Shown here: in pieces, positions 1 through 64,000 of the stretch
How positions within the stretch are numbered: position 1 is the stretch's first letter
Layout of the letters: the number at the start of each line of letters is the position of its first letter
Origin: Pseudomonas sp. ATCC PTA-122608
Lineage (GTDB): Bacteria; Pseudomonadota; Gammaproteobacteria; Pseudomonadales; Pseudomonadaceae
Reading direction: 5' to 3'
DNA length: 64,000 nt
NCBI RefSeq assembly: GCF_001952855.1
Contig: NZ_LPNO01000001.1
Span: forward strand, 442,101 to 506,100
The notes under the pieces: model-generated
Told to the model about the DNA's origin: nothing
Database searches by the model: none
The model's input: only the letters and a program-made list of their open reading frames with translations
Position numbers and translations under genes: made by a program

Positions 1-516
1 TACGGGATTTTCCGCCGGGGCCAGGCTTATACCGACCCCGATAGCCAGGAATTGCTGGGCATCAACGCCGACGACATAGGCACCGCACGTTTTGTGACAG
101 CGGGCGACGTCAGCACATTGGGTGTGCAGCGGGTGACCCAGGAGGTGCGTCCCGGGGACCGGTTGCTCGGCCAGCAAGCACCCACGGACCTGGCCAGCCT
201 GGTGGTTCAGTGGCCTGCCCGCGCCATTGCCGGGCACATCATCGACATACCCCGGGGCGTGACGCAGATCGGTGTGCTGGATGCGGTGACGTTGAACAAG
301 GGCCGCCGTGACGGGCTGATGGAAGGTCATTTGCTGGCGGTGGTGAAAGCCGGTGAAACCATTCGGGACAGAGTGACCGGCGCGCCGGTGAAGATGCCTG
401 ACGAGCCAGCCGGAACGCTGGTGGTGTTTCGCACCTACGAAAAGCTCAGTTACGGCCTGGTGCTCAGCGCGTCCCGTTCCCTCGCGGTAATGGACCGTTT
501 TGAGGTGCCTGATTGA
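1..516 (+). CDS. LysM-type cell-wall protein, C-terminal part (5' end outside window)
   Basis: The reading frame is open from base 1 and stops at a TGA 72 bases before dprA. Only the last 171 residues are visible, so the start and any signal peptide are missing. No LysM repeat lies in the visible part. The call rests on context: the gene just upstream of dprA in pseudomonads usually encodes a secreted LysM-domain peptidoglycan-binding protein, and the residues here (TDPDSQELLGINADDIG near the start, GTLVVFRTYEKLSYGLVL near the end) fit the C-terminal domain of that family as I remember it. A role in the envelope is inferred. The remaining doubt concerns function, not coding status. Confidence 0.75.
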   Translation, partial: YGIFRRGQAYTDPDSQELLGINADDIGTARFVTAGDVSTLGVQRVTQEVRPGDRLLGQQAPTDLASLVVQWPARAIAGHIIDIPRGVTQIGVLDAVTLNKGRRDGLMEGHLLAVVKAGETIRDRVTGAPVKMPDEPAGTLVVFRTYEKLSYGLVLSASRSLAVMDRFEVPD

Positions 517-588
517 AGGCAATAATTAGGTTGCTAAATAAGTTACCAACAGAGTTATCCACAGCTTGTTCCGATCAAGGACGATCAA

Positions 589-1683
589 ATGTTACCGACG
601 AATAACCGCGAAATTTCCCCGGCAGAGCTGGAAGCCCGACTACGCTTGCACAGGCTGCCGGAACTGGGTCCCAAAGGTTTTCAAAAGCTCATCGAGGCGT
701 TTGGTTCTGCATCAAAAGCCATCAGCGCGCCGGCGAGTGCCTGGCGTTCACTGGGACTCAAGGTGGCCAGCGCCGACGCCCGGCGCAGTGAGGAAGTACG
801 TGATGGTGCCAGTGCGGCACTGGCCTGGCTGGAGCGTCCGGCCCAGCATTTGCTGATGTGGGACCAGCCCGACTACCCGGCGCTGCTGGCAGAATTGGAT
901 GACGCACCCCCGCTATTATTCGTCGCCGGCAACCCGGCGATTCTGGAAAAACCGCAACTGGCGATGGTCGGTAGCCGTCGTGCCTCCAGGCCAGGCATGG
1001 ACACCGCCGCCGCGTTTTCCCGCAGCCTGGCCAGTGCCGGTTTTGTCATCACCAGCGGCCTTGCCCTGGGTATCGATGGCGCTGCTCACCAGGCGGCTTT
1101 GGATGTTGGTGGACATACAATCGGCGTGCTGGGCACCGGGCTCGAAAACTTTTATCCACAGCGCCACCGACGCTTGGCCGAAGCGATGATTGCCCAAGGC
1201 AGCGCCGTGGTTTCCGAGTTTCCGTTGGACGCCCCGCCCCAGGCCGGCAACTTCCCGCGGCGTAACCGCATAATCAGCGGCCTGTCCCTTGGAGTGCTGG
1301 TAGTGGAAGCCAGCATGGCCAGCGGTTCGCTGATCACCGCACGCCTGGCGGCGGAGCAAGGCCGCGAGGTATACGCCATCCCCGGCTCGATCCATCACCC
1401 CGGAGCCAAAGGCTGCCATCAGCTGATCCGCGATGGGGCGGTGCTGGTGGAAACCATCGAACACATTCTCGAAAACCTGCGCGGCTGGCAGGCACTGTCC
1501 CGCCCGGCGCCGATTGCTGTCACTCACCCGCTGGTGGCGCTGTTGCACGCGGCGCCCCACACCAGTGAAGCCTTGGCGATCGCCAGCGGAAGGGCCTTGT
1601 CCGAGGTGCTGGCCAGCCTGACGGAACTCGAGCTGGAAGGCCGGGTAATCTGCGAAAGTGGGCGCTGGTTTGCGCGCGGCTAG
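589..1683 (+). CDS. dprA: DNA-processing protein DprA
   Basis: DprA binds incoming single-stranded DNA during natural transformation and loads RecA on it, in the cytoplasm. The protein has 364 residues, normal for the family. A short N-terminal helical region (LHRLPELGPKGFQ) precedes the Rossmann-like DprA core. In that core AMVGSRRASRPGM (about residue 125), GLALGIDGAAHQ (about 157) and NFPRRNRIISG (about 220) are the family signatures. The last 60 residues fit the winged-helix domain. The ATG at 589 follows an A-rich leader without a strong Shine-Dalgarno. tsaC follows 54 bases downstream on the same strand. Many pseudomonads keep dprA without known competence, so the physiological role here is uncertain. 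Confidence 0.95.
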   Translation: MLPTNNREISPAELEARLRLHRLPELGPKGFQKLIEAFGSASKAISAPASAWRSLGLKVASADARRSEEVRDGASAALAWLERPAQHLLMWDQPDYPALLAELDDAPPLLFVAGNPAILEKPQLAMVGSRRASRPGMDTAAAFSRSLASAGFVITSGLALGIDGAAHQAALDVGGHTIGVLGTGLENFYPQRHRRLAEAMIAQGSAVVSEFPLDAPPQAGNFPRRNRIISGLSLGVLVVEASMASGSLITARLAAEQGREVYAIPGSIHHPGAKGCHQLIRDGAVLVETIEHILENLRGWQALSRPAPIAVTHPLVALLHAAPHTSEALAIASGRALSEVLASLTELELEGRVICESGRWFARG

Positions 1684-1737
1684 GTTTTGTAACGAAGATC
1701 GGTAAACTGCGCAGAGCTTTAGTCCGGAGAGTGAGCA

Positions 1738-2295
1738 ATGGTCAACAGGTGGCGTGTGCGAGAAGCCGCACGAGAAATTCGCGCAGGCGCGGTGATTGCC
1801 TATCCAACCGAGGCGGTCTGGGGCCTGGGCTGTGACCCTTGGAACGAAGAGGCCGTGGATCGGTTGCTGGCGATCAAGGGCCGGTCTGTGGATAAGGGGC
1901 TGATCCTGATTGCCGACAATATCCGTCAGTTCGATTTTCTCTTCGAAGACTTTCCTGATGAGTGGATGGACCGCATGGCCAGTACCTGGCCGGGTCCCAA
2001 TACGTGGCTGGTGCCCCATCAGGATTTGTTGCCCGAGTGGATCACCGGTGTGCATGACACGGTGGCGCTGCGGGTGACTGATCATCCGCAGGTGCGGGAT
2101 CTGTGCTCGCTGGTCGGGCCGCTGATTTCCACCTCGGCCAACCCACAGGGCCGCCCGGCGGCGCGCACGCGGATTCGTGTGGAGCAGTATTTCCGTGGGC
2201 AGGTGGATCTGGTGTTGGGCGGGAATCTGGGTGGGCGCAAGAACCCGAGTTTGATTCGGGATCTGGCGACGGGCGAGGTTGTGCGGCCTTCCTGA
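1738..2295 (+). CDS. tsaC: Threonylcarbamoyl-AMP synthase TsaC (YrdC family)
   Basis: TsaC makes L-threonylcarbamoyl-AMP from threonine, bicarbonate and ATP, the first step of the t6A37 modification of ANN-reading tRNAs. The 185-residue length matches single-domain bacterial TsaC rather than the longer Sua5. Visible family features are [15 protein letters not shown] near residue 20, [14 protein letters not shown] near 55, [11 protein letters not shown] near 140 and a C-terminal [15 protein letters not shown]. The ATG is preceded by GGAGAG at good spacing. dprA-tsaC is a conserved pair in gamma-proteobacteria. The gene is followed directly by a REP doublet that ends this transcription block. 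Confidence 0.95.
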
Positions 2296-2312
2296 GACCG
2301 AGTCGCCTTCAT

Positions 2313-2392
2313 TCGCGAGCAAGCCCGCTCCCACATTTGACCGAGTCCAATTTTTGGAACGCGGACAAATGTGGGAGCGGGCTTGCTCGCGA
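2313..2392. repeat. REP doublet, type A (GGGAGCGGGCTTGCTCGCGA)
   Basis: Two 26-base arms in inverted orientation (2313-2338 and 2367-2392) are perfect reverse complements around a 28-base spacer. The core GTGGGAGCGGGCTTGCTCGC recurs at 13941, 46012, 51203 and 55100. It lies between the convergent tsaC and quinone reductase genes and could act as a bidirectional transcript end. The format matches the REPIN doublets known from P. fluorescens. Confidence 0.93.
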
Positions 2393-2425
2393 AGAGGCCC
2401 TCAAAGCCGCTGAAAATCCAACGCC

Positions 2426-3403
2426 TTATGGCAGCAGAATGGTCGACCCAGTCGTCCGCCGCGCCGACAACTCAATCTGCGCCTTCGCCGCATCCCCCAA
2501 CGAAAACCGCTGATTAATATCAATCTGCAACTTGCCACTGATGATCATCGAAAACAGATCATCCGCCATCGCCTGCAGGTTTTCCGGGTTGTTGGCATAG
2601 GTCGCCAAAGTCGGCCGGGTGACATACAGCGAGCCCTTGGCCGCCAGAATCCCCAGGTTAACCCCATCCACAGCGCCCGACGCATTCCCAAAACTCACCA
2701 CCAACCCGCGGGGTGCCACGCTGTCCAGCGAGGTAAGCCAAGTGTCCTTGCCTACGCCGTCGTACACCACCGGGCATTTCTTGCCGTCAGTCAGTTCCAG
2801 CACGCGCTGTGCGACGTTTTCCTTGCTGTAGTCGATGGTTTCCCAGGCACCGAGGGATTTTGCCAGCGCTGCCTTTTCCGGCGAACTGACGGTACCGATC
2901 AGCTTAACGCCCAAGGCCTTGGCCCATTGGCACGCCAGCGAGCCCACGCCACCGGCGGCGGCGTGGAACAGGATGGTTTCGCCGCCCTTCAACTCATAGG
3001 TCTGGCGCAACAGGTACTGCACCGTCAGGCCCTTGAGCATCGCGCCAGCGGCCTGTTCGAAGCTGATGTCGTCTGGCAGGTGCACCAGGTTGGCAGCCGG
3101 CAACACATGCAATTCGCTGTAGGCACCCAGCGGGCCGCTGCCGTAGGCCACGCGATCACCGACCTTGAACTGAGTGACTTCGCTGCCCACCGCATCAACC
3201 ACGCCAGCGCCTTCCGCGCCCAGGCCCGACGGCAAGGCTGGTGGTGCATACAGGCCGCTGCGGAAATAGGTGTCGATGAAGTTCAGGCCAATGGCCTTGT
3301 TCTGCACGCGAACCTGCTGCGGGCCGGGTTCTGCCGGGGTGTAGTCCACATACTCAAGTACTTCGGGGCCGCCATGGGCACGGAACTGGATACGTTTGGC
3401 CAT
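2426..3403 (-). CDS. qor: NADPH:quinone reductase (zinc-free MDR family)
   Basis: This is a cytosolic one-electron quinone reductase of the medium-chain dehydrogenase/reductase superfamily using NADPH. The 325 residues show an N-terminal GroES-like fold (KAIGLNFIDTYFRSGLY, GLGAEGAGVV) and a Rossmann domain with the nucleotide motif AAAGGVGSLACQWAKALG at about residue 150. Zinc-ligand cysteines of alcohol dehydrogenases are absent, as expected. I place the start at the ATG at 3403 (MAKRIQFRAHG), which has GAGGAG seven bases upstream; an in-frame ATG 15 bases earlier has no such site. It is divergent from hemF, the arrangement known in Pseudomonas. Confidence 0.93.
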   Translation of the reverse strand: MAKRIQFRAHGGPEVLEYVDYTPAEPGPQQVRVQNKAIGLNFIDTYFRSGLYAPPALPSGLGAEGAGVVDAVGSEVTQFKVGDRVAYGSGPLGAYSELHVLPAANLVHLPDDISFEQAAGAMLKGLTVQYLLRQTYELKGGETILFHAAAGGVGSLACQWAKALGVKLIGTVSSPEKAALAKSLGAWETIDYSKENVAQRVLELTDGKKCPVVYDGVGKDTWLTSLDSVAPRGLVVSFGNASGAVDGVNLGILAAKGSLYVTRPTLATYANNPENLQAMADDLFSMIISGKLQIDINQRFSLGDAAKAQIELSARRTTGSTILLP

Positions 3404-3538
3404 CTGCACTCTCCTCAAGTCAATTTCGCGTAGCCCCCTATCGGACTCCTAAGCTTGATCTTCGTCAACTGCGGCAATACGGGGTGCAGTGGTATCCTGT
3501 GCGCCCATTTGCCGCCGACGCCCAATGGCCTCGCGTAG

Positions 3539-4491
<953 letters not shown>

Positions 4492-4492
<1 letters not shown>

Positions 4493-5310
4493 TGGATCGT
4501 TATGTCGTCTTCGGCAACCCCATCGGCCACAGCAAGTCGCCGCTGATTCACCGCCTGTTCGCCGAACAAACCGGTGAGCAACTGGACTACAGCACCTTGC
4601 TCGCGCCGCTGGAGGATTTCACTGGCTGTGCCCGCGAGTTTTTCCAGCAAGGCCGTGGTGCCAACGTCACCGTGCCGTTCAAGGAAGAGGCCTATCGCCT
4701 GGCCAACACCCTCACCGAGCGCGCGCAACGTGCCGGCGCGGTGAATACCCTGAGCAAGCTCGCCGATGGCAGCCTTTTGGGAGACAACACCGACGGCGCC
4801 GGCCTGGTGCGGGATTTGACGGTGAATGCCGGGTTCAGCCTGCAAGGTAAACGCATCCTGCTGCTGGGTGCTGGCGGTGCCGTGCGCGGTGCGCTGGAAC
4901 CATTACTGGCAGAGCAACCGGCGTCGCTGATCATCGCCAACCGCACCGTAGAAAAAGCCGAACTGCTCGCCGAACTGTTCGACGACCTCGGGCCGGTGTC
5001 CGCCAGCGGTTTTGACTGGCTGCGTGAGCCGGTGGACCTGATCATCAACGCCACGTCCGCCAGCCTGTCAGGCGATGTACCGCCGATTGCCGGCAGCCTC
5101 GTTGAGCCGGGCAAGACCTTTTGCTACGACATGATGTACGCCAAGGAGCCTACGGCGTTTTGCCGCTGGGCCAATGAGCAGGGCGCCGCGGTGGCGATGG
5201 ATGGCCTGGGGATGCTGGTGGAACAGGCCGCGGAAGCGTTCTTCCTGTGGCGCGGTGTACGCCCGGATTCGGCCCCGGTTTTAGCTGAACTGCGTCGGCA
5301 ACTGGCCTGA
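4492..5310 (+). CDS. aroE: Shikimate dehydrogenase (NADP+)
   Basis: AroE reduces 3-dehydroshikimate to shikimate with NADPH in the chorismate pathway. The 272 residues begin [20 protein letters not shown], with the substrate-binding SKSP serines. The catalytic lysine is K64 in [10 protein letters not shown] and the paired aspartate is D101 in NTDGAGLV. The NADP-binding loop [12 protein letters not shown] starts at about residue 122. The ATG overlaps the hemF stop by one base. A REP doublet follows 12 bases after the stop. The key residues are all present, so this is a true AroE rather than a YdiB-like or AroE-like paralogue. Confidence 0.97.
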
Positions 5311-5322
5311 TGCAACTCTAAA

Positions 5323-5411
5323 TGTGGGAGCTGGCTTGCCTGCGATAGCGGTGTGTCAGTACCGCAGATGCAAGCTGACACACCGCTATCGCAGGCAAGC
5401 CAGCTCCCACA
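5323..5411. repeat. REP doublet, type A' (GGGAGCTGGCTTGCCTGCGA)
   Basis: Arms of 37 bases (5323-5359 and 5375-5411) are perfect reverse complements around a 15-base loop. The core GTGGGAGCTGGCTTGCCTGC differs from type A at a few positions and recurs at 40168. It separates aroE from the convergent SulP gene. Confidence 0.93.
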
Positions 5412-5424
5412 GTTTTAACCGCGT

Positions 5425-6993
5425 TCAGTCTTCGAAATGGATGGGGCATTTATCGGCCCCTTCCAGTTTTTTCAACTCTTCCACCACCTGCGGCCGGGCC
5501 TTGCGCAACGCCAGGCTGCGCCCCAATCCGTTCAATCGGCGCGCCTCCTGGTGCAGCATCTCCACCCCTGAATAGTCGATAAAGTTGATCTGCTGCGCCT
5601 CGATCACCACCCGCTGGCCGTGCAGGCTTTGCAGCCGCACTTGCAGGTAATGGCTGGCGCCGAAAAAGATCGAGCCGCCGACCCGCAGCACATCGTCCTC
5701 ACCGTCACGCCATTGTTGGACTCGCGGCTGCGAGGTGCGCTTGAGATAGAAAAACAGCGACGCCAGCACACCCGCATAAATCGCCGTCTGCAATTCCAGC
5801 AGCAGCGTGGCGATGCAGGTCAGGCTCATCACCACGAACTCTGCGCGGCTGACCCGGAACAGCGCCCGAATACCGCGATGGTCCACCAACCCCCAGCAAA
5901 TCAGCAGGATGCTCGCGGCCATGCTCGGGATCGGGATATGGGCGATCAGTGCCGCGCCGAACAGCGCAAACAGCGCCACCCACAGCGCAGAAAACACCCC
6001 TGCCAGCGGCGAACAGGCGCCTGCTTCATAGCTCAGGCCCGAACGGGTGAAGGAACCTGCCGACAAGTACCCGGAGAAAAATCCGCCGACGATGTTGGAT
6101 AAACCCTGCGCACGCACTTCCTGATTCGCATCGAGCAATTGCTGGGAGCGGGCCGACAGCGAGCGCGCAATCGACAGGCTGGTCACCAGCCCGAGCATGC
6201 CCACCGCCACGGCACTCGGCAGGAGGCGCAGAACCATGTCCAAGTCCATCGGCAGCGGGCTGAAGGGCGGCAGTTTGCCGACAAATGAACTGACCAACGC
6301 CACCTGCCCGAACATCGCCGGCCATAGCCATGGGATGAGGCTGCCCAAGGCCAACGCGATCAACAGTGTGGGCCAGCGCGGCACCCACAGTTTCAGCAGC
6401 ACCCCCACCAGCAAGGTGCCGAGCCCGAGCATCAGTGAAGGATGATTCCATTCCCCTGCATGGTTGATCAGCGCCAGCAGGCTGTTGATCGCCGTGGCCT
6501 GGCTGGGCAGGTCAAGCCCCAACAGATTGGGCAGTTGCCCCAGGGCGATCACCACCGCAGCGCCAAGGGTGAAGCCGAGTACCACCGAGTGCGAGACGAA
6601 ATTCACCAGGGCACCGAAGCGCAGCATGCCCAGCAGCCATTGGAAGACGCCGGCCAGGAAGGTCAGCAACAGGATGAGCGTGATGTAGTCCTGGGAACCG
6701 GGCACGGCCAGCGGGCTGACGCTAGCGTACAGCACGATGGAAATCGCGGCCGTAGGACCGCAGATCAGGTGCCAGGAAGAGCCCCACAAGCAGGCGATCA
6801 ATACCGGAAGGATTGCGGCGTACAGGCCGTATTCCGGTGGGAGACCGGCGATCAGTGCGTAGGCAATGGATTGCGGTAATGCCAGGACTGCACCGCTCAG
6901 GCCGACGATCGCATCTCGCCCGACGCTGGCGCGGGTTTGGCGCGGTAGCCAGCTGAGGAAGGGGAAGAGTGTATGGCGGTTGGGCCAGGGCAT
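5425..6993 (-). CDS. SulP-family inorganic anion transporter with STAS domain
   Basis: This is a 522-residue inner-membrane protein of the SLC26/SulP family. The N-terminal hallmark GLSGAVLALPQSIAYALIAGLPPEYGLYAA at residues 32-61 is followed by a run of hydrophobic helices to about residue 400. A cytoplasmic STAS domain (VVIEAQQINFIDYSGVEMLHQEA) lies between about 430 and 522. Family members carry sulfate, bicarbonate or dicarboxylates, and the substrate here cannot be read from sequence. It stands alone between two REP elements. A second SulP gene at 34692 is paired with a carbonic anhydrase and looks only distantly related. The start codon at 6993 has no strong Shine-Dalgarno. Confidence 0.9.
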   Translation of the reverse strand: MPWPNRHTLFPFLSWLPRQTRASVGRDAIVGLSGAVLALPQSIAYALIAGLPPEYGLYAAILPVLIACLWGSSWHLICGPTAAISIVLYASVSPLAVPGSQDYITLILLLTFLAGVFQWLLGMLRFGALVNFVSHSVVLGFTLGAAVVIALGQLPNLLGLDLPSQATAINSLLALINHAGEWNHPSLMLGLGTLLVGVLLKLWVPRWPTLLIALALGSLIPWLWPAMFGQVALVSSFVGKLPPFSPLPMDLDMVLRLLPSAVAVGMLGLVTSLSIARSLSARSQQLLDANQEVRAQGLSNIVGGFFSGYLSAGSFTRSGLSYEAGACSPLAGVFSALWVALFALFGAALIAHIPIPSMAASILLICWGLVDHRGIRALFRVSRAEFVVMSLTCIATLLLELQTAIYAGVLASLFFYLKRTSQPRVQQWRDGEDDVLRVGGSIFFGASHYLQVRLQSLHGQRVVIEAQQINFIDYSGVEMLHQEARRLNGLGRSLALRKARPQVVEELKKLEGADKCPIHFED

Positions 6994-7040
6994 TGGAAAC
7001 TCGGTTGAAAAGGTTTGAATCAGAGTATCAGGCTCATGAT

Positions 7041-7152
7041 GATCGTTCCCACGCTCTGCGTGGGAATGCCGTCTTGGACGCTCTGCGTCCGCTCCTGAGT
7101 CGTGACGCGGAGCGTCACCGGATGCGTTCCCACGCAGAGCGTGGGAACGATC
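7041..7152. repeat. Palindromic repeat, type D (GATCGTTCCCACGCTCTGCG)
   Basis: The inverted arms read GATCGTTCCCACGCTCTGCGTGGGAA at 7041-7066 and its reverse complement at 7127-7152. Each arm itself contains a small hairpin (TTCCCACGC/GCGTGGGAA). The inner part carries another pair (GACGCTCTGCGTC and TGACGCGGAGCGTCA). A second full copy lies at 46125 and a half copy at 20234. It is distinct in sequence from the REP types A to C. Confidence 0.9.
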
Positions 7153-7158
7153 AGTGCA

Positions 7159-8079
7159 TCAGAGTTTGGCTTTTACGGCAGCCAGCGCATCCTGGCCATC
7201 GACGGTTTTAACCCCGTCCAGCCACTTGTCCAGCACCGCCGGATTTGCCTTGATCCAGGCCTTCGCCGCATCAGCGTTGCTCACCTTCTTGTTCACCACT
7301 TCTGCCATGATGGCGTTCTCCATTTCCTGGGTGAAACTCAGGTTGGTCAGCAATTTCCCAACATTCGGGCAGGCCTGCGCATAACCCTTGCGGGTCAACG
7401 TATACACGCTGCCGGTGTCACCAAAGTACTTCTCCCCACCCTTGAGGTAATGCATCTTCAGTTGCACGTTCATCGGGTGCGGCGTCCAGCCGAGGAAGGT
7501 CACGAACTTCTGCTTCTTCACCGCCCGGGACACTTCGGCGAGCATCGCCTGTTCACTGGACTCGATCAGCTTCCACTGGCCCAGGTCGAAGTCGTTTTTC
7601 TTGATGATTTCCTGCAACGAGATGTTCGCCGGCGCACCCGAACCGATGCCATAGATCTTCTTGTCGAACTTGTCGGCAAACTTGTTCAGGTCGGCAAAAT
7701 CATGCACCCCGGCGTCCCACACGTAGTCCGGCACGGCGAGGGTGAACTCGGTGCCGTCGAGGTTCTTCGCCAGTTGCACCACATCGCGATTGGCCACGAA
7801 CTTGTCGTAGAAGCCCTGCTGCGCCGGCATCCAGTTACCCAGGAACACATCCACCTGGCCGTCCTTGAGCCCGCCAAAGGTGATCGGCACCGCAAGGGTG
7901 TCAACCTTGGCCTTGTAGCCCATGCCGTTCAACAGGAAACCGGTAATGGCATTGGTGGCGGCGATATCGCTCCAGCCCGGATCGGCCATCTTCACGGTGT
8001 CGCAACTTGAGTCCGCGTAGGCACCGGCACTGCTCAATGCCAGCAGCGCAACGCTCAACACGGTGGATAACTTTTGCAT
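7159..8079 (-). CDS. choX: Choline ABC transporter substrate-binding protein ChoX
   Basis: This periplasmic solute-binding protein of the OpuAC/ProX type has 306 residues and a signal peptide ending near SSAGAYADSSC. Conserved parts are VKMADPGWSDIAATN (about residue 30), FLGNWMPAQ, YGIGSGAPANISLQEII and FLGWTPHPMN, where the tryptophans usually build the aromatic cage for the quaternary amine. It starts 16 bases after the betC stop on the same strand, so the two are probably cotranscribed. The pairing indicates that choline released from choline-O-sulfate, or the ester itself, is the ligand. The membrane and ATPase subunits are not in this window. The ATG follows AGGGGAAGG. Confidence 0.88.
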   Translation of the reverse strand: MQKLSTVLSVALLALSSAGAYADSSCDTVKMADPGWSDIAATNAITGFLLNGMGYKAKVDTLAVPITFGGLKDGQVDVFLGNWMPAQQGFYDKFVANRDVVQLAKNLDGTEFTLAVPDYVWDAGVHDFADLNKFADKFDKKIYGIGSGAPANISLQEIIKKNDFDLGQWKLIESSEQAMLAEVSRAVKKQKFVTFLGWTPHPMNVQLKMHYLKGGEKYFGDTGSVYTLTRKGYAQACPNVGKLLTNLSFTQEMENAIMAEVVNKKVSNADAAKAWIKANPAVLDKWLDGVKTVDGQDALAAVKAKL

Positions 8080-8095
8080 GGCCTTCCCCTCAGTT

Positions 8096-9610
8096 TTATT
8101 GGTTTTGGCAGGGTTGTGGAAAACGTGCCTTGCGCTCCAGATCGTCGAGGTCGATATGGTTGCGCATGTATTGCTGACTGGCGTCTACCAGTGGCTGGTG
8201 GTCCCAGCTCTTCAGCTTGCCCTGGGTCAGCGCCTCGAATACCAGGCGGCGACGGCGTTGGCTGGCGAGCACCTGCTGGTGGATCGCCGGGATGTCCCAT
8301 TTGGCCCGCGCCTCACTCAAAAACGCCTCGAACAGTGGCCGGTGTTCCGGTGACTGGCTGAGTTCTTCCCGCTCGTGCGGGTCGTTGTGCACATCGAACA
8401 ATAGGCAAGGATCGTCCTCGCTGTAGATGAACTTGTAGGCGCCACGGCGAATCATCATCAGCGGGCTGATGGTGCCCTCGGCCATGTACTCGCCGAACAC
8501 TTCGTCGTGCCCGCCCTGCCCTTGCAAGTGCGAGACCAGCGAGCGGCCGTCCAGTGGCAGGTTGGCGTCGAGTTGGCCGCCGGCCAGTTCCACCAGGGTC
8601 GGCAGCAGGTCGGCGGTGGACACGGCAGCCGTCACGCGGCCCGCCGCAAACTGCCCCGGCGCGCTGATCAGCAGCGGCACCCGGGCGGCCATTTCAAACC
8701 AGTGCATTTTGTACCAGAGCCCGCGCTCGCCGAGCATGTCGCCGTGGTCGCCGGAGAAGATGATGATGGTGTCGTCGGCCAGGCCCGTGTCTTCCAGGGT
8801 TTGCAGCAGCTTGCCGACGTTGCTGTCGATGTAGCTGCACGCACCGAAGTAGGCCCTGCGTGCATCGCGGATCTTGTTCACCGGCAGCGGCTTGTCCCAC
8901 AGGTCATAGACCTTGAGCAGGCGTTGGGAGTGAGGGTCGAGATCTGCTTGTGGCGGCGTTGTAGGCAACGGGATGTCGTTGTCGTCGTACAGGTCCCAGA
9001 ATGGTTTGGGAATGGTGTACGGGTCGTGTGGGTGCGTCATCGACACGGTCAGGCAGAACGGCTGGTCGCCATCCTCGCGGATATGGTCGAACAGGTACTG
9101 CTGGGCCTTGAACACCACCTCTTCGTCGAAATCCAGCTGGTTGGTGCGCACGCACGGCCCGGCTTGCAGCACCGACGCCATGTTGTGGTACCAGGTGGGA
9201 CGCACATCCGGCTCATCCCAGTTCACCGCCCAGCCATAGTCGGCGGGGTAGATGTCACTGGTCAGGCGTTCTTCATAACCGTGGAGCTGGTCGGGGCCGC
9301 AAAAATGCATCTTGCCCGACAGCGCTGTGCGGTAGCCGAGGCGACGCAGGTAGTGGGCATAGGTCGGCACGTCGGCGGGGAAATCGGCTGCGTTGTCGTA
9401 GGCGCCGATCTTGCTCGGCAGTTGGCCACTCACCAGGGTAAAACGCGATGGCGCACACAGCGGGCTGTTGCAGTAAGCGGCGTCAAACACCACGCCTTCA
9501 GCGGCGAGGCGGCTCAAGTTCGGCAGTTTGATAGGCGAAGGACCGTAGAACGGAAGCATCGGCGCGGCCATTTGATCGGCCATGATAAAAAGAATGTTCT
9601 TGCGCTTCAT
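8096..9610 (-). CDS. betC: Choline-sulfatase
   Basis: BetC hydrolyses choline-O-sulfate to choline and sulfate, supplying an osmoprotectant precursor and sulfur. The 504-residue type I sulfatase starts MKRKNILFIMADQM, with the first metal-binding aspartate in this segment. The sulfatase signature CAPSRFTLVSG follows at about residues 54-64; its cysteine should be converted to formylglycine. Further metal and substrate motifs are FSGDHGDMLGERGLWYK (about 290) and SMTHPHDPYTIP. The conserved C-terminal tail typical of choline sulfatases ends in YMRNHIDLDDLERKARFP. I chose the ATG at 9610 over an upstream in-frame ATG at 9634 because the family begins with this MKRKN segment. No formylglycine-generating enzyme gene is in the window. 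Confidence 0.95.
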   Translation of the reverse strand: MKRKNILFIMADQMAAPMLPFYGPSPIKLPNLSRLAAEGVVFDAAYCNSPLCAPSRFTLVSGQLPSKIGAYDNAADFPADVPTYAHYLRRLGYRTALSGKMHFCGPDQLHGYEERLTSDIYPADYGWAVNWDEPDVRPTWYHNMASVLQAGPCVRTNQLDFDEEVVFKAQQYLFDHIREDGDQPFCLTVSMTHPHDPYTIPKPFWDLYDDNDIPLPTTPPQADLDPHSQRLLKVYDLWDKPLPVNKIRDARRAYFGACSYIDSNVGKLLQTLEDTGLADDTIIIFSGDHGDMLGERGLWYKMHWFEMAARVPLLISAPGQFAAGRVTAAVSTADLLPTLVELAGGQLDANLPLDGRSLVSHLQGQGGHDEVFGEYMAEGTISPLMMIRRGAYKFIYSEDDPCLLFDVHNDPHEREELSQSPEHRPLFEAFLSEARAKWDIPAIHQQVLASQRRRRLVFEALTQGKLKSWDHQPLVDASQQYMRNHIDLDDLERKARFPQPCQNQ

Positions 9611-9713
9611 GGTTTCGCGGCATTCCATAGTCAACGTTTATGCGAATGAGCATGCAGGCCATGGAAATCGTGGTAAAGCCCATGAGAAGCAATGTCTAGG
9701 ATAAGCACAGCTT

Positions 9714-10664
9714 ATGTATGAATCCCTCGGTAACCTGTCACTCGACCTGCTGCGCGCGTTTGAAGCGGCGGCCCGCCAACGCAGCTTTACGGCGGCGGCG
9801 ATGGAACTGGGCACCACCCAGCCGGCCATCAGCCAGCAGATCAAGCGCCTGGAAGAACAACTGAAGGTGCGCCTGTTTGATCGCATTTACCGTGGCATTG
9901 AACTGACCGACGCGGGCGCCCTGTTGTTCGAGCAGGTGCAGGCCGGCTTGCAGAGCATCAACCAGGGCTTGAGTGCGATTGCCGAGCAGGACCAGCACGA
10001 AGTCCTGCAGGTGGCGACCGACTTTGCGTTCGCCGCTTATTGGCTGATGCCGCGCCTGCATCGTTTCCACGAGGCGAACCCGCAGGTGGACGTGAGCCTG
10101 GTCACCAGCGAGCGCAATCACGCCTCGTTGCGCAGCGATATCGATGTGGCGGTGTTATTCGGCGACGGCCGTTTCAAACAGGGCGACAGCCTGTGGCTGT
10201 TCAACGAGGAAGTGTTCCCGGTGTGCAGCCCGCAGTTGCTCCAGGACCGCACCGCGCCGCTGCCGGTGCAGAGCCTGCTGGAGTTTCCCTTGCTGCACCT
10301 GCGCCAGCAAAACAACAACCAGTGGTTCGACTGGAGCGGCGTGTTTCGCGAGCTGGGCATCAACACGGCGCCCACCCCGGGCCAACTGCGTTTCGACAAT
10401 TACACGCTGTTGATCCAGGCCGCGATCGCCGGCCAGGGCGTGGCCATCGGCTGGCGCCACCTTGTGGATAACTTGCTCGAGCAAAAGTGGCTGTGCCGGC
10501 CGATTGGCGACACCGTGATCTCACGCTTCGGCTATTACGTGGTGCTGCCCCAGCGCAAACGTCGCAGCCAATTGATCGAACGTTTCGTCGACTGGCTGAT
10601 GGCCGAACAAGCCAGCAGCGCACAATCGCTGACCGGTCTGGCCCTGCCGTCCATTGCGGTCTAG
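9714..10664 (+). CDS. LysR-family regulator of choline sulfate utilisation
   Basis: This 316-residue LysR regulator has an N-terminal winged helix-turn-helix ([39 protein letters not shown], residues about 10-50) and a periplasmic-binding-like effector domain. It is divergent from betC with a 103-base gap, the classic arrangement of a LysR gene and its target. The overall sequence fits the choline sulfate utilisation regulators (GcvA/BetR type) found next to betC in Pseudomonas. The effector is probably choline-O-sulfate or choline, which is inference. The ATG at 9714 lies nine bases after GGATAAG. Confidence 0.9.
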   Translation: MYESLGNLSLDLLRAFEAAARQRSFTAAAMELGTTQPAISQQIKRLEEQLKVRLFDRIYRGIELTDAGALLFEQVQAGLQSINQGLSAIAEQDQHEVLQVATDFAFAAYWLMPRLHRFHEANPQVDVSLVTSERNHASLRSDIDVAVLFGDGRFKQGDSLWLFNEEVFPVCSPQLLQDRTAPLPVQSLLEFPLLHLRQQNNNQWFDWSGVFRELGINTAPTPGQLRFDNYTLLIQAAIAGQGVAIGWRHLVDNLLEQKWLCRPIGDTVISRFGYYVVLPQRKRRSQLIERFVDWLMAEQASSAQSLTGLALPSIAV

Positions 10665-10695
10665 GATTTGCCGATCATTGAGCCCGGAGCCTGTC

Positions 10696-11022
10696 ATGCA
10701 ACGTATCAAGGGCTACCACGCCCACATCTACTTCGACGCCAACACCATCGACCAGGCGCGCAAACTCTGCGAGGACGCCGCGCAAATGTTCCCGCTGCGC
10801 ATGGGACGGGTGCATGAGCGCCCGGTAGGCCCGCACCCGGACTGGAGCTGCCAGCTGGCGTTCGAGCCTGAATACATCGGCGTCGTGCTGCCGTGGCTGG
10901 CCCTTAACCGCAACGGCCTGGTGGTGTTCCTGCACCCCACCACCGGCGATGACCTCAAGGACCACACCGAACACGCTATCTGGATGGGGGCGATGCGCAC
11001 GCTGGACCTGTCGATACTCTAA
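10696..11022 (+). CDS. DOPA 4,5-dioxygenase family protein
   Basis: The 108-residue protein has the small DOPA-dioxygenase fold. Conserved histidines appear in GYHAHIYFD (residues 5-13), GPHPDWS, FLHPTTGDD and DHTEHAIWMG. Plant and fungal members open the ring of DOPA; the function of bacterial ones is mostly unproven, so no substrate is claimed. The start is the ATG at 10696 preceded by GCCCGGAGCC; upstream codons in the same frame fall inside the LysR gene. It sits 31 bases after the LysR stop and may be cotranscribed with it. Confidence 0.85.
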   Translation: MQRIKGYHAHIYFDANTIDQARKLCEDAAQMFPLRMGRVHERPVGPHPDWSCQLAFEPEYIGVVLPWLALNRNGLVVFLHPTTGDDLKDHTEHAIWMGAMRTLDLSIL

Positions 11023-11124
11023 GTCTGCATTCTCCCTATATATGGGACTGACATTTATATATTGAGACTTTGCCAGTCTTGGGTTTATATTCGCCTCATC
11101 CGCTCAGAACACTCAGGTGAAGCG

Positions 11125-12093
11125 ATGCAGGCGCAATTGATCGCGCTCGATTGGGGAACCAGTTCCCTTCGTGCTTACAAGCTCGGCCCGGCAGGTGTCG
11201 TGATCGAACGACGCGCCCTGGCGTCGGGGATCATGCACTTGCCCACCGAACCCCGGGACATTGCCGGTGTTCGCTGCAGCAATGGCTTCGAGCTGGCATT
11301 CGATGCGGCCTGCGGTGACTGGCTCGATGCCCAGCCCGGCCTTCCGGTCATCGCCTGCGGCATGGTCGGCAGCGCCCAGGGCTGGAGCGAAGCGGCTTAC
11401 CGCGATACCCCGGCGGATGTATCCACCCTTGGCCAGGCGCTGCATGTTGTGCGCAGCCTGCGGGGCACAGCGGTGCACATCGTGCCCGGCGTGATTCAAC
11501 GTGGCGCGTTGCCCAATGTGATGCGCGGCGAAGAAACCCAGGTCCTCGGCGTGCTGCAAAGCGTGTCCGTCACTACGGGGAGCGACGTACTGATCGGCCT
11601 GCCGGGCAGCCATTCCAAGTGGGTGGAGGTGGTGGAAGGCTGCATCACCCACTTCGACACCTTCATGACCGGCGAGCTGTTCGCCGTGCTCAGCCAACAC
11701 AGTATTTTGGGGCGCACCCAGCGCCCTTCCGAAGAATTCCAGACAGCCGCTTTTGATCGCGGCGTGCAGGTGGCACTGTCGGTGGACGGCCAGACCGGGC
11801 TGTTGTCGAACTTGTTCAGCGCCCGCACCCTGGGATTGACCGGCGAACTGGCGCCCGACGAGCAACCCGACTATTTGTCCGGCCTGATGATCGGCCACGA
11901 ACTCATGGGCCTGCGCACCCGCCAGCCTGCCCAGCAGCGCGACATCGTCCTGGTCGGCGCTACCCAACTCTGCACCCGCTACCAGCGTGCACTCCAACTC
12001 TGTGGCTTCCCTCGCGTGACCCTGGCACAGGAGGCTACCGAGCGTGGCCTTTGGCAGCTGGCCATGGCGGCGGGGCTGCTGCCTGCAACCTGA
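11125..12093 (+). CDS. dgoK: 2-dehydro-3-deoxygalactonokinase
   Basis: DgoK phosphorylates 2-keto-3-deoxygalactonate at C6, the second step of the De Ley-Doudoroff route for D-galactonate. The protein has 322 residues. Its N-terminus LIALDWGTSSLRAYKLG is the phosphate-binding part of the sugar-kinase/actin-like fold, and LPGSHSKWVEV, MTGELFAVL and LVGATQLCTRYQ are characteristic of the family. AGGTGA precedes the chosen ATG at 11125. A further upstream in-frame ATG lacks a site and would add a non-conserved tail. The 102-base upstream gap holds AT-rich strings (TATATATGGGACTGACATTTATATA) that could be a promoter or operator. dgoA follows 13 bases later. Confidence 0.93.
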   Translation: MQAQLIALDWGTSSLRAYKLGPAGVVIERRALASGIMHLPTEPRDIAGVRCSNGFELAFDAACGDWLDAQPGLPVIACGMVGSAQGWSEAAYRDTPADVSTLGQALHVVRSLRGTAVHIVPGVIQRGALPNVMRGEETQVLGVLQSVSVTTGSDVLIGLPGSHSKWVEVVEGCITHFDTFMTGELFAVLSQHSILGRTQRPSEEFQTAAFDRGVQVALSVDGQTGLLSNLFSARTLGLTGELAPDEQPDYLSGLMIGHELMGLRTRQPAQQRDIVLVGATQLCTRYQRALQLCGFPRVTLAQEATERGLWQLAMAAGLLPAT

Positions 12094-12106
12094 CGAGAGG
12101 CTCGAG

Positions 12107-12727
12107 ATGCTCAAGCAAGCACTGACACACAACGGTTTGATCGCGATCCTGCGCGGTCTGCGACCGGAGGAGGCGCTGGCGATCGGCGAGGTGTTGTACA
12201 CGGCAGGTTTCAGGGTGATCGAAGTGCCGCTCAACTCACCGGACCCTTATTCCAGCATCCGCATTCTGCGGGACAGCCTGCCCGCCGATTGCCTGATCGG
12301 CGCCGGCACCGTGCTGACCCCGGAACAGGTTGATCAAGTAAAAGCTGCCGGCGGCCAAGTGATCGTCATGCCCCACAGCGATGCCAAGGTGTTGCGTGCC
12401 GCCAAGGCCGCGGGCCTGTATCTGTCGCCAGGTGTGGCCACGCCCACCGAAGCCTTTGCCGCGCTGGCCGAAGGCGCCGACGTGCTGAAGCTTTTCCCCG
12501 CCGAGCAAATGGGCCCGGCCGTGGTCAAGGCCTGGCTCGCGGTACTGCCCGCGGGCACGGTGTTGCTGCCGGTGGGCGGCATTACTCCGGACAACATGCA
12601 GGTATTTTTCGACGCGGGCGTCAAAGGCTTCGGCCTGGGTTCCGGGTTGTTCAAGCCGGGCATGAGCGTCGCCCAAGTGGCGAGCAACGCCCAGGCCTAC
12701 GTCGCGGCCTGGCACGCCTTGGGCTGA
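12107..12727 (+). CDS. dgoA: 2-dehydro-3-deoxy-6-phosphogalactonate aldolase
   Basis: This class I aldolase of the KDPG/KHG family splits 2-keto-3-deoxy-6-phosphogalactonate into pyruvate and glyceraldehyde-3-phosphate. The length is 206 residues. GLIAILRGLRPEEAL (about 10) carries the usual glutamate-region arginine, GAGTVLTPEQV (about 65) is conserved, and the Schiff-base lysine is in DVLKLFPAEQMGP (about 127). PVGGITPDNM and GFGLGSGLF bind the phosphate. The ATG follows GAGAGG. It lies between dgoK and dgoD in one run with short gaps, which separates it from the Entner-Doudoroff Eda aldolase. Confidence 0.94.
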   Translation: MLKQALTHNGLIAILRGLRPEEALAIGEVLYTAGFRVIEVPLNSPDPYSSIRILRDSLPADCLIGAGTVLTPEQVDQVKAAGGQVIVMPHSDAKVLRAAKAAGLYLSPGVATPTEAFAALAEGADVLKLFPAEQMGPAVVKAWLAVLPAGTVLLPVGGITPDNMQVFFDAGVKGFGLGSGLFKPGMSVAQVASNAQAYVAAWHALG

Positions 12728-12760
12728 TCAGCGTTCTCCATCTACAAGAGAGATAAGAAG

Positions 12761-13909
12761 ATGAAAATCACCAAACTGACCACCTTCATCGTCCCGCCGC
12801 GCTGGTGCTTCCTCAAGGTTGAAACCGACCAGGGTGTGACCGGTTGGGGCGAACCTGTGGTCGAGGGCCGCGCCCACACCGTGGCTGCCGCCGTCGAAGA
12901 ATTGTCCGACTACTTGATCGGCAAAGACCCACGCAATATCGAAGACATCTGGACGGTGCTCTACCGCGGCGGTTTCTACCGTGGCGGCGCGATCCATATG
13001 AGCGCCCTCGCCGGTATCGACCAGGCGCTGTGGGACATCAAGGGCAAGGCGCTCGGCGTATCGGTCAGCGACTTGCTGGGTGGCCAGGTGCGCGACAAGA
13101 TCCGCGTGTATTCGTGGATTGGTGGCGACCGCCCGGCCGACACTGCCCGCGCCGCCAAGGAAGCCGTGGCCCGTGGTTTTACCGCGGTAAAAATGAACGG
13201 CACCGAAGAGCTGCAATTTCTCGACAGCTTCGAAAAAGTCGACCAGGCCCTGGCCAATGTCGCCGCCGTGCGGGATGCGGTCGGCCCGAACGTCGGCATC
13301 GGCGTCGACTTCCATGGCCGGGTGCACAAGCCCATGGCCAAGGTGCTGATGAAGGAGCTCGATCCCTACAAACTGATGTTCATCGAAGAGCCGGTGCTCA
13401 GCGAAAACTACGAAGCGCTGAAAGAGCTGGCGCCGCTCACCAGCACCCCGATTGCCCTTGGCGAGCGCCTGTTCTCGCGCTGGGACTTCAAGCGCGTGCT
13501 CAGCGAAGGCTACGTCGACATCATCCAGCCGGATGCTTCCCACGCCGGCGGTATCACCGAAACCCGCAAGATCGCCAACATGGCCGAAGCCTACGACGTG
13601 GCCCTTGCCCTGCACTGCCCGCTCGGCCCGATTGCCCTGGCGGCGTGCCTGCAACTGGATGCGGTTTGCTACAACGCGTTCATCCAGGAACAGAGCCTGG
13701 GCATTCACTACAACGAGAGCAACGACCTGCTGGATTACGTACGTGATCCGGGGGTTTTCGACTACGACCAGGGCTTTGTGAAAATCCCCAATGGGCCAGG
13801 CCTGGGCATCGAGATCAACGAGGAATACGTGATTGAGCGCGCGGCCATCGGGCATCGCTGGCGCAACCCGATCTGGCGTCATGCCGATGGCAGTTTTGCG
13901 GAGTGGTAA
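12761..13909 (+). CDS. dgoD: D-galactonate dehydratase
   Basis: DgoD dehydrates D-galactonate to 2-keto-3-deoxygalactonate, the first step of the pathway. It is an enolase-superfamily enzyme of the mandelate racemase group with 382 residues, the normal length. The metal-binding acids lie in GVDFHGR (about 185), MFIEEPVL (about 211) and IALGERL (about 236). The catalytic histidine of the C-terminal half lies in [12 protein letters not shown] (about 285), and the substrate-contact part [15 protein letters not shown] is present. It starts 33 bases after dgoA behind GAGAGATAAG. A REP doublet lies between its stop and the transporter gene. Confidence 0.95.
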
Positions 13910-13940
13910 ACACCGCGAATTTGAGGTGAAAACCCGATCA

Positions 13941-14031
13941 ATGTGGGAGCGGGCTTGCTCGCGAAGGCGGAGGGTCAGTCAACACATCCGCTGCTGGTAG
14001 ACCGCTTTCGCGAGCAAGCCCGCTCCCACAT
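13941..14031. repeat. REP doublet, type A
   Basis: Inverted copies of ATGTGGGAGCGGGCTTGCTC (13941 onward, continuing GCGAA) and the complement ending at 14031 flank a less conserved 40-base centre. It lies between dgoD and the MFS transporter of the same module, so it could attenuate or stabilise the transcript there. Confidence 0.9.
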
Positions 14032-14089
14032 TTGATTCGGTTTCTTCAGTAAGACCTGTCCTCAATAACCATAAGAAGAGGCAACCCCC

Positions 14090-15394
14090 ATGCAATCCGA
14101 GTCCTTCACCGGGCAGGCTTCTTTAGTCACGCCCAGCCGAAAGCGTTTCTTCATCATGGTGCTGCTGTTCATCACCGTGGTGATCAATTACCTGGACCGC
14201 AGCAACCTGTCGATTGCCGCCCCGGCCCTGACCAGCGAGTTGGGGATCGACCCGGTGCATGTCGGGCTGATTTTCTCCGCGTTCGGCTGGACCTACGCTG
14301 CCATGCAAATCCCCGGCGGCTGGCTGGTGGACCGGGTGCCGCCGCGCATTCTCTACAGTGTCGCCCTGCTGCTGTGGTCGATCGCCACCGTGATGCTCGG
14401 CTTTGCCGCCAGCTTCATCGCGCTGTTCGTATTGCGCATGGCGGTCGGTGCCCTGGAAGCCCCGGCCTACCCGATCAACAGCCGCGTGGTCACCACCTGG
14501 TTCCCCGAGCGTGAGCGGGCCACGGCGATTGGCTTCTACACCTCCGGGCAGTTTGTCGGGTTGGCGTTTCTCACGCCGGTGCTGGCTTGGCTGCAACACG
14601 CTTTTGGCTGGCACATGGTGTTTGTCGCCACCGGCGGCGTGGGCATTCTGTGGGCGTTGATCTGGTACGCGGTGTACCGCGAACCACGGGATTTCAAGGG
14701 CGCGAATGCGGCGGAAATCGAGCTGATCCGCAAAGGCGGCGGGTTGGTGGATATCCAGGCACAAGCGGCCAAGGCGCCGTTCAGTTGGGTCGACCTTGGC
14801 ATCGTACTGAGCAAGCAAAAGTTGTGGGGTATCTACCTGGGGCAGTTCTGCCTGAACTCCACGCTGTGGTTTTTCCTGACGTGGTTTCCGACCTACCTGG
14901 TGAAATATCGCGGCATGGACTTCATCAAGTCCGGCCTGCTGGCTTCACTGCCGTTTCTGGCGGCGTTTGTCGGGGTGCTGTGTTCGGGGTTGTTTTCCGA
15001 CTGGCTGATTCGACGGGGGACGTCGGTAGGGTTCGCGCGCAAGTTGCCGATCATCGGCGGGCTGTTGATTTCCACAGCGATCATCGGCGCCAACTTTGTT
15101 GACTCCACGGCATGGGTGATTGCGTTTCTGGCGGTGGCGTTTTTCGGCAATGGCCTGGCGTCGATCACCTGGTCATTGGTGTCGACCCTCGCGCCGTCAA
15201 GGCTGTTGGGGCTGACGGGCGGGGTGTTCAACTTCATCGGCAATCTGTCGGCGATTACCACGCCGATTGTGATTGGCTTTCTGGCCACCGGAGATTCGTT
15301 TGCACCGGCGATTACGTACATCGCGGTGTTGGCGTTGCTGGGGGCGTTGTCCTACATCTTGTTGGTCGGCAAGGTCGAGCGCATAGAGATTTAG
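14090..15394 (+). CDS. MFS transporter, probable D-galactonate permease
   Basis: The 434-residue protein has twelve predicted hydrophobic segments and belongs to the anion:cation symporter group of the major facilitator superfamily (DgoT, GarP, GudP). Typical stretches are INYLDRSNLSIAAPAL (about 28-43), the loop GWLVDRVPPRILY, and NSRVVTTWFPERERATAIGFYTSGQFVG (about 125-150). The place directly after dgoD on the same strand makes D-galactonate the most likely substrate, driven by protons. This is context-based; related members import glucarate or phthalate. The ATG follows AAGAAGAGG. The ORF ends before a type C repeat. Confidence 0.88.
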   Translation: MQSESFTGQASLVTPSRKRFFIMVLLFITVVINYLDRSNLSIAAPALTSELGIDPVHVGLIFSAFGWTYAAMQIPGGWLVDRVPPRILYSVALLLWSIATVMLGFAASFIALFVLRMAVGALEAPAYPINSRVVTTWFPERERATAIGFYTSGQFVGLAFLTPVLAWLQHAFGWHMVFVATGGVGILWALIWYAVYREPRDFKGANAAEIELIRKGGGLVDIQAQAAKAPFSWVDLGIVLSKQKLWGIYLGQFCLNSTLWFFLTWFPTYLVKYRGMDFIKSGLLASLPFLAAFVGVLCSGLFSDWLIRRGTSVGFARKLPIIGGLLISTAIIGANFVDSTAWVIAFLAVAFFGNGLASITWSLVSTLAPSRLLGLTGGVFNFIGNLSAITTPIVIGFLATGDSFAPAITYIAVLALLGALSYILLVGKVERIEI

Positions 15395-15410
15395 GCGACT
15401 GGTTAATACC

Positions 15411-15504
15411 TGTGGCGAGGGAGCTTGCTCCCGCTGGAGTGCGCAGCGCTCCCAAGATTTTTGGGCCGCTGCGCAGCCCAACGGGAGCAAGCTCCCTCGC
15501 CACA
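15411..15504. repeat. REP doublet, type C (TGTGGCGAGGGAGCTTGCTC)
   Basis: The arms read TGTGGCGAGGGAGCTTGCTC (continuing CCG) at 15411 and its reverse complement ending at 15504. The inner region pairs again (GCGCAGCG with CGCTGCGC). This is the only copy of this type in the window. It separates the transporter from the convergent CigR-like gene. Confidence 0.9.
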
Positions 15505-15523
15505 GTGGGTCAGACTCGCGCTA

Positions 15524-15970
15524 CTAGTACAGCGCGCCATCCAGAATCTGATAGACGATGCTGGTGCCAATCGCGATCAGCACGATGTCCCCGCCCGAGC
15601 GGCGCCATTCGTAGCCCGGGTATTGCGGCAGATGGCCCAGCGCCCGTGGGTCCAGGCGCTCGCCGTAGTAGTTCGGCGGCAGGCGCTGGCCGCGCACCAG
15701 GTGGATACCGGGAGGCGGCGGTGCGCCACGGCGGAAGTCGCCATGGTTATCGCGGATGACCTGTCTCACAGGGCCGAAATCCTGAGGAGGCCCGCCACGG
15801 TGATTGTCCTGGGGCCCGCGACGGTCATCGCCACGGTGATCGTTCTGCTGGCCCGGCGGGCCGCCACGGTCAGGTCCGCCGCCTTGGTCATACGGTGCGG
15901 CTTGCACCAGCGCGCTGGCGCCGAGCAACAGCACACCCAGACTGGCTATCACACGTTTAGGCATCTTCAT
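15524..15970 (-). CDS. RcnB/CigR-like small exported protein
   Basis: The product has 148 residues with a signal peptide (MKMPKRVIASLGVLLLGASALVQA). A low-complexity middle rich in Asp, Gly, Arg, Pro and Gln covers about 25-75, and a conserved C-terminal part includes IRDNHGDFRRG, LPPNYYGERLDPRALGHLP and YEWRRSGGDIVLIAIGTSIVYQIL. This layout fits the RcnB family, which includes the CigR anti-virulence proteins; the last segment may be a membrane helix. The molecular function is unknown in Pseudomonas. The start at 15970 has GAGGAAA upstream; an in-frame ATG at 16018 lies inside the trp terminator hairpin and is not used. Confidence 0.75.
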   Translation of the reverse strand: MKMPKRVIASLGVLLLGASALVQAAPYDQGGGPDRGGPPGQQNDHRGDDRRGPQDNHRGGPPQDFGPVRQVIRDNHGDFRRGAPPPPGIHLVRGQRLPPNYYGERLDPRALGHLPQYPGYEWRRSGGDIVLIAIGTSIVYQILDGALY

Positions 15971-15993
15971 CAGGGGTTTCCTCAACTGCACAA

Positions 15994-16032
15994 ACAACAA
16001 AAAGGGATTTCGAACCACGTTCGAAATCCCTT
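15994..16032 (-). terminator. Rho-independent terminator of trpBA
   Basis: Perfect 14-base arms (16002-16015 and 16019-16032) form a stem with a three-base loop. On the minus strand the stem is followed by a run that is mostly T (TTTTTGTTGTTTG). It lies about 80 bases after the trpA stop and just before the CigR-like gene. Confidence 0.85.
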
Positions 16033-16109
16033 GGTCTTGTTAGCTTAGGTGCTGATTTCCCGGCTTGATTCCTCTGTATCAGGAACTTTACCTACCGCTT
16101 ACGAGCCGC

Positions 16110-16918
16110 TTACTTACGGGCGTTGCGCACACCTTCCGACAGCGCTGAACACAGGGTCAATACACCGTCGATGGCCTGTTGATCGTTGCTGGCATTGGCG
16201 ATGTGATCGATCAGTGCCGAACCCACCACCACACCATCTGCCAGGCGGGCGATTGCAGCGGCCTGCTCCGGGGTGCGGATACCAAAACCGATGCTGATCG
16301 GCAGGTCGGTATGCCGACGCAGACGGGTTACGGCTTCTTCAACGTGTTCCAGGGTTGCGGCACCGGCACCGGTCACACCGGCCACCGAAACGTAGTACAC
16401 AAACCCGGAGCTGCCGTTGAGTACGGTCGGCAGACGCACGTCATCGGTGGTCGGCGTGGTCAGGCGGATAAAGTCGATACCGGCAGCCTGGGCCGGGTCG
16501 CACAGCTCGCCGTTATGCTCGGGCGGCATGTCGACCACGATCAGGCCGTCGACGCCGGCTTCTTTTGCATCGCTGATAAAGCGTGGCACGCCGTACATGT
16601 GGATCGGGTTGAAGTAGCCCATCAGCACCAGCGGCGTGTCGCTGTTGCCCTCGCGGAACTCGCGAACCATTTGCAGGGTTTTCGTGAGGTTCTGCTTGGC
16701 GGTCAGTGCACGGATGTTGGCCAGTTGAATGGCCGGGCCGTCGGCCATCGGGTCGGTGAACGGCATGCCCAGCTCGATTACATCGGCGCCGGCCGCCGGC
16801 AAGCCCTTGAGGATCGCCAGCGAGGTGTCATAGCCCGGGTCGCCAGCGGTGACGAAGGTCACCAGGGCGGCGCGGTTTTGTTCTTTCAGTTGCGCAAAAC
16901 GTGTTTGCAGGCGGCTCA

Positions 16919-16919
<1 letters not shown>
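16110..16919 (-). CDS. trpA: Tryptophan synthase alpha chain
   Basis: TrpA cleaves indole-3-glycerol phosphate to indole and glyceraldehyde-3-phosphate and passes indole to TrpB through an internal tunnel. The 269-residue TIM barrel shows the catalytic glutamate in [18 protein letters not shown] (about residue 49) with the aspartate in the following DP segment. [14 protein letters not shown], near residue 210, binds the phosphate. Its ATG overlaps the trpB stop by one base (TGATG), so the two subunits are translationally coupled. As in other pseudomonads, trpBA stands apart from the other trp genes and has its own activator, trpI. Confidence 0.97.
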
Positions 16920-18184
<1,265 letters not shown>

Positions 18185-18230
18185 CTACCCCTGACGCTTC
18201 CACGTGAAAACCGATAAGATCGCCACAACC

Positions 18231-18247
18231 TGTCAGGAAAACTCACA
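18231..18247. promoter_or_regulatory. Candidate TrpI operator dyad overlapping the trpI ribosome binding site
   Basis: TGTCAG-N5-CTCACA is an imperfect dyad of the LysR type, ending one base before the trpI start codon and about 92 bases upstream of trpB. It covers AGGA, the only Shine-Dalgarno-like string for trpI. The position suits both activation of trpBA and autorepression of trpI. The assignment is inference from position and symmetry. Confidence 0.5.
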
Positions 18248-18248
18248 G

Positions 18249-19145
18249 ATGAGCCGAGACCTCCCACCCCTGAACGCCCTGCGCGCTTTCGAGGCGGCTG
18301 CACGCCTGAACAGCGTCAGCCAGGCCGCTGAGCAACTGCACGTGACCCATGGCGCCGTCAGCCGGCAGCTCAAGGTGTTGGAAGAACACCTCGGTGTCAG
18401 CCTGTTCGTCAAGGACGGGCGCGGCCTCAAACTCACAGATGCCGGCATCCGCCTGCGAGATGCGAGTTTTGAGGCGTTCGAGCGTCTGAGGGACACCTGC
18501 GCAGAACTCACACAAAGCAGCGCAGACGCACCATTTGTGCTCGGCTGCTCCGGCAGTCTGCTGGCGCGCTGGTTTATTCCGCGTTTGGGGCGCCTGAACG
18601 CCGATCTGCCGGATTTGCGCCTGCATCTGTCGGCGGGCGAAGGCGACCTCGACCCGCGTCGCCCCGGATTGGACGCGCTGCTGGTGTTCGCTGAGCCGCC
18701 GTGGCCGGCGGATATGCAGGTGTACGAATTGGCCAGCGAGCGCATTGGCCCGGTCATGAGCCCGCGATTTGCCGATTACGAGCGTTTACGCCAGGCACCT
18801 GCCGAAGCCCTGCTGGATCAAGCCTTATTGCACACCACTTCGCGCCCACAAGCCTGGCCCAGCTGGGCGCAGCACCACGGAATCGACGCTGGCGCGTTGA
18901 AGTACGGTCAGGGTTTCGAGCATTTGTATTATTTGCTGGAGGCGGCGGTGGCCGGGCTGGGGGTGGCAATTGCGCCTGAGCCGCTGGTGGCAGAGGACCT
19001 GCGAGCGGGTCGCCTGGTTGCGCCGTGGGGTTTCAGTGAAACCCCGGCGCAACTGGCGTTGTGGCTACCCAAGCGCGCCGCGGATGGGCGCGCCCGGCAA
19101 CTGGCGCAGTGGCTCAAGGCTGAGCTTGCGCGCCAGGTTGTTTAG
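18249..19145 (+). CDS. trpI: LysR-family activator TrpI
   Basis: TrpI activates trpBA in response to indole-3-glycerol phosphate in pseudomonads. This protein has 298 residues; the helix-turn-helix lies in [39 protein letters not shown] (about 10-48), followed by [15 protein letters not shown] and an effector-binding domain. It is divergent from trpB, which is the diagnostic arrangement. I chose the ATG at 18249 ([15 protein letters not shown]). An upstream in-frame ATG at 18204 would run through the shared regulatory gap. The stop overlaps the convergent DUF883 gene by three bases. Confidence 0.95.
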
Positions 19146-19468
19146 TCGCCGCGTTTGCACAGCAAGTAAGCAGCCAGCAGGCCCAGCGCGCCAACGGCGA
19201 CGCCAGCGGTAGTCCATGGGTGCTCTTGCGCGTAGTCCCGTGTCGCAACACCGGTTTCGCGGATTTTGACTTTGCTTTCTTCGTAAGCATCGCTGATCAG
19301 GTGACGGGAATGCTTGAGAGCATTCTCGGCATTGCTTTTCAGGGCCTTCAAGGTTTTGCGCGACTCGTCAGACGCATCGTCCTTGAGGCTTTCCAGAGAT
19401 TTGAGCAGGCTCGAAATCTCGGCTTCCATGCTTTCCAATGACGCTTTGCGTAAAGAGGTGTTGGCCAT
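19142..19468 (-). CDS. DUF883 (ElaB/YqjD-like) inner-membrane protein
   Basis: The 108-residue protein is mostly a charged amphipathic helix (about 5-75), followed by [31 protein letters not shown]. That C-terminal helix is the hallmark of DUF883, which in E. coli includes the ribosome-associated YqjD and ElaB. Those proteins are stationary-phase factors anchored to the inner membrane by the C-terminal segment; a similar role here is inference. Its stop overlaps the convergent trpI stop by three bases. The start at 19468 follows CCAGGAGAG. It is divergent from the dodecin gene. Confidence 0.85.
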
Positions 19469-19542
19469 GTGGGCTCTCCTGGAGTGATTGAGTGGCGTGT
19501 GTTGTTTCCGACTGCGGCGGTTTCAGAAAGTGCAGTAAATCT

Positions 19543-19570
19543 GAACTTTCGTATGGGAATGGTCGCCAGA
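19543..19570 (+). promoter_or_regulatory. AlgU-like promoter before dodecin
   Basis: GAACTT (19543-19548), a 17-base spacer and CCAGA (19566-19570) match the sigma-22 pattern except for the first base of the -10, compared with the TCAGA seen at 21475 and 59493. A start of transcription near 19577 would give a leader of about 48 bases before dodecin. Confidence 0.4.
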
Positions 19571-19624
19571 AGCAGTACGAGAATTCACTGCTAGGCTTCA
19601 TTAACGACCCCAGGAGAAAACCTT

Positions 19625-19840
19625 ATGAGTGATCATCACACCTACAAGAAAGTCGAACTGGTGGGCTCTTCCACCACCAGCATCGAGGAAGCCATCAACA
19701 ATGCCTTGGCCGAAGCCAGCAAGAGCATCAAGCACTTGGAGTGGTTTGAAGTGACCGAAACCCGCGGTCATATCAAGGACGGCAAGGCCGCGCATTTCCA
19801 GGTCACCCTCAAGGTGGGGTTCCGTATTGCCAGTAGTTGA
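19625..19840 (+). CDS. Dodecin flavin-binding protein
   Basis: Dodecins form a hollow dodecamer that stores or buffers flavins in the cytoplasm. The 71-residue protein has the full family sequence: [37 protein letters not shown], then [24 protein letters not shown]. The tryptophan in LEWFEV stacks with the flavin and is present. The ATG follows CCAGGAGA. It is a single gene divergent from the DUF883 gene. A possible AlgU promoter lies about 55 bases upstream, which would place it in the envelope-stress response. Confidence 0.95.
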
Positions 19841-19957
19841 TACAGCTTGTTGAACTTGCGCGCTGGCCGATTGCCATAAACTCCGCTACAACCTTTAGGC
19901 ACGTCGACGTGACGAGCGGCGACGTGCTTCCTTTCGATCAACCCAAGGAAGTGACGG

Positions 19958-20185
19958 ATGAAGAACTTTTTGTTGGCGGTAGGTTTGTTGAGCATTGCGG
20001 GCACAGCCCTGGCGGCGGGCAAGCCTTGTGAAGAGCTGAAAAGCGAGATCGCGGCGAAAATCGACGCGAAAGGCGCTTCGGGCTACTCCCTGGAAATCGT
20101 GGACAAAGGTGCTGCACCTAGTGACCACACGGTTGTCGGCAGCTGTGAAGCCGGTACCAAGGAAATCGCCTACAAGCGCGGGTGA
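19958..20185 (+). CDS. DUF1161 periplasmic protein (copy 1)
   Basis: The product has 75 residues with a signal peptide (MKNFLLAVGLLSIAGTALAAG). The mature part CEELKSEIAAKIDAKGASGYSLEIVDKGA ends in VVGSCEAGTKEIAYKR. Two cysteines, one at the start of the mature protein and one in GSCEAGTK, could form a disulfide. This is the DUF1161 family of unknown function. A second copy at 22133 shares the same layout. The ATG has AAGGAAG upstream, and a strong terminator follows 22 bases after the stop, so it is a single-gene transcript. Confidence 0.88.
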   Translation: MKNFLLAVGLLSIAGTALAAGKPCEELKSEIAAKIDAKGASGYSLEIVDKGAAPSDHTVVGSCEAGTKEIAYKRG

Positions 20186-20207
20186 TCCCGTGTTGCAGAC
20201 GTAAAAA

Positions 20208-20233
20208 ACCGACGCAAGTGCGTCGGTTTTTTT
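20208..20233 (+). terminator. Rho-independent terminator after DUF1161 copy 1
   Basis: Perfect 9-base arms (ACCGACGCA and TGCGTCGGT) enclose a two-base loop and are followed by six T residues. A-run on the other side makes it potentially bidirectional. Confidence 0.93.
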
Positions 20234-20285
20234 GATCGTTCCCTCGCTCCGCGTGGGAATGTAGCCTGGGATGCTCTGCGTCCCG
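20234..20285. repeat. Solitary half of the type D palindromic repeat
   Basis: GATCGTTCCCTCGCTCCGCGTGGGAATG followed by GGATGCTCTGCGTCCC resembles the left half of the elements at 7041 and 46125, but the inverted partner is missing. It sits between the terminator and the convergent LLM oxidoreductase gene. It is probably a decayed or partial copy. Confidence 0.65.
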
Positions 20286-20299
20286 CCTTACTCCTAGAT

Positions 20300-21301
20300 T
20301 CAGCCCTTCATGATCTGCGAAAGCAGCTCGTAGGAATGAATCCGGTCGGCATGCTCGTACAGGTCACAGGTGAAGATCAGCTCATCAGCGCCGGTCTGCT
20401 CCACCAGCACTTCCAGCTTGGCGCGGATCTTCTGCGGGCTGCCCACCATGGCCAGGCCAAGGAAACTGCCTACAGCGTCTTTCTCATGGGGCAGCCACAG
20501 GCCGTCCATGGTCTTGACCGGCGGGCGCTGCACCAGGCTTTGCCCACGCATCAAAGCGAGGATTCGCTGGTACACCGAGGTGGCCAGGTAATCAGCCTGT
20601 TCATCCGTATCGGCGGCCACCAACGGGATGCCGAGCATCACGTAGGGCTTGTCCAACACGGCCGAAGGCTTGAAGTGGTTGCGATAGACGCGAATCGCTT
20701 CATGCATCAGGCGCGGTGCGAAATGTGAGGCAAAGGCGTAAGGCAAACCGCGCTCGCCTGCCAGCTGCGCACTGAACAGGCTCGAACCCAATAGCCACAC
20801 AGGGACGTTGGTGCCGGTGCCGGGTACGGCGATCACTCGTTGGTCCGGAGTGCGTGGGCCGAGGTAGGCCATCAATTCCGCTACGTCTTCCGGGAAATCA
20901 TCGGCGCTGCCGGAGCGTTCACGGCGCAGGGCGCGGGCGGTCATCTGGTCGGAGCCAGGTGCGCGGCCCAAGCCCAGGTCGATGCGGCCCGGGTACAGGC
21001 TTTCCAGGGTGCCGAACTGCTCGGCGATCACCAACGGCGCGTGGTTGGGCAGCATCACGCCACCGGAACCGACACGAATCGTCGAAGTGCCGCCTGCCAG
21101 ATAGCCCAGCAATACCGAGGTCGCCGAGCTGGCGATGCCGTCCATATTGTGGTGTTCGGCCACCCAGAAACGGTTGTAGCCGAATTTTTCTACATGCTGG
21201 GCCAGGTCCAGGGAATTGCGCAGCGACTGCGCCGGGCTGCCGTTGGCACGCACTGGCACGAGGTCGAGGGTCGAGAACTTTACGTCGGACAGCGATTTCA
21301 T
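20300..21301 (-). CDS. LLM-class (luciferase-like) flavin-dependent oxidoreductase
   Basis: This 333-residue TIM-barrel protein of the bacterial luciferase superfamily has [41 protein letters not shown] near the start. That segment, with [38 protein letters not shown] (about 95-130), is typical of the MsnO8/YhbW-like monooxygenases. The substrate is unknown. I chose the ATG at 21301, which follows GGAGAAG; a longer in-frame extension to 21367 lacks a site and has basic, non-conserved residues. The gene is isolated: a repeat and terminator lie downstream and the OsmC-family gene is divergent. Confidence 0.88.
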
Positions 21302-21451
21302 AAGCCTGCTTCTCCAATGGGGGCGCAGGCTTCTTAGACGAACCAAAACCTGCCGCTTCATGTGCATGTTCTATGCAATGAGGGCATATACCCGAGATTC
21401 AATAGCGAAGGTGAAATTTCCTACTTAATCGCTAGGTTTCTCCGACAAGAT

Positions 21452-21479
21452 GAACTTTGCCGGGGCGTCTATCCTCAGA
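21452..21479 (+). promoter_or_regulatory. AlgU (sigma-22) promoter before the OsmC-family gene
   Basis: GAACTT (21452-21457), exactly 17 bases, then TCAGA (21475-21479) match the extracytoplasmic sigma-22 consensus as I know it. The expected start of transcription is near 21485, giving a leader of about 34 bases. The same bipartite element with the same spacing stands before the putative ErsA RNA at 59470. Confidence 0.7.
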
Positions 21480-21518
21480 ACCCTTACTGAGGCAAAACCA
21501 CCGTTCGAGGAGACCGCT

Positions 21519-21950
21519 ATGAGTATCGTTAAAAAAGCATCCGCGCATTGGGAAGGCGACCTGAAGACTGGCCTGGGTTCCATTTCCACGGAAACCGGCG
21601 TGCTGCGCGAAGCGCCCTACGGTTTCAAGGCCCGTTTTGAAGGCGGCAAGGGCACCAACCCTGAAGAACTGATCGGCGCCGCCCATGCCGGTTGTTTCTC
21701 CATGGCCTTTTCCATGATTCTCGGCGACGCCGGGCTCAAGGCAGATAGCATCGACACCCAGGCCGAAGTGACCCTGGACCAAGTGGACGGTGGCTTTGCG
21801 ATTACAGCCGTGCACCTGATCCTCAAGGCAAAGATCCCGGGCGCCAGCCAGGCCCAGTTCGATGAGTTGAGCAAGAAAGCCAAGGAAGGATGCCCGGTAT
21901 CCAAGGTACTGAACGCAACCATTACCCTGGATGGCACCCTCGTTAATTGA
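21519..21950 (+). CDS. osmC: OsmC-family peroxiredoxin
   Basis: OsmC reduces organic hydroperoxides and is induced by osmotic and envelope stress. The 143-residue protein has GSISTETGVLREAPYGFKARFEGGKGTNPEELIGAAHAGCFSMAFSMIL in its N-terminal half, with the first redox cysteine in AHAGCFS (about residue 62). The second cysteine lies in AKEGCPVSKVL (about 126). This is the OsmC rather than the Ohr subgroup by the EGGKGTNPEELIGAAHAGCF segment. The ATG at 21519 follows GAGGAGA. A convincing AlgU promoter lies 40 bases upstream. A type B repeat follows the stop. Confidence 0.93.
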   Translation: MSIVKKASAHWEGDLKTGLGSISTETGVLREAPYGFKARFEGGKGTNPEELIGAAHAGCFSMAFSMILGDAGLKADSIDTQAEVTLDQVDGGFAITAVHLILKAKIPGASQAQFDELSKKAKEGCPVSKVLNATITLDGTLVN

Positions 21951-21958
21951 TCGACCCT

Positions 21959-22058
21959 TGTAGGAGCGAGCGTGCTCGCGAAGACTTCAAAGGCGCCGCG
22001 CCCTTCCAGGCGGCACGCGTTATCGTTGAGGTTTTTCGCGAGCACGCTCGCTCCTACA
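21959..22058. repeat. REP doublet, type B (TGTAGGAGCGAGCGTGCTCG)
   Basis: Arms TGTAGGAGCGAGCGTGCTCG (continuing CGAA) at 21959 and the reverse complement ending at 22058 flank a 52-base centre. The second copy at 36239 shares not only the arms but parts of the centre (GCACGCGTTATCGTTGA here, GCCCGCGTTATCGTTGA there), so the whole element has been copied as a unit. Confidence 0.93.
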
Positions 22059-22132
22059 CGTTCAGGTATGGTCGAATAGCCGATTGCAGACTCAGCGCAC
22101 ACCCGTGCGCGTGCATTCAGGGAGCTTCACAC

Positions 22133-22372
22133 ATGAAACGTATTGCCTTGGCGGTTATCTGCGGTGCACTGGCCACGTCGGCCCTGGCGGCGCCGAAAGA
22201 TTGTGAAGAGCTCAGGAAAGAGATTGAGGTCAAAATCCAGGCGAATGCCGTTCCGTCCTACACCCTCGAAATCGTCACCAAGGAAGAAGCAGACAAGCAC
22301 GACAGCGCCATGGTTGTCGGCAGCTGTGAGAATGGCACCAAGGCCATCGTCTACCAGAAGAACAACGACTGA
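22133..22372 (+). CDS. DUF1161 periplasmic protein (copy 2)
   Basis: This 79-residue protein has a signal peptide (MKRIALAVICGALATSALAA) and a mature part DCEELRKEIEVKIQANAVPSYTLEIVTKEEAD, ending MVVGSCENGTKAIVYQKNND. It aligns along its whole length with the copy at 19958 (CEEL, KI, Y-LEIV, VVGSCE-GTK-I-Y) and keeps both cysteines. The function of DUF1161 is unknown. The two copies lie 2 kb apart with two unrelated genes between. The stop abuts the stop of the convergent lipoprotein gene. Confidence 0.88.
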   Translation: MKRIALAVICGALATSALAAPKDCEELRKEIEVKIQANAVPSYTLEIVTKEEADKHDSAMVVGSCENGTKAIVYQKNND

Positions 22373-22795
22373 TCAGATGCAGTTGACGCTACGTTCTTCG
22401 GCCAGCAATTGACCCGCTTTGTTGTACAGCCGGATATTCGGGTTGTAGCCCAGTGAGCGCCCTTCCAGGCGATAGCGCTGGCCTGCCTCGAAACGGTCGT
22501 ATTGCAGGGTCATGAAGCAGGTTCGGTCGGTAGTTTGGCCAAATCCGCTGAAACTGCCGCCAGTGGGCACCTCGAAATCAAATCGCACCATCAATTCGTG
22601 GCTGCCAGGTGGCACCTGGAAGTAGCGCCCGTCGTTCAGGTTTTTCCCGTCCAGGCGTTGCGCCATCACCAGCTTGGCGCCGGGTGTCGGGGTGGCGAAG
22701 TCGACCCAGGCTTGCTGCGGATCAACCGCGGGTAGCGGCGTCGACGCGCAGGCACTGAGAAAGATCGCGGCGACGGGAAGCAGTAGCTGACGCAT
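22373..22795 (-). CDS. Putative lipoprotein, no recognised domain
   Basis: The 140-residue product begins MRQLLLPVAAIFLSACAST, with the lipobox LSAC and lipidated cysteine at residue 16. The mature part looks like a small beta-rich domain: VPPGSHELMVRFDFEV, RTCFMTLQYDRFEAGQRYRLEGRSLGYNPNIRLYNKAGQLL. The pattern of a stretch binding a bulky ligand and GSHE/RYRLEGR strands recalls PEGA-like accessory domains, but I cannot assign a family. The start at 22795 is preferred to 22804 since it begins directly at the basic signal residues. Outer-membrane location is inferred because no Asp follows the cysteine. Confidence 0.8.
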   Translation of the reverse strand: MRQLLLPVAAIFLSACASTPLPAVDPQQAWVDFATPTPGAKLVMAQRLDGKNLNDGRYFQVPPGSHELMVRFDFEVPTGGSFSGFGQTTDRTCFMTLQYDRFEAGQRYRLEGRSLGYNPNIRLYNKAGQLLAEERSVNCI

Positions 22796-22935
22796 GTTAA
22801 GCACTCAACTGTAGGAATGTTCGTTTGAGCGGCTGCGCTCGGCAGCACGCTCCCTGAGTATAAACACGCCACGCCATGGAAAAATTCCCCACAGGCGAGA
22901 TAGTCTGGCGGGATAGTTACCTGCGAGAGGTTTTA

Positions 22936-23991
22936 ATGGTCAGGCGTTTACTTCCCGGGTTGATGCTGCTGTTGCTCAGTGGCTGTTCCAGCGTCAGTTA
23001 CTACAGCCAACTGGCAGACGGGCAATTGCAACTGCTGCGGGCCCGGGAGCCGGTCTCCGTGGTCATCGCCGATCCGTCTCGTCCACAGGTGCTGCGCGAG
23101 CATTTGGTGCAATCCCAGAAAGCCCGCACCTTCGCCAGCGAACACCTGCACCTGCCGGATAACCAGAGTTACCGCTTGTATACGGATATTGGCCGCCCTT
23201 ATGTGGTCTGGAACGTCTTCGCCACGCCTGAATTTTCCCTGTCGCCACAGACTCACTGCTTCCCGATTGCCGGGTGCGTGGCCTATCGCGGTTATTACAA
23301 CCAGGGCGCCGCGCGTGGCCAGGCGGCGTTGTTGAAACAGCAAGGCATGGACGTGTCGATTGGTGGCGTGGAGGCCTATTCCACCCTCGGCTGGTTCAAT
23401 GATCCGATCATGAGTTCGATGATGAGCTGGGGCGACGAGCGCCTGGCCACGCTGATTTTTCATGAGCTGGCGCACCAGCGGTTTTATGTGAAGGACGACA
23501 CTGAGTTCAACGAGTCGTACGCCACCTTCGTCGAGCAAGAAGGCACCCGGCAATGGCGCGCGGCCCGGGGCTTGCCGCCTGCCAGCGAGTCGGCGTTGAA
23601 ACAGCGCGACCAGTTCACCCGGTTGGTGCTCGACACCCGCAAGCGTCTGGAGCAGCTGTATACCCAGCCACTGGCGGCAGATGCCATGCGCCTGGCCAAG
23701 GCGGCTGAATTCGAACGCCTGCGCCGTGACTACCGGCAAATGCGCGATAGCCAGTGGGGTGGCGACAAGCGTTATGACGCCTGGATGAACTTGCCGATGA
23801 ACAACGCCAGGTTGTTGCCGTTTGGCCTGTATGACCAGTGGGTGCCGGCGTTTGCCGCGTTGTTCCGGCAGGAAGGCGGGGATTGGCCGAAGTTCTTTGC
23901 GGCGGTGGAGAAGCTGGGCGGGTTGCCCGTAGTTGAGCGTAAAGCGGTACTGAGGCGTTTGGAGGAACCCGAGCCTTTGGTTGGCACATAG
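22936..23991 (+). CDS. Putative lipoprotein aminopeptidase (PF10023 type)
   Basis: The 351-residue lipoprotein has a lipobox in MLLLLSGCSSV (cysteine at 17). A zinc-protease motif HELAHQ at about residue 176 (LATLIFHELAHQRFYVKDDTEFNESYATFVEQEG) has a downstream glutamate region in the expected place. This is the layout of the predicted aminopeptidase family DUF2265/PF10023. The substrate is unknown, and activity is inferred from the HExxH motif only. The ATG at 22936 follows GAGAGG. It is divergent from the lipoprotein gene at 22373, and both are envelope proteins. A weak type A' repeat follows the stop. Confidence 0.85.
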   Translation: MVRRLLPGLMLLLLSGCSSVSYYSQLADGQLQLLRAREPVSVVIADPSRPQVLREHLVQSQKARTFASEHLHLPDNQSYRLYTDIGRPYVVWNVFATPEFSLSPQTHCFPIAGCVAYRGYYNQGAARGQAALLKQQGMDVSIGGVEAYSTLGWFNDPIMSSMMSWGDERLATLIFHELAHQRFYVKDDTEFNESYATFVEQEGTRQWRAARGLPPASESALKQRDQFTRLVLDTRKRLEQLYTQPLAADAMRLAKAAEFERLRRDYRQMRDSQWGGDKRYDAWMNLPMNNARLLPFGLYDQWVPAFAALFRQEGGDWPKFFAAVEKLGGLPVVERKAVLRRLEEPEPLVGT

Positions 23992-23997
23992 GGCCTC

Positions 23998-24063
23998 ATC
24001 GCGGGCAAGTTCGGCTCCCACAGTGGGTCGCGTTTCCCTGTGGGAGCCGGGCTTGCCCGCGAT
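23998..24063. repeat. REP doublet, diverged type A'
   Basis: ATCGCGGGCAAGTTCGGCTC (continuing CCACA) at 23998 pairs with TGTGGGAGCCGGGCTTGCCC (continuing GCGAT) ending at 24063. A few mismatches and a short spacer of 16 bases make this the most degenerate doublet in the window. It separates the aminopeptidase gene from the convergent HAD gene. Confidence 0.85.
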
Positions 24064-24070
24064 AGCGATC

Positions 24071-24724
24071 TTATGGCCGCTGCAAAAACGCCTGATGCAT
24101 CTGCGCCAATGTTTCGAAATGCCAGGTCGGCGCTTCGGCACTCAGCTCCTCATGGCTGCCAAACCCGTAACCCACTGCCGCGCAATCCAGCCCGTTGCTG
24201 CGGGCCCCGATCAGGTCGTGCTTGCGGTCGCCAATCATCAGGGTGCTGGCCGGGTCCAGGCCTTCCTCTGCCATCAGGTGGGCGATCAGCTCGACCTTGT
24301 TGGTGCGGGTGCCGTCCAGCTCGCTGCCGTAGATCACCTTGAAGTGTTTGGCGAAATCGAAATGCCGGGCGATTTCACGGGCGAACACCCAAGGCTTGGA
24401 CGTGGCCACATACAGCTGGCGGCCCTGGCCATTCAACGCTTTCAGCAGCGGCATCACGCCGTCGAATACGCGGTTTTCGTACAGGCCGGTAACCTTGAAG
24501 CGCTCGCGGTAGAAATTCACTGCTTCCCAGGCCTTGGCTTCGTCGAAGTCATAAAACTGCATGAACGCTTGCAGCAGCGGCGGGCCGATGAAGTGCTCAA
24601 GCTTGGTCAGGTCCGGCTCATCGATCCCCAGTTTGGCGAGGGCGTACTGGATCGAGCGGGTGATCCCTTCGCGCGGATCGGTGAGGGTGCCATCGAGGTC
24701 GAACAGAACGGTTTGGTAATGCAT
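24071..24724 (-). CDS. HAD-superfamily phosphatase (phosphoglycolate phosphatase-like)
   Basis: The 217-residue protein has the four HAD motifs. Motif I is LFDLDGTLTD at residues 7-16 with the nucleophilic aspartate, motif II is VATSKPW (about 109), the lysine is near TNKVELI, and motif IV is LMIGDRKHDLIGARSNG (about 165). A helical cap between motifs I and II places it in subfamily IA. The GDRKHD form of motif IV is seen in the YjjG/PpaX-like group, so the substrate could be a nucleotide or a phosphoglycolate-like compound. The ATG at 24724 follows AAGGACA. It starts 11 bases after the gamma-carbonic anhydrase stop and is probably cotranscribed. Confidence 0.88.
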   Translation of the reverse strand: MHYQTVLFDLDGTLTDPREGITRSIQYALAKLGIDEPDLTKLEHFIGPPLLQAFMQFYDFDEAKAWEAVNFYRERFKVTGLYENRVFDGVMPLLKALNGQGRQLYVATSKPWVFAREIARHFDFAKHFKVIYGSELDGTRTNKVELIAHLMAEEGLDPASTLMIGDRKHDLIGARSNGLDCAAVGYGFGSHEELSAEAPTWHFETLAQMHQAFLQRP

Positions 24725-24735
24725 GGGTGTCCTTG

Positions 24736-25278
24736 TCATTGGTCGAAGCCTTCGGCCAGGTGCAGGTCTTTGAGCTTTACGTAGTTCGCAGCGCTGTAGG
24801 TGAAAAACGCCCGTTCCTTGTCAGTCAGCGGGCGGATCTGTTTAACCGGGCTGCCGACATACAAGAAACCGCTCTCGAGTTTCTTGCCCGGCGGCACCAG
24901 GCTGCCGGCGCCGATGATCACGTCGTCCTCCACCACGGCGCCGTCCATCACAATGCTGCCCATGCCGATCAGAATCCGGTTACCCACCGTGCAGCCATGC
25001 AGCATGACCTTGTGGGCAATGGTCACGTCGTCGCCGATCAACAGCGGGAAACCATCAGGATTGAAGGGCCCGGCGTGGGTAATGTGCAGCACGCAGCCGT
25101 CCTGCACGCTGGTGCGCGCACCGATGCGGATACGGTGCATGTCGCCGCGAATCACCGTCAGCGGCCATACCGAGCTGTCGGCGCCGATTTCGACGTCGCC
25201 GATCACCACCGCCGATGCATCGACGAAAGCCCCGGCAAGCAAGGCCGGCGTGTGATTCTGGTAGGTGCGAAGGGTCAC
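24736..25278 (-). CDS. Gamma-class carbonic anhydrase-family protein
   Basis: The 180-residue protein is a left-handed beta-helix with repeated hexapeptides such as AVVIGDVEIGADSSVWP, RIGARTSVQDGCVLHI and VGNRILIGMGSIVMDGAVVEDDVIIGAGSLVPPGK. The three zinc histidines are expected in VLHITHAG and IAHKVMLHGC, where suitable residues are present. The proteobacterial homologues (YrdA, PaaY-like) are often poorly active as carbonic anhydrases, so enzyme activity is not certain. The start is a GTG at 25278. It is divergent from prlC and upstream of the HAD gene in a two-gene unit. Confidence 0.9.
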   Translation of the reverse strand: MTLRTYQNHTPALLAGAFVDASAVVIGDVEIGADSSVWPLTVIRGDMHRIRIGARTSVQDGCVLHITHAGPFNPDGFPLLIGDDVTIAHKVMLHGCTVGNRILIGMGSIVMDGAVVEDDVIIGAGSLVPPGKKLESGFLYVGSPVKQIRPLTDKERAFFTYSAANYVKLKDLHLAEGFDQ

Positions 25279-25380
25279 GATAGGCTCTCTCTCTTCTGCT
25301 GATAGCTGCGGTGGGCGTTGATTGTAATTAAGATGGCCCCATCTTTGTTCTTACATGTTTCTTCAGCCAAGGTGCCAACC

Positions 25381-27432
25381 GTGAGCGCGAACAACCCTCT
25401 TCTGCAGTCCTACGACCTGCCGCCGTTCTCGGCGATCCGTGCCGAGCACGTACAGCCGGCCATCGAACAGATCCTCGCCGACAACCGCGTCGCCATCGAA
25501 GGCATCCTGCAAAGCCAGGGTAAAAATCCGACCTGGGCCGGCCTGATCCTGGCCATGGACGAACTCAACGACCGCCTGGGCGCCGCCTGGAGCCCGGTCA
25601 GCCACTTGAACGCCGTGTGCAACAGCGCCGAACTGCGCGAAGCCTACGAGGCTTGCTTGCCGGCACTGAGCGCCTACTCCACCGAGATGGGCCAGAACCG
25701 TGAACTGTTCCAGGCGTTCGAAGCCCTGGCCAACAGCCCGGAAGCCGCCGGCTTCGACGTGGCGCAAAAAACCATTCTGGAACACTCCCTGCGGGACTTC
25801 CGCCTGTCAGGTATCGATTTGCCGCCTGAGCAGCAAAAGCGTTATGCCGAAGTGCAGAGCAAGCTTTCCGAGTTGGGCAGCAAGTTCTCCAACCAATTGC
25901 TCGACGCCACCCAGGCCTGGACCAAGCACGTCACCGACGAAGCGACCCTCACCGGCCTGACCGATTCGGCCAAGGCGCAAATGGCGGCCGCAGCCCAAGC
26001 CAAGGGCCTCGACGGTTGGCTGATCACCCTGGAATTCCCGAGCTACTACGCGGTGATGACCTACGCTCACGACCGCGCGCTGCGTGAAGAAATCTATGCG
26101 GCCTACTGCACCCGTGCGTCGGACCAAGGCCCGAATGCCGGTCAGAACGATAACGGCCCGGTCATGGAACAGATCCTCGACCTGCGTCAGGAGCTGGCGC
26201 AACTGCTGGGCTTCGCCTCGTTCTCCGAATTGAGCCTGGCCACCAAAATGGCCGAGTCCAGCGACCAGGTGCTGAGCTTCCTGCGGGACCTGGCCAAGCG
26301 CAGCAAGCCGTTCGCCACCCAGGACCTGCAACAGCTCAAGGCCTATGCCGCCGAACAAGGCTGCCCGGACCTGCAAAGCTGGGACAGCGGTTTCTACGGC
26401 GAAAAGCTGCGTGAACAACGCTACAGCGTGGCCCAGGAAGCCCTGCGTGCTTACTTCCCGATCGACAAAGTGCTCAGCGGTCTGTTCGCGATTGTGCAGC
26501 GCCTGTACGGCATCGAAATCGCCGAGCAGAAAGGCTTCGACACCTGGCACCCGGACGTGCGCCTGTTCGAAATCAAGGAAAACGGCCAGCACGTCGGCCG
26601 CTTCTTCTTCGATCTGTACGCCCGCGCCAACAAGCGTGGCGGTGCCTGGATGGACGGCGCCCGTGACCGTCGCCGCACCGTTGATGGCGTGCTGCAAAGC
26701 CCGGTGGCCAACCTGGTGTGCAACTTCACCCCGGCTGACAGCGGCAAGCCAGCCCTGCTGACTCACGATGAAGTGACCACACTGTTCCACGAATTCGGCC
26801 ACGGCCTGCACCACCTGTTGACCCGTGTCGACCACGCTGGCGTGTCCGGCATCAACGGCGTGGCCTGGGATGCGGTGGAGTTGCCGAGCCAGTTCATGGA
26901 GAACTGGTGCTGGGAGCCGGAAGGCCTGGCGCTGATTTCCGGTCACTACGAAACCGGTGAGCCGCTGCCTCAGGACCTGCTGGAAAAAATGCTCGCGGCG
27001 AAGAACTTCCAGTCTGGCCTGATGATGGTTCGCCAGTTGGAGTTCTCGCTGTTTGACTTCGAGCTGCACGCCACCCACGGCGATGGCCGCAGTGTGCTGC
27101 AGGTGCTGGAAGGCGTGCGTGATGAGGTGTCGGTGATGCGTCCGCCGGCCTACAACCGCTTCCCCAACAGCTTTGCGCATATCTTCGCCGGCGGTTACGC
27201 GGCGGGTTACTACAGCTACAAGTGGGCCGAAGTGCTGTCGGCGGATGCCTTCTCCAAGTTCGAAGAAGACGGCGTGCTCAATGCCGAGACTGGCCGCGCG
27301 TTCCGCGAGGCGATCCTGGCCCGTGGCGGCTCCCAGGCACCGATGGTGCTGTTCGTCGACTTCCGCGGACGTGCGCCGTCGATTGACGCACTCTTGCGCC
27401 ACAGCGGCCTGAGTGAGGACGCGGCAGCATGA
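25381..27432 (+). CDS. prlC: Oligopeptidase A
   Basis: PrlC is a cytosolic M3-family zinc metallopeptidase that degrades signal peptides and other short peptides. I choose the GTG at 25381 (SANNPLLQSYDLPPFSAI), which gives 683 residues, the normal family length; an ATG at 25318 would add 21 non-conserved residues. The zinc motif HEFGHGLHH begins at residue 470, and the third ligand glutamate lies about 25 residues later (NGVAWDAVELPSQFMENW). YNRFPNSFAHIFAGGYAAGYYSYKWAEVLSADAFSKFEE near the C-terminus is diagnostic. Its stop overlaps the yheV start by four bases (ATGA), a conserved pair in gamma-proteobacteria. Confidence 0.96.
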   Translation: MSANNPLLQSYDLPPFSAIRAEHVQPAIEQILADNRVAIEGILQSQGKNPTWAGLILAMDELNDRLGAAWSPVSHLNAVCNSAELREAYEACLPALSAYSTEMGQNRELFQAFEALANSPEAAGFDVAQKTILEHSLRDFRLSGIDLPPEQQKRYAEVQSKLSELGSKFSNQLLDATQAWTKHVTDEATLTGLTDSAKAQMAAAAQAKGLDGWLITLEFPSYYAVMTYAHDRALREEIYAAYCTRASDQGPNAGQNDNGPVMEQILDLRQELAQLLGFASFSELSLATKMAESSDQVLSFLRDLAKRSKPFATQDLQQLKAYAAEQGCPDLQSWDSGFYGEKLREQRYSVAQEALRAYFPIDKVLSGLFAIVQRLYGIEIAEQKGFDTWHPDVRLFEIKENGQHVGRFFFDLYARANKRGGAWMDGARDRRRTVDGVLQSPVANLVCNFTPADSGKPALLTHDEVTTLFHEFGHGLHHLLTRVDHAGVSGINGVAWDAVELPSQFMENWCWEPEGLALISGHYETGEPLPQDLLEKMLAAKNFQSGLMMVRQLEFSLFDFELHATHGDGRSVLQVLEGVRDEVSVMRPPAYNRFPNSFAHIFAGGYAAGYYSYKWAEVLSADAFSKFEEDGVLNAETGRAFREAILARGGSQAPMVLFVDFRGRAPSIDALLRHSGLSEDAAA

Positions 27433-27701
27433 GTGAAGCGCCTGTGAAAACCAAAAAACGCTTTATCGCCGGGGCCGTCTGCCCGGCGTGCAGCGAGCCG
27501 GACAAGTTGATGATGTGGAGTGAAGACGATGTGCCGCATCGCGAGTGTGTGGCCTGCGGCTATTCCGACACGCTTAATGAGCAAGGTCTGTCAGTGCCCA
27601 AGGAATTGGGTACACGGGTCAATACATCGGCGTTGAAAGCACCGGATCCCAAGGTGCAGGCGGTGCAGTTCTTCCCCAATCCGAAGCTGAAAAAAGACTG
27701 A
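27429..27701 (+). CDS. yheV: YheV-family zinc-ribbon protein
   Basis: The 90-residue protein has two CxxC pairs, CPACSEPDKLMMW (about residue 18) and RECVACGYSD (about 36). They form a small zinc ribbon preceded by the conserved KKRFIAGAVCP. The function is unknown; in E. coli it also follows a gene of this neighbourhood type. It overlaps prlC by four bases and is therefore translated together with it. A hairpin follows its stop. The C-terminal VQFFPNPKLKK is also typical of the family. Confidence 0.88.
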   Translation: MSEAPVKTKKRFIAGAVCPACSEPDKLMMWSEDDVPHRECVACGYSDTLNEQGLSVPKELGTRVNTSALKAPDPKVQAVQFFPNPKLKKD

Positions 27702-27711
27702 CCTGCGAGCG

Positions 27712-27736
27712 CTCCCTGAGCTGGTGGCTCAGGGAG
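27712..27736. terminator. Hairpin between convergent yheV and phosphatase genes
   Basis: Perfect 10-base arms (CTCCCTGAGC and GCTCAGGGAG) enclose a five-base loop. The right arm contains the stop codon of the minus-strand phosphatase gene. No clear T-run follows on either strand, so termination efficiency is doubtful. Confidence 0.45.
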
Positions 27737-28415
27737 AGATCACTAATGCTGTTTTTTCCTGAGCCGGGTCTTTGGCGTTGTCCGCGGTATTCAGCCAGCT
27801 TTTCATCGAGCACAGTGCAAAAGTGCTGGTGCTGCATTCACCGCTGGCCAGTGCCGTGCGTAACTTGTCGACATCGGCCTTCATCATGTAGCGAACGCCG
27901 TCCTTGAAGCCACTGCTGGCGCCAAACCCGCCCAAGGTCATTTCGTTCAGCGCGTCTTCCTTGCTCCATCCCTGAATCACCACCCGATACATCGCCGCCA
28001 TCAGGCCTGTGCGGTCGGAGCCGTGTTTGCAGTGCATCAGCACCGGGCCGTTGGCTTCGGCGTCTTGAATGGCACGCAGCGCCGCGAGCACATCGGCGTC
28101 GTCGACATGGTTGGTGCGATAAGACAATTGCACCTGGTTGATTCCGGGTGATTTCAGCCAGCTGGCATCGGACTCTGGCAGAAAGTTGATCACCGTTGCG
28201 ATCTTGAGTTTTTCCAGTACAGGAACAGCACCGCTATCCGGCAGCGCGCTGCGATAGAGCGTGGGCGTCATCTGGTACAGGTTGTATTGATCGCCCACCG
28301 GCTGGGCCCATTCCAATGAACGCATGGGCGTAAGTTCTTCGGCTTGGGCAGGGGCAGTTGTGAACAGCGCCATGAACACGAAGCTGAGAGCAGGCAGCAA
28401 TTGATTCTTGAACAT
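27729..28415 (-). CDS. Periplasmic dual-specificity/tyrosine phosphatase, TpbA-like
   Basis: The 228-residue protein carries a signal peptide (ALSFVFMALFTTAPAQAEE) and the cysteine-phosphatase P-loop HCKHGSDRTG. The nucleophile is C129 and the phosphate-binding arginine R135. A candidate general acid is in NHVDDADV (about 105). The format, export plus an HCKHGxxRTG loop, resembles P. aeruginosa TpbA, the periplasmic phosphatase that controls biofilm formation through the diguanylate cyclase TpbB. Whether this is the orthologue or a paralogue is open because no tpbB-like neighbour is here. It is divergent from the gluconate dehydrogenase genes. Confidence 0.85.
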   Translation of the reverse strand: MFKNQLLPALSFVFMALFTTAPAQAEELTPMRSLEWAQPVGDQYNLYQMTPTLYRSALPDSGAVPVLEKLKIATVINFLPESDASWLKSPGINQVQLSYRTNHVDDADVLAALRAIQDAEANGPVLMHCKHGSDRTGLMAAMYRVVIQGWSKEDALNEMTLGGFGASSGFKDGVRYMMKADVDKLRTALASGECSTSTFALCSMKSWLNTADNAKDPAQEKTALVISP

Positions 28416-28698
28416 GCGCGATGTAACCGAATAGGGAGAGGGCTGATAGGGCCCAGATTCGCTTACAGGGGGTCAATGCCGTGTGAGGTGCTCGTCAAAG
28501 AATCGTGAATAAGCCGGCTACCTGTGTGTTTTTTCCCGTTGAATCGATTTTCATCGATCCTTAGCCTGCTATCATTTGTAACTATTGATTACTACTGTGT
28601 TCTATCTTTTGGGTCCTTTGGATCCCATTTGCTGCCAAAACTATAAGTCGTTCCTTGAAGCGGCTGATAAACCCGTGACCACATGATGAGGTGCCACC

Positions 28699-29439
28699 AT
28701 GTCTGATCAAGATCAAGACAACCCCCGGCGTGAGTTTTTGCGCAAATCCTTGACCTTGATCCCCGTGGTCACTGTCGCCAGCACGGGCCTGGGCGGTTCG
28801 ATGCTGATGGCTGTTCCCGAGCCCGCTCAAGCCAGCCCGGAAAAGGCGCCTGTCAGCAGCAAGGCCTATGAGCCGAGCTATTTCACTGCCGAGGAATGGG
28901 CGTTTATCAACGCGGCCGTAGCCCGCTTGATCCCGGCGGACGACCAAGGCCCAGGCGCCCTGGAAGCCGGCGCGCCGGAATACATCGACCGTCAGATGAA
29001 CACCCCATACGCGGCTGGCGCCCTCTGGTTCATGCAAGGCCCTTTCAATGCCGATGCGCCGCCTGAAATGGGCTGGCAGAGCAAGTTGGTGCCCAAGGAG
29101 ATCTATCGCCTGGGCATTGCTGCCACGGATGCCTGGTCGAAAGCGATGAACGGTAAGCTATTTGCTGAGCAAGACAGCGCTACCCAGGAAAAATTGTTGC
29201 AACGACTGGAAGCCGGTGACGCGCAGTTCGACAGCGTACCGCCGAAGATTTTCTTCAATCTGTTGCTGCAAAACACCAAGGAAGGGTTCTTCTGCGACCC
29301 GGTCCACGGTGGTAACAAAGGCATGGTTGGCTGGACCATGATCGGCTTCCCCGGCGCCCGCGCCGATTTCATGGATTGGGTTGAACGCAACGAGCAATAC
29401 CCCTTCCCGGCTGTATCGATCCGTGGCGAGAGGGCATAA
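28699..29439 (+). CDS. Gluconate 2-dehydrogenase subunit 3 (gamma)
   Basis: This 246-residue small subunit of the periplasmic membrane-bound gluconate 2-dehydrogenase starts with a twin-arginine signal (NPRREFLRKSLTLIPVVTVASTG, residues 9-31). It is therefore exported folded, probably together with the flavoprotein, which has no signal of its own. Conserved parts are FTAEEWAFINAAVARLIPADDQGPGALEAGAPEYIDRQ and FFNLLLQNTKEGFFCDPVHGGNKGMVGWTMIGFPGA. The ATG has GAGGTG upstream. It is first in a three-gene operon; only two bases separate it from the flavoprotein gene. Confidence 0.93.
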   Translation: MSDQDQDNPRREFLRKSLTLIPVVTVASTGLGGSMLMAVPEPAQASPEKAPVSSKAYEPSYFTAEEWAFINAAVARLIPADDQGPGALEAGAPEYIDRQMNTPYAAGALWFMQGPFNADAPPEMGWQSKLVPKEIYRLGIAATDAWSKAMNGKLFAEQDSATQEKLLQRLEAGDAQFDSVPPKIFFNLLLQNTKEGFFCDPVHGGNKGMVGWTMIGFPGARADFMDWVERNEQYPFPAVSIRGERA

Positions 29440-29441
29440 AC

Positions 29442-31226
29442 GTGGCGACCATCATGAAGAAAGTGGATGCAGTGATCGTCGGCTTCGGCTGGACTGGCGC
29501 GATCATGGCCAAGGAGCTGACGGAAGCGGGCCTCAACGTGGTAGCGCTGGAGCGCGGCCCGATGCAGGACACTTACCCGGACGGCAACTATCCCCAGGTC
29601 ATCGACGAACTGACCTACAGCGTGCGCAAGAAACTCTTTCAGGACATCTCCAAGGAAACCGTGACCATTCGCCATAGCGTGAATGACGTGGCGATGCCCA
29701 ACCGACAACTGGGCGCCTTCCTGCCCGGCAACGGCGTCGGCGGTGCCGGCCTGCACTGGTCCGGCGTGCACTTTCGGGTGGACCCGATCGAGTTGCGCAT
29801 GCGCAGCCATTACGAAGAGCGTTACGGGAAAAACTTCATTCCCAAGGACATGACCATCCAGGATTTCGGCGTCAGCTATGAAGAGCTGGAGCCATTTTTC
29901 GACTATGCCGAGAAAGTCTTCGGCACCTCCGGGCAAGCCTGGACGGTGAAGGGCCAGTTGGTAGGTGAAGGCAAGGGCGGCAACCCTTATGCGCCGGATC
30001 GCTCCAATCATTTTCCGTTGGAATCGCAGAAGAACACCGTCTCCGCACAGCTGTTCCAGAAGGCCGCCACGGCCGTAGGGTACAAACCCTACAACCTGCC
30101 TTCCGCGAATACTTCCGGGCCGTACACCAACCCTTACGGTGCGCAGATGGGGCCGTGCAACTTTTGCGGCTTCTGCAGCGGTTATGTCTGCTACATGTAT
30201 TCCAAGGCTTCGCCGAACGTGAACATCCTGCCGGCATTGCGCCTGGAGCCCAAGTTCGAACTGCGGCCCAATTCCCACGTGCTGAAGGTCAACCTCGACA
30301 GCACCAAGCGCAAGGCCACCGGTGTGACGTATGTCGACGCCCAAGGTCGGGAATGTGAGCAGCCGGCGGATCTGGTGATCCTCGGTTCCTTCCAGTTCAA
30401 CAACGTGCGCCTGATGTTGCTGTCGGGCATTGGCAAACCCTACGACCCGATCTCCGGCGAGGGTGTGGTGGGCAGGAACTTCGCCTACCAGAACATGGCC
30501 ACCATCAAGGCGTTCTTCGACAAGGACGTGCACACCAACAACTTCATCGGCGCTGGCGGCAATGGCGTGGCGATCGATGACTTCAACGCCGACAACTTCG
30601 ACCACGGGCCTCACGGCTTTGTGGGCGGCTCGCCTATGTGGGTCAACCAGGCGGGCAGCCGGCCGATTGCCGGCACTTCCAACCCGCCGGGCACGCCGGC
30701 CTGGGGCAGCGCGTGGAAGCGCGCCACGGCTGATTACTACACCCACCAGGTGTCGATGGATGCCCACGGCGCCCATCAATCCTACCGTGGCAACTACCTC
30801 GACCTGGACCCGGTTTACCGCGATGCCTACGGCATGCCGCTGCTGCGCATGACCTTCGACTGGCAGGAAAACGACATCAAGATGAACCGCTTCATGGTCG
30901 ACAAAATGAGCAAGGTTGCCGAAGCGATGAACCCCAAGGCGATCGCCTTGCTGGGCAAAAAAGTGGGCGAGCACTTCAACACCGCGGCCTACCAGACCAC
31001 CCACCTCAACGGTGGCGCAATCATGGGCACCGACCCGAAAACCAGTGCCTTGAACCGCTACTTGCAGTGCTGGGACGTACACAACGTGTTTGTCCCGGGT
31101 GCTTCCGCGTTCCCACAAGGCTTGGGCTACAACCCTACGGGCCTGGTGGCGGCGTTGACCTACTGGTCGGCGCGGGCGATTCGCGAGCAGTACCTGAAAA
31201 ACCCCGGCCCACTGGTTCAGGCATAA
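29442..31226 (+). CDS. Gluconate 2-dehydrogenase flavoprotein (GMC oxidoreductase)
   Basis: The 594-residue flavoprotein oxidises D-gluconate to 2-ketogluconate in the periplasm and passes electrons to the cytochrome subunit. The FAD-binding motif is VDAVIVGFGWTGAIMAKELTEAGLNVVALERG near the start. GNGVGGAGLHWSGVHFRVDP is typical of the GADH group, CNFCGFCSGYVCY (about residue 240) is a cysteine cluster, and the C-terminal HLNGGAIMGTDP and GYNPTGLVAALTYWSARAI are GMC signatures. I use the GTG at 29442 behind GAGAGG; the ATG at 29454 is an alternative. No signal peptide is present, so export by hitch-hiking on the Tat signal of subunit 3 is likely. Confidence 0.94.
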   Translation: MATIMKKVDAVIVGFGWTGAIMAKELTEAGLNVVALERGPMQDTYPDGNYPQVIDELTYSVRKKLFQDISKETVTIRHSVNDVAMPNRQLGAFLPGNGVGGAGLHWSGVHFRVDPIELRMRSHYEERYGKNFIPKDMTIQDFGVSYEELEPFFDYAEKVFGTSGQAWTVKGQLVGEGKGGNPYAPDRSNHFPLESQKNTVSAQLFQKAATAVGYKPYNLPSANTSGPYTNPYGAQMGPCNFCGFCSGYVCYMYSKASPNVNILPALRLEPKFELRPNSHVLKVNLDSTKRKATGVTYVDAQGRECEQPADLVILGSFQFNNVRLMLLSGIGKPYDPISGEGVVGRNFAYQNMATIKAFFDKDVHTNNFIGAGGNGVAIDDFNADNFDHGPHGFVGGSPMWVNQAGSRPIAGTSNPPGTPAWGSAWKRATADYYTHQVSMDAHGAHQSYRGNYLDLDPVYRDAYGMPLLRMTFDWQENDIKMNRFMVDKMSKVAEAMNPKAIALLGKKVGEHFNTAAYQTTHLNGGAIMGTDPKTSALNRYLQCWDVHNVFVPGASAFPQGLGYNPTGLVAALTYWSARAIREQYLKNPGPLVQA

Positions 31227-31238
31227 GGAGCGATGACC

Positions 31239-32537
31239 ATGAAAGCATTTGTGATTGCCTCCTTCGCCTTGATCAGCAGCTGCTCGGTCAGTGCGGCGGA
31301 AACCGACCTGGTCAAACAGGGCGAATACCTGGCGCGAGCCGGTGACTGCGTGGCCTGCCACACCGCCAAGGGCGGCAAGCCGTTCGCCGGCGGCCTGCCG
31401 ATGGAAACCCCGATCGGCACCCTTTACTCCACCAACATCACCCCGGATAAAACCGGCCTGGGCGACTACAGCTTCGAAGACTTCGACCAGGCCGTGCGCC
31501 ATGGCGTCGCCAAGAACGGTAGTACGCTTTACCCGGCGATGCCCTACCCGTCTTACGCGCGCGTCAGCGAAAGCGATATGCAGGCGCTGTACGCGTACTT
31601 CATGAAGGGCGTGGAGCCGGTGGCGCAGGTGAACAAGGACAGCGACATTCCCTGGCCGTTGAGCATGCGCTGGCCGTTGACTGGGTGGCGCTGGATGTTC
31701 GCGCCCAAGGTTGAGGACTATCAGGCTCAGGCGGGCGCAGACCCCGTGATCAGCCGTGGCGCGTATCTGGTAGAAGGCCTTGGCCACTGCGGCGCCTGCC
31801 ACACGCCACGGGCGCTGACCATGCAGGAAAAATCCCTGAGTGCGTCGGACGGCAGCACTTTCTTGTCCGGCAGCGCACCGCTGGAAGGCTGGATTGCCAA
31901 AAGCCTGCGGGGCGACCACAAGGACGGCCTGGGTAGCTGGAGCGAAGACCAACTGGTGCAATTCCTCAAGACCGGTCGCAGTGATCGCAGCGCGGTGTTT
32001 GGCGGCATGAGCGACGTTGTGGTCCACAGCATGCAGTACATGTCGCAAGATGACCTGACGGCTATCGCCCGCTATCTCAAGAGCCTGCCGGCGGTGGATC
32101 CCAAGGATCAGCCGCACCAGTACGACAAGCAGGTCGCCGACGCGCTGTGGAAAGGCGATGCCAGCAAGCCCGGGGCATCGGTGTATATCGACAACTGCGC
32201 GGCGTGCCACCGCACTGACGGCCATGGCTACACCCGGGTATTCCCGGCGCTGGCGGGCAATCCGGTGTTGCAGACGGCGGATGCCACGTCGTTGATCAAT
32301 ATTGTGTTGAACGGCGGTACGTTGCCGGCGACCCACACCGCGCCTTCGACCTTCACCATGCCGGCGTTTGCCTGGCGTTTGTCGGATCAGGAAGTGGCGG
32401 ATGTCGTCAGTTTCATTCGGGGCAGTTGGGGTAACAAAGGCGAGCCGGTGAAAGCCAGTGACGTGGCGAACCTGCGCAAAAATGATATGCAGACCACCTC
32501 CGGCGATGACCTTGGCCAAGTGACCTCCAAGCATTGA
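31239..32537 (+). CDS. Gluconate 2-dehydrogenase triheme cytochrome c subunit
   Basis: The protein of about 432 residues has a signal peptide (MKAFVIASFALISSCSVSA) and three c-type heme sites: CVACH (about residue 37), CGACH (about 184) and CAACH (about 320). This is the layout of membrane-anchored dehydrogenase cytochromes that pass electrons to ubiquinone. Methionine ligands are available in each domain. Two ATGs are possible; the second, at 31239, has AAGGAG at ideal spacing, while the first at 31233 lies only two bases from it. It is third in the operon, seven to thirteen bases after the flavoprotein gene. Confidence 0.94.
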   Translation: MKAFVIASFALISSCSVSAAETDLVKQGEYLARAGDCVACHTAKGGKPFAGGLPMETPIGTLYSTNITPDKTGLGDYSFEDFDQAVRHGVAKNGSTLYPAMPYPSYARVSESDMQALYAYFMKGVEPVAQVNKDSDIPWPLSMRWPLTGWRWMFAPKVEDYQAQAGADPVISRGAYLVEGLGHCGACHTPRALTMQEKSLSASDGSTFLSGSAPLEGWIAKSLRGDHKDGLGSWSEDQLVQFLKTGRSDRSAVFGGMSDVVVHSMQYMSQDDLTAIARYLKSLPAVDPKDQPHQYDKQVADALWKGDASKPGASVYIDNCAACHRTDGHGYTRVFPALAGNPVLQTADATSLINIVLNGGTLPATHTAPSTFTMPAFAWRLSDQEVADVVSFIRGSWGNKGEPVKASDVANLRKNDMQTTSGDDLGQVTSKH

Positions 32538-32585
32538 TTGGAGGTTGACCGCCCAACGGCACTGGTCATAAACCCTGCGCCTCTA

Positions 32586-32605
32586 TACTGTATAAAAAAA
32601 CAGTA
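32586..32605. promoter_or_regulatory. LexA box (SOS operator)
   Basis: TACTGT-N8-ACAGTA matches the gamma-proteobacterial LexA consensus (CTGT-N8-ACAG) exactly in the eight core bases. The symmetry runs further to a perfect 11-base dyad (CTCTATACTGT and ACAGTATAGAG, 32581-32610), and the spacer is all A/T. It ends 9 bases before the start of the radical SAM gene and touches its GAGG Shine-Dalgarno. Confidence 0.88.
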
Positions 32606-32618
32606 TAGAGGCGCTTTC

Positions 32619-33677
32619 ATGTCCACTCCTCTGCCGCCTCGCGGGCGCGGCACGGCCACCAACCTGCACAACCGTTTCGCGCCCACCGTCAGCGTGGCGG
32701 AAGACGACGGCTGGTATCAGGAAGTGCCACAGACCCAGGGCACCGAAGTCCGTATCGAAACCGCGAAAACCATCATCACCCGCAACAGCTCGCCGGATAT
32801 CCCGTTTGATCGGGCAATCAATCCGTATCGCGGCTGCGAACATGGCTGTATCTACTGCTACGCGCGGCCCAGTCACGCCTATTGGGACCTGTCACCGGGG
32901 CTGGATTTCGAAACCAAGCTGATCGCCAAGACCAACGCCGCCGACGTGCTGGAGCAGCAACTGTCGAAGCCGGGCTACACCTGCGCGCCGATCAACCTGG
33001 GCTCCAACACCGACCCGTACCAGCCTATCGAACGCGAGTACAAGATCACCCGCCAAACCCTCGAAGTGCTGCTGCGCTATCGTCACCCGGTGACGATCAT
33101 CACCAAGGGCTCGCTGATCCTGCGGGACCTCGACCTGCTGACCGAGCTGGCGCAGCAGCGGCTGGTGGCGGTGATGATCAGCCTCACCAGCCTGGACGAC
33201 GAGCTCAAGCGCATCCTGGAACCGCGTACGGCTGCGCCCAAGGCGCGGCTGAGGGCGATTCGGGTGATGCGTGAGGCGGGAATCCCGGTCGGCGTGTTGT
33301 GTTCACCGATGATTCCGATGATCAACGACAGCGAGCTGGAAAGTTTGCTGACCGAGGCGCATGCCGCTGGCGCACAAAGTGCGGCGTACATGATGCTGCG
33401 CCTGCCCCTGGAGGTTGCGCCGCTATTTGAAGAATGGCTGGCGGCCCACTACCCGCAGCGCGCGGCCCATGTGATGAGCCTGGTGCGGCAGGTGCGCGGT
33501 GGTGAGGTCTATGACAGTCGCTTCGGGGTACGCATGCGTGGCGAAGGGCCGTTTGCCGATCTGTTGGCGCAACGTTTCGCCAAGGCGATCAAACGATTGG
33601 GGCTCAATCGCCGGGAAGGATTTAATCTGGATTGCACCGCGTTTTGTCCGCCTGGCAGGCAGATGGCATTATTGTAA
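32619..33677 (+). CDS. PA0069-family radical SAM protein
   Basis: This 352-residue radical SAM protein has its CxxxCxxC iron-sulfur motif in RGCEHGCIYCYARPSH (C73, C77, C80). NLGSNTDPYQPIEREYKITR and ITKGSLILRDLDLL follow in the TIM-barrel part. The reaction is unknown; the family has been compared with spore photoproduct lyase-like DNA repair enzymes, but this is not proven. I start at the ATG at 32619, preceded by GAGG; a longer frame to 32538 would run through the LexA operator. The near-consensus LexA box directly upstream puts it in the SOS response, as I recall for its P. aeruginosa counterpart PA0069. Confidence 0.93.
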   Translation: MSTPLPPRGRGTATNLHNRFAPTVSVAEDDGWYQEVPQTQGTEVRIETAKTIITRNSSPDIPFDRAINPYRGCEHGCIYCYARPSHAYWDLSPGLDFETKLIAKTNAADVLEQQLSKPGYTCAPINLGSNTDPYQPIEREYKITRQTLEVLLRYRHPVTIITKGSLILRDLDLLTELAQQRLVAVMISLTSLDDELKRILEPRTAAPKARLRAIRVMREAGIPVGVLCSPMIPMINDSELESLLTEAHAAGAQSAAYMMLRLPLEVAPLFEEWLAAHYPQRAAHVMSLVRQVRGGEVYDSRFGVRMRGEGPFADLLAQRFAKAIKRLGLNRREGFNLDCTAFCPPGRQMALL

Positions 33678-33874
33678 ACTGCTGGGTAAAGCGCACGGCC
33701 TTGTAGGAATAGTCGCGTTTTGACATCACTGAAAGCCCCGATCTAGAGCGGTTCATTCAGTTTGAGTTAAGTTTCGGCGGGTACCTTGTTCATCGAGTGA
33801 CTAATGAGTCGGCGCTTCGGTTTGGGCGCCAACCACACTGGAAAACGCCCCTGCTCCAACCAAGAGGATGAATC

Positions 33875-34606
33875 ATGAGTGACAAGGATAAACAGCCGTT
33901 GGCTGCGTCGGCTTCAGCCCCTCACGAGGCGGAGTCCGCCGATGCAGCGCTGCAGCACATCGTTGAAGGCTTTTTGCATTTCCATAACGAGATCTTTCCG
34001 CAGCAGGAAGAACTTTTCAAAAAACTCGCCACGGCCCAGAGCCCACGAGCGATGTTCATTACCTGCGCAGATTCGCGCATCGTTCCCGAACTGATCACCC
34101 AGAGCTCCCCCGGGGATTTGTTTGTGACCCGTAACGTCGGCAACGTCGTGCCGCCTTATGGGCAGATGAACGGCGGTGTTTCCACGGCCATCGAGTACGC
34201 GGTACTGGCTCTTGGCGTGCAGCACATCATCATTTGTGGCCACTCCGACTGCGGCGCCATGCGCGCAGTGCTCAACCCTCAAAGCCTGGAAAAAATGCCC
34301 ACGGTAAAGGCTTGGCTGCGCCACGCCGAGGTCGCCAAGACCATGGTCCAGGACAACTGTGACTGCGCCAACGAACACGAAAGCATGCACGTGTTGACCG
34401 AAGAAAACGTGATCGCCCAGTTGCAGCACCTGCGCACTCACCCGTCGGTGGCCTCGCGCATGGCCAATGGGCATCTGTTTATCCATGGCTGGGTCTACGA
34501 CATCGAGACCAGCGAGATCAGGGCCTACGATGCGGATCAGGCGGCGTTCCTGCCGTTGAACGGTACTCAGCCGATCCCGTCCGCGACGCCTAAAGCGCGC
34601 TTCTAA
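33875..34606 (+). CDS. Beta-class carbonic anhydrase
   Basis: This is a zinc enzyme interconverting CO2 and bicarbonate. The 243-residue protein has the zinc-binding cysteine and aspartate in FITCADSRIVPELI (about residue 67) and the histidine and second cysteine in IIICGHSDCGAMRA (about 125). The first 30 residues are charged and without signal peptide, so it is cytoplasmic. The ATG has AGAGGAT upstream. The SulP gene follows 85 bases later on the same strand. The 197-base gap before it shows no clear operator that I could identify. Confidence 0.94.
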   Translation: MSDKDKQPLAASASAPHEAESADAALQHIVEGFLHFHNEIFPQQEELFKKLATAQSPRAMFITCADSRIVPELITQSSPGDLFVTRNVGNVVPPYGQMNGGVSTAIEYAVLALGVQHIIICGHSDCGAMRAVLNPQSLEKMPTVKAWLRHAEVAKTMVQDNCDCANEHESMHVLTEENVIAQLQHLRTHPSVASRMANGHLFIHGWVYDIETSEIRAYDADQAAFLPLNGTQPIPSATPKARF

Positions 34607-34691
34607 AACAATCCCCTGTCGGGTAACGCGATGGCTGCCATTCGAGCAGCCAGGCGTTGCTACGCCCGGCAAATGCCTCGGGAGAGTCATC

Positions 34692-36233
34692 ATGCGTGCT
34701 GCTCAATTAAAAGCTGTGCTGCCACGGGAGCTGCTGGCCTCCGTGGTTGTGTTTCTGGTCGCCCTGCCGCTGTGCATGGGGATCGCAATCGCGTCCGGAA
34801 TGCCTCCGGCCAAGGGCTTGATCACCGGGATCATCGGCGGCCTGGTGGTCGGTTGGCTGGCGGGGTCGCCGCTGCAAGTCAGTGGCCCGGCCGCGGGCTT
34901 GGCGGTGCTGGTGTTCGAACTGGTGCGCCAGCATGGCATGGCCATGCTCGGGCCGATCCTGTTGCTGGCGGGCTTCCTGCAGTTGGTGGCCGGGCGCTTG
35001 CGCCTGGGCTGCTGGTTTCGCGTGACGGCGCCTGCGGTGGTCTACGGGATGCTGGCGGGGATCGGGGTGCTGATTGTCCTGTCGCAGGTCCATGTGATGC
35101 TCGACGGTGTGCCAAAACCCTCCGGGCTGGATAACCTCGCCGGCTTTCCCGCCGCTTTGATTCAGGCGATTCCTACACTGGGCGGCGGGCTTGGTTGGCA
35201 GGCGGGCCTGCTAGGGCTGTCGACGATTCTGGTTATGTGGCTGTGGGACAAGTTCCGTCCGCAAAAGCTGCGTTTCGTCCCCGGCGCCTTGCTCGGCGTG
35301 GGATTGGCGACGGTCACCAGCCTGGCGCTGGCGTTGCAGGTCAAGCGTGTGGAAGTGCCGGAAAACCTGGCGGACGCCATCGACTGGCTGCGGCCCAGCG
35401 ACCTGTTGAACCTGGCGGATCCCAACCTGTTGATCGCCGCGTTCGCGGTCGCCTTTATCGCCAGCGCTGAAACGCTGCTTTCGGCAGCAGCCGTTGATCG
35501 TATGCACAGTGGCCAGCGTTCCGATTTCGACAAGGAATTGTCGGCACAAGGCGTGGGCAACATGCTGTGTGGCCTTGTCGGCGCCCTGCCGATGACTGGC
35601 GTGATCGTGCGCAGCTCGGCCAACGTCCAGGCCGGCGCAACCACGCGCTTGTCGGCGATGTTCCACGGGTTGTGGCTGCTGGCGTTCGTGCTGTTGCTGT
35701 CCAGTGTGCTGCAAAGCATTCCGGTGGCGAGCCTGGCGGGTGTACTGGTGTACACCGGGATCAAGCTGGTGGACATGAAGGCGTTTCGTGGCCTGGCGCG
35801 TTACGGGCGGATGCCGATGTTTACCTACGCAGCGACGGCCCTGGCGATCATCTTTACCGACTTGTTGACAGGTGTGTTGGTGGGCTTCGGGCTGACCCTG
35901 GTCAAGCTGGCGTTCAAGGCTTCACGCCTGAAAATCAGCCTGGTCGACCTGCCGCAGGACGGCGAGATGGAGTTGCGATTGACGGGGGCTGGGACCTTTC
36001 TCAAGGTACCGGCATTGACCCAGGTGTTGTCGACGGTACCCGCCGGGACCACCTTGCATGTGCCACTCAATAACCTGAGTTACATCGACCACTCCTGCCT
36101 AGAATTGCTGGAAGAATGGGGTCGGGCCAACGCGGCCAAGGGCTCGAAGCTGATGATTGAGGCGCGGGGGTTGAAGCGCAGGTTGGAAGGGCGGGTAAGA
36201 ACGACGACCGGAATAGGCTCGGCTGCGTTGTGA
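34692..36233 (+). CDS. SulP-family transporter paired with carbonic anhydrase
   Basis: The 513-residue inner-membrane protein begins PRELLASVVVFLVALPLCMGIAIASGMPPAKGLITGIIGGLVVG, the SulP start, followed by about ten further hydrophobic segments. A C-terminal STAS domain (LHVPLNNLSYIDHSCLELLEEWGRANAAKGSKLMIEARG) covers about 420-513. Pairing with a beta-carbonic anhydrase suggests bicarbonate uptake or release, as in marine SulP/BicA systems. The substrate is inferred from context only. The ATG at 34692 follows GGGAGAG. A type B repeat begins five bases after the stop. Confidence 0.9.
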   Translation: MRAAQLKAVLPRELLASVVVFLVALPLCMGIAIASGMPPAKGLITGIIGGLVVGWLAGSPLQVSGPAAGLAVLVFELVRQHGMAMLGPILLLAGFLQLVAGRLRLGCWFRVTAPAVVYGMLAGIGVLIVLSQVHVMLDGVPKPSGLDNLAGFPAALIQAIPTLGGGLGWQAGLLGLSTILVMWLWDKFRPQKLRFVPGALLGVGLATVTSLALALQVKRVEVPENLADAIDWLRPSDLLNLADPNLLIAAFAVAFIASAETLLSAAAVDRMHSGQRSDFDKELSAQGVGNMLCGLVGALPMTGVIVRSSANVQAGATTRLSAMFHGLWLLAFVLLLSSVLQSIPVASLAGVLVYTGIKLVDMKAFRGLARYGRMPMFTYAATALAIIFTDLLTGVLVGFGLTLVKLAFKASRLKISLVDLPQDGEMELRLTGAGTFLKVPALTQVLSTVPAGTTLHVPLNNLSYIDHSCLELLEEWGRANAAKGSKLMIEARGLKRRLEGRVRTTTGIGSAAL

Positions 36234-36238
36234 CCTTC

Positions 36239-36338
36239 TGTAGGAGCGAGCTTGCTCGCGAAAAACTTCAGCACGCCGCGTGCATTCAGAATGCCCGCGT
36301 TATCGTTGACGTCCTTCGCGAGCAAGCTCGCTCCTACA
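36239..36338. repeat. REP doublet, type B
   Basis: TGTAGGAGCGAGCTTGCTCG (continuing CGAA) at 36239 pairs with its complement ending at 36338. The centre shares CGCGTTATCGTTGA with the copy at 21959. Convergent genes lie on both sides. Confidence 0.93.
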
Positions 36339-36362
36339 GTGAATCTGCGTCAGCGATAAAAA

Positions 36363-37010
36363 TCAGGCCGGCTGATCCAGCTCCAACCCAACCCCCAACT
36401 GCCGTGACAGGCACGGCCAGCGCTTCCACGCCGCTTCCGTGTCCGGGCTCTTGAGCTTGTCGCGGTACGCTTCGACCGACTCCAGCGCAAAGCTTTCTTC
36501 GTTGAGCATCTCATCCACCGCGTGGTGCACCGCTTCATCCAGCTGATTGGCAAAGGTCTCGCCGATCAATTGGTGAGCAATCACGTTCGCCACCGTGGTA
36601 TCCAGCGGAATCAACGGCTGGCCGAAGTGCTTGATATACAGATCGTTGACCTCTTCCACCAGGCGATGAGCCAGGTAGGCCTCGTCCAGCAAACCGTCCA
36701 GGCCTTCATGCCCGGCCAGGATCGCTGGCGGCTGCAGGAAGAAATGCTCGGCGATTTTCAGCACCGGTTTGATCTGGCTTTCAATACCGGCTTCACGGGC
36801 AACATCATTGGCCGCATCCAGCAAATCCGGGACCTGGTCAATGTAGGCGCTGACAAAGCGCGTCATCACGCCCTTGGCGTCAACGTCCGGCAGGGCAATC
36901 GCCGGGTGCAGGTGCGGTAACTGGACTTCCAGCTGCTGAGCAAGCTGGCCAGTGCTGGATTCGTGTTGATGGGCACGGGAAATCTGCTCGCGCAAAGCGG
37001 CGGTGTTCAT
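36363..37010 (-). CDS. Conserved hypothetical protein (PA0104-like)
   Basis: This soluble 215-residue protein has no signal peptide and no membrane segment. It is rich in acidic residues and helix formers (DQVPDLLDAANDVAREAGIESQIKPVLKIAEHFFLQP, LAHRLVEEVNDLYIKHFGQPLIPLD). I recognise no catalytic motif. In Pseudomonas a gene of this type lies between the carbonic anhydrase/SulP pair and the cox operon, which is the only context. The start at 37010 follows TGGAGC. The upstream gap contains a perfect 6-base dyad, GCTCGT-TTAT-ACGAGC, at 37058-37073, a possible operator. Confidence 0.85.
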   Translation of the reverse strand: MNTAALREQISRAHQHESSTGQLAQQLEVQLPHLHPAIALPDVDAKGVMTRFVSAYIDQVPDLLDAANDVAREAGIESQIKPVLKIAEHFFLQPPAILAGHEGLDGLLDEAYLAHRLVEEVNDLYIKHFGQPLIPLDTTVANVIAHQLIGETFANQLDEAVHHAVDEMLNEESFALESVEAYRDKLKSPDTEAAWKRWPCLSRQLGVGLELDQPA

Positions 37011-37378
37011 GAAAGCTCCAGTGATGCAGGCGTAGGAAATAGGGAGAGGATAAGGTAGCTCGTTTATACGAGCGCCTAAGACACATTTGTCATAATTATT
37101 TCATGGTTATGCGCTGTCGTTATATCAAATCGCCATCGTTCGTCGGATAACGGGCTCCATCGGTCTTGTTGTGTGGTCTGTTTCCTCATTTTCGTTCATT
37201 TGCCCGATCACATTGCGGGGTGGCGGTCGCTGTCTATACTCGGTTTTGTACGCAATTAGCTGATGACGCCCGACTGCATTAGCAGGCAAGGCTTGGCGGT
37301 TGTAAGCAGTATGGAAGCCGCTCCCTTGGTCGCAGGTGCAAACCGGCGGGATAACAAGAACGATAAGGGGAACCCGCA
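37011..37378. other. 368-base regulatory gap before the cox operon
   Basis: No gene is visible here. The left part carries the GCTCGT-TTAT-ACGAGC dyad (37058-37073) and an AT-rich stretch with TCATAATTATTTCATGG and GTTATATCAAATC. The middle carries an RpoS-like promoter (37213-37240). The remaining 138-base leader upstream of coxB is GC-rich, with a possible small stem around GCATTAGCAGGCAAGGC, and ends in AAGGGGA, the coxB ribosome binding site. Confidence 0.6.
37213..37240 (+). promoter_or_regulatory. RpoS-like promoter of the cox operon
   Basis: TTGCGG, a 16-base spacer and TATACT form a plausible promoter. The extended -10 CTATACT (37234-37240) equals the RpoS consensus. This fits the starvation-induced, RpoS-dependent aa3 oxidase of P. 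aeruginosa, as I recall it. The long leader to coxB leaves room for other promoters. Confidence 0.45.
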
Positions 37379-38506
37379 ATGACGCGACATCCACATGTTT
37401 GGATGGGCCTACTGTTGTGGTCAGTATTCAGCCAGGCGCAAGCCGCCTGGACAACGAATATGGCACCAGGGGCCACTGAAGTCAGTCACGCCGTGTTTGA
37501 CCTGCACATGACCATTTTCTGGATTTGTGTGGCGATTGGCATCGTTGTGTTTGGCGCGATGTTTTGGTCGATGATTGTTCACCGGCGCTCAACGGGCCAA
37601 GTGGCGGCCAAGTTTCACGAGAGTACGACGGTGGAGATTCTATGGACCGTGGTGCCCTTGCTGATCCTGGTGGCGATGGCCATTCCGGCCACCAAGACGC
37701 TGATCAACATCTACGACAGTACGGAATCGGATATCGATATCCAGGTCACCGGCTACCAGTGGAAGTGGCATTACAAATACCTGGGCCAGGACGTCGAGTT
37801 CTTCAGCAACCTGGCTACGCCCGCCGAGCAGATCCATAACCAGGCCGTCAAAGGCGAACATTACCTGTTGGAAGTCGACCAGCCGCTGGTGCTGCCGGTG
37901 GGCGCCAAGGTGCGCTTCCTGGTGACCGCCGCCGACGTGATCCACTCCTGGTGGGTGCCCGCGTTTGCGGTCAAGCGTGATGCGATCCCAGGCTTCGTCA
38001 ACGAGGCGTGGACCCGGGTCGAGAAGCCAGGCATCTATCGTGGCCAGTGCGCCGAGCTGTGCGGCAAAGACCATGGTTTCATGCCGATCGTCGTGGAGGT
38101 CAAGTCCAAGGCGGACTACGACACCTGGCTCGGCGAGCGTAAGGCAGAAGCCGCCAAGCTCAAGGAGTTGACCTCCAAGGAATGGACCCTGGATGAGCTG
38201 GTGGCCCGTGGCGACAAGGTTTACCACACCACTTGCGTGGCCTGTCACCAGGCTGAGGGCCAGGGCCTGCCGCCAATGTTCCCGGCGCTCAAAGGCTCGC
38301 CGATTGCCGTCGGGCCCAAGGAAGACCACCTGCACCGCGTGTACTTCGGCAAACCCGGCACCGCCATGGCGGCGTTCGGCAAGCAACTGTCGGAAGTCGA
38401 TATCGCGGCGGTCGTGACCTACGAACGTAACGCCTGGGGCAACAACAAAGGCGACATGGTCACTCCTAAAGACGTGCTGGCTCTGAAACAGGCGCAAAGC
38501 AAATGA
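37379..38506 (+). CDS. coxB: Cytochrome c oxidase subunit II with fused cytochrome c domain
   Basis: Subunit II of the aa3 oxidase accepts electrons from cytochrome c. The 375 residues contain a signal peptide (to AQAAW), two membrane helices (about 40-65 and 80-105), and the cupredoxin domain with the CuA site in WWVPAFAVKRD and CAELCGKDHGFMP (about 222-234). A C-terminal cytochrome c domain has CVACHQAEGQG (about 285), so the enzyme is of the caa3 type. The ATG follows AAGGGGA. It is first in a long operon with coxA, assembly genes and heme A synthesis genes. Confidence 0.96.
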   Translation: MTRHPHVWMGLLLWSVFSQAQAAWTTNMAPGATEVSHAVFDLHMTIFWICVAIGIVVFGAMFWSMIVHRRSTGQVAAKFHESTTVEILWTVVPLLILVAMAIPATKTLINIYDSTESDIDIQVTGYQWKWHYKYLGQDVEFFSNLATPAEQIHNQAVKGEHYLLEVDQPLVLPVGAKVRFLVTAADVIHSWWVPAFAVKRDAIPGFVNEAWTRVEKPGIYRGQCAELCGKDHGFMPIVVEVKSKADYDTWLGERKAEAAKLKELTSKEWTLDELVARGDKVYHTTCVACHQAEGQGLPPMFPALKGSPIAVGPKEDHLHRVYFGKPGTAMAAFGKQLSEVDIAAVVTYERNAWGNNKGDMVTPKDVLALKQAQSK

Positions 38507-38564
38507 CTTCCTTCATTGCGTATTCCCTGAACCGTCCCGCCCACTCGTTCGCAGGAGAAAGGCC

Positions 38565-40154
38565 ATGAGCGCTGTGATCGACGACCATGGTCATGCCGGT
38601 GAGCACGCTCACGGCCCCGCCAAGGGCCTGATGCGTTGGGTGCTGACCACCAACCACAAAGACATCGGGACCATGTACCTGTGGTTCAGCTTTGCCATGT
38701 TCCTGCTTGGCGGCTCGTTCGCCATGGTGATCCGCGCCGAGCTGTTCCAGCCGGGCTTGCAGATCGTGGAGCCGGCGTTCTTCAACCAGATGACCACCAT
38801 GCACGGCCTGGTGATGGTGTTTGGTGCGGTGATGCCGGCGTTTGTCGGCCTGGCCAACTGGATGATCCCGTTGATGATCGGCGCGCCCGACATGGCCCTG
38901 CCGCGTATGAACAACTTCAGTTTCTGGCTGTTGCCGGCGGCGTTCCTGATGCTGGTGTCGACGCTGTTCATGCCCGGTGGCGGGCCGAACTTCGGCTGGA
39001 CCTTCTACGCCCCGCTCTCCACCACCTACGCGCCGGAAAGCGTGACCTTCTTCATCTTCGCCATCCACCTGATGGGTATCAGCTCGATCATGGGCGCGAT
39101 CAACGTCATCGCCACCATCCTCAACCTGCGTGCCCCTGGCATGACCCTGATGAAAATGCCGCTGTTCGTCTGGACCTGGCTGATCACCGCGTTCCTGCTG
39201 ATCGCGGTGATGCCGGTGCTGGCAGGTTGCGTGACCATGATGCTGATGGACATCCACTTCGGCACCAGCTTCTTCAGTGCCGCCGGTGGTGGTGACCCGG
39301 TGTTGTTCCAGCATGTGTTCTGGTTCTTCGGGCACCCTGAGGTGTACATCATGATCCTGCCGGCCTTCGGTGCCGTCAGCTCGATCATCCCGACCTTCTC
39401 GCGCAAGCCGCTGTTCGGCTACACCTCGATGGTGTACGCCACGGCGAGCATCGCGTTCCTGTCGTTCATCGTGTGGGCGCACCACATGTTTGTGGTGGGC
39501 ATCCCGCTGGTGGGCGAGTTGTTCTTCATGTACGCCACGCTGCTGATCGCGGTACCTACGGGGGTGAAGGTGTTCAACTGGGTCAGCACCATGTGGCAAG
39601 GCTCGCTGACTTTCGAGACGCCGATGCTGTTCGCGGTGGCCTTCGTGATTTTGTTCACCATCGGCGGCTTTTCCGGGCTGATGCTGGCCATCGCTCCGGC
39701 GGACTTCCAGTACCACGACACCTACTTTGTGGTGGCGCACTTCCATTACGTACTGGTGCCTGGCGCGATCTTCGGGATCTTCGCCTCGGCCTACTACTGG
39801 CTGCCGAAATGGACCGGCCACATGTATGACGAAACCCTGGGCAAGCTGCATTTCTGGCTGTCGTTCGTGGGGATGAACATGGCGTTCTTCCCGATGCACT
39901 TTGTAGGACTTGCCGGCATGCCGCGTCGGGTGCCGGACTACAACCTGCAGTTCGCCGATTTCAACATGGTCTCCTCCATTGGTGCCTTCACCTTTGGTGC
40001 GACGCAGATCTTCTTCCTGTTCATCGTCATCAAGTGCATTCGTGGCGGTAAGCCTGCACCGGCCAAGCCGTGGGATGGCGCCGAAGGGCTGGAGTGGAGC
40101 ATCCCTTCGCCCGCGCCTTACCACACCTTCACCACGCCGCCGGAGGTCAAATGA
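38565..40154 (+). CDS. coxA: Cytochrome c oxidase subunit I (aa3 type)
   Basis: This is the catalytic subunit with heme a, heme a3 and CuB. Its 529 residues cover twelve membrane helices. MTTMHGLVMVFGAVMPAF has a heme a histidine, FWFFGHPEVYIMILPAFG has the CuB histidine and the cross-linked tyrosine region, AHHMFVVG has the CuB histidine pair, and HDTYFVVAHFHYVLVPGA has the heme a3 and a histidines. The K- and D-pathway residues sit in the usual context (LANWMIP). The ATG follows GCAGGAGA. A REP doublet comes directly after its stop, inside the operon. Confidence 0.97.
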   Translation: MSAVIDDHGHAGEHAHGPAKGLMRWVLTTNHKDIGTMYLWFSFAMFLLGGSFAMVIRAELFQPGLQIVEPAFFNQMTTMHGLVMVFGAVMPAFVGLANWMIPLMIGAPDMALPRMNNFSFWLLPAAFLMLVSTLFMPGGGPNFGWTFYAPLSTTYAPESVTFFIFAIHLMGISSIMGAINVIATILNLRAPGMTLMKMPLFVWTWLITAFLLIAVMPVLAGCVTMMLMDIHFGTSFFSAAGGGDPVLFQHVFWFFGHPEVYIMILPAFGAVSSIIPTFSRKPLFGYTSMVYATASIAFLSFIVWAHHMFVVGIPLVGELFFMYATLLIAVPTGVKVFNWVSTMWQGSLTFETPMLFAVAFVILFTIGGFSGLMLAIAPADFQYHDTYFVVAHFHYVLVPGAIFGIFASAYYWLPKWTGHMYDETLGKLHFWLSFVGMNMAFFPMHFVGLAGMPRRVPDYNLQFADFNMVSSIGAFTFGATQIFFLFIVIKCIRGGKPAPAKPWDGAEGLEWSIPSPAPYHTFTTPPEVK

Positions 40155-40167
40155 TCACCTCCCTATC

Positions 40168-40256
40168 CTGTGGGAGCTGGCTTGCCTGCGATGGCATCAC
40201 TTCGGTGTACCTGAAAGACCGAGTTGCCAGCATCGCAGGCAAGCCAGCTCCCACAG
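40168..40256. repeat. REP doublet, type A', inside the cox operon
   Basis: CTGTGGGAGCTGGCTTGCCT (continuing GCGATGGC) at 40168 pairs with GCATCGCAGGCAAGCCAGCT (continuing CCCACAG) ending at 40256. It is the second copy of the type at 5323. It lies in the 141-base gap between coxA and the Cox11 gene, the only doublet inside an otherwise tight operon. Confidence 0.93.
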
Positions 40257-40295
40257 AAAAGCCATTCACAGAACATTCATTCGTAGGTGGCTGCC

Positions 40296-40847
40296 ATGCT
40301 TGAGTCCGTGCCTATCAAGCGCCTGGTCACGCGGCTGCTGATCCTGGTGGTGGCGATGTTCGCCTTCGGCTTTGCCCTGGTGCCGATCTACGACGTGATG
40401 TGCAGGGCGTTCGGCATCAATGGCAAGACTGCCGGACAGTACGAAGGCGAGCAGGTGGTGGACCCGACGCGCCAGGTGCGGGTGCAGTTCCTGTCCACCA
40501 ATGCCATCGACATGGTCTGGGAGTTCCACTCCAAGGCCGATGAGGTGGTGGTCAATCCCGGAGCGGTTACCGAGATGCTGTTCGTGGCCTACAACCCCAC
40601 CGACAAGCCGATGACCGCCCAGGCGGTGCCAAGCATTTCGCCCGCCGAGGCGGCGATGTACTTCCACAAGACCGAGTGTTTTTGCTTCACCCAGCAAGTG
40701 CTACAGCCAGGTCAGCGCATAGAAATGCCGGTGCGCTTCATTGTCGACCGCGACATGCCGAAGGATGTGAAGCATTTGACCCTGGCGTACACGCTGTTCG
40801 ATATCACCGCGCGCCAACCGCCCGTGGCTGTCCATACCGGCGGCTAG
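40296..40847 (+). CDS. ctaG: Cytochrome c oxidase assembly protein CtaG/Cox11
   Basis: Cox11 delivers copper to the CuB site of subunit I. The 183-residue protein has one N-terminal membrane helix (VTRLLILVVAMFAFGFALVPIYDVMC) and a periplasmic immunoglobulin-like domain. The copper-binding CFCF motif is in KTECFCFTQQVLQPG (about 130) and a further cysteine is in the YDVMCRAFG segment. The ATG at 40296 follows AGGTGG at six bases; a GTG nine bases earlier is less likely. The gene lies between coxA and coxC, as in other proteobacterial operons. Confidence 0.95.
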   Translation: MLESVPIKRLVTRLLILVVAMFAFGFALVPIYDVMCRAFGINGKTAGQYEGEQVVDPTRQVRVQFLSTNAIDMVWEFHSKADEVVVNPGAVTEMLFVAYNPTDKPMTAQAVPSISPAEAAMYFHKTECFCFTQQVLQPGQRIEMPVRFIVDRDMPKDVKHLTLAYTLFDITARQPPVAVHTGG

Positions 40848-40882
40848 GCGTTGCTTGCGGGCTCGATTAGGAGAACGAATAC

Positions 40883-41770
40883 ATGTCGACTCATGATACG
40901 TACTACGTACCAGCGCAAAGCAAATGGCCAATAATTGCCACGCTGGGCATGCTGATTACGGTGTTCGGGCTGGCTACCTGGTTTAACGATTTGAAGGCCG
41001 CACGCCCGGAATCCCACGGACCGCTGATCTTTTTCGTCGGCGGCTTGCTGCTGGCCTACATGATGTTTGGCTGGTTCGGCGCGGTGATCAAGGAAAGCCG
41101 CGCCGGTTTGTACAGTTCACAGATGGACCGCTCCTTTCGCTGGGGCATGACCTGGTTCATCTTCTCCGAAGTGATGTTCTTCATCGCGTTCTTCGGTGCA
41201 CTGTTTTATGTGCGGCACATGTCGGCGCCTTGGCTGGCGGGCGAAGGCTCAAAAGGCGTTGCCCACATGTTGTGGCCGAACTTCGAATTCGCCTGGCCGC
41301 TGCTGAACAATCCTGACCCGAAACTGTTCCCTGCGCCCAAGGGCACCATCAGCCCCTGGGGCTTGCCGCTGATCAACACGATCTTGCTGGTCAGTTCCAG
41401 CGTGACCATCACCATCGCCCACCACGCCTTGCGCAAAGGCCATCGCGGCGCGCTGAAGATCTGGCTGGCGATCACCGTGTTGCTGGGTTGGGCGTTCCTC
41501 GGGTTCCAGGCCGAGGAATACATCCACGCTTATAAGGAGTTGGGCCTGACCCTCGGTTCCGGCGTGTACGGCGCGACCTTCTTCATGCTCACGGGTTTTC
41601 ACGGCGCCCACGTGACCATCGGCACCATCATTTTGTTTGTGATGCTGATGCGCATCCTGAAGGGGCATTTCAATGACGAACACCAGTTCGGTTTCGAGGC
41701 GGCCAGTTGGTATTGGCACTTTGTGGACGTGGTGTGGATCGGGTTGTTTTTCTTCGTTTACGTGCTTTGA
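40883..41770 (+). CDS. coxC: Cytochrome c oxidase subunit III
   Basis: The 295-residue subunit III has seven predicted membrane helices. Characteristic parts are RWGMTWFIFSEVMFFIAFFGALFYVRH (about 90-115), INTILLVSSSVTITIAHHALRKGHRG (about 155-180), GVYGATFFMLTGFHGAHVTIGTI and the C-terminal GFEAASWYWHFVDVVWIGLFFFVYVL. It is part of the aa3 complex and protects the proton-pumping subunit I. The ATG follows TAGGAGAA. The stop is six bases from that of the convergent DUF2909 gene. Confidence 0.96.
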   Translation: MSTHDTYYVPAQSKWPIIATLGMLITVFGLATWFNDLKAARPESHGPLIFFVGGLLLAYMMFGWFGAVIKESRAGLYSSQMDRSFRWGMTWFIFSEVMFFIAFFGALFYVRHMSAPWLAGEGSKGVAHMLWPNFEFAWPLLNNPDPKLFPAPKGTISPWGLPLINTILLVSSSVTITIAHHALRKGHRGALKIWLAITVLLGWAFLGFQAEEYIHAYKELGLTLGSGVYGATFFMLTGFHGAHVTIGTIILFVMLMRILKGHFNDEHQFGFEAASWYWHFVDVVWIGLFFFVYVL

Positions 41771-41776
41771 GGTCGT

Positions 41777-41980
41777 TCACCAAGGCGCATGAGACACCAG
41801 CTGGCCGCTGAAGAAACCCCAGGTGATCAAACCCAGGGTGATCACGGCCAGCACCACACGCACGGTCAAGGCAGTGACGAGGCGATTGGAGTTGCCCTCG
41901 TCCTTGACCAGGAAGAACAAGCCACTGAACAGGCTCACGACGGTAGCAATCAGCATCAGGGCAATGGCTGCTTTGAGCAT
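41777..41980 (-). CDS. Twin transmembrane protein (DUF2909)
   Basis: This 67-residue protein has two membrane helices (LKAAIALMLIATVVSLFSGLFFLV and VVLAVITLGLITWGFFSGQLV) around a short charged loop KDEGNSNRLVTAL. This is the DUF2909 layout, conserved next to oxidase genes in Pseudomonas and relatives. It may be a small oxidase-associated subunit or assembly factor; no experiment is known to me. It is on the opposite strand to the surrounding cox genes and has its own GGAG site, so it must be expressed separately. Confidence 0.85.
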   Translation of the reverse strand: MLKAAIALMLIATVVSLFSGLFFLVKDEGNSNRLVTALTVRVVLAVITLGLITWGFFSGQLVSHAPW

Positions 41981-42063
41981 GGTGGGCTCCGGGGCTTTTT
42001 TTGGAGGGGGCGAGCAATGAGATTCAGTATAGCCAGCGCAGCACCGACCTCTGCGGCAATGCC

Positions 42064-42804
42064 ATGAAACCCTTTCGCCCCGGTATTGCGCCGACGCTGG
42101 TGGTGCTTGTGCTACTGCCGCTGATGGTGTTTCTCGGCTTCTGGCAGCTGTCTCGCGGCCAGGAAAAACAGGCGCTGCTGGAAATCTACGCCGAGCGCCG
42201 CGCTGCCGAGCCCATGAGCAGTACGCAATTACAGGCCACCGAAGATCCTGCCTTCCGCCGCGTGCATTTGCGCGGGCAATTTGATGCGGAGCACAGCGTG
42301 CTGCTGGATAACCGCTTTCGTGACGGCAAGGTCGGTGTGGAGGTGCTGCAACCGTTCCACGATCAGGCCAGCGGGCAGTGGCTGTTGCTCAATCGAGGCT
42401 GGCTGCCTTGGCCGGACCGGCGCACACCGCCCGTTTTCAATACCCCCGAACAACCGCTGAATCTCGACGCCTGGATCTATGTGGCCCCGGGCGAGACCTT
42501 CCAGCTGCATGCCGATCCAGCGGGCGCACAGTGGCCGCGATTGCTGACTGCCCTGCATCCCGAAGCGCTTTGGACAGAGTTGGGTCGCAGCGGATTCGCC
42601 TATGAAGTCAGGGCCGAAGCGGGACCGGCAACCTTTGAAACCAATTGGCCTGTGGTCGCCATGGGCCCGGAAAAACACCTGGGCTACGCCGTGCAATGGT
42701 TCGCCATGGCGCTGGCGCTGTTCGGTCTTTACCTCTACCTCGGATGGCACAACACAAAGGAGAAGCGCCATGGGAGCGGCCATGAATCCACTCAACATGT
42801 CTGA
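42064..42804 (+). CDS. SURF1-family oxidase assembly protein
   Basis: Surf1 helps to insert heme a into subunit I. The 246-residue protein has membrane helices at both ends (APTLVVLVLLPLMVFLGFWQLSRGQEKQALL and WFAMALALFGLYLYLGWHN) with a periplasmic domain between. FRRVHLRGQFDAEHSVLLDNRF, LLLNRGWLPWPDRR and NWPVVAMGPEKHLGYAVQWFAMA are the family motifs. I start at the ATG at 42064, which gives the normal short N-terminus; no strong Shine-Dalgarno is visible. Its end overlaps the next gene by 35 bases. Confidence 0.92.
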   Translation: MKPFRPGIAPTLVVLVLLPLMVFLGFWQLSRGQEKQALLEIYAERRAAEPMSSTQLQATEDPAFRRVHLRGQFDAEHSVLLDNRFRDGKVGVEVLQPFHDQASGQWLLLNRGWLPWPDRRTPPVFNTPEQPLNLDAWIYVAPGETFQLHADPAGAQWPRLLTALHPEALWTELGRSGFAYEVRAEAGPATFETNWPVVAMGPEKHLGYAVQWFAMALALFGLYLYLGWHNTKEKRHGSGHESTQHV

Positions 42805-43369
42805 CGCGCCAGCAGCGCCCAACCGGCGCAAGGGCCGCTGGCAACTGATTCTGATCCTGCTGATGGTGATCGGCCCGATGGTGCTCGCCACCTTCATGTA
42901 CAAGTTGCAGTTCTGGGTACCGGACAACCGCAGCTACCACGGCGAGATGATCGGCAATGGGCAGACTCGCGCCGACATCGGCGTGCAGGCCGATGAAGAT
43001 CGCTGGCAACTGCTGGTGACCGCGCCCACTGCCTGCGCCGCCGACTGCCAGCAACTGGTTTACCTGGCTCGCCAGCTGCAAATCGGCCTGGGTCGCGATG
43101 CCTCTCGTGCCAGCCACGCCCTGGCCAGCGCGCAGCCGGTGAACACTGCGTATGACGCCAAGCTCAAGGCCGAATACCCGCAACTGCAACGTTATTCCCT
43201 GGACCTGTCGACCTTCAACAAAGACGCCGCCGCCCAAGGCCGCGGCGATGCCCAGCTGTGGATCGTCGACCCCCACGGCAACCTGGTGCTGCGCTACGAC
43301 GCCCGGGTCAAGGGCAAGGACCTGCTCAACGACCTGCGCCTGCTGTTGAAACTGTCGAACATCGGATAA
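42770..43369 (+). CDS. Cox-operon membrane-anchored protein of unknown function
   Basis: The 199-residue protein has one membrane anchor (WQLILILLMVIGPMVLATFMYKLQFW, about 23-48) and a periplasmic domain. It contains LLVTAPTACAADCQQLVYLARQLQIGLGRDASRASHAL and LWIVDPHGNLVLRYDARVKGKDLLNDLRLLLKLS. The CAADC pair and VDPHGNLVLRY resemble the thioredoxin-like SCO fold, so an oxidase assembly role is plausible. Family members in Pseudomonas (PA0111 type) are unstudied as far as I know. The start at 42770 overlaps SURF1 by 35 bases and has AAAGGAGAAG upstream. ctaA follows ten bases later. Confidence 0.88.
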   Translation: MGAAMNPLNMSDAPAAPNRRKGRWQLILILLMVIGPMVLATFMYKLQFWVPDNRSYHGEMIGNGQTRADIGVQADEDRWQLLVTAPTACAADCQQLVYLARQLQIGLGRDASRASHALASAQPVNTAYDAKLKAEYPQLQRYSLDLSTFNKDAAAQGRGDAQLWIVDPHGNLVLRYDARVKGKDLLNDLRLLLKLSNIG

Positions 43370-43379
43370 GGACACCGTC

Positions 43380-44459
43380 ATGGCCAAACCTGGATTTCGC
43401 CTCGCGCTGTTTGCCACCCTGCTGGCCTTGATCGTGGTGCTGCTGGGTGCTTATACCCGCCTGACACACGCGGGCCTCGGTTGCCCGGATTGGCCGGGTT
43501 GTTATGGCTTTATCAGCGTGCCAAAAAGCGAAGCCCAGCTGGCCCATGCCGAACTGCATTACCCGGACACGCCGGTCGAGGCAGACAAAGGCTGGAACGA
43601 GATGACCCACCGTTATTTCGCCGGCGCCCTCGGGCTGCTGATCGTGCTGCTGGCGGCGCGTGCCTGGACCCATCGGCGTCATCCGGGGCAGCCATTGAAG
43701 TTGCCGTTGTTCCTGCTGGCGGTGGTGTTTGCCCAGGCGGCGTTTGGCATGTGGACGGTGACGCTTAAGCTCTGGCCACAAGTGGTCACCGGGCATTTAT
43801 TGGGCGGGTTTGCGACGCTGAGCCTGCTGTTCTTGCTGACACTGCGACTGTCCGGCGTGCTGCCGGCGCTGATCGTGCCCAGGCGTTTGCAGTATTGGGC
43901 GACGGCCGGGCTGGTGCTGGTGATCGGCCAGATTGCCCTGGGCGGTTGGGTCAGCTCCAACTACGCGGCCGTGGCCTGTATCGACCTGCCGACCTGTCAC
44001 GGGCAGTGGTGGCCGGCGGCGGATTTTGCCAATGGTTTTCACCTGACCCAGCATATCGGCCCCAATTACCTCGGCGGGCAACTGGACAGTGATGCGCGCA
44101 CGGCGATTCATCTCACCCACCGAATTGGCGCGCTGCTGGTCACCGTCGTACTGCTGGGCCTCGCCTGGCAACTCAAGGTGGTCGGCATGACCCGCTTGGC
44201 CGGCCTGTTGTTGATCGCCCTGGCGGCGCAAATCTGCCTGGGCTTGAGCAACGTGTACTTTCACCTGCCGCTGCCGGTTGCCGTTGCGCATAACGCCGGC
44301 GGCGCGGCACTGCTGCTGACGCTGGTACTGGTCAATTACCACGCCCGCACCAGCCTGGTCCGGGTGCGCCATCAGTTGCCGTTCGGCTGGCGCTTCAGCC
44401 CGCGTAAACACGTCTCGGGCCTCATAACCCTAAAAGGAGAGATGCCATGGCGACCTTGA
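43380..44459 (+). CDS. ctaA: Heme A synthase
   Basis: CtaA (Cox15) converts heme O to heme A by oxidising the C8 methyl group. The 359-residue protein has about eight membrane helices. [22 protein letters not shown] (about 21-42) contains one of the conserved cysteines and the heme-facing segment, [15 protein letters not shown] has a conserved histidine, [20 protein letters not shown] has the second cysteine pair, and [12 protein letters not shown] and [13 protein letters not shown] carry further heme histidines. The ATG follows AAGGACA. The end overlaps the ctaB start by 13 bases. Confidence 0.95.
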
Positions 44460-45346
44460 TCGGCGAGCGTCATAGCCAGGCTATCTGGCGTGACTATCTT
44501 GAGCTGACCAAGCCAAAAGTGGTGGTGCTGATGCTCATCACCTCGCTGGTGGGTATGTTTCTCGCCACCCGCGCCGGGGTGCCTTGGCCGGTGCTGATTT
44601 TTGGCAACCTGGGAATCGCCCTGTGTGCCGGTGGCGCGGCGGCGGTGAACCATGTGGTGGATCGGCGCATCGATGCGCTGATGGCGCGCACCCATAAACG
44701 TCCGCTGGCGCAAGGGCGCGTATCGCCCGTGGCGGCGCTTGTTTTTGCGATGGTGCTGGCGGTTGCCGGGCTGGCGTTGTTGCTGGCGTTTACCAATCCG
44801 CTGGCCGCCTGGCTGACCCTGGCTTCGCTGTTGGGCTACGCCGTGATCTACACCGGTTTCCTCAAGCGTGCGACGCCGCAGAACATCGTGATCGGCGGCC
44901 TTGCCGGCGCCGCGCCACCGTTGCTGGGTTGGGTTGCCGTCACGGGCCACGTCAGCGCCGAACCATTGCTGCTGGTGCTGATCATCTTCGCCTGGACTCC
45001 GCCGCACTTCTGGGCCCTGGCGATTCACCGCAAGGAGGAATACGCCAAGGCCGACATCCCGATGCTGCCGGTGACCCATGGCGAGCACTACACCAAGGTG
45101 CATATCCTGCTCTACACCTTCGCCCTGCTGGCGGTCAGTCTGATGCCGTATGTCATCCACATGAGCGGCGTGCTGTACCTGGTGTGCGCACTGGTTCTGG
45201 GCGGGCGCTTTCTGCAATGGGCCTGGGTGCTGTACCGTGGCAGTCGGCCGCACGCGGCGATCAACACCTTCAAGTACTCTATCTGGTACTTGTTCGCGCT
45301 GTTTATCGCCCTGCTCGTAGACCATTACCTATTGTTGAACCTATGA
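44447..45346 (+). CDS. ctaB: Protoheme IX farnesyltransferase (heme O synthase)
   Basis: CtaB/CyoE attaches a farnesyl group to heme b. The 299-residue membrane prenyltransferase has the first aspartate-rich region in [23 protein letters not shown] (about 65-88) and the second in [19 protein letters not shown] (about 199). [17 protein letters not shown] lies between them. About nine membrane helices are visible. It starts inside the end of ctaA with AAAGGAGA upstream, and its stop overlaps the SCO gene by four bases, so ctaA-ctaB-sco are coupled. Confidence 0.96.
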
Positions 45347-45978
45347 CTCGAACTCAAAAAACTGTCTTCATTCTGGTGGCCATTGTCGCGTTGATCATGG
45401 GCCTGACCGTCAACAAAGTACTGAGCGGCAAAGGCCAGGGCGACCCGACTGCCTTGATCGATGCAGGCATCATCCTGCTGCCGCAAAGCCGCCAGTTGCC
45501 GCCGGTGACCATGACCAACCAGGACGGCCAGCCGGTGGTGGTCAATGAGTTGAAAGGCAAGTGGAGCGTGCTGTTCTTCGGCTACACCTTCTGCCCGGAC
45601 ATCTGCCCGACCACCCTCGCCCAACTGCGCCAGATCAAGAGCGAGCTGCCTAAAGACGTTGTGGATAAGTTGCAGGTGATCCTGGTCAGCGTTGACCCGA
45701 ACCGTGATACGCCGGCGCAACTCAAGCAGTACCTGGGCTACTTCGATCCACAGTTCGAGGGCCTGACCGGCGCGAATGTGGACGATGTGCAGAAAGTGTC
45801 CAATGCGGTAAGCATTCCGTTTATTCCGGCGGACACCAGCAAGCCCAACTACACCGTCGACCACAGCGGCAACCTCGCGCTGATCGGGCCGGATGGAACG
45901 CAACGCGGGTTTATCCGGGCGCCGTTGAACAACCAGAAGCTGGTGGCGCAGTTTCCGGGGTTGTTGCAGCGTAAATAA
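45343..45978 (+). CDS. SCO1/SenC-family copper chaperone
   Basis: SCO proteins deliver copper to the CuA site of subunit II. The 211-residue protein has an N-terminal anchor ([16 protein letters not shown]) and a thioredoxin-like domain with the copper-binding CxxxC in [15 protein letters not shown] (C84 and C88). The third ligand histidine lies in [16 protein letters not shown] (about 173). The start ATG at 45343 overlaps the ctaB stop (ATGA). It is the last gene of the cox operon and is followed by two different repeat elements. Confidence 0.94.
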
Positions 45979-46011
45979 GCCTGCCGACCATTTCCTGAGC
46001 GACACAAATCA

Positions 46012-46105
46012 AATGTGGGAGCGGGCTTGCTCGCGAAGGCGGTGTGTCAGTCAACAGATGTATCGACTGAACCACCGCCTTCGCGAGCAAGCCCGCTCCC
46101 ACATT
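46012..46105. repeat. REP doublet, type A
   Basis: The 33-base arms AATGTGGGAGCGGGCTTGCT (continuing CGCGAAGGCGGTG) at 46012 and the perfect complement ending at 46105 flank a 28-base loop. It follows the last cox gene. Confidence 0.93.
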
Positions 46106-46124
46106 GGTTATGTGCACGGCATTA

Positions 46125-46237
46125 GATCGTTCCCACGCTCTGCGTGGGAATGCCGCACTGGACTCTCTGCGTCTGCTTTTGAGGTCGTGACGCGGAGCGT
46201 CACAGGATGCATTCCCACGCAGAGCGTGGGAACGATC
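46125..46237. repeat. Palindromic repeat, type D
   Basis: The arms GATCGTTCCCACGCTCTGCG (continuing TGGGAATGC) at 46125 and the perfect complement ending at 46237 match the element at 7041 almost base for base, including the inner TGACGCGGAGCGTCA. It lies between the type A doublet and the metQ stop. Confidence 0.92.
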
Positions 46238-46260
46238 GATCATTGGGTTTCAGCTTTGGA

Positions 46261-47034
46261 TCAGAACGCCGGCAGAATCGCGCCTTTGTACTTCTCGGCA
46301 ATGAACGCTTTCACTTCCGGGGTGTGCAGGGCTGCTACCAGCTTCTTCACCGCATCCGAATCTTTGTTGTCTTCGCGGGTCACCAGGATGTTCACGTAAG
46401 GCGAGTCTTTGCCTTCGATGGCCAGTGCGTCCTTGGACGGGTCCAGCTTGGCTTCCAGCGCGTAGTTGGTGTTGATCAGCGCCAGGTCGACCTGGGTCAG
46501 CACGCGCGGCAGGGTGGCGGCTTCCAGCTCGCGGAACTTCAGGTTTTTCGGGTTTTCAGTGATGTCCTTGATGGTCGACAGGATGTTGGTCGGGTCCTTC
46601 AGGGTGATCAGCTTGTTGTTGGCCAGCAGCAACAGCGCACGGCCGCCGTTGGTGGCGTCGTTCGGGATCACGACGTTGGCACCGCTTGGCAGTTCGGCCA
46701 GGGTTTTGTATTTGCTGGAGTAGGCGCCCAGAGGCTCTACGTGCACAGCGCCGACGCTCACCAGGTGAGTGCCCTTGGCTTTGTTGAATTCATCCAGGTA
46801 CGGCTGGTGCTGGAAGAAGTTGGCGTCCAGGCGTTTTTCGGCAACCTGTACGTTTGGCTGGACGTAGTCGGTGAAGACTTTGACCTGCAAATCCACGCCT
46901 TCTTTAGCCAGAACCGGCTTCACGAACTCGAGGATTTCAGCGTGGGGCACCGGGGATGCGGCCACGGTCAGGGTTTCGGCGGCGTGGGCGGAGAACGCGG
47001 CAACGGCGGCGAAAGCAACCAGTAGTTTTTTCAT
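46261..47034 (-). CDS. metQ: D-methionine-binding protein MetQ
   Basis: This is the substrate-binding component of the methionine ABC importer, with 257 residues. The signal peptide MKKLLVAFAAVAAFSAHA is followed by AETLTVAASPVPHAEILEFVKP, the standard NlpA-family start. Typical stretches are FTDYVQPNVQVAEKRLDANFFQHQPYLDEFN and VIPNDATNGGRALLLL. No cysteine is present at the cleavage site, so unlike E. coli MetQ this is probably a soluble periplasmic protein rather than a lipoprotein. The ATG follows AAGGAG. It is the last gene of the metN-metI-metQ operon. Confidence 0.95.
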   Translation of the reverse strand: MKKLLVAFAAVAAFSAHAAETLTVAASPVPHAEILEFVKPVLAKEGVDLQVKVFTDYVQPNVQVAEKRLDANFFQHQPYLDEFNKAKGTHLVSVGAVHVEPLGAYSSKYKTLAELPSGANVVIPNDATNGGRALLLLANNKLITLKDPTNILSTIKDITENPKNLKFRELEAATLPRVLTQVDLALINTNYALEAKLDPSKDALAIEGKDSPYVNILVTREDNKDSDAVKKLVAALHTPEVKAFIAEKYKGAILPAF

Positions 47035-47085
47035 TCAACAAGCTCCTTGTTCGGGAATTGGCCGGCTTCGCGCCGGCAATAGCCG

Positions 47086-47760
47086 TTATTTTCGAGAAAA
47101 GTGCACCACCAGCTTGTCGCCGACGGTTTGCAGAATTTGTACCAGGATCAACAGCAGCACCACGGTGACCACCATCACATCGGTCTGGAAGCGTTGATAA
47201 CCGAAGCGGATCGCCAGGTCTCCCAGGCCACCAGCACCCACTACACCGGCCATGGCCGTGTAGGAAACCAGTGTAATCGCCGTCACCGTAATCGCCGCGA
47301 AGATGCCGGGGCGGGCTTCGGGCAGCAAGGCGTTGGTGATGATCTGCCGGGTAGTGGCGCCCATGGCCTGGGTCGCTTCGATAATCCCGCGGTCCACTTC
47401 ACGCAGCGCGGTTTCCACCAGGCGTGCAAAGAACGGCGTGGCCCCCACCACCAGCGGCGGAATCGCACCGGCAACACCCAGCGAGGTGCCGGTGATCAGC
47501 ACCGTGAACGGAATCATCACGATCAGCAGAATAATGAACGGCAGCGAACGCAGGATGTTCACGATCAGCGACAGCATCGCGTACAGGCCTTTTTGTTCGA
47601 ACAGCTGGCGCGGGCTGCACAGGAACAGCAGCACGCCCAGCGGCAGGCCCAACAACACGGTGAACAGCAGCGAGCCGAACAGCATGGTCATGGTGTCGCC
47701 GGTGGCCAACAGAATTTCGGACCAGTCGATGTTCGAGAAAAAGCTCAAGAAGATTTCCAT
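47086..47760 (-). CDS. metI: D-methionine ABC transporter permease MetI
   Basis: The 224-residue permease has five to six membrane helices. TMTMLFGSLLFTVLLGLPLGVLLF is near the start, and the EAA loop, which contacts the ATPase, is in EATQAMGATTRQIITNALLPEARPGI (about 130). SYTAMAGVVGAGGLGDLAIRFGYQRF is the typical C-terminal part of methionine permeases. Its ATG overlaps the metN stop by one base, and metQ follows after 51 bases. Confidence 0.95.
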   Translation of the reverse strand: MEIFLSFFSNIDWSEILLATGDTMTMLFGSLLFTVLLGLPLGVLLFLCSPRQLFEQKGLYAMLSLIVNILRSLPFIILLIVMIPFTVLITGTSLGVAGAIPPLVVGATPFFARLVETALREVDRGIIEATQAMGATTRQIITNALLPEARPGIFAAITVTAITLVSYTAMAGVVGAGGLGDLAIRFGYQRFQTDVMVVTVVLLLILVQILQTVGDKLVVHFSRK

Positions 47761-48767
47761 TAGCGCAGCACCTCCATGTGGACGTCTGCGGCGGTGAAGG
47801 CGGCGAACGCGGCCTCCATGTCACCACCGGTGACGGCGAGGGTCAGTTGCCCGTAGGGAATGTCTTTGATGCGGTCGATACGACCGGCCAGGATGCTGTA
47901 GTCCACACCCGTTTCACGGGCGACGGTACCCAGCAGCGGTGCGTAGGTCGCTTCGCCCTGGAACGTCAGGCGCACAATGCGGCCCGGCACGTGAGCGAAG
48001 TCATCACGCTGCTCGCCTTCGTCAACCTGCTCGGACTCTTGCACGAAACGCTTGGTGGTCGGGTGCTTGGGGTGCAGGAACACGTCGGCGACGGTGCCTT
48101 GCTCGACGATCACGCCCGCGTCCATCACGGCCACGTGGTCGCAGACCCGGCGGATTACGTCCATTTCATGGGTGATCAGCACGATGGTCAGCTTCAGCTC
48201 ACGGTTGATCTCGGCCAGCAGTTGCAGCACCGAGGCGGTGGTCTGCGGGTCGAGGGCACTGGTGGCTTCGTCGCACAGCAGGATCTTTGGCTTGGTGGCC
48301 AGGGCGCGGGCGATGCCGACGCGCTGCTTCTGGCCGCCGGACAGCTGCGCCGGGTACTTCTTGGCATGGTCGGACAGGCCGACCCGGGCCAGCAGTTCGG
48401 CCACGCGCACGTCGATTTCCTTGCGGGAAAGTTCGCCGGCGAGGGTCAGCGGCAGCGCCACGTTGTCGGCGACGGTCTTGGATGCCAGCAGGTTGAAGTG
48501 CTGGAAGATCATCCCGACCTGTTGCCGGAAACGGCGCAGGCCGTTGGCGTCGAGGGCGGTGACTTCTTCGTCATCGACCTTGATCTGGCCGCCGCTGGGT
48601 TCTTCCAGGCGATTGATCAGGCGCAGCAAAGTACTTTTTCCCGCACCGGAATGGCCGATCAGACCAAACACCTGGCCATTTTCGACGCGCAGGTTGGTGG
48701 AATGCAGTGCGGGGATATCCTTACCGGCGACCCGGTAGGTTTTATGGACGTTATGAAACTCGATCAC
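47760..48767 (-). CDS. metN: D-methionine ABC transporter ATP-binding protein MetN
   Basis: The 335-residue ATPase has Walker A in [17 protein letters not shown] (about 36), the signature [15 protein letters not shown] (about 140) and Walker B in [15 protein letters not shown] (about 162). A C-terminal NIL domain (about 260-335) binds methionine and gives feedback inhibition of transport. The start is a GTG at 48767, eight bases after AAGG. It is the first gene of metNIQ. The 268-base gap to the divergent katE gene must hold promoters for both. No S-box-type riboswitch was recognised there. Confidence 0.95.
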
Positions 48768-49035
48768 GTAGCGAACCTTGTGGGGCGCATTAAAAAGGGA
48801 TCAGCGGTTAGCCGGGCGCGCATTTTAGCCTGTCCGTATAGCGTTTCTTAGCATTTATTTCTCATCCGACCAGCGATTTGGCAATAACGCGATCAAAGGT
48901 CATAAAAAAGGAACGGTACAAAACCGTGTCAGTCACTACATAAGCAACTCGAAATTCCCAGGTGCCGTGCCTGGGGTTTTGCTCAAGAAGAGCCGGGGAT
49001 CGCTCTGGCCTACGCAAACGAGGAGTTTTTGTCTG

Positions 49036-51177
49036 ATGAGCACTAAAAAGCCAGTCACCCCGCCCAAGAGCGAACTTGCGGGTACCGACACTCTGGACCG
49101 TGGCAATACCAACGCCAAGCTGCAAAGCCTGGAAACATTTCGCTCCGACGCTACCGGCCAGGCGCTGCGTACCAACCAGGGCGTGAAGGTTTCCGACAAC
49201 CAGAACAGCTTGAAGGTCGGCTCCCGTGGTCCTTCGCTGCTGGAAGACTTCATCATGCGTGAAAAAATCACGCACTTTGACCATGAGCGCATCCCGGAAC
49301 GCATCGTTCATGCCCGGGGTACCGGTGCCCATGGTTATTTCCAGACCTATGAAAACCATTCGGCGCTGACCAAGGCCGGGTTCCTGCGTAACCCTGAACA
49401 CAAAACCCCGGTATTTGCGCGTTTCTCTACGGTTCAGGGCCCTCGCGGCTCGGGTGATACCGTGCGTGACGTGCGTGGCTTTGCCGTGAAGTTCTTCACC
49501 GACGAGGGCAACTTCGACTTGGTGGGTAACAACATGCCGGTGTTTTTCATTCAGGACGCGATCAAGTTTCCTGACTTCGTGCATGCGGTAAAACCTGAGC
49601 CGCATAACGAGATTCCTACAGGCGGCTCGGCCCACGATACGTTCTGGGATTTTGTTTCGCTGCAGCCAGAGTCGGCGCATATGGTGATCTGGGCCATGTC
49701 TGACCGGGCGATTCCGAAAAGCCTGCGGACCATGCAGGGTTTTGGCGTGCATACCTTCCGTTTGGTGAATGCCGAGGGGAAATCCAACTTCGTCAAATTC
49801 CATTGGCGGCCGACAGTCGGCACTTGTTCCCTGGTGTGGGACGAGGCGCAGAAGCTGGCGGGCAAAGACACTGATTTCCACCGGCGCGACCTCTGGGAAT
49901 CCATTGAAAGCGGCGATTACCCGGAATGGGAATTGGGCGTGCAGATCATCGCCGAAGAAGACGAGCATAAGTTCGACTTCGACATTCTCGACCCGACCAA
50001 GCTGATTCCCGAAGAGCTGGTGCCGATCACGCCGCTGGGCAAGATGGTGCTCAACCGCAACCCGGACAACTTCTTCGCCGAGGTCGAGCAGGTGGCGTTT
50101 TGCCCAGGGCATATCGTGCCGGGCATCGACTTCTCCAATGACCCGCTGCTTCAGGGCCGGTTGTTTTCCTACACCGACACGCAGATCAGCCGACTGGGTG
50201 GGCCGAACTTTCACGAGCTGCCGATCAACCGTCCGGTCGCGCCGTTTCATAATGGCCAGCGCGATGCCATGCATCGCACCACCATCGACAAGGGCCGCGC
50301 GTCCTACGAGCCGAACTCGATTGATGGCGGCTGGCCGAAAGAGACGCCGCCTGCTGCCGAAGACGGCGGTTTTGAGACGTATCCGGAGCGAATCGACGCC
50401 CACAAGATTCGTGAGCGCAGCGAGTCGTTCGGTGATCACTTCTCCCAGGCGCGGTTGTTTTTCCGCAGCATGAGCAAGCACGAGCAGGAGCACATCATTG
50501 CGGCCTACAGCTTCGAGCTGGGCAAGGTGGAGCGTGAATTCATCCGGGCGCGGCAGGTGAACGAGATCCTCGCCAACATCGACCTGGAGCTGGCCAAGCG
50601 CGTGGCGCAGAACCTGGGCTTGCCGGCGCCGAAGAAAGGCACCGTGCCGGAGCGCAAGACGTCTCCGGAACGTTCGCCAGCGTTGAGCCAGGCCAACTTG
50701 TTGTCGGGTGATATCAAGACTCGCAAGGTGGCGATTCTGGCCGCCAACGGCGTTGATGGTGCGGCGATTGCTGCCTTGAAGGCGGCGCTGGAAGCCGAAG
50801 GTGCGCACGCGAAGCTGCTCGGGCCGACATCGGCACCGGTGACGACGGCAGATGGCAAGAGTCTGCCGGTGGATGCGTCAATGGAAGGTTTGCCGTCAGT
50901 GGCGTTCGATGCGGTGTTTGTGCCGGGCGGGGCCAAGTCGGTGCAGGCCTTGAGTGGCGATGGCGTTGCATTGCACTACCTGCTGGAGGCGTACAAGCAC
51001 CTGAAGGCGATTGCCCTGGCTGGTGAGGCGAAGCAGTTGCTGGATGTGCTGAAGCTTGAGGCGGATGCGGGGCTGATAGTGGGCGGCGATGCGAAGGCGT
51101 TGAAGGCGTTTTTTGCGGCGATTGCCCAGCATCGGGTCTGGGATCGGGAGCCGAAGGCTAAAGCTGTTCCGGCTTAA
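49036..51177 (+). CDS. katE: Large-subunit catalase HPII
   Basis: KatE decomposes hydrogen peroxide. With 713 residues it is a clade 2 large catalase. The distal histidine is in [15 protein letters not shown] (about 95), the asparagine is in [16 protein letters not shown] (about 175), and the proximal tyrosine is in [15 protein letters not shown] (about 380). The C-terminal 150 residues ([33 protein letters not shown]) form the flavodoxin/DJ-1-like domain of HPII enzymes. The ATG at 49036 has GAGGAG upstream. CTACATA near 48936 could be part of a stationary-phase -10 element, but this is weak. A hairpin (48957-48975) lies in the leader. Confidence 0.96.
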
Positions 51178-51202
51178 GTTATCGGTTGTTTGTTAGACCG
51201 CC

Positions 51203-51284
51203 TTCGCGAGCAAGCCCGCTCCCACATTTGACCGCATTCCAAAGGTGGAACTCGGTTAAATGTGGGAGCGGGCTTGCTCGCGAA
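51203..51284. repeat. REP doublet, type A
   Basis: The 27-base arms TTCGCGAGCAAGCCCGCTCC (continuing CACATTT) at 51203-51229 and 51258-51284 are perfect reverse complements. It lies between the convergent katE and lipoprotein genes and closely resembles the element at 2313. Confidence 0.93.
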
Positions 51285-51289
51285 TGGCG

Positions 51290-52009
51290 TTATTCAGTCT
51301 TACGCGGAATCAACACAACCTGCGCCGGTACCTTCTTCAGGATCTGCCGGTGAATCTTCAAGTCATACCCCGAATCGATGCGCTTCACCCGTTTGGTCAG
51401 CAACGTGGCCAGCCATGGGTAATCTTCGGTGCGCGGTGCCTGGATGCTCACATCACACTGGTAATTCACCACATCGGTGGCGATCTCATCCAGTTGATGG
51501 CGCAGCGCCTCAATATCGGTGAGGTTCAGTGCAACCGTGGTACTGGGTGCTGCCGGGTCGATGACCTTGGCGGGCGGCTTGGCTTCAGCGGCTTTCAAGG
51601 CAGCCTCGGCTTTATCCAGCTCGACCTTGCGGGCGTGGGTAATTGCGCTGTTGACGCCACCGGTCAGCGCCGGCGCCTTGGGCATTAATGCACGGGCGCG
51701 GCTCAGGGCCGTGGCGGCTGCATTGACGTCACCTTTTTGCAGAACGATCTGGCTGCGCTGCAAATAGGCTTCGGCCAGTTGGCGCTGATAAGGCTCCAGC
51801 GCCGGGTCGTTGGGCGATTGGGCCTGCAAGGCGGCCAGCTCATCTTCGGCGGTGGCCAGTTCACTGCTGGCGAGGTTTTGCTCCAGCTGTGCGATGGCCG
51901 CAGCACGTGCGTCCGGGGCCTCAGGGGCGGCGGGCGGGGTGCTTTGGCAGGCGCCCAGCAGCAAGGAAAATGCGGCAAGGAGCAGATAACGGGCGTTGAA
52001 CAGCTTCAT
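51290..52009 (-). CDS. Lipoprotein with helical repeat region (PA5502-like)
   Basis: The 239-residue lipoprotein has a lipobox at LLLGACQS (cysteine at 21). A helical region (about 35-130) follows with TPR-like heptads: AQLEQNLASSELATAEDELAALQAQSPNDPALEPYQRQLAEAYLQR, then QIVLQKGDVNAAATALSRARALMPKAPAL. The C-terminal domain includes YQCDVSIQAPRTEDYPWLATLLTKRV. The function is unknown; the repeats suggest protein binding in the envelope. The neighbour upstream is znuB on the same strand with 37 bases between, which may or may not mean cotranscription. Confidence 0.85.
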   Translation of the reverse strand: MKLFNARYLLLAAFSLLLGACQSTPPAAPEAPDARAAAIAQLEQNLASSELATAEDELAALQAQSPNDPALEPYQRQLAEAYLQRSQIVLQKGDVNAAATALSRARALMPKAPALTGGVNSAITHARKVELDKAEAALKAAEAKPPAKVIDPAAPSTTVALNLTDIEALRHQLDEIATDVVNYQCDVSIQAPRTEDYPWLATLLTKRVKRIDSGYDLKIHRQILKKVPAQVVLIPRKTE

Positions 52010-52046
52010 TCCTGCGACTCTCTAATTGCGCAAAAAGCGAGCAAGT

Positions 52047-52827
52047 CTACACCCCACGACGGGGCAGGACAAAACTCAGCAGAAACAGGGCGGCCGCCGT
52101 GACCACAATCGACGGCCCGGCCGGGGTGTCCTTGAACCATGACAGCGCCAGGCCACCACACACCGCAAGCATCCCCAGCAGGCTGGCGCCGACCGCCATT
52201 TGCTCCGGCGAGCGGGCATGACGCTGGGCCGCAGCCGCCGGGATGATCAGCAGCGATGTGATCAACAATACGCCGACAATCTTCATCGCGACAGCAATCA
52301 CCACGGCGATCAGCAACATCAGGGTCATGCGCAGCGCCGCCACGGGCAAGCCTTCGACAGTGGCCAGTTCTTCGTGGACGGTGATCGCCAGCAGCGGGCG
52401 CCACAGCGCCACCAGCAACACGAGCACTGCCGCGCTGCCGCCGAGAATCCAGGCCAGGTCGGTGGGGCTGATTGCCAGCAGGTCGCCGAACAGGTAGGCC
52501 ATCAGGTCGATGCGCACTTCATGCATGAAGCTCAGAACCACCAGGCCCAGGGACAGCGTGCTTGGCGCCAGGATGCCCAGCAGCGTATCGGAAGCCAGCG
52601 GCTGGCGCTGTTGCAGGGTCACCAGCAACACGGCCAGCAGCAGGCAGCCGACGGTGACGGCAATGGTCGGGCTCACATCCAGCAGAAAGCCCATGGCCAC
52701 GCCCAGCAGCGCGGCGTGGGACAGCGTGTCGCCAAAATAGGCCATGCGCCGCCAGACCACGAAAGAGCCCAGTGGGCCCGCCACCAGTGCCAAAGCCAAG
52801 CCTGCCAGCAGGGCGTAGAGCAGAAAA

Positions 52828-52835
<8 letters not shown>
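52047..52835 (-). CDS. znuB: Zinc ABC transporter permease ZnuB
   Basis: ZnuB is the inner-membrane permease for Zn2+ uptake. The 262-residue protein begins [47 protein letters not shown], the usual family start. About eight hydrophobic segments follow, with [49 protein letters not shown] as the conserved loop and helices. The start at 52835 is chosen since it fits the family; a longer frame runs into znuC. It overlaps znuC by eight bases and is third in the zur-znuC-znuB unit. Confidence 0.95.
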
Positions 52836-53612
<777 letters not shown>

Positions 53613-53613
<1 letters not shown>

Positions 53614-54095
53614 CAAGCCCCCTGGCAGCCCGAGCACACACCGACCACTTCGACGGTTTGCCCTTCGACCTTGAAGCCGACGTCGCCGGCGCTCTTGATG
53701 ATGCTGTCGCTGATGCTTTTTTGCTCAAGTTCGATGGCGGCGTGGCATTCGCGGCAAATCAGGAACTGGCCTTGGTGCGCGTGCTCCGGGTGGTTGCAGC
53801 CGACAAAGGCGTTCAGCGACGAGATGCGGTGCACCAGGCCGTTGTCCAGCAGGAAGTCCAGCGCGCGGTACACCGTGGGCGGCGCGGCGCGGCGGCCGTC
53901 CTGCTCGCTGAGTACGCCGAGGATGTCGTAGGCACCCAGCGGCTTATGGCTTTGCCACACCAGTTCCAGCACCCGGCGACGCAGGGCGGTCAGGCGCAGG
54001 CCTTGGCGCGCGCACAATGCGTCGGCCTCTGACAGCGCGGTGTGCACGCAGTGAGAGTGGTCGTGGGGACGGCTGGCAAGCGGTGTTTTAGGCAT
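53613..54095 (-). CDS. zur: Zinc uptake regulator Zur (Fur family)
   Basis: Zur represses zinc uptake genes when bound to Zn2+. The 160-residue protein has a winged helix ([51 protein letters not shown], about 35-90). Cysteine pairs for the structural zinc are in LICRECHA and VCSGCQGA, and further histidines are in CNHPEHAHQ. The N-terminal DHSHCVH segment may also bind metal. It is divergent from znuA with a 58-base gap, and it is first in the zur-znuC-znuB unit, as known for Pseudomonas (np20). Confidence 0.94.
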
Positions 54096-54122
54096 GAGCG
54101 GCGACAGATATTTGTGAGAGAC

Positions 54123-54135
54123 GTTATTATGTTAC
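54123..54135. promoter_or_regulatory. Candidate Zur-binding site
   Basis: GTTATTATGTTAC agrees with the left half-site GTTAT of the usual GTTATA-N-TATAAC Zur box and with most of the right half. It lies in the only gap between zur-znuCB and znuA, the expected operator position. The imperfect right half keeps this a candidate only. Confidence 0.45.
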
Positions 54136-54153
54136 CTGTTCCTGCCTCCTTGA

Positions 54154-55083
54154 GTGGTCATCGTGTCCAGACTTTTTCCCGTTTTTGTCGTATTTGTCAC
54201 CAGTTTGCTGCTTGCCGGTGCCGCTCAGGCGGAGGTTCGGGTGCTGACCAGCATCAAACCGTTACAGCTGATTGCCGCTGCCGTGCAGGACGGCGTGGCG
54301 GTTCCCGAGGTATTACTGCCGCCGGGCGCCTCGCCGCATAACTATGCGCTGCGTCCATCCGACGTACGGCGCGTGCAGTCGGTGGACCTGCTGTATTGGA
54401 TTGGCCCGGACATGGAAACCTTTCTGCCGCGAGTCCTGAAAGGCCGTACCTTGCCGACGGTGGCGGTGCAGGACCTTGCGGGGATGAAACTGCGCCGGTT
54501 CACCGAAGACAGCCACTCCCATACCGAAGATGCCGACGAACATGATCACGATCATCGTCCGGGAAGCCTGGACGCGCATCTTTGGTTGTCGACGGTCAAC
54601 GCCCGAGTAATCGCCAACCGCATGGCAGCGGACCTCAGCGCTGCAGACCCGGCCAACGCAGAGCGTTATCAGAGCAACGTGAAGGCCTTTGATGGCCGTA
54701 TGGACGCCTTGGATGCGCGCTTGAAAGCACGTATGGCGGATGTCGCCGGCAAGCCGTATTTCGTATTCCATGAGGCATTCGACTACTTCGAAGATGCCTA
54801 CGGCCTCAAGCACACGGGTGTGTTCAGCGTTGCCGCAGAAGTGCAGCCAGGCGCCCAGCATGTGGCGGCGATGCGCACGCGTTTGCAGGAAGTGGGCAAG
54901 ACGTGTGTGTTCAGCGAGCCGCCGTTGCGCCCTCGCCTGGCGGAAACCTTGGTGGCGGGTTTGCCGGTGAAGCTGGCGGAGCTGGATGCGTTGGGCGGCT
55001 ACACGCCGGCGACGGCTCAGGGGTATGAGCAGGTGCTGGAGAAGCTGGGGAATGACTTGGCAGGGTGCCTGGAGTCGCTCTGA
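54154..55083 (+). CDS. znuA: Zinc-binding periplasmic protein ZnuA
   Basis: ZnuA captures zinc in the periplasm for ZnuBC. The protein has about 309 residues with a signal peptide ending in LLAGAAQA. The first metal histidine is in GASPHNYALRPSDV (about residue 60), followed by a histidine-rich loop HSHTEDADEHDHDHR (about 122-136). The second is in LDAHLWLSTVNARVIA, and the third in YFVFHEAFDYFEDAYG. The start is GTG: 54154 as given or a second in-frame GTG at 54163, with no strong Shine-Dalgarno for either. It is divergent from zur, and the two share a putative operator. A type A repeat follows the stop. Confidence 0.94.
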   Translation: MVIVSRLFPVFVVFVTSLLLAGAAQAEVRVLTSIKPLQLIAAAVQDGVAVPEVLLPPGASPHNYALRPSDVRRVQSVDLLYWIGPDMETFLPRVLKGRTLPTVAVQDLAGMKLRRFTEDSHSHTEDADEHDHDHRPGSLDAHLWLSTVNARVIANRMAADLSAADPANAERYQSNVKAFDGRMDALDARLKARMADVAGKPYFVFHEAFDYFEDAYGLKHTGVFSVAAEVQPGAQHVAAMRTRLQEVGKTCVFSEPPLRPRLAETLVAGLPVKLAELDALGGYTPATAQGYEQVLEKLGNDLAGCLESL

Positions 55084-55099
55084 CAGACGCCGCATAACC

Positions 55100-55193
55100 A
55101 ATGTGGGAGCGGGCTTGCTCGCGAATGCGGAGTTTCAGTCACCAGATGCGCTGACTGATCCACCGCATTCGCGAGCAAGCCCGCTCCCACATT
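55100..55193. repeat. REP doublet, type A
   Basis: The 31-base arms AATGTGGGAGCGGGCTTGCT (continuing CGCGAATGCGG) at 55100 and its perfect complement ending at 55193 flank a 32-base centre. It lies between the convergent znuA and thrB genes. Confidence 0.93.
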
Positions 55194-55211
55194 TTTGACC
55201 GCGTACGACCT

Positions 55212-56165
55212 TTACAACGCGAACGGCAGTGGTGTCTTGACCTGCTGGCGTTGCGCCAGGCGCACTTGAAACTCCCGCGGGTCGTGAATCAGCACGTCCT
55301 GCCCGGCGAACGATTCCGCCGCAATCAGGCGTGACAGCCAGAACCGCACACAGGCCACGCGCAACATGGTCGGCCACAGCTCCGCTTCCTTGGCGGTAAA
55401 CGGTCGCAAGCCCGCATAAGCCCCCAACAATGCCCGCGCCCGTTGGCCGTCGATCACGCCGTCGGCGTCCGAGCACCAGTCATTCAAGGCGATCGCCACG
55501 TCATACAGCATTGGTCCGGAGCAGGCATTGTAGAAGTCGATCAGCCCGGTCAGGTGCGTGCCTTCGAACATCGCATTGTCGCGAAACAGGTCGGCGTGGA
55601 TATTCGCCCGGGGCAGCGCGAGGATCTGCGCCTTATGCGCCTCGATCTCATCCAGCGCGGCTTGCAGCAGGCGCTGTTGTTCTGTGTCGAGGTGCGAAAT
55701 CAGTTGCGCGCCTTCGCTGAGCATCCAGTCCAGCCCGCGATCGGTCTTGCGTTCCAGTACCTTGTCGCCTTGGGTGGCCAAGTGCAGGTGACCGAGCAAT
55801 TCGCCCACTTGCACGCAATGCTGGGCGTTGGCGTCCTTGATGTGCTTGCCCGCCAGGCGCGGTTGCAGCAGCGCCGGTTTGCCGGCAAGCGTGCGCAAGG
55901 CCACGCCGTCGGTGGTACGCAGGGCGTAAGGCACTGGCAGGTCGGCGTCGTGGAGCACGTCCAGCAGTTCGATGAAGAACGGCATTTCCTGCACCGGGCC
56001 ACGTTCAACCAGGGTCAGGACAAATTCGCCCTGTTCCAGGCTGATAAAGAAATTGGTGTTTTCACTACCAGCGGCAATCCCCTGGAAATCAAGCAGGCGG
56101 CCGAGCCCATAAGGGGCAAGAAAGGTTTCCAGCTCGGGCCGAGCCAGGGGGGTGAACACAGACAT
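55212..56165 (-). CDS. thrB: Homoserine kinase (APH-fold type)
   Basis: ThrB phosphorylates homoserine in threonine synthesis. Pseudomonads use the kinase of the aminoglycoside phosphotransferase fold, and this 317-residue protein is of that type. FQGIAAGSENTNFFISLEQGEFVLTLVE (about 28-55) is the nucleotide-binding lobe. NIHADLFRDNAMFE (about 190) has the catalytic aspartate and metal asparagine, and LTGLIDFYNACSGPMLYDVAIALNDWC has the second metal aspartate. The gene is not in a thrABC operon here. It is followed on the same strand by a REP element and preceded by the DUF2782 gene, with 56 bases between. Confidence 0.94.
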   Translation of the reverse strand: MSVFTPLARPELETFLAPYGLGRLLDFQGIAAGSENTNFFISLEQGEFVLTLVERGPVQEMPFFIELLDVLHDADLPVPYALRTTDGVALRTLAGKPALLQPRLAGKHIKDANAQHCVQVGELLGHLHLATQGDKVLERKTDRGLDWMLSEGAQLISHLDTEQQRLLQAALDEIEAHKAQILALPRANIHADLFRDNAMFEGTHLTGLIDFYNACSGPMLYDVAIALNDWCSDADGVIDGQRARALLGAYAGLRPFTAKEAELWPTMLRVACVRFWLSRLIAAESFAGQDVLIHDPREFQVRLAQRQQVKTPLPFAL

Positions 56166-56221
56166 GGTTAAAACTGCCGTTACGGGCGCTGCGGGGAGCA
56201 GCGCCGATTAAAGTTAAGAAA

Positions 56222-56512
56222 TCATTTCCATTCGAAGATCTTCCATGACGGGATCAGCATATCCGGCTGGTCAGAGCGGATGAAGTTCGCATCGGTTCCG
56301 TCCGCGCGCACCAGGAAGTAAGGCGGAAAGCCTTTCTGAGTCACCTTGATTGCGTACAGGAAGCCATTTTGGCGGTATTCCTGGATGGTCTTGTCGCCTT
56401 CCGTGCGAATGGTGACCTCCGGGTCGCCTGAAGGGGCAGTATCTGCCGCCATGGCCACCATCGGAGTGAGTGCAATCAAGCCGGTCAACAACAGGCGATT
56501 TACTGTACGCAT
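56222..56512 (-). CDS. DUF2782 periplasmic protein
   Basis: The 96-residue protein has a signal peptide (LLLTGLIALTPMVAMAAD). Its mature part VTIRTEGDKTIQEYRQNGFLYAIKVTQKGFPPYFLVRADGTDANFIRSDQPDMLIPSWKIFEW is the DUF2782 domain. The function is unknown; it is conserved next to polA and thrB in Pseudomonas. It is divergent from polA with a 74-base gap. Cotranscription with thrB is possible. Confidence 0.9.
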   Translation of the reverse strand: MRTVNRLLLTGLIALTPMVAMAADTAPSGDPEVTIRTEGDKTIQEYRQNGFLYAIKVTQKGFPPYFLVRADGTDANFIRSDQPDMLIPSWKIFEWK

Positions 56513-56586
56513 GATAACCTTGTCCCTTTGTCGTCATTGGTCCGGCTATTCTAGCGCCTGACCCGCCGAAAAGGTTGATCCTGCTC

Positions 56587-59379
56587 ATGAGCCAAGCCCC
56601 CCTCGTCCTGGTGGACGGTTCTTCTTACCTGTACCGCGCCTTTCACGCGCTGCCGCCGCTCACCACGTCCAAAGGCCTGCCTACCGGCGCGGTCAAGGGC
56701 GTGCTGAACATGCTCAAAAGCCTGCGCAGGCAATACCCGAACAGCCCGTTCGCGGTAGTGTTCGACGCCAAGGGCGGGACATTTCGCGATGAGCTGTACG
56801 CCGAATACAAGGCCAACCGCGCGAGCATGCCCGATGACATGCGCGTGCAGATCGAGCCGCTGCACCAGAGCGTGATCGCCCTGGGCTTCCCGCTGCTGTG
56901 CGTCGAAGGCGTTGAAGCGGACGACGTGATCGGCACCCTGGCCCGCAGCAGCGCGGCTGCCGACCGGCCGGTGGTGATTTCCACCGGTGACAAGGACATG
57001 GCGCAACTGGTGGACGGGCACATTACCTTGGTCAACACCATGACCGGTAGCGCCATGGACGTTGAGGGCGTGAAGGAGAAATTCGGTGTCGCTCCCGAGC
57101 AGATCATCGATTACCTGGCGTTGATGGGCGACTCGTCCGACAACATCCCGGGCGTTCCCGGCATTGGTCCGAAGACAGCGTCCGGCTTGCTGGTAGGCGT
57201 GAACGGCGGTTTGAAAGAGCTCTACGAGCAGCTCGATATCGTGCCGACCTTGCCGATTCGTGGTGCCAAGACCTTGGTCGCCAAACTGGAAGAGCATAAG
57301 GCGAGTGCGTTCCTGTCCTACGAGTTGGCGACGATCAAGATCGACGTGCCGCTGGATGTGGGCCTGGACGACTTGCACCTGATCGAGCCGGATCGCGAGA
57401 AGCTGCTGGAGCTGTACACGCTGCTGGAGTTCAAGAGCTGGATTGACGAGATTCAGCGCGATGCCAAGCGGGTTGAATTGAGCGCAGCTCCGTCGGCTGC
57501 GGCCGCCGAGGAAGCGGTTGAGACAGTCGCTCCGGTTTCTGTCGAGCCGGTGTACGAAACCATCCTCACCCAGGCTCAGTTTGATGCCTGGCTGAAGAAG
57601 CTCAACGACGCCAAGCTGTTCGCCTTCGATACCGAAACCACCGGGATCGACGCCCAGAAAGCGCAACTGGTGGGTGTTTCGTTTGCCGTGCAGGCCCATG
57701 AAGCGGCCTACATTCCGCTGACCCATTCCTACATCGGCGCGCCGGAACAGCTGGATCGCGACACCGTGCTGCTGGCCCTGAAGCCCTTGCTCGAAGACCC
57801 GGAAAAACTCAAGGTCGGCCAGCACGCCAAGTTCGACATGAACATCCTGGCCAACTGCGCCATCGGTGGCGACCCGGCACACGGCATCACCGTGCGCGGC
57901 ATCGCCTTCGACACCATGCTTGAGTCCTACGTGCTCAACTCCGTCGCGACCCGCCACGACATGGACAGCCTGGCGAAGAAGTACCTGGACTACGACACCG
58001 TCAGCTTCCAGGACATCGCCGGCAAAGGCGCCAAGCAGCTGACCTTTGACCAGATTGCCTTGGAGCAAGCCGGGCCTTACGCGGCGGAAGACGCTGATGT
58101 AACCCTGCGCCTGCACCAGGAACTGCATAAGCAACTGTCGGCCATTCCTACCTTGGCCAGCGTCGTGTCCGACATCGAGATGCCGCTGGTGCCGGTGTTG
58201 GCGCGCATTGAACGCCAGGGCGCCCTGGTGGATGCCGCCTTGCTGGGTATCCAGAGCATCGAGCTGGGCAACAAGATGGTCGACCTGGAGCGCCAGGCCT
58301 ACGAGATCGCAGGCGAGGAATTCAACCTGGGTTCGCCCAAGCAGTTGGGCGCGATCCTCTACGAGAAGCTAGGGCTGCCGGTGCTGAAGAAGACCGGCAA
58401 GGGCCAGGCCTCGACGGCCGAGGAAGTCTTGGCCAAATTGGCTGAAGACGACTATCCGCTGCCGAAAGTGCTGATGCAGTACCGCAGTATGAGCAAGCTG
58501 AAAAGCACTTACACCGACCGCCTGCCCGAGCAGATCAACCCGCGCACCGGGCGGGTTCACACGTCCTATCACCAGGCCGTCGCGGCTACCGGGCGTCTGT
58601 CTTCCAGCGATCCAAACCTGCAGAACATTCCGGTGCGTACCGCCGAAGGCCGGCGGATTCGCCAGGCGTTTATAGCACCGAAAGGCTACAAACTGCTGGC
58701 GGCGGACTATTCGCAGATCGAGCTGCGCATCATGGCGCATTTGTCCAAGGATGAAGGGTTGCTGAATGCGTTCCGCGACGACCTGGACGTGCACACCGCC
58801 ACGGCGGCCGAGGTGTTCAAGGTTGAGTTGGCTGAGGTCACGTCCAATCAGCGTCGCAGTGCCAAGGCGATCAACTTTGGCCTGATCTACGGCATGGGTG
58901 CCCAGAAGCTCGGCAAGGACATTGGTGTCGACACCAAGACCGCCAAGGCTTACATCGATGTGTATTTCGCCCGCTACCCGGGGGTTCGCGAGTACATGGA
59001 CCGCACCCGCGCCCAGGCGGCTGATCAGGGCTACGTGGAAACCCTGTTCGGGCGCCGCCTGTACTTGCCTGAGATCAACTCCAACAAGCCTCAGGAGCGT
59101 GCTGGCGCCGAGCGAACGGCGATCAACGCGCCGATGCAGGGTACCGCAGCCGATATCATCAAGAAGGCCATGGTCAAGGTCGACAACTGGCTGACGGCCT
59201 CGGGCCTGGATGCCAAGGTCATCCTTCAGGTGCACGATGAATTGGTGCTGGAAGTGCGTGAGGATCTGGTGGCTGAAGTCAGCGCGAAGATTCGTGAGCA
59301 CATGAGCGATGCGGCGAAGCTGGATGTGCCGCTGGTGGTGGACGTCGGCGTGGGCGACAACTGGGACGAGGCGCACTAA
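56587..59379 (+). CDS. polA: DNA polymerase I
   Basis: PolA fills gaps and removes RNA primers in replication and repair. The 930-residue protein has all three domains. The 5' nuclease (about 1-290) shows [25 protein letters not shown] and [17 protein letters not shown]. The 3'-5' proofreading domain (about 330-520) shows the acidic [11 protein letters not shown] near 343. The polymerase domain shows motif [12 protein letters not shown] (about 706), motif [15 protein letters not shown] (about 758) and motif [12 protein letters not shown] (about 881). I start at the ATG at 56587; a TTG at 56575 is the alternative. It is an intact, proofreading-proficient enzyme. Confidence 0.97.
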
Positions 59380-59469
59380 GCACGGGCCTGGGCCGCAGCG
59401 TCATGCCGCGGCAGCGCTTTAGATCGGAAAACGCGGCGAGTTATTTCCAATAGTTTTTTGAGCGTGCTG

Positions 59470-59497
59470 GAACTTAACCCGTGAATTGCTACTCAGA
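59470..59497 (+). promoter_or_regulatory. AlgU (sigma-22) promoter of the putative ErsA RNA
   Basis: GAACTT (59470-59475), a 17-base spacer and TCAGA (59493-59497) match the sigma-22 pattern and equal the element at 21452 in both boxes and spacing. The expected transcription start is near 59504. Confidence 0.75.
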
Positions 59498-59503
59498 GTT
59501 ACT

Positions 59504-59633
59504 GAATGGGTGGTGAAGCCCTTCAATGCTCCTATGTTGTGTTAAGTGTTGGCAGATATCTGGACCCCGCCCTAGCGGTCCGGAACTTGGACCCCGAACT
59601 TCCCCTCCCCATACGAAGTCCGGGGTTTTTTTT
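59504..59633 (+). ncRNA. ersA: Putative ErsA/Spot 42-like small RNA
   Basis: The polA-engB gap is where E. coli encodes Spot 42 and P. aeruginosa encodes the envelope-stress sRNA ErsA. Here the gap has a matching AlgU promoter and a strong terminator 95 bases later. The transcript of about 130 nt agrees with the size I recall for ErsA (about 132 nt). It has no convincing ORF. The C-rich segment TTCCCCTCCCC (59600-59610) sits in the terminator loop and could pair with Shine-Dalgarno sequences of target mRNAs, as expected for an Hfq-dependent regulator. The exact 5' end is estimated from the promoter, not measured. Confidence 0.75.
59592..59633 (+). terminator. Rho-independent terminator of the ErsA-like RNA
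   Basis: The ten-base arms CCCCGAACTT (59592-59601) and AAGTCCGGGG (59616-59625), with one mismatch, are followed by eight T residues. The loop is C-rich. It also separates polA from the convergent engB. Confidence 0.88.
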
Positions 59634-59644
59634 GCCCCGAGTTT

Positions 59645-60286
59645 TTACTCGGCAGCTTCCGAACCCTTGTCAGCCAGTTCCATCCAGCCTGCCAGTACCG
59701 TGTAGGCATCTTCCAGGCCCATGCGTTTTGGCGCCGAGAACAGCTGGATAGTCACCGCATCGCCCCAACCTTTACGGATTTCTGCCTGCACTTTGAGCAG
59801 GGTGTTTTTCGCTGCGCCGTAGGTCAATTTGTCGGCCTTGGTCAGCAGGACATGCATCGGCATGCCGCTGGCGACGGCCCAATCGAGCATCAACAGGTCG
59901 AAGTCGGTCATTGGATGACGGATGTCCATCATCAGAATCAGACCCTTCAAACTCTCCCGGCCACCCAGATAAGCTTCCAGGTGACGCTGCCAGTGCAGCT
60001 TCAGCGGGATAGGTACTTTTGCATAACCGTAGCCCGGAAGGTCGACCAGACGCCGATCATCGTCTAGCTTGAAGAAGTTGAGGAGCTGTGTGCGCCCCGG
60101 GGTTTTCGAGGTGCGGGCCAGGCTGGCGTGGGTCAGGGTGTTCAGCGCGCTGGATTTACCGGCGTTGGAACGGCCGGCGAATGCGACTTCGAAGCCTTCG
60201 TCATCGGGGCATTGGTCGACTTTGGCGGCGCTGAGCATGAAGGTGGACTGTTGGCACAGGCCGAGGATGGGATTCTTGAGTTGCAT
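59645..60286 (-). CDS. engB: Ribosome biogenesis GTPase EngB (YihA/YsxC)
   Basis: EngB is an essential GTPase in 50S assembly. The 213-residue protein has G1 [14 protein letters not shown] (about residue 33), G3 [11 protein letters not shown] (about 80), G4 LTKADKL (about 145) and a late FSAPKRMG. The start is the ATG at 60286 ([16 protein letters not shown]), matching the family; a longer in-frame extension to 60412 is not conserved. It is convergent with polA, with the sRNA gene between, and divergent from the cytochrome genes. Confidence 0.95.
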
Positions 60287-60478
60287 GAGTTTTCCGATGT
60301 GGGCGGTGCCGGGAATGGGTGCGGCAAGCGGTGTCGTTTCCGTTTCAGTAGCGCCAGTATATAATGCCGCAGATTTTGTGTGTGCTTTGTCCCAGCGAAG
60401 GATGAAGTTCACGGGAGCGATAGACCTTTATTGCGCATTAGAACGCAAAACGCTCTCAAACCCTGAAAAGGTCGATGT

Positions 60479-60781
60479 ATGACCAGGTGGCTGCTAGCCG
60501 TCGGTGTCTTGATGCCACTTTACAGTGCTCAGGCTACACAGGATCCGGAGGCTGTGTACAACCGCGTTTGCGGGGCCTGCCATGCCGGACAGTTGCCCAA
60601 CGCCCCGAAACGGGGTGACCAGGCAGCCTGGAAGCCAAGACTGGCTCAAGGTATGGACACGCTGGTGCAACACGTGACCCAGGGTTTCAAGGCGATGCCG
60701 CCGCGTGGTTTGTGCATGGACTGCAGTACCGAGGATTACCATGCCGTCATTCAGTTGATGGTGAGTGAACCCGGTCCATAA
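60479..60781 (+). CDS. Cytochrome c5-family protein
   Basis: This 100-residue periplasmic c-type cytochrome has a signal peptide (WLLAVGVLMPLYSAQA) and one heme site, CGACHAGQLPNAPKRGD (C31, C34, H35). The heme methionine is in FKAMPPRGLCMDC, which also has a second cysteine pair, CMDC, typical of the c5 family. It probably shuttles electrons to terminal oxidases. The ATG has AAGG nine bases upstream. The cytochrome c4 gene starts 33 bases after the stop. Confidence 0.9.
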   Translation: MTRWLLAVGVLMPLYSAQATQDPEAVYNRVCGACHAGQLPNAPKRGDQAAWKPRLAQGMDTLVQHVTQGFKAMPPRGLCMDCSTEDYHAVIQLMVSEPGP

Positions 60782-60814
60782 CTCTTTAACCCTTAGCCGT
60801 AGTTGGATTAGCTG

Positions 60815-61420
60815 ATGAACAAACTGATCGTGAGTCTGCTGTTGACCTTGGGCATCACCGGTGTTGCCCATGCCGCAGGCGACGCCACAGCCGGCCAGGC
60901 GAAAGCTGCCGTATGTGGTGCTTGCCATGGACCGGACGGTAATAGCCCGGCGCCAAATTTTCCAAAACTGGCCGGCCAGGGTGAGCGTTACCTGACCAAG
61001 CAGATGCACGACATCAAGGACGGCAAGCGTACGGTCCTGGAAATGACCGGCTTGCTGACCAACCTCAGCGATCAGGACCTGGCGGATATCGCGGCGTATT
61101 TTGCCAGCCAGAAAGGCAGTGTGGGAGCTGCTGATGCGAAACTGGTGACCCGCGGTGAAGAATTGTTCCGCGGCGGCAACCTGGAAAAAGGCATGCCTTC
61201 CTGCATCGGTTGCCACTCGCCTAACGGCGCAGGCCTTGCTGCAGCGGGCTTCCCGCACTTGAGCGGGCAGCATGCGCAGTACATCGGCAAACAGCTGACA
61301 GACTTCCGCGAAGGCAATCGCACCAACGACGGCGACACCAAAATCATGCAGAGCATCGCCGGGAAACTCAGCAACAAGGACATCGAAGCCGTGTCCCAAT
61401 ACATCCAAGGCCTGCACTAA
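60815..61420 (+). CDS. Diheme cytochrome c4
   Basis: Cytochrome c4 is a periplasmic electron carrier between the quinol-oxidising complexes and oxidases. The 201-residue protein has a signal peptide ending in VAHA and two similar c-domains. The first heme is CGACHGPDGNSPAPNFPKLAGQG (C34, C37, H38) and the second is CIGCHSPNGAGLAAAGFPHLSGQ (about 130). Both domains end in MxSxA-type methionine segments. It follows the c5 gene on the same strand and ends with a terminator. In Pseudomonas these two cytochromes precede dsbA, as here. Confidence 0.95.
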   Translation: MNKLIVSLLLTLGITGVAHAAGDATAGQAKAAVCGACHGPDGNSPAPNFPKLAGQGERYLTKQMHDIKDGKRTVLEMTGLLTNLSDQDLADIAAYFASQKGSVGAADAKLVTRGEELFRGGNLEKGMPSCIGCHSPNGAGLAAAGFPHLSGQHAQYIGKQLTDFREGNRTNDGDTKIMQSIAGKLSNKDIEAVSQYIQGLH

Positions 61421-61470
61421 GTGCCCCGGCTACGTTAACGCTCGATTAATCCGTCGATGCAAGCATAAAA

Positions 61471-61496
61471 AGGGTGGCCCAGGCCGCCCTTTTTTG
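61471..61496 (+). terminator. Rho-independent terminator after cytochrome c4
   Basis: The arms AGGGTGGCC (61471-61479) and GGCCGCCCT (61482-61490), with one G-U pair, are followed by a T-run. It separates the cytochromes from dsbA, which therefore needs its own promoter in the 90 bases that follow. Confidence 0.88.
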
Positions 61497-61589
61497 TGGC
61501 CGGTGCCGTTACACTAACGAACTCATGCCCGCGTAGACCTGTCACAACAAAGGTCGCGTGAGGCGACTTTATTTGTCCAGGAGTAAAGC

Positions 61590-62225
61590 ATGCGTAATCT
61601 GATCCTCAGCGCCGCTCTCGTCACTGCCAGCCTTTTCGGCATGACCGCACAAGCCGCCGACGTGCCGCTTGAAGCCGGTAAAACCTATGTCGAACTGACC
61701 AATCCTGTGCCGGTTTCCGTACCGGGCAAGATCGAAGTGGTGGAGCTGTTCTGGTATGGCTGCCCGCATTGCTACGCTTTTGAGCCAGTCATCAATCCGT
61801 GGGTCGATAAGCTGCCTCAGGACGTGAATTTCAAACGTATTCCTGCCCTGTTCGGCGGCCCATGGGACGCCCACGGCCAGCTGTTCATTACCCTGGACAC
61901 CATGGGTGTAGAACACAAGGTTCACGCGGCTGTGTTCAATGCCATCCAGAAAGAAGGCAAGCGCCTGGTGAAGCCTGAAGACATGGCCGATTTCGTCGCC
62001 ACCCAAGGCGTCGACAAAACCAAGTTCCTGGAGACATTCAACTCGTTCGCTGTGAAGGGCAAGATGGCCCAATACAAGGAACTGGCCCAGAAATACGGCG
62101 TGCAAGGCGTACCGACGCTGATCGTCAACGGCAAATACCGCTTTGACATCGGCAGTGCCGGCGGCGAAGAGCAAGCGCTGAACGTGGCCGATCAGTTGAT
62201 CGCCAAAGAGCGCGCAGCCAAGTAA
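61590..62225 (+). CDS. dsbA: Thiol:disulfide interchange protein DsbA
   Basis: DsbA oxidises cysteine pairs of exported proteins in the periplasm. The 211-residue protein has a signal peptide (LILSAALVTASLFGMTAQAA) and the active site WYGCPHCYAFEP (C58 and C61). The cis-proline loop is in YGVQGVPTLIVNGKYRF (about 170). The ATG follows CAGGAG. The gene after it starts ten bases later on the same strand, so they are likely cotranscribed. c-type cytochrome maturation next door needs reduced heme-binding cysteines, which gives a loose functional link. Confidence 0.96.
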   Translation: MRNLILSAALVTASLFGMTAQAADVPLEAGKTYVELTNPVPVSVPGKIEVVELFWYGCPHCYAFEPVINPWVDKLPQDVNFKRIPALFGGPWDAHGQLFITLDTMGVEHKVHAAVFNAIQKEGKRLVKPEDMADFVATQGVDKTKFLETFNSFAVKGKMAQYKELAQKYGVQGVPTLIVNGKYRFDIGSAGGEEQALNVADQLIAKERAAK

Positions 62226-62235
62226 GGGGCCTGTC

Positions 62236-63114
62236 ATGCGTCGCTGGGGTACTGAACGTGTCGTTGGCCTGCATGACCCGAAGGTCAACGAACACCACTT
62301 GGAATCTACAGGCCTGCCGGCAGACAGCCGGTTGCGCCTGCTCAGTTTCAATATCCAGGTGGGCATCAGCACCGAGAAATACCGGCATTACCTGACCCGT
62401 GGCTGGCAGCACCTGCTGCCCCACAATGGGCGTGCCGGTAATCTGCAGAAGATCGGTGACCTGCTGGGCGACTTCGACCTGGTAGCCCTGCAGGAGGCCG
62501 ATGGTGGCAGCCTGCGCTCCGGTTACATCAACCAGGTCGAGCATCTGGCCCAGTTGGGTGCCTTTCCGTACTGGTACCAACAACTCAATCGCAACCTCGG
62601 CAAACTCGGCCAACACAGCAATGGTGTGCTCAGCCGCCTGAAGCCGTGGGCGATCGAGGATCACCCATTACCGGGCCCAAAAGGCCGAGGGGCGATTCTC
62701 GTGCGGTTCGGCGAAGGGCCGGAAGCGTTGGTAGTGGTGATGATGCACCTCGCGTTGGGGGCTCGAACCCGCACCCTGCAGTTGGCCTACATCCGTGAGC
62801 TGATTGGCAACTACAAACACCAGGTGCTGATGGGTGACATGAACACCCATGCCACAGACCTGCTACAGAATTCCCCGTTGCGCGACCTTGGGTTGCTGGC
62901 GCCGCAAGTCGAAGCCACCTTTCCCAGCTGGCGTCCGCAGCGCTGTCTTGATCACATCCTGCTCAGCCCGACCCTGACACTCGAAAGTGTGCAGGTACTG
63001 GCGCAGCCCATCTCCGATCACCTGCCCGTCGCGGTAGAGATTCGTCTGCCGGGTTCGCTCACGGCTGATGCATTGCCCGCGTTGAGCCCCGGCCCTCGCG
63101 GACCTCTTGCATGA
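62236..63114 (+). CDS. Endonuclease/exonuclease/phosphatase-family protein
   Basis: The 292-residue protein has the EEP fold, with [11 protein letters not shown] (about 36), [10 protein letters not shown] (about 85), [30 protein letters not shown] (about 198) and [10 protein letters not shown] (about 259). These cover the metal-binding glutamate, the DMN aspartate and the final DH. Substrate could be DNA, phospholipid or another phosphodiester. It has no signal peptide and is likely cytosolic. It lies ten bases after dsbA, and its stop overlaps the start of the next gene (ATGA). Confidence 0.88.
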
Positions 63115-64000
63115 GCGACGACGCCCAGCGTTGGAAAGAAAAATACCTTAAAAGCGTCGAGCAACAAGAAAAGCTCGAGCGCCGCTGGGCCGCCCGCCTC
63201 GACCTGCTGCGCCGGGGGCTGGTACGCAGCACCCTGGCGGCAGAAGGGACCGACCGTGCGGTTGACCAATGCATGAAGGAAATGCGCGACGTGGTGCGCA
63301 CCGACGACATGGACGCTGCCCTCGCCGCATTGTTGCCGCGCCTGGAAAAGGCCGTGCTGGATTCGGAGCAGCGCCGCGAAACCCGGGTTGACCAGATCGG
63401 CAGCGCGTTGACGGCCTTGGTCACCCAGTTGCAGAAGCTGCCCTTGCCGCGTGAGGTGAGTCGCCCGCTGAAGGCGTTCGCCAAACAGCTGGATGGTCGG
63501 GTCGGCCAGGCGCGGGAGATCCCGCTGTTGCTGAGTGAGTTGAGCGGCCTTCAGGGGCAGGCGTTGAGTAACCTGGAACCAGAGGGCGAAACGAGTCGCT
63601 CGAGCCCTGGCCTGTTGCAGCGTCTGTTTGGCGCCAAAGAAGCAGCGACCGAAGCCTCGGAGGTCGAGCCGCCCGCGCAATCCCGCCCGGCTGTTCAGGC
63701 GCCTGCTGTGCCAAAGCCGGTGGATGAAGTTGAAGCGCCGGTGCAATCGGCGGAGCTGACCCAGGCGCTGCGGGCTTTTGCACCGCAGCCGAAGGTCACG
63801 GCCCCTGTCGAGTCGTCCCCTGAGCCCGTACCGCAAGTAAAGCCTGTCGAGGTTATCAGCGAAGCGGCGCCAGTGGCACCCGCCGTCGTGGCCAAAGCGC
63901 CCGTCATCGAGGCATCTGCTGCGATTATCGAACCACTGGAGCCCGAACAACCGCTTGAGCCGGAGGTTGAGCCAGCGCTCGAGAGTGCTCTTGCCGCCAT
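63111..64000 (+). CDS. Probable diguanylate cyclase, N-terminal part (3' end outside window)
   Basis: The frame is open to the end of the window, giving 296 residues of a longer protein. The visible part is a charged helical N-terminus (about 1-160: [49 protein letters not shown]). A long linker rich in Pro, Glu, Val and Ala follows (about 175-296). No GGDEF domain is visible yet. The assignment comes from context: in P. aeruginosa the gene in this position after dsbA and the EEP gene is PA5487, a diguanylate cyclase. The start ATG overlaps the preceding stop by four bases. Confidence 0.7.

Follow-up and report, generated by a model that had tools for sequence, protein, structure and literature searches.

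The small RNA ErsA of Pseudomonas aeruginosa is encoded between polA and engB and activates anr, by prediction via a U-rich linear domain (PMC8575079). In other reports, its expression depends strictly on sigma-22 and it regulates algC negatively (PMC7565897), it represses oprD in an Hfq-dependent manner (PMC7264166), and it activates amrZ (PMC5819304). The small RNA sX13 targets G-rich motifs near start codons without Hfq; its authors observe that Spot 42 and alpha-r7 also lie at polA and raise the case of other bacteria as a question (PMC3771888).

By title, that sX13 paper was the only one among the publications retrieved on polA-linked C-rich small RNAs to concern this question. Our search found no publication treating sX13 and ErsA together, and none treating Pseudomon-1 and ErsA together; subscription papers, including the 2015 ErsA paper, lay outside the search, and the link may already be in print. 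Endozoicomonas and ErsA co-occurred, within the text searched, only in a Pseudomonas genome paper, and neither polA nor engB is mentioned in two Burkholderia papers that list anti-hemB.

The ersA locus and its conservation

The window, a 64-kb stretch of the genome of Pseudomonas sp. ATCC PTA-122608, contains polA (DNA polymerase I; 56575–59379, + strand, mechanically assigned ORF start, stop at 59379) and, convergent with it, the conserved neighbour engB/yihA, an ORF encoding a GTPase (59645–60412, − strand, stop at 59645). The gap between the two genes is the position known for ErsA, and in a tblastn search the polA protein of the window matched polA-adjacent loci. A cmscan comparison of the whole window with Rfam returned one match above cut-off, RF01719 (Pseudomon-1/ErsA) at 59526–59641 on the + strand, with 130.8 bits against a gathering score of 50 bits (E = 2.6e-26) and coverage of the full model, positions 1–116. 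The original prediction of an ErsA gene at this place is therefore confirmed; the locus is ersA, an envelope-stress small RNA already known and ordinary for Pseudomonas. The genome carries one copy. RF01719 was present in 246 of 249 sampled Pseudomonas genomes, including all 240 with at least 90% completeness and at most 5% contamination; the three genomes without it are 86, 73 and 77% complete.

Second, sub-cut-off RF01719 matches in three Pseudomonas genomes (L057–L059, 36–39.6 bits) were considered as paralogues and rejected. Polymerase or GTPase gene (polA/engB), ErsA core, ErsA-form promoter and a match to R1, a model described below, were all lacking in these loci, although a looser promoter pattern matched GAACCTT...TCCTA in L058 and L059. 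These two loci share a stretch at ~1500–1600 (match orientation) with no polA/engB nearby, a CTCC motif and a terminator loop holding CTCCCC, which is perhaps another C-rich small RNA.

Upstream of the Rfam match lies a promoter of the AlgU/sigma-22 (sigma-E) type, with the −35 element GAACTT at 59470–59475, a 17-nt spacer and the −10 element TCAGA at 59493–59497, as the original prediction had read it. A sigma-70 promoter scan of the ersA region found none, as expected for a promoter of the ECF type. To assess conservation, we compared 67 Pseudomonadaceae loci, our own included, taken from the best- and weakest-scoring rows rather than drawn at random. The form GAAC[TC][TA]-N16-17-TC[AT][GT]A was found in 66 of them, with the strict GAACTT in 29 and GAACTA in the other 37, which upholds the claim that the gene has its own AlgU-type promoter. 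Conservation was ~0.5 at 59416–59445 and 0.77 at 59446–59455, formed islands at the −35 and −10 elements, reached ~0.8–1.0 over 59506–59635, and fell downstream to 0.66 and then 0.4. The moderately conserved stretch just 5' of the −35 element (TCCAATAGTT in the window) is perhaps an upstream promoter element.

With a 5' end placed from the promoter at ~59504 and the end of the T-run at 59633, the predicted transcript (+ strand) measures 130 nt, in agreement with the length of about 130 nt originally proposed, and it is supported by both the RF01719 match and the conserved block. Its predicted fold begins with a conserved stem-loop 1 (59504–59524), followed by a linear region (59525–59558) containing CUCCU at 59529–59533 and GUGUUAAGUGUUGGCA at 59539–59554, a stem-loop 2 with CCCCGCCCUAGCGG (59559–59584), and a stem-loop 3 that forms the intrinsic terminator with its C-rich loop and T-run (59589–59633). 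The RF01719 model starts ~22 nt inside this transcript, at 59526, and omits stem-loop 1. Both CUCCU and the GUGUU..AGUGUUGGCA motif of the linear region were kept in 67 of 67 loci, and a terminator loop with a run of at least four C in 65. In the minimum-energy fold, the terminator hairpin spans 59589–59628 with the loop CCCUCCCCAUAC. The fold energy is ordinary (z = −1.12; 31 of 200 shuffles were as good), and so it is conservation and homology that support the gene. A second hairpin, CGGGG-TTTTTTTT-GCCCCG followed by AGTTTTT (59621–59639), overlaps the 3' arm of the terminator and could serve as a back-up terminator; its tail is less conserved.

The gap had also been described as free of ORFs. 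Mechanical ORFs do cross it, at 59506–59751 and 59526–59705, but neither counts as a gene, since both pass through the terminator into the antisense of engB. For the same reason, a small protein encoded within ersA, as spfP is in Spot 42, was rejected: the ORFs over the RNA extend beyond its terminator.

Two other readings of the gap were weighed. The first, already disfavoured, takes the locus for a genuine orthologue of Spot 42 (spf) that shares the biology of its E. coli counterpart. It would agree with the position, as spf lies between polA and yihA in E. coli. Moreover, according to a review, the initial identification of ErsA was as a functional Spot 42 orthologue (PMC8395346), and the engB-linked SPA0122 is labelled 'Spot42' in a table of another paper (PMC3349714). 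We nevertheless consider this reading very improbable. The Spot 42 model RF00021 detects E. coli yet matches nothing in our genome, and it is absent among the locus matches up to E = 10. E. coli spf itself scores 9.5 bits with R1 and 11.2 bits with R2 (the second of the models described below), in both cases through the terminator alone; the motif used finds no GAACTT-type promoter for it, and GUAA forms the loop of its terminator. The covariance search suggested in the original prediction thus succeeded with the ErsA model and failed with that of spf, and of the label 'ErsA/Spot 42-type' the ErsA part stands, with 'Spot 42-type' holding for position only. It is still harder to believe that the gap is only the terminator region of polA, with no separate gene. 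The terminator would also stop any read-through from polA, but conservation covers the promoter hexamers and the part of the RNA that precedes the terminator, and is poor in the stretch between promoter and polA (59416–59445); the strict sigma-22 dependence of ErsA in P. aeruginosa (PMC7565897) likewise speaks against it.

Proposed function and targets

We regard it as highly likely that the locus is the ersA gene of this Pseudomonas, producing an AlgU-transcribed, Hfq-assisted, trans-acting RNA of ~130 nt that tunes genes during envelope stress. The locus matches the ErsA family in sequence, structure, promoter motif and synteny; transcription, AlgU control, Hfq use and targets we infer, for AlgU and Hfq from the P. 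aeruginosa papers. RNA polymerase with AlgU (sigma-22) would initiate at ~59504, and the intrinsic terminator would end the RNA at ~59633. The product would be a trans-acting, Hfq-assisted small RNA of ~130 nt, whose CUCCU, linear core and C-rich loops most likely pair with ribosome-binding regions of mRNAs that are rich in G. Under envelope stress, such pairing would adjust genes for exopolysaccharide, the envelope and metabolism.

The original prediction placed the pairing seed in the C-rich terminator loop, as UUCCCCUCCCC. A seed in this loop is plausible, given that C-rich loops recur in the wider set of RNAs considered below and the run of C is so widely kept; the UUC of UUCCCCUCCCC, by contrast, belongs to the terminator stem in the minimum-energy fold. 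The single-stranded segment with CUCCU and GUGUUAAGUGUUGGCA, retained in every one of the 67 loci, is at least as good a candidate.

Conservation of the P. aeruginosa ErsA targets in this strain was not supported by a duplex-energy test. With algC, amrZ and anr identified in our genome by Pfam matches and by reading of the proteins, their start regions did not surpass 50 other genes of the window in duplex energy, in a test that used simple energies for two ErsA segments and ignored accessibility.

Similar RNAs in other families

In an order-wide sample, RF01719 matched 23 of 293 genomes at E ≤ 0.001. Thirteen scored above the cut-off, all of them Pseudomonadaceae, and the 50-bit cut-off missed all ten genomes found outside that family. 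The 11 loci of these ten genomes (L071–L081, with L071 interrupted by a contig end) have a GAACTT-type promoter, and polA and/or engB was found in 9 of the 11, the exceptions L071 and L078 belonging to one genus. We built a model, R1, from 10 of these loci, using the outsiders alone because MAFFT misplaced their CUCC motif in a joint alignment. In R1, as in R2, base pairs were modelled in the terminator only, so that the other hairpins lie outside the test, and E-values are rough.

R1 matched the window at 36.3 bits (E = 2.8e-8) and found all 23 Pseudomonadaceae sources given, window included, and none of the three suspected paralogues, in a test that is not fully independent as its 10 loci had been selected by RF01719. 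Over the order, it matched 35 of 293 genomes, namely the 13 Pseudomonadaceae, 16 genomes in three families (f2, f8 and f34) at E ≤ 6e-6, and six weak ones across six families. A pattern scan matched four records, from Endozoicomonas arenosclerae, two Zooshikella species and Candidatus Parabeggiatoa, and f8 and f34 are probably Endozoicomonadaceae and Zooshikellaceae. The Candidatus Parabeggiatoa match (L115), with no polA/engB and no promoter motif in the stretch examined, was treated as chance, as was L114, placed in sequence read as coding.

In 8 of the 16 genomes of f2, f8 and f34, two or three R1 matches lie side by side. These tandem matches (L074/L081, L080, L078, L071, L089, L094, L102 and L105, in genomes G431, G470, G294, G249, G409, G451, G332 and G508) adjoin polA in six of the eight genomes. 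Both a GAACTT-type promoter and the core are present in each of two copies in L087, L089, L094 and L095. L075 has a second, weak R1/R2 match (2018–2101, − strand) ~500 bp away from its first one, which is possibly a diverged tandem copy. Sub-cut-off ErsA orthologues with tandem copies outside the Pseudomonadaceae are new, a conclusion we hold with moderate confidence; they have the same promoter type as ErsA and mostly the same locus, and go beyond the literature found.

Over a class-wide sample, R1 matched 14 of 369 genomes. Twelve were outside the Pseudomonadaceae, ten of these by the 3' part only, and polA or engB was present in 8 of the 12 loci. We then turned from the model to the place and surveyed the 3' ends of engB genes, with similarity to engB as the sole basis of choice. 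The survey covered 28 loci (L176–L203) and 60 of the further rows listed, the latter mostly a single one from each family and clear of contig ends, which makes 88 loci from 81 families, with none from Pseudomonadaceae. The rows are the better engB matches, with families of less similar engB under-sampled, and the stretches of L244 and L259 are shortened by contig ends.

On the strand converging on engB, 50 of the 88 loci had a terminator, 32 a terminator with a CCCC loop and 34 the promoter motif; a sigma-E-type promoter with a CCCC-loop terminator 60–230 nt away occurred in 17 (16 families). Among the controls, the other strand of the same loci had 10 terminators, 2 with a CCCC loop, 6 promoters and 2 combinations, and three shuffles gave 13–15, 0–1, 4–7 and 0, respectively. 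The corresponding counts were 6, 0, 1 and 0 for 28 engB 5' flanks on the same strand, 10, 1, 0 and 0 for their other strand, and 27, 0, 5 and 0 for 182 tiles of the window (91 per strand). The criteria were fixed after inspection of the first 28 loci; the 60 fresh loci alone gave 21 CCCC-loop terminators, 11 of them with a promoter, one of these positives (L248) being a place already known as an R1 match (L119). The two other-strand positives (L180 and L230), with promoter and C-rich terminator near engB at spacings of 115 and 108 nt, look like flipped copies of the gene.

Twenty-six loci had the promoter with any terminator, at a spacing of 95–131 nt (median 111.5; 119 in the window). Their RNAs form three or four hairpins, in many cases with loops such as CCUCCCU, CCCCA and CCCCCC. 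As 56 of the 88 loci lacked a CCCC-loop terminator, the gene is widespread, not universal. We also consider it new, with moderate confidence, that a C-rich RNA under a sigma-E-type promoter is widespread at the polA–engB junction.

A possible common line and comparison with known RNAs

In the Rfam comparison, 20 of the 26 loci were scanned. For 15 of them, anti-hemB (RF02837) matched the predicted RNA at E ≤ 0.01, in two cases above cut-off; sX13, Pseudomon-1 and ar14 had one match each, below cut-off. Loci examined earlier gave a similar result: of 14 sources, 8 matched anti-hemB at E ≤ 0.1, one of them above cut-off. A second model, R2, built from 23 of the 26 other-family RNAs, gave a single match in the 64-kb window, within ErsA at 59551–59633 (28.4 bits, E = 1.3e-4 over 204 kb). 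It also matched 21 of 21 Pseudomonadaceae sources, window included and mostly over the 3' part; its best score in 16 unrelated loci of our genome was 12.3 bits (E = 0.51).

These results suggest that ErsA, sX13 and anti-hemB share an ancestor. We lean, by a little, towards regarding ErsA as one branch of an old, mostly unrecognised polA–engB small RNA line in Gammaproteobacteria (in the GTDB sense, which includes the former Betaproteobacteria), acting as a conserved envelope-stress repressor of G-rich start sites. Members of this line would have a sigma-E-type promoter, an RNA of ~95–135 nt and hairpin loops such as CCUCCC, CCCCA and CCCCCC, with two or three tandem copies in Endozoicomonas-type lineages; Rfam would hold pieces of it without a common clan, as Pseudomon-1, anti-hemB, sX13 and perhaps ar14.

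The C-rich RNAs at polA–engB elsewhere could instead have converged on a useful loop with no descent in common with ErsA, an explanation we find rather doubtful but take seriously. It draws on the 5' part of ErsA, which differs from the other-family RNAs, and on the R2 match in the window being confined to the 3' part; in addition, direct Rfam matches to the window RNA are insignificant, with 15.4 bits (E = 1, 59525–59632) for sX13 (RF02232, cut-off 50) and 12.9 bits (E = 1.7) for anti-hemB (cut-off 49.5), and we therefore do not assign the window RNA to either family. Convergence accounts less readily for the same place, the same promoter type and the mostly same direction relative to engB, for a promoter-to-terminator spacing in the 26 loci that brackets that of the window, for the lack of any further R2 match in the window, and for the loci of f2, f8 and f34, which are intermediate.

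The finding adds little for the window itself: a genus-wide RNA is confirmed and its likely ends are given. The 88-locus survey weighs more, as a first computed answer with controls; with it, a shared origin and a shared function of ErsA, sX13 and anti-hemB can be put to the test. If this reading is right, target work from one genus could be transferred to many.

Compared with described systems, the window RNA shares with Spot 42 of E. coli (RF00021) the polA–engB/yihA position, but it has no match to that model and other loops; the E. coli RNA, in addition, has a short coding sequence annotated as spfP and no GAACTT-type promoter. The Xanthomonas RNA sX13 also adjoins polA and forms three stem-loops with C-rich loops (PMC3771888), but it acts without Hfq and has no significant sequence match to the window. 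Anti-hemB of Burkholderia is insignificant on the window RNA, although its model matches 15 of the 20 scanned other-family polA/engB RNAs, which share the promoter type and terminator. The nearest counterpart is ErsA/Pseudomon-1 of P. aeruginosa: compared with the family model rather than the P. aeruginosa sequence, the window RNA displays no essential difference, and it agrees with ErsA in the full-length model match, promoter type, polA–engB position and length.
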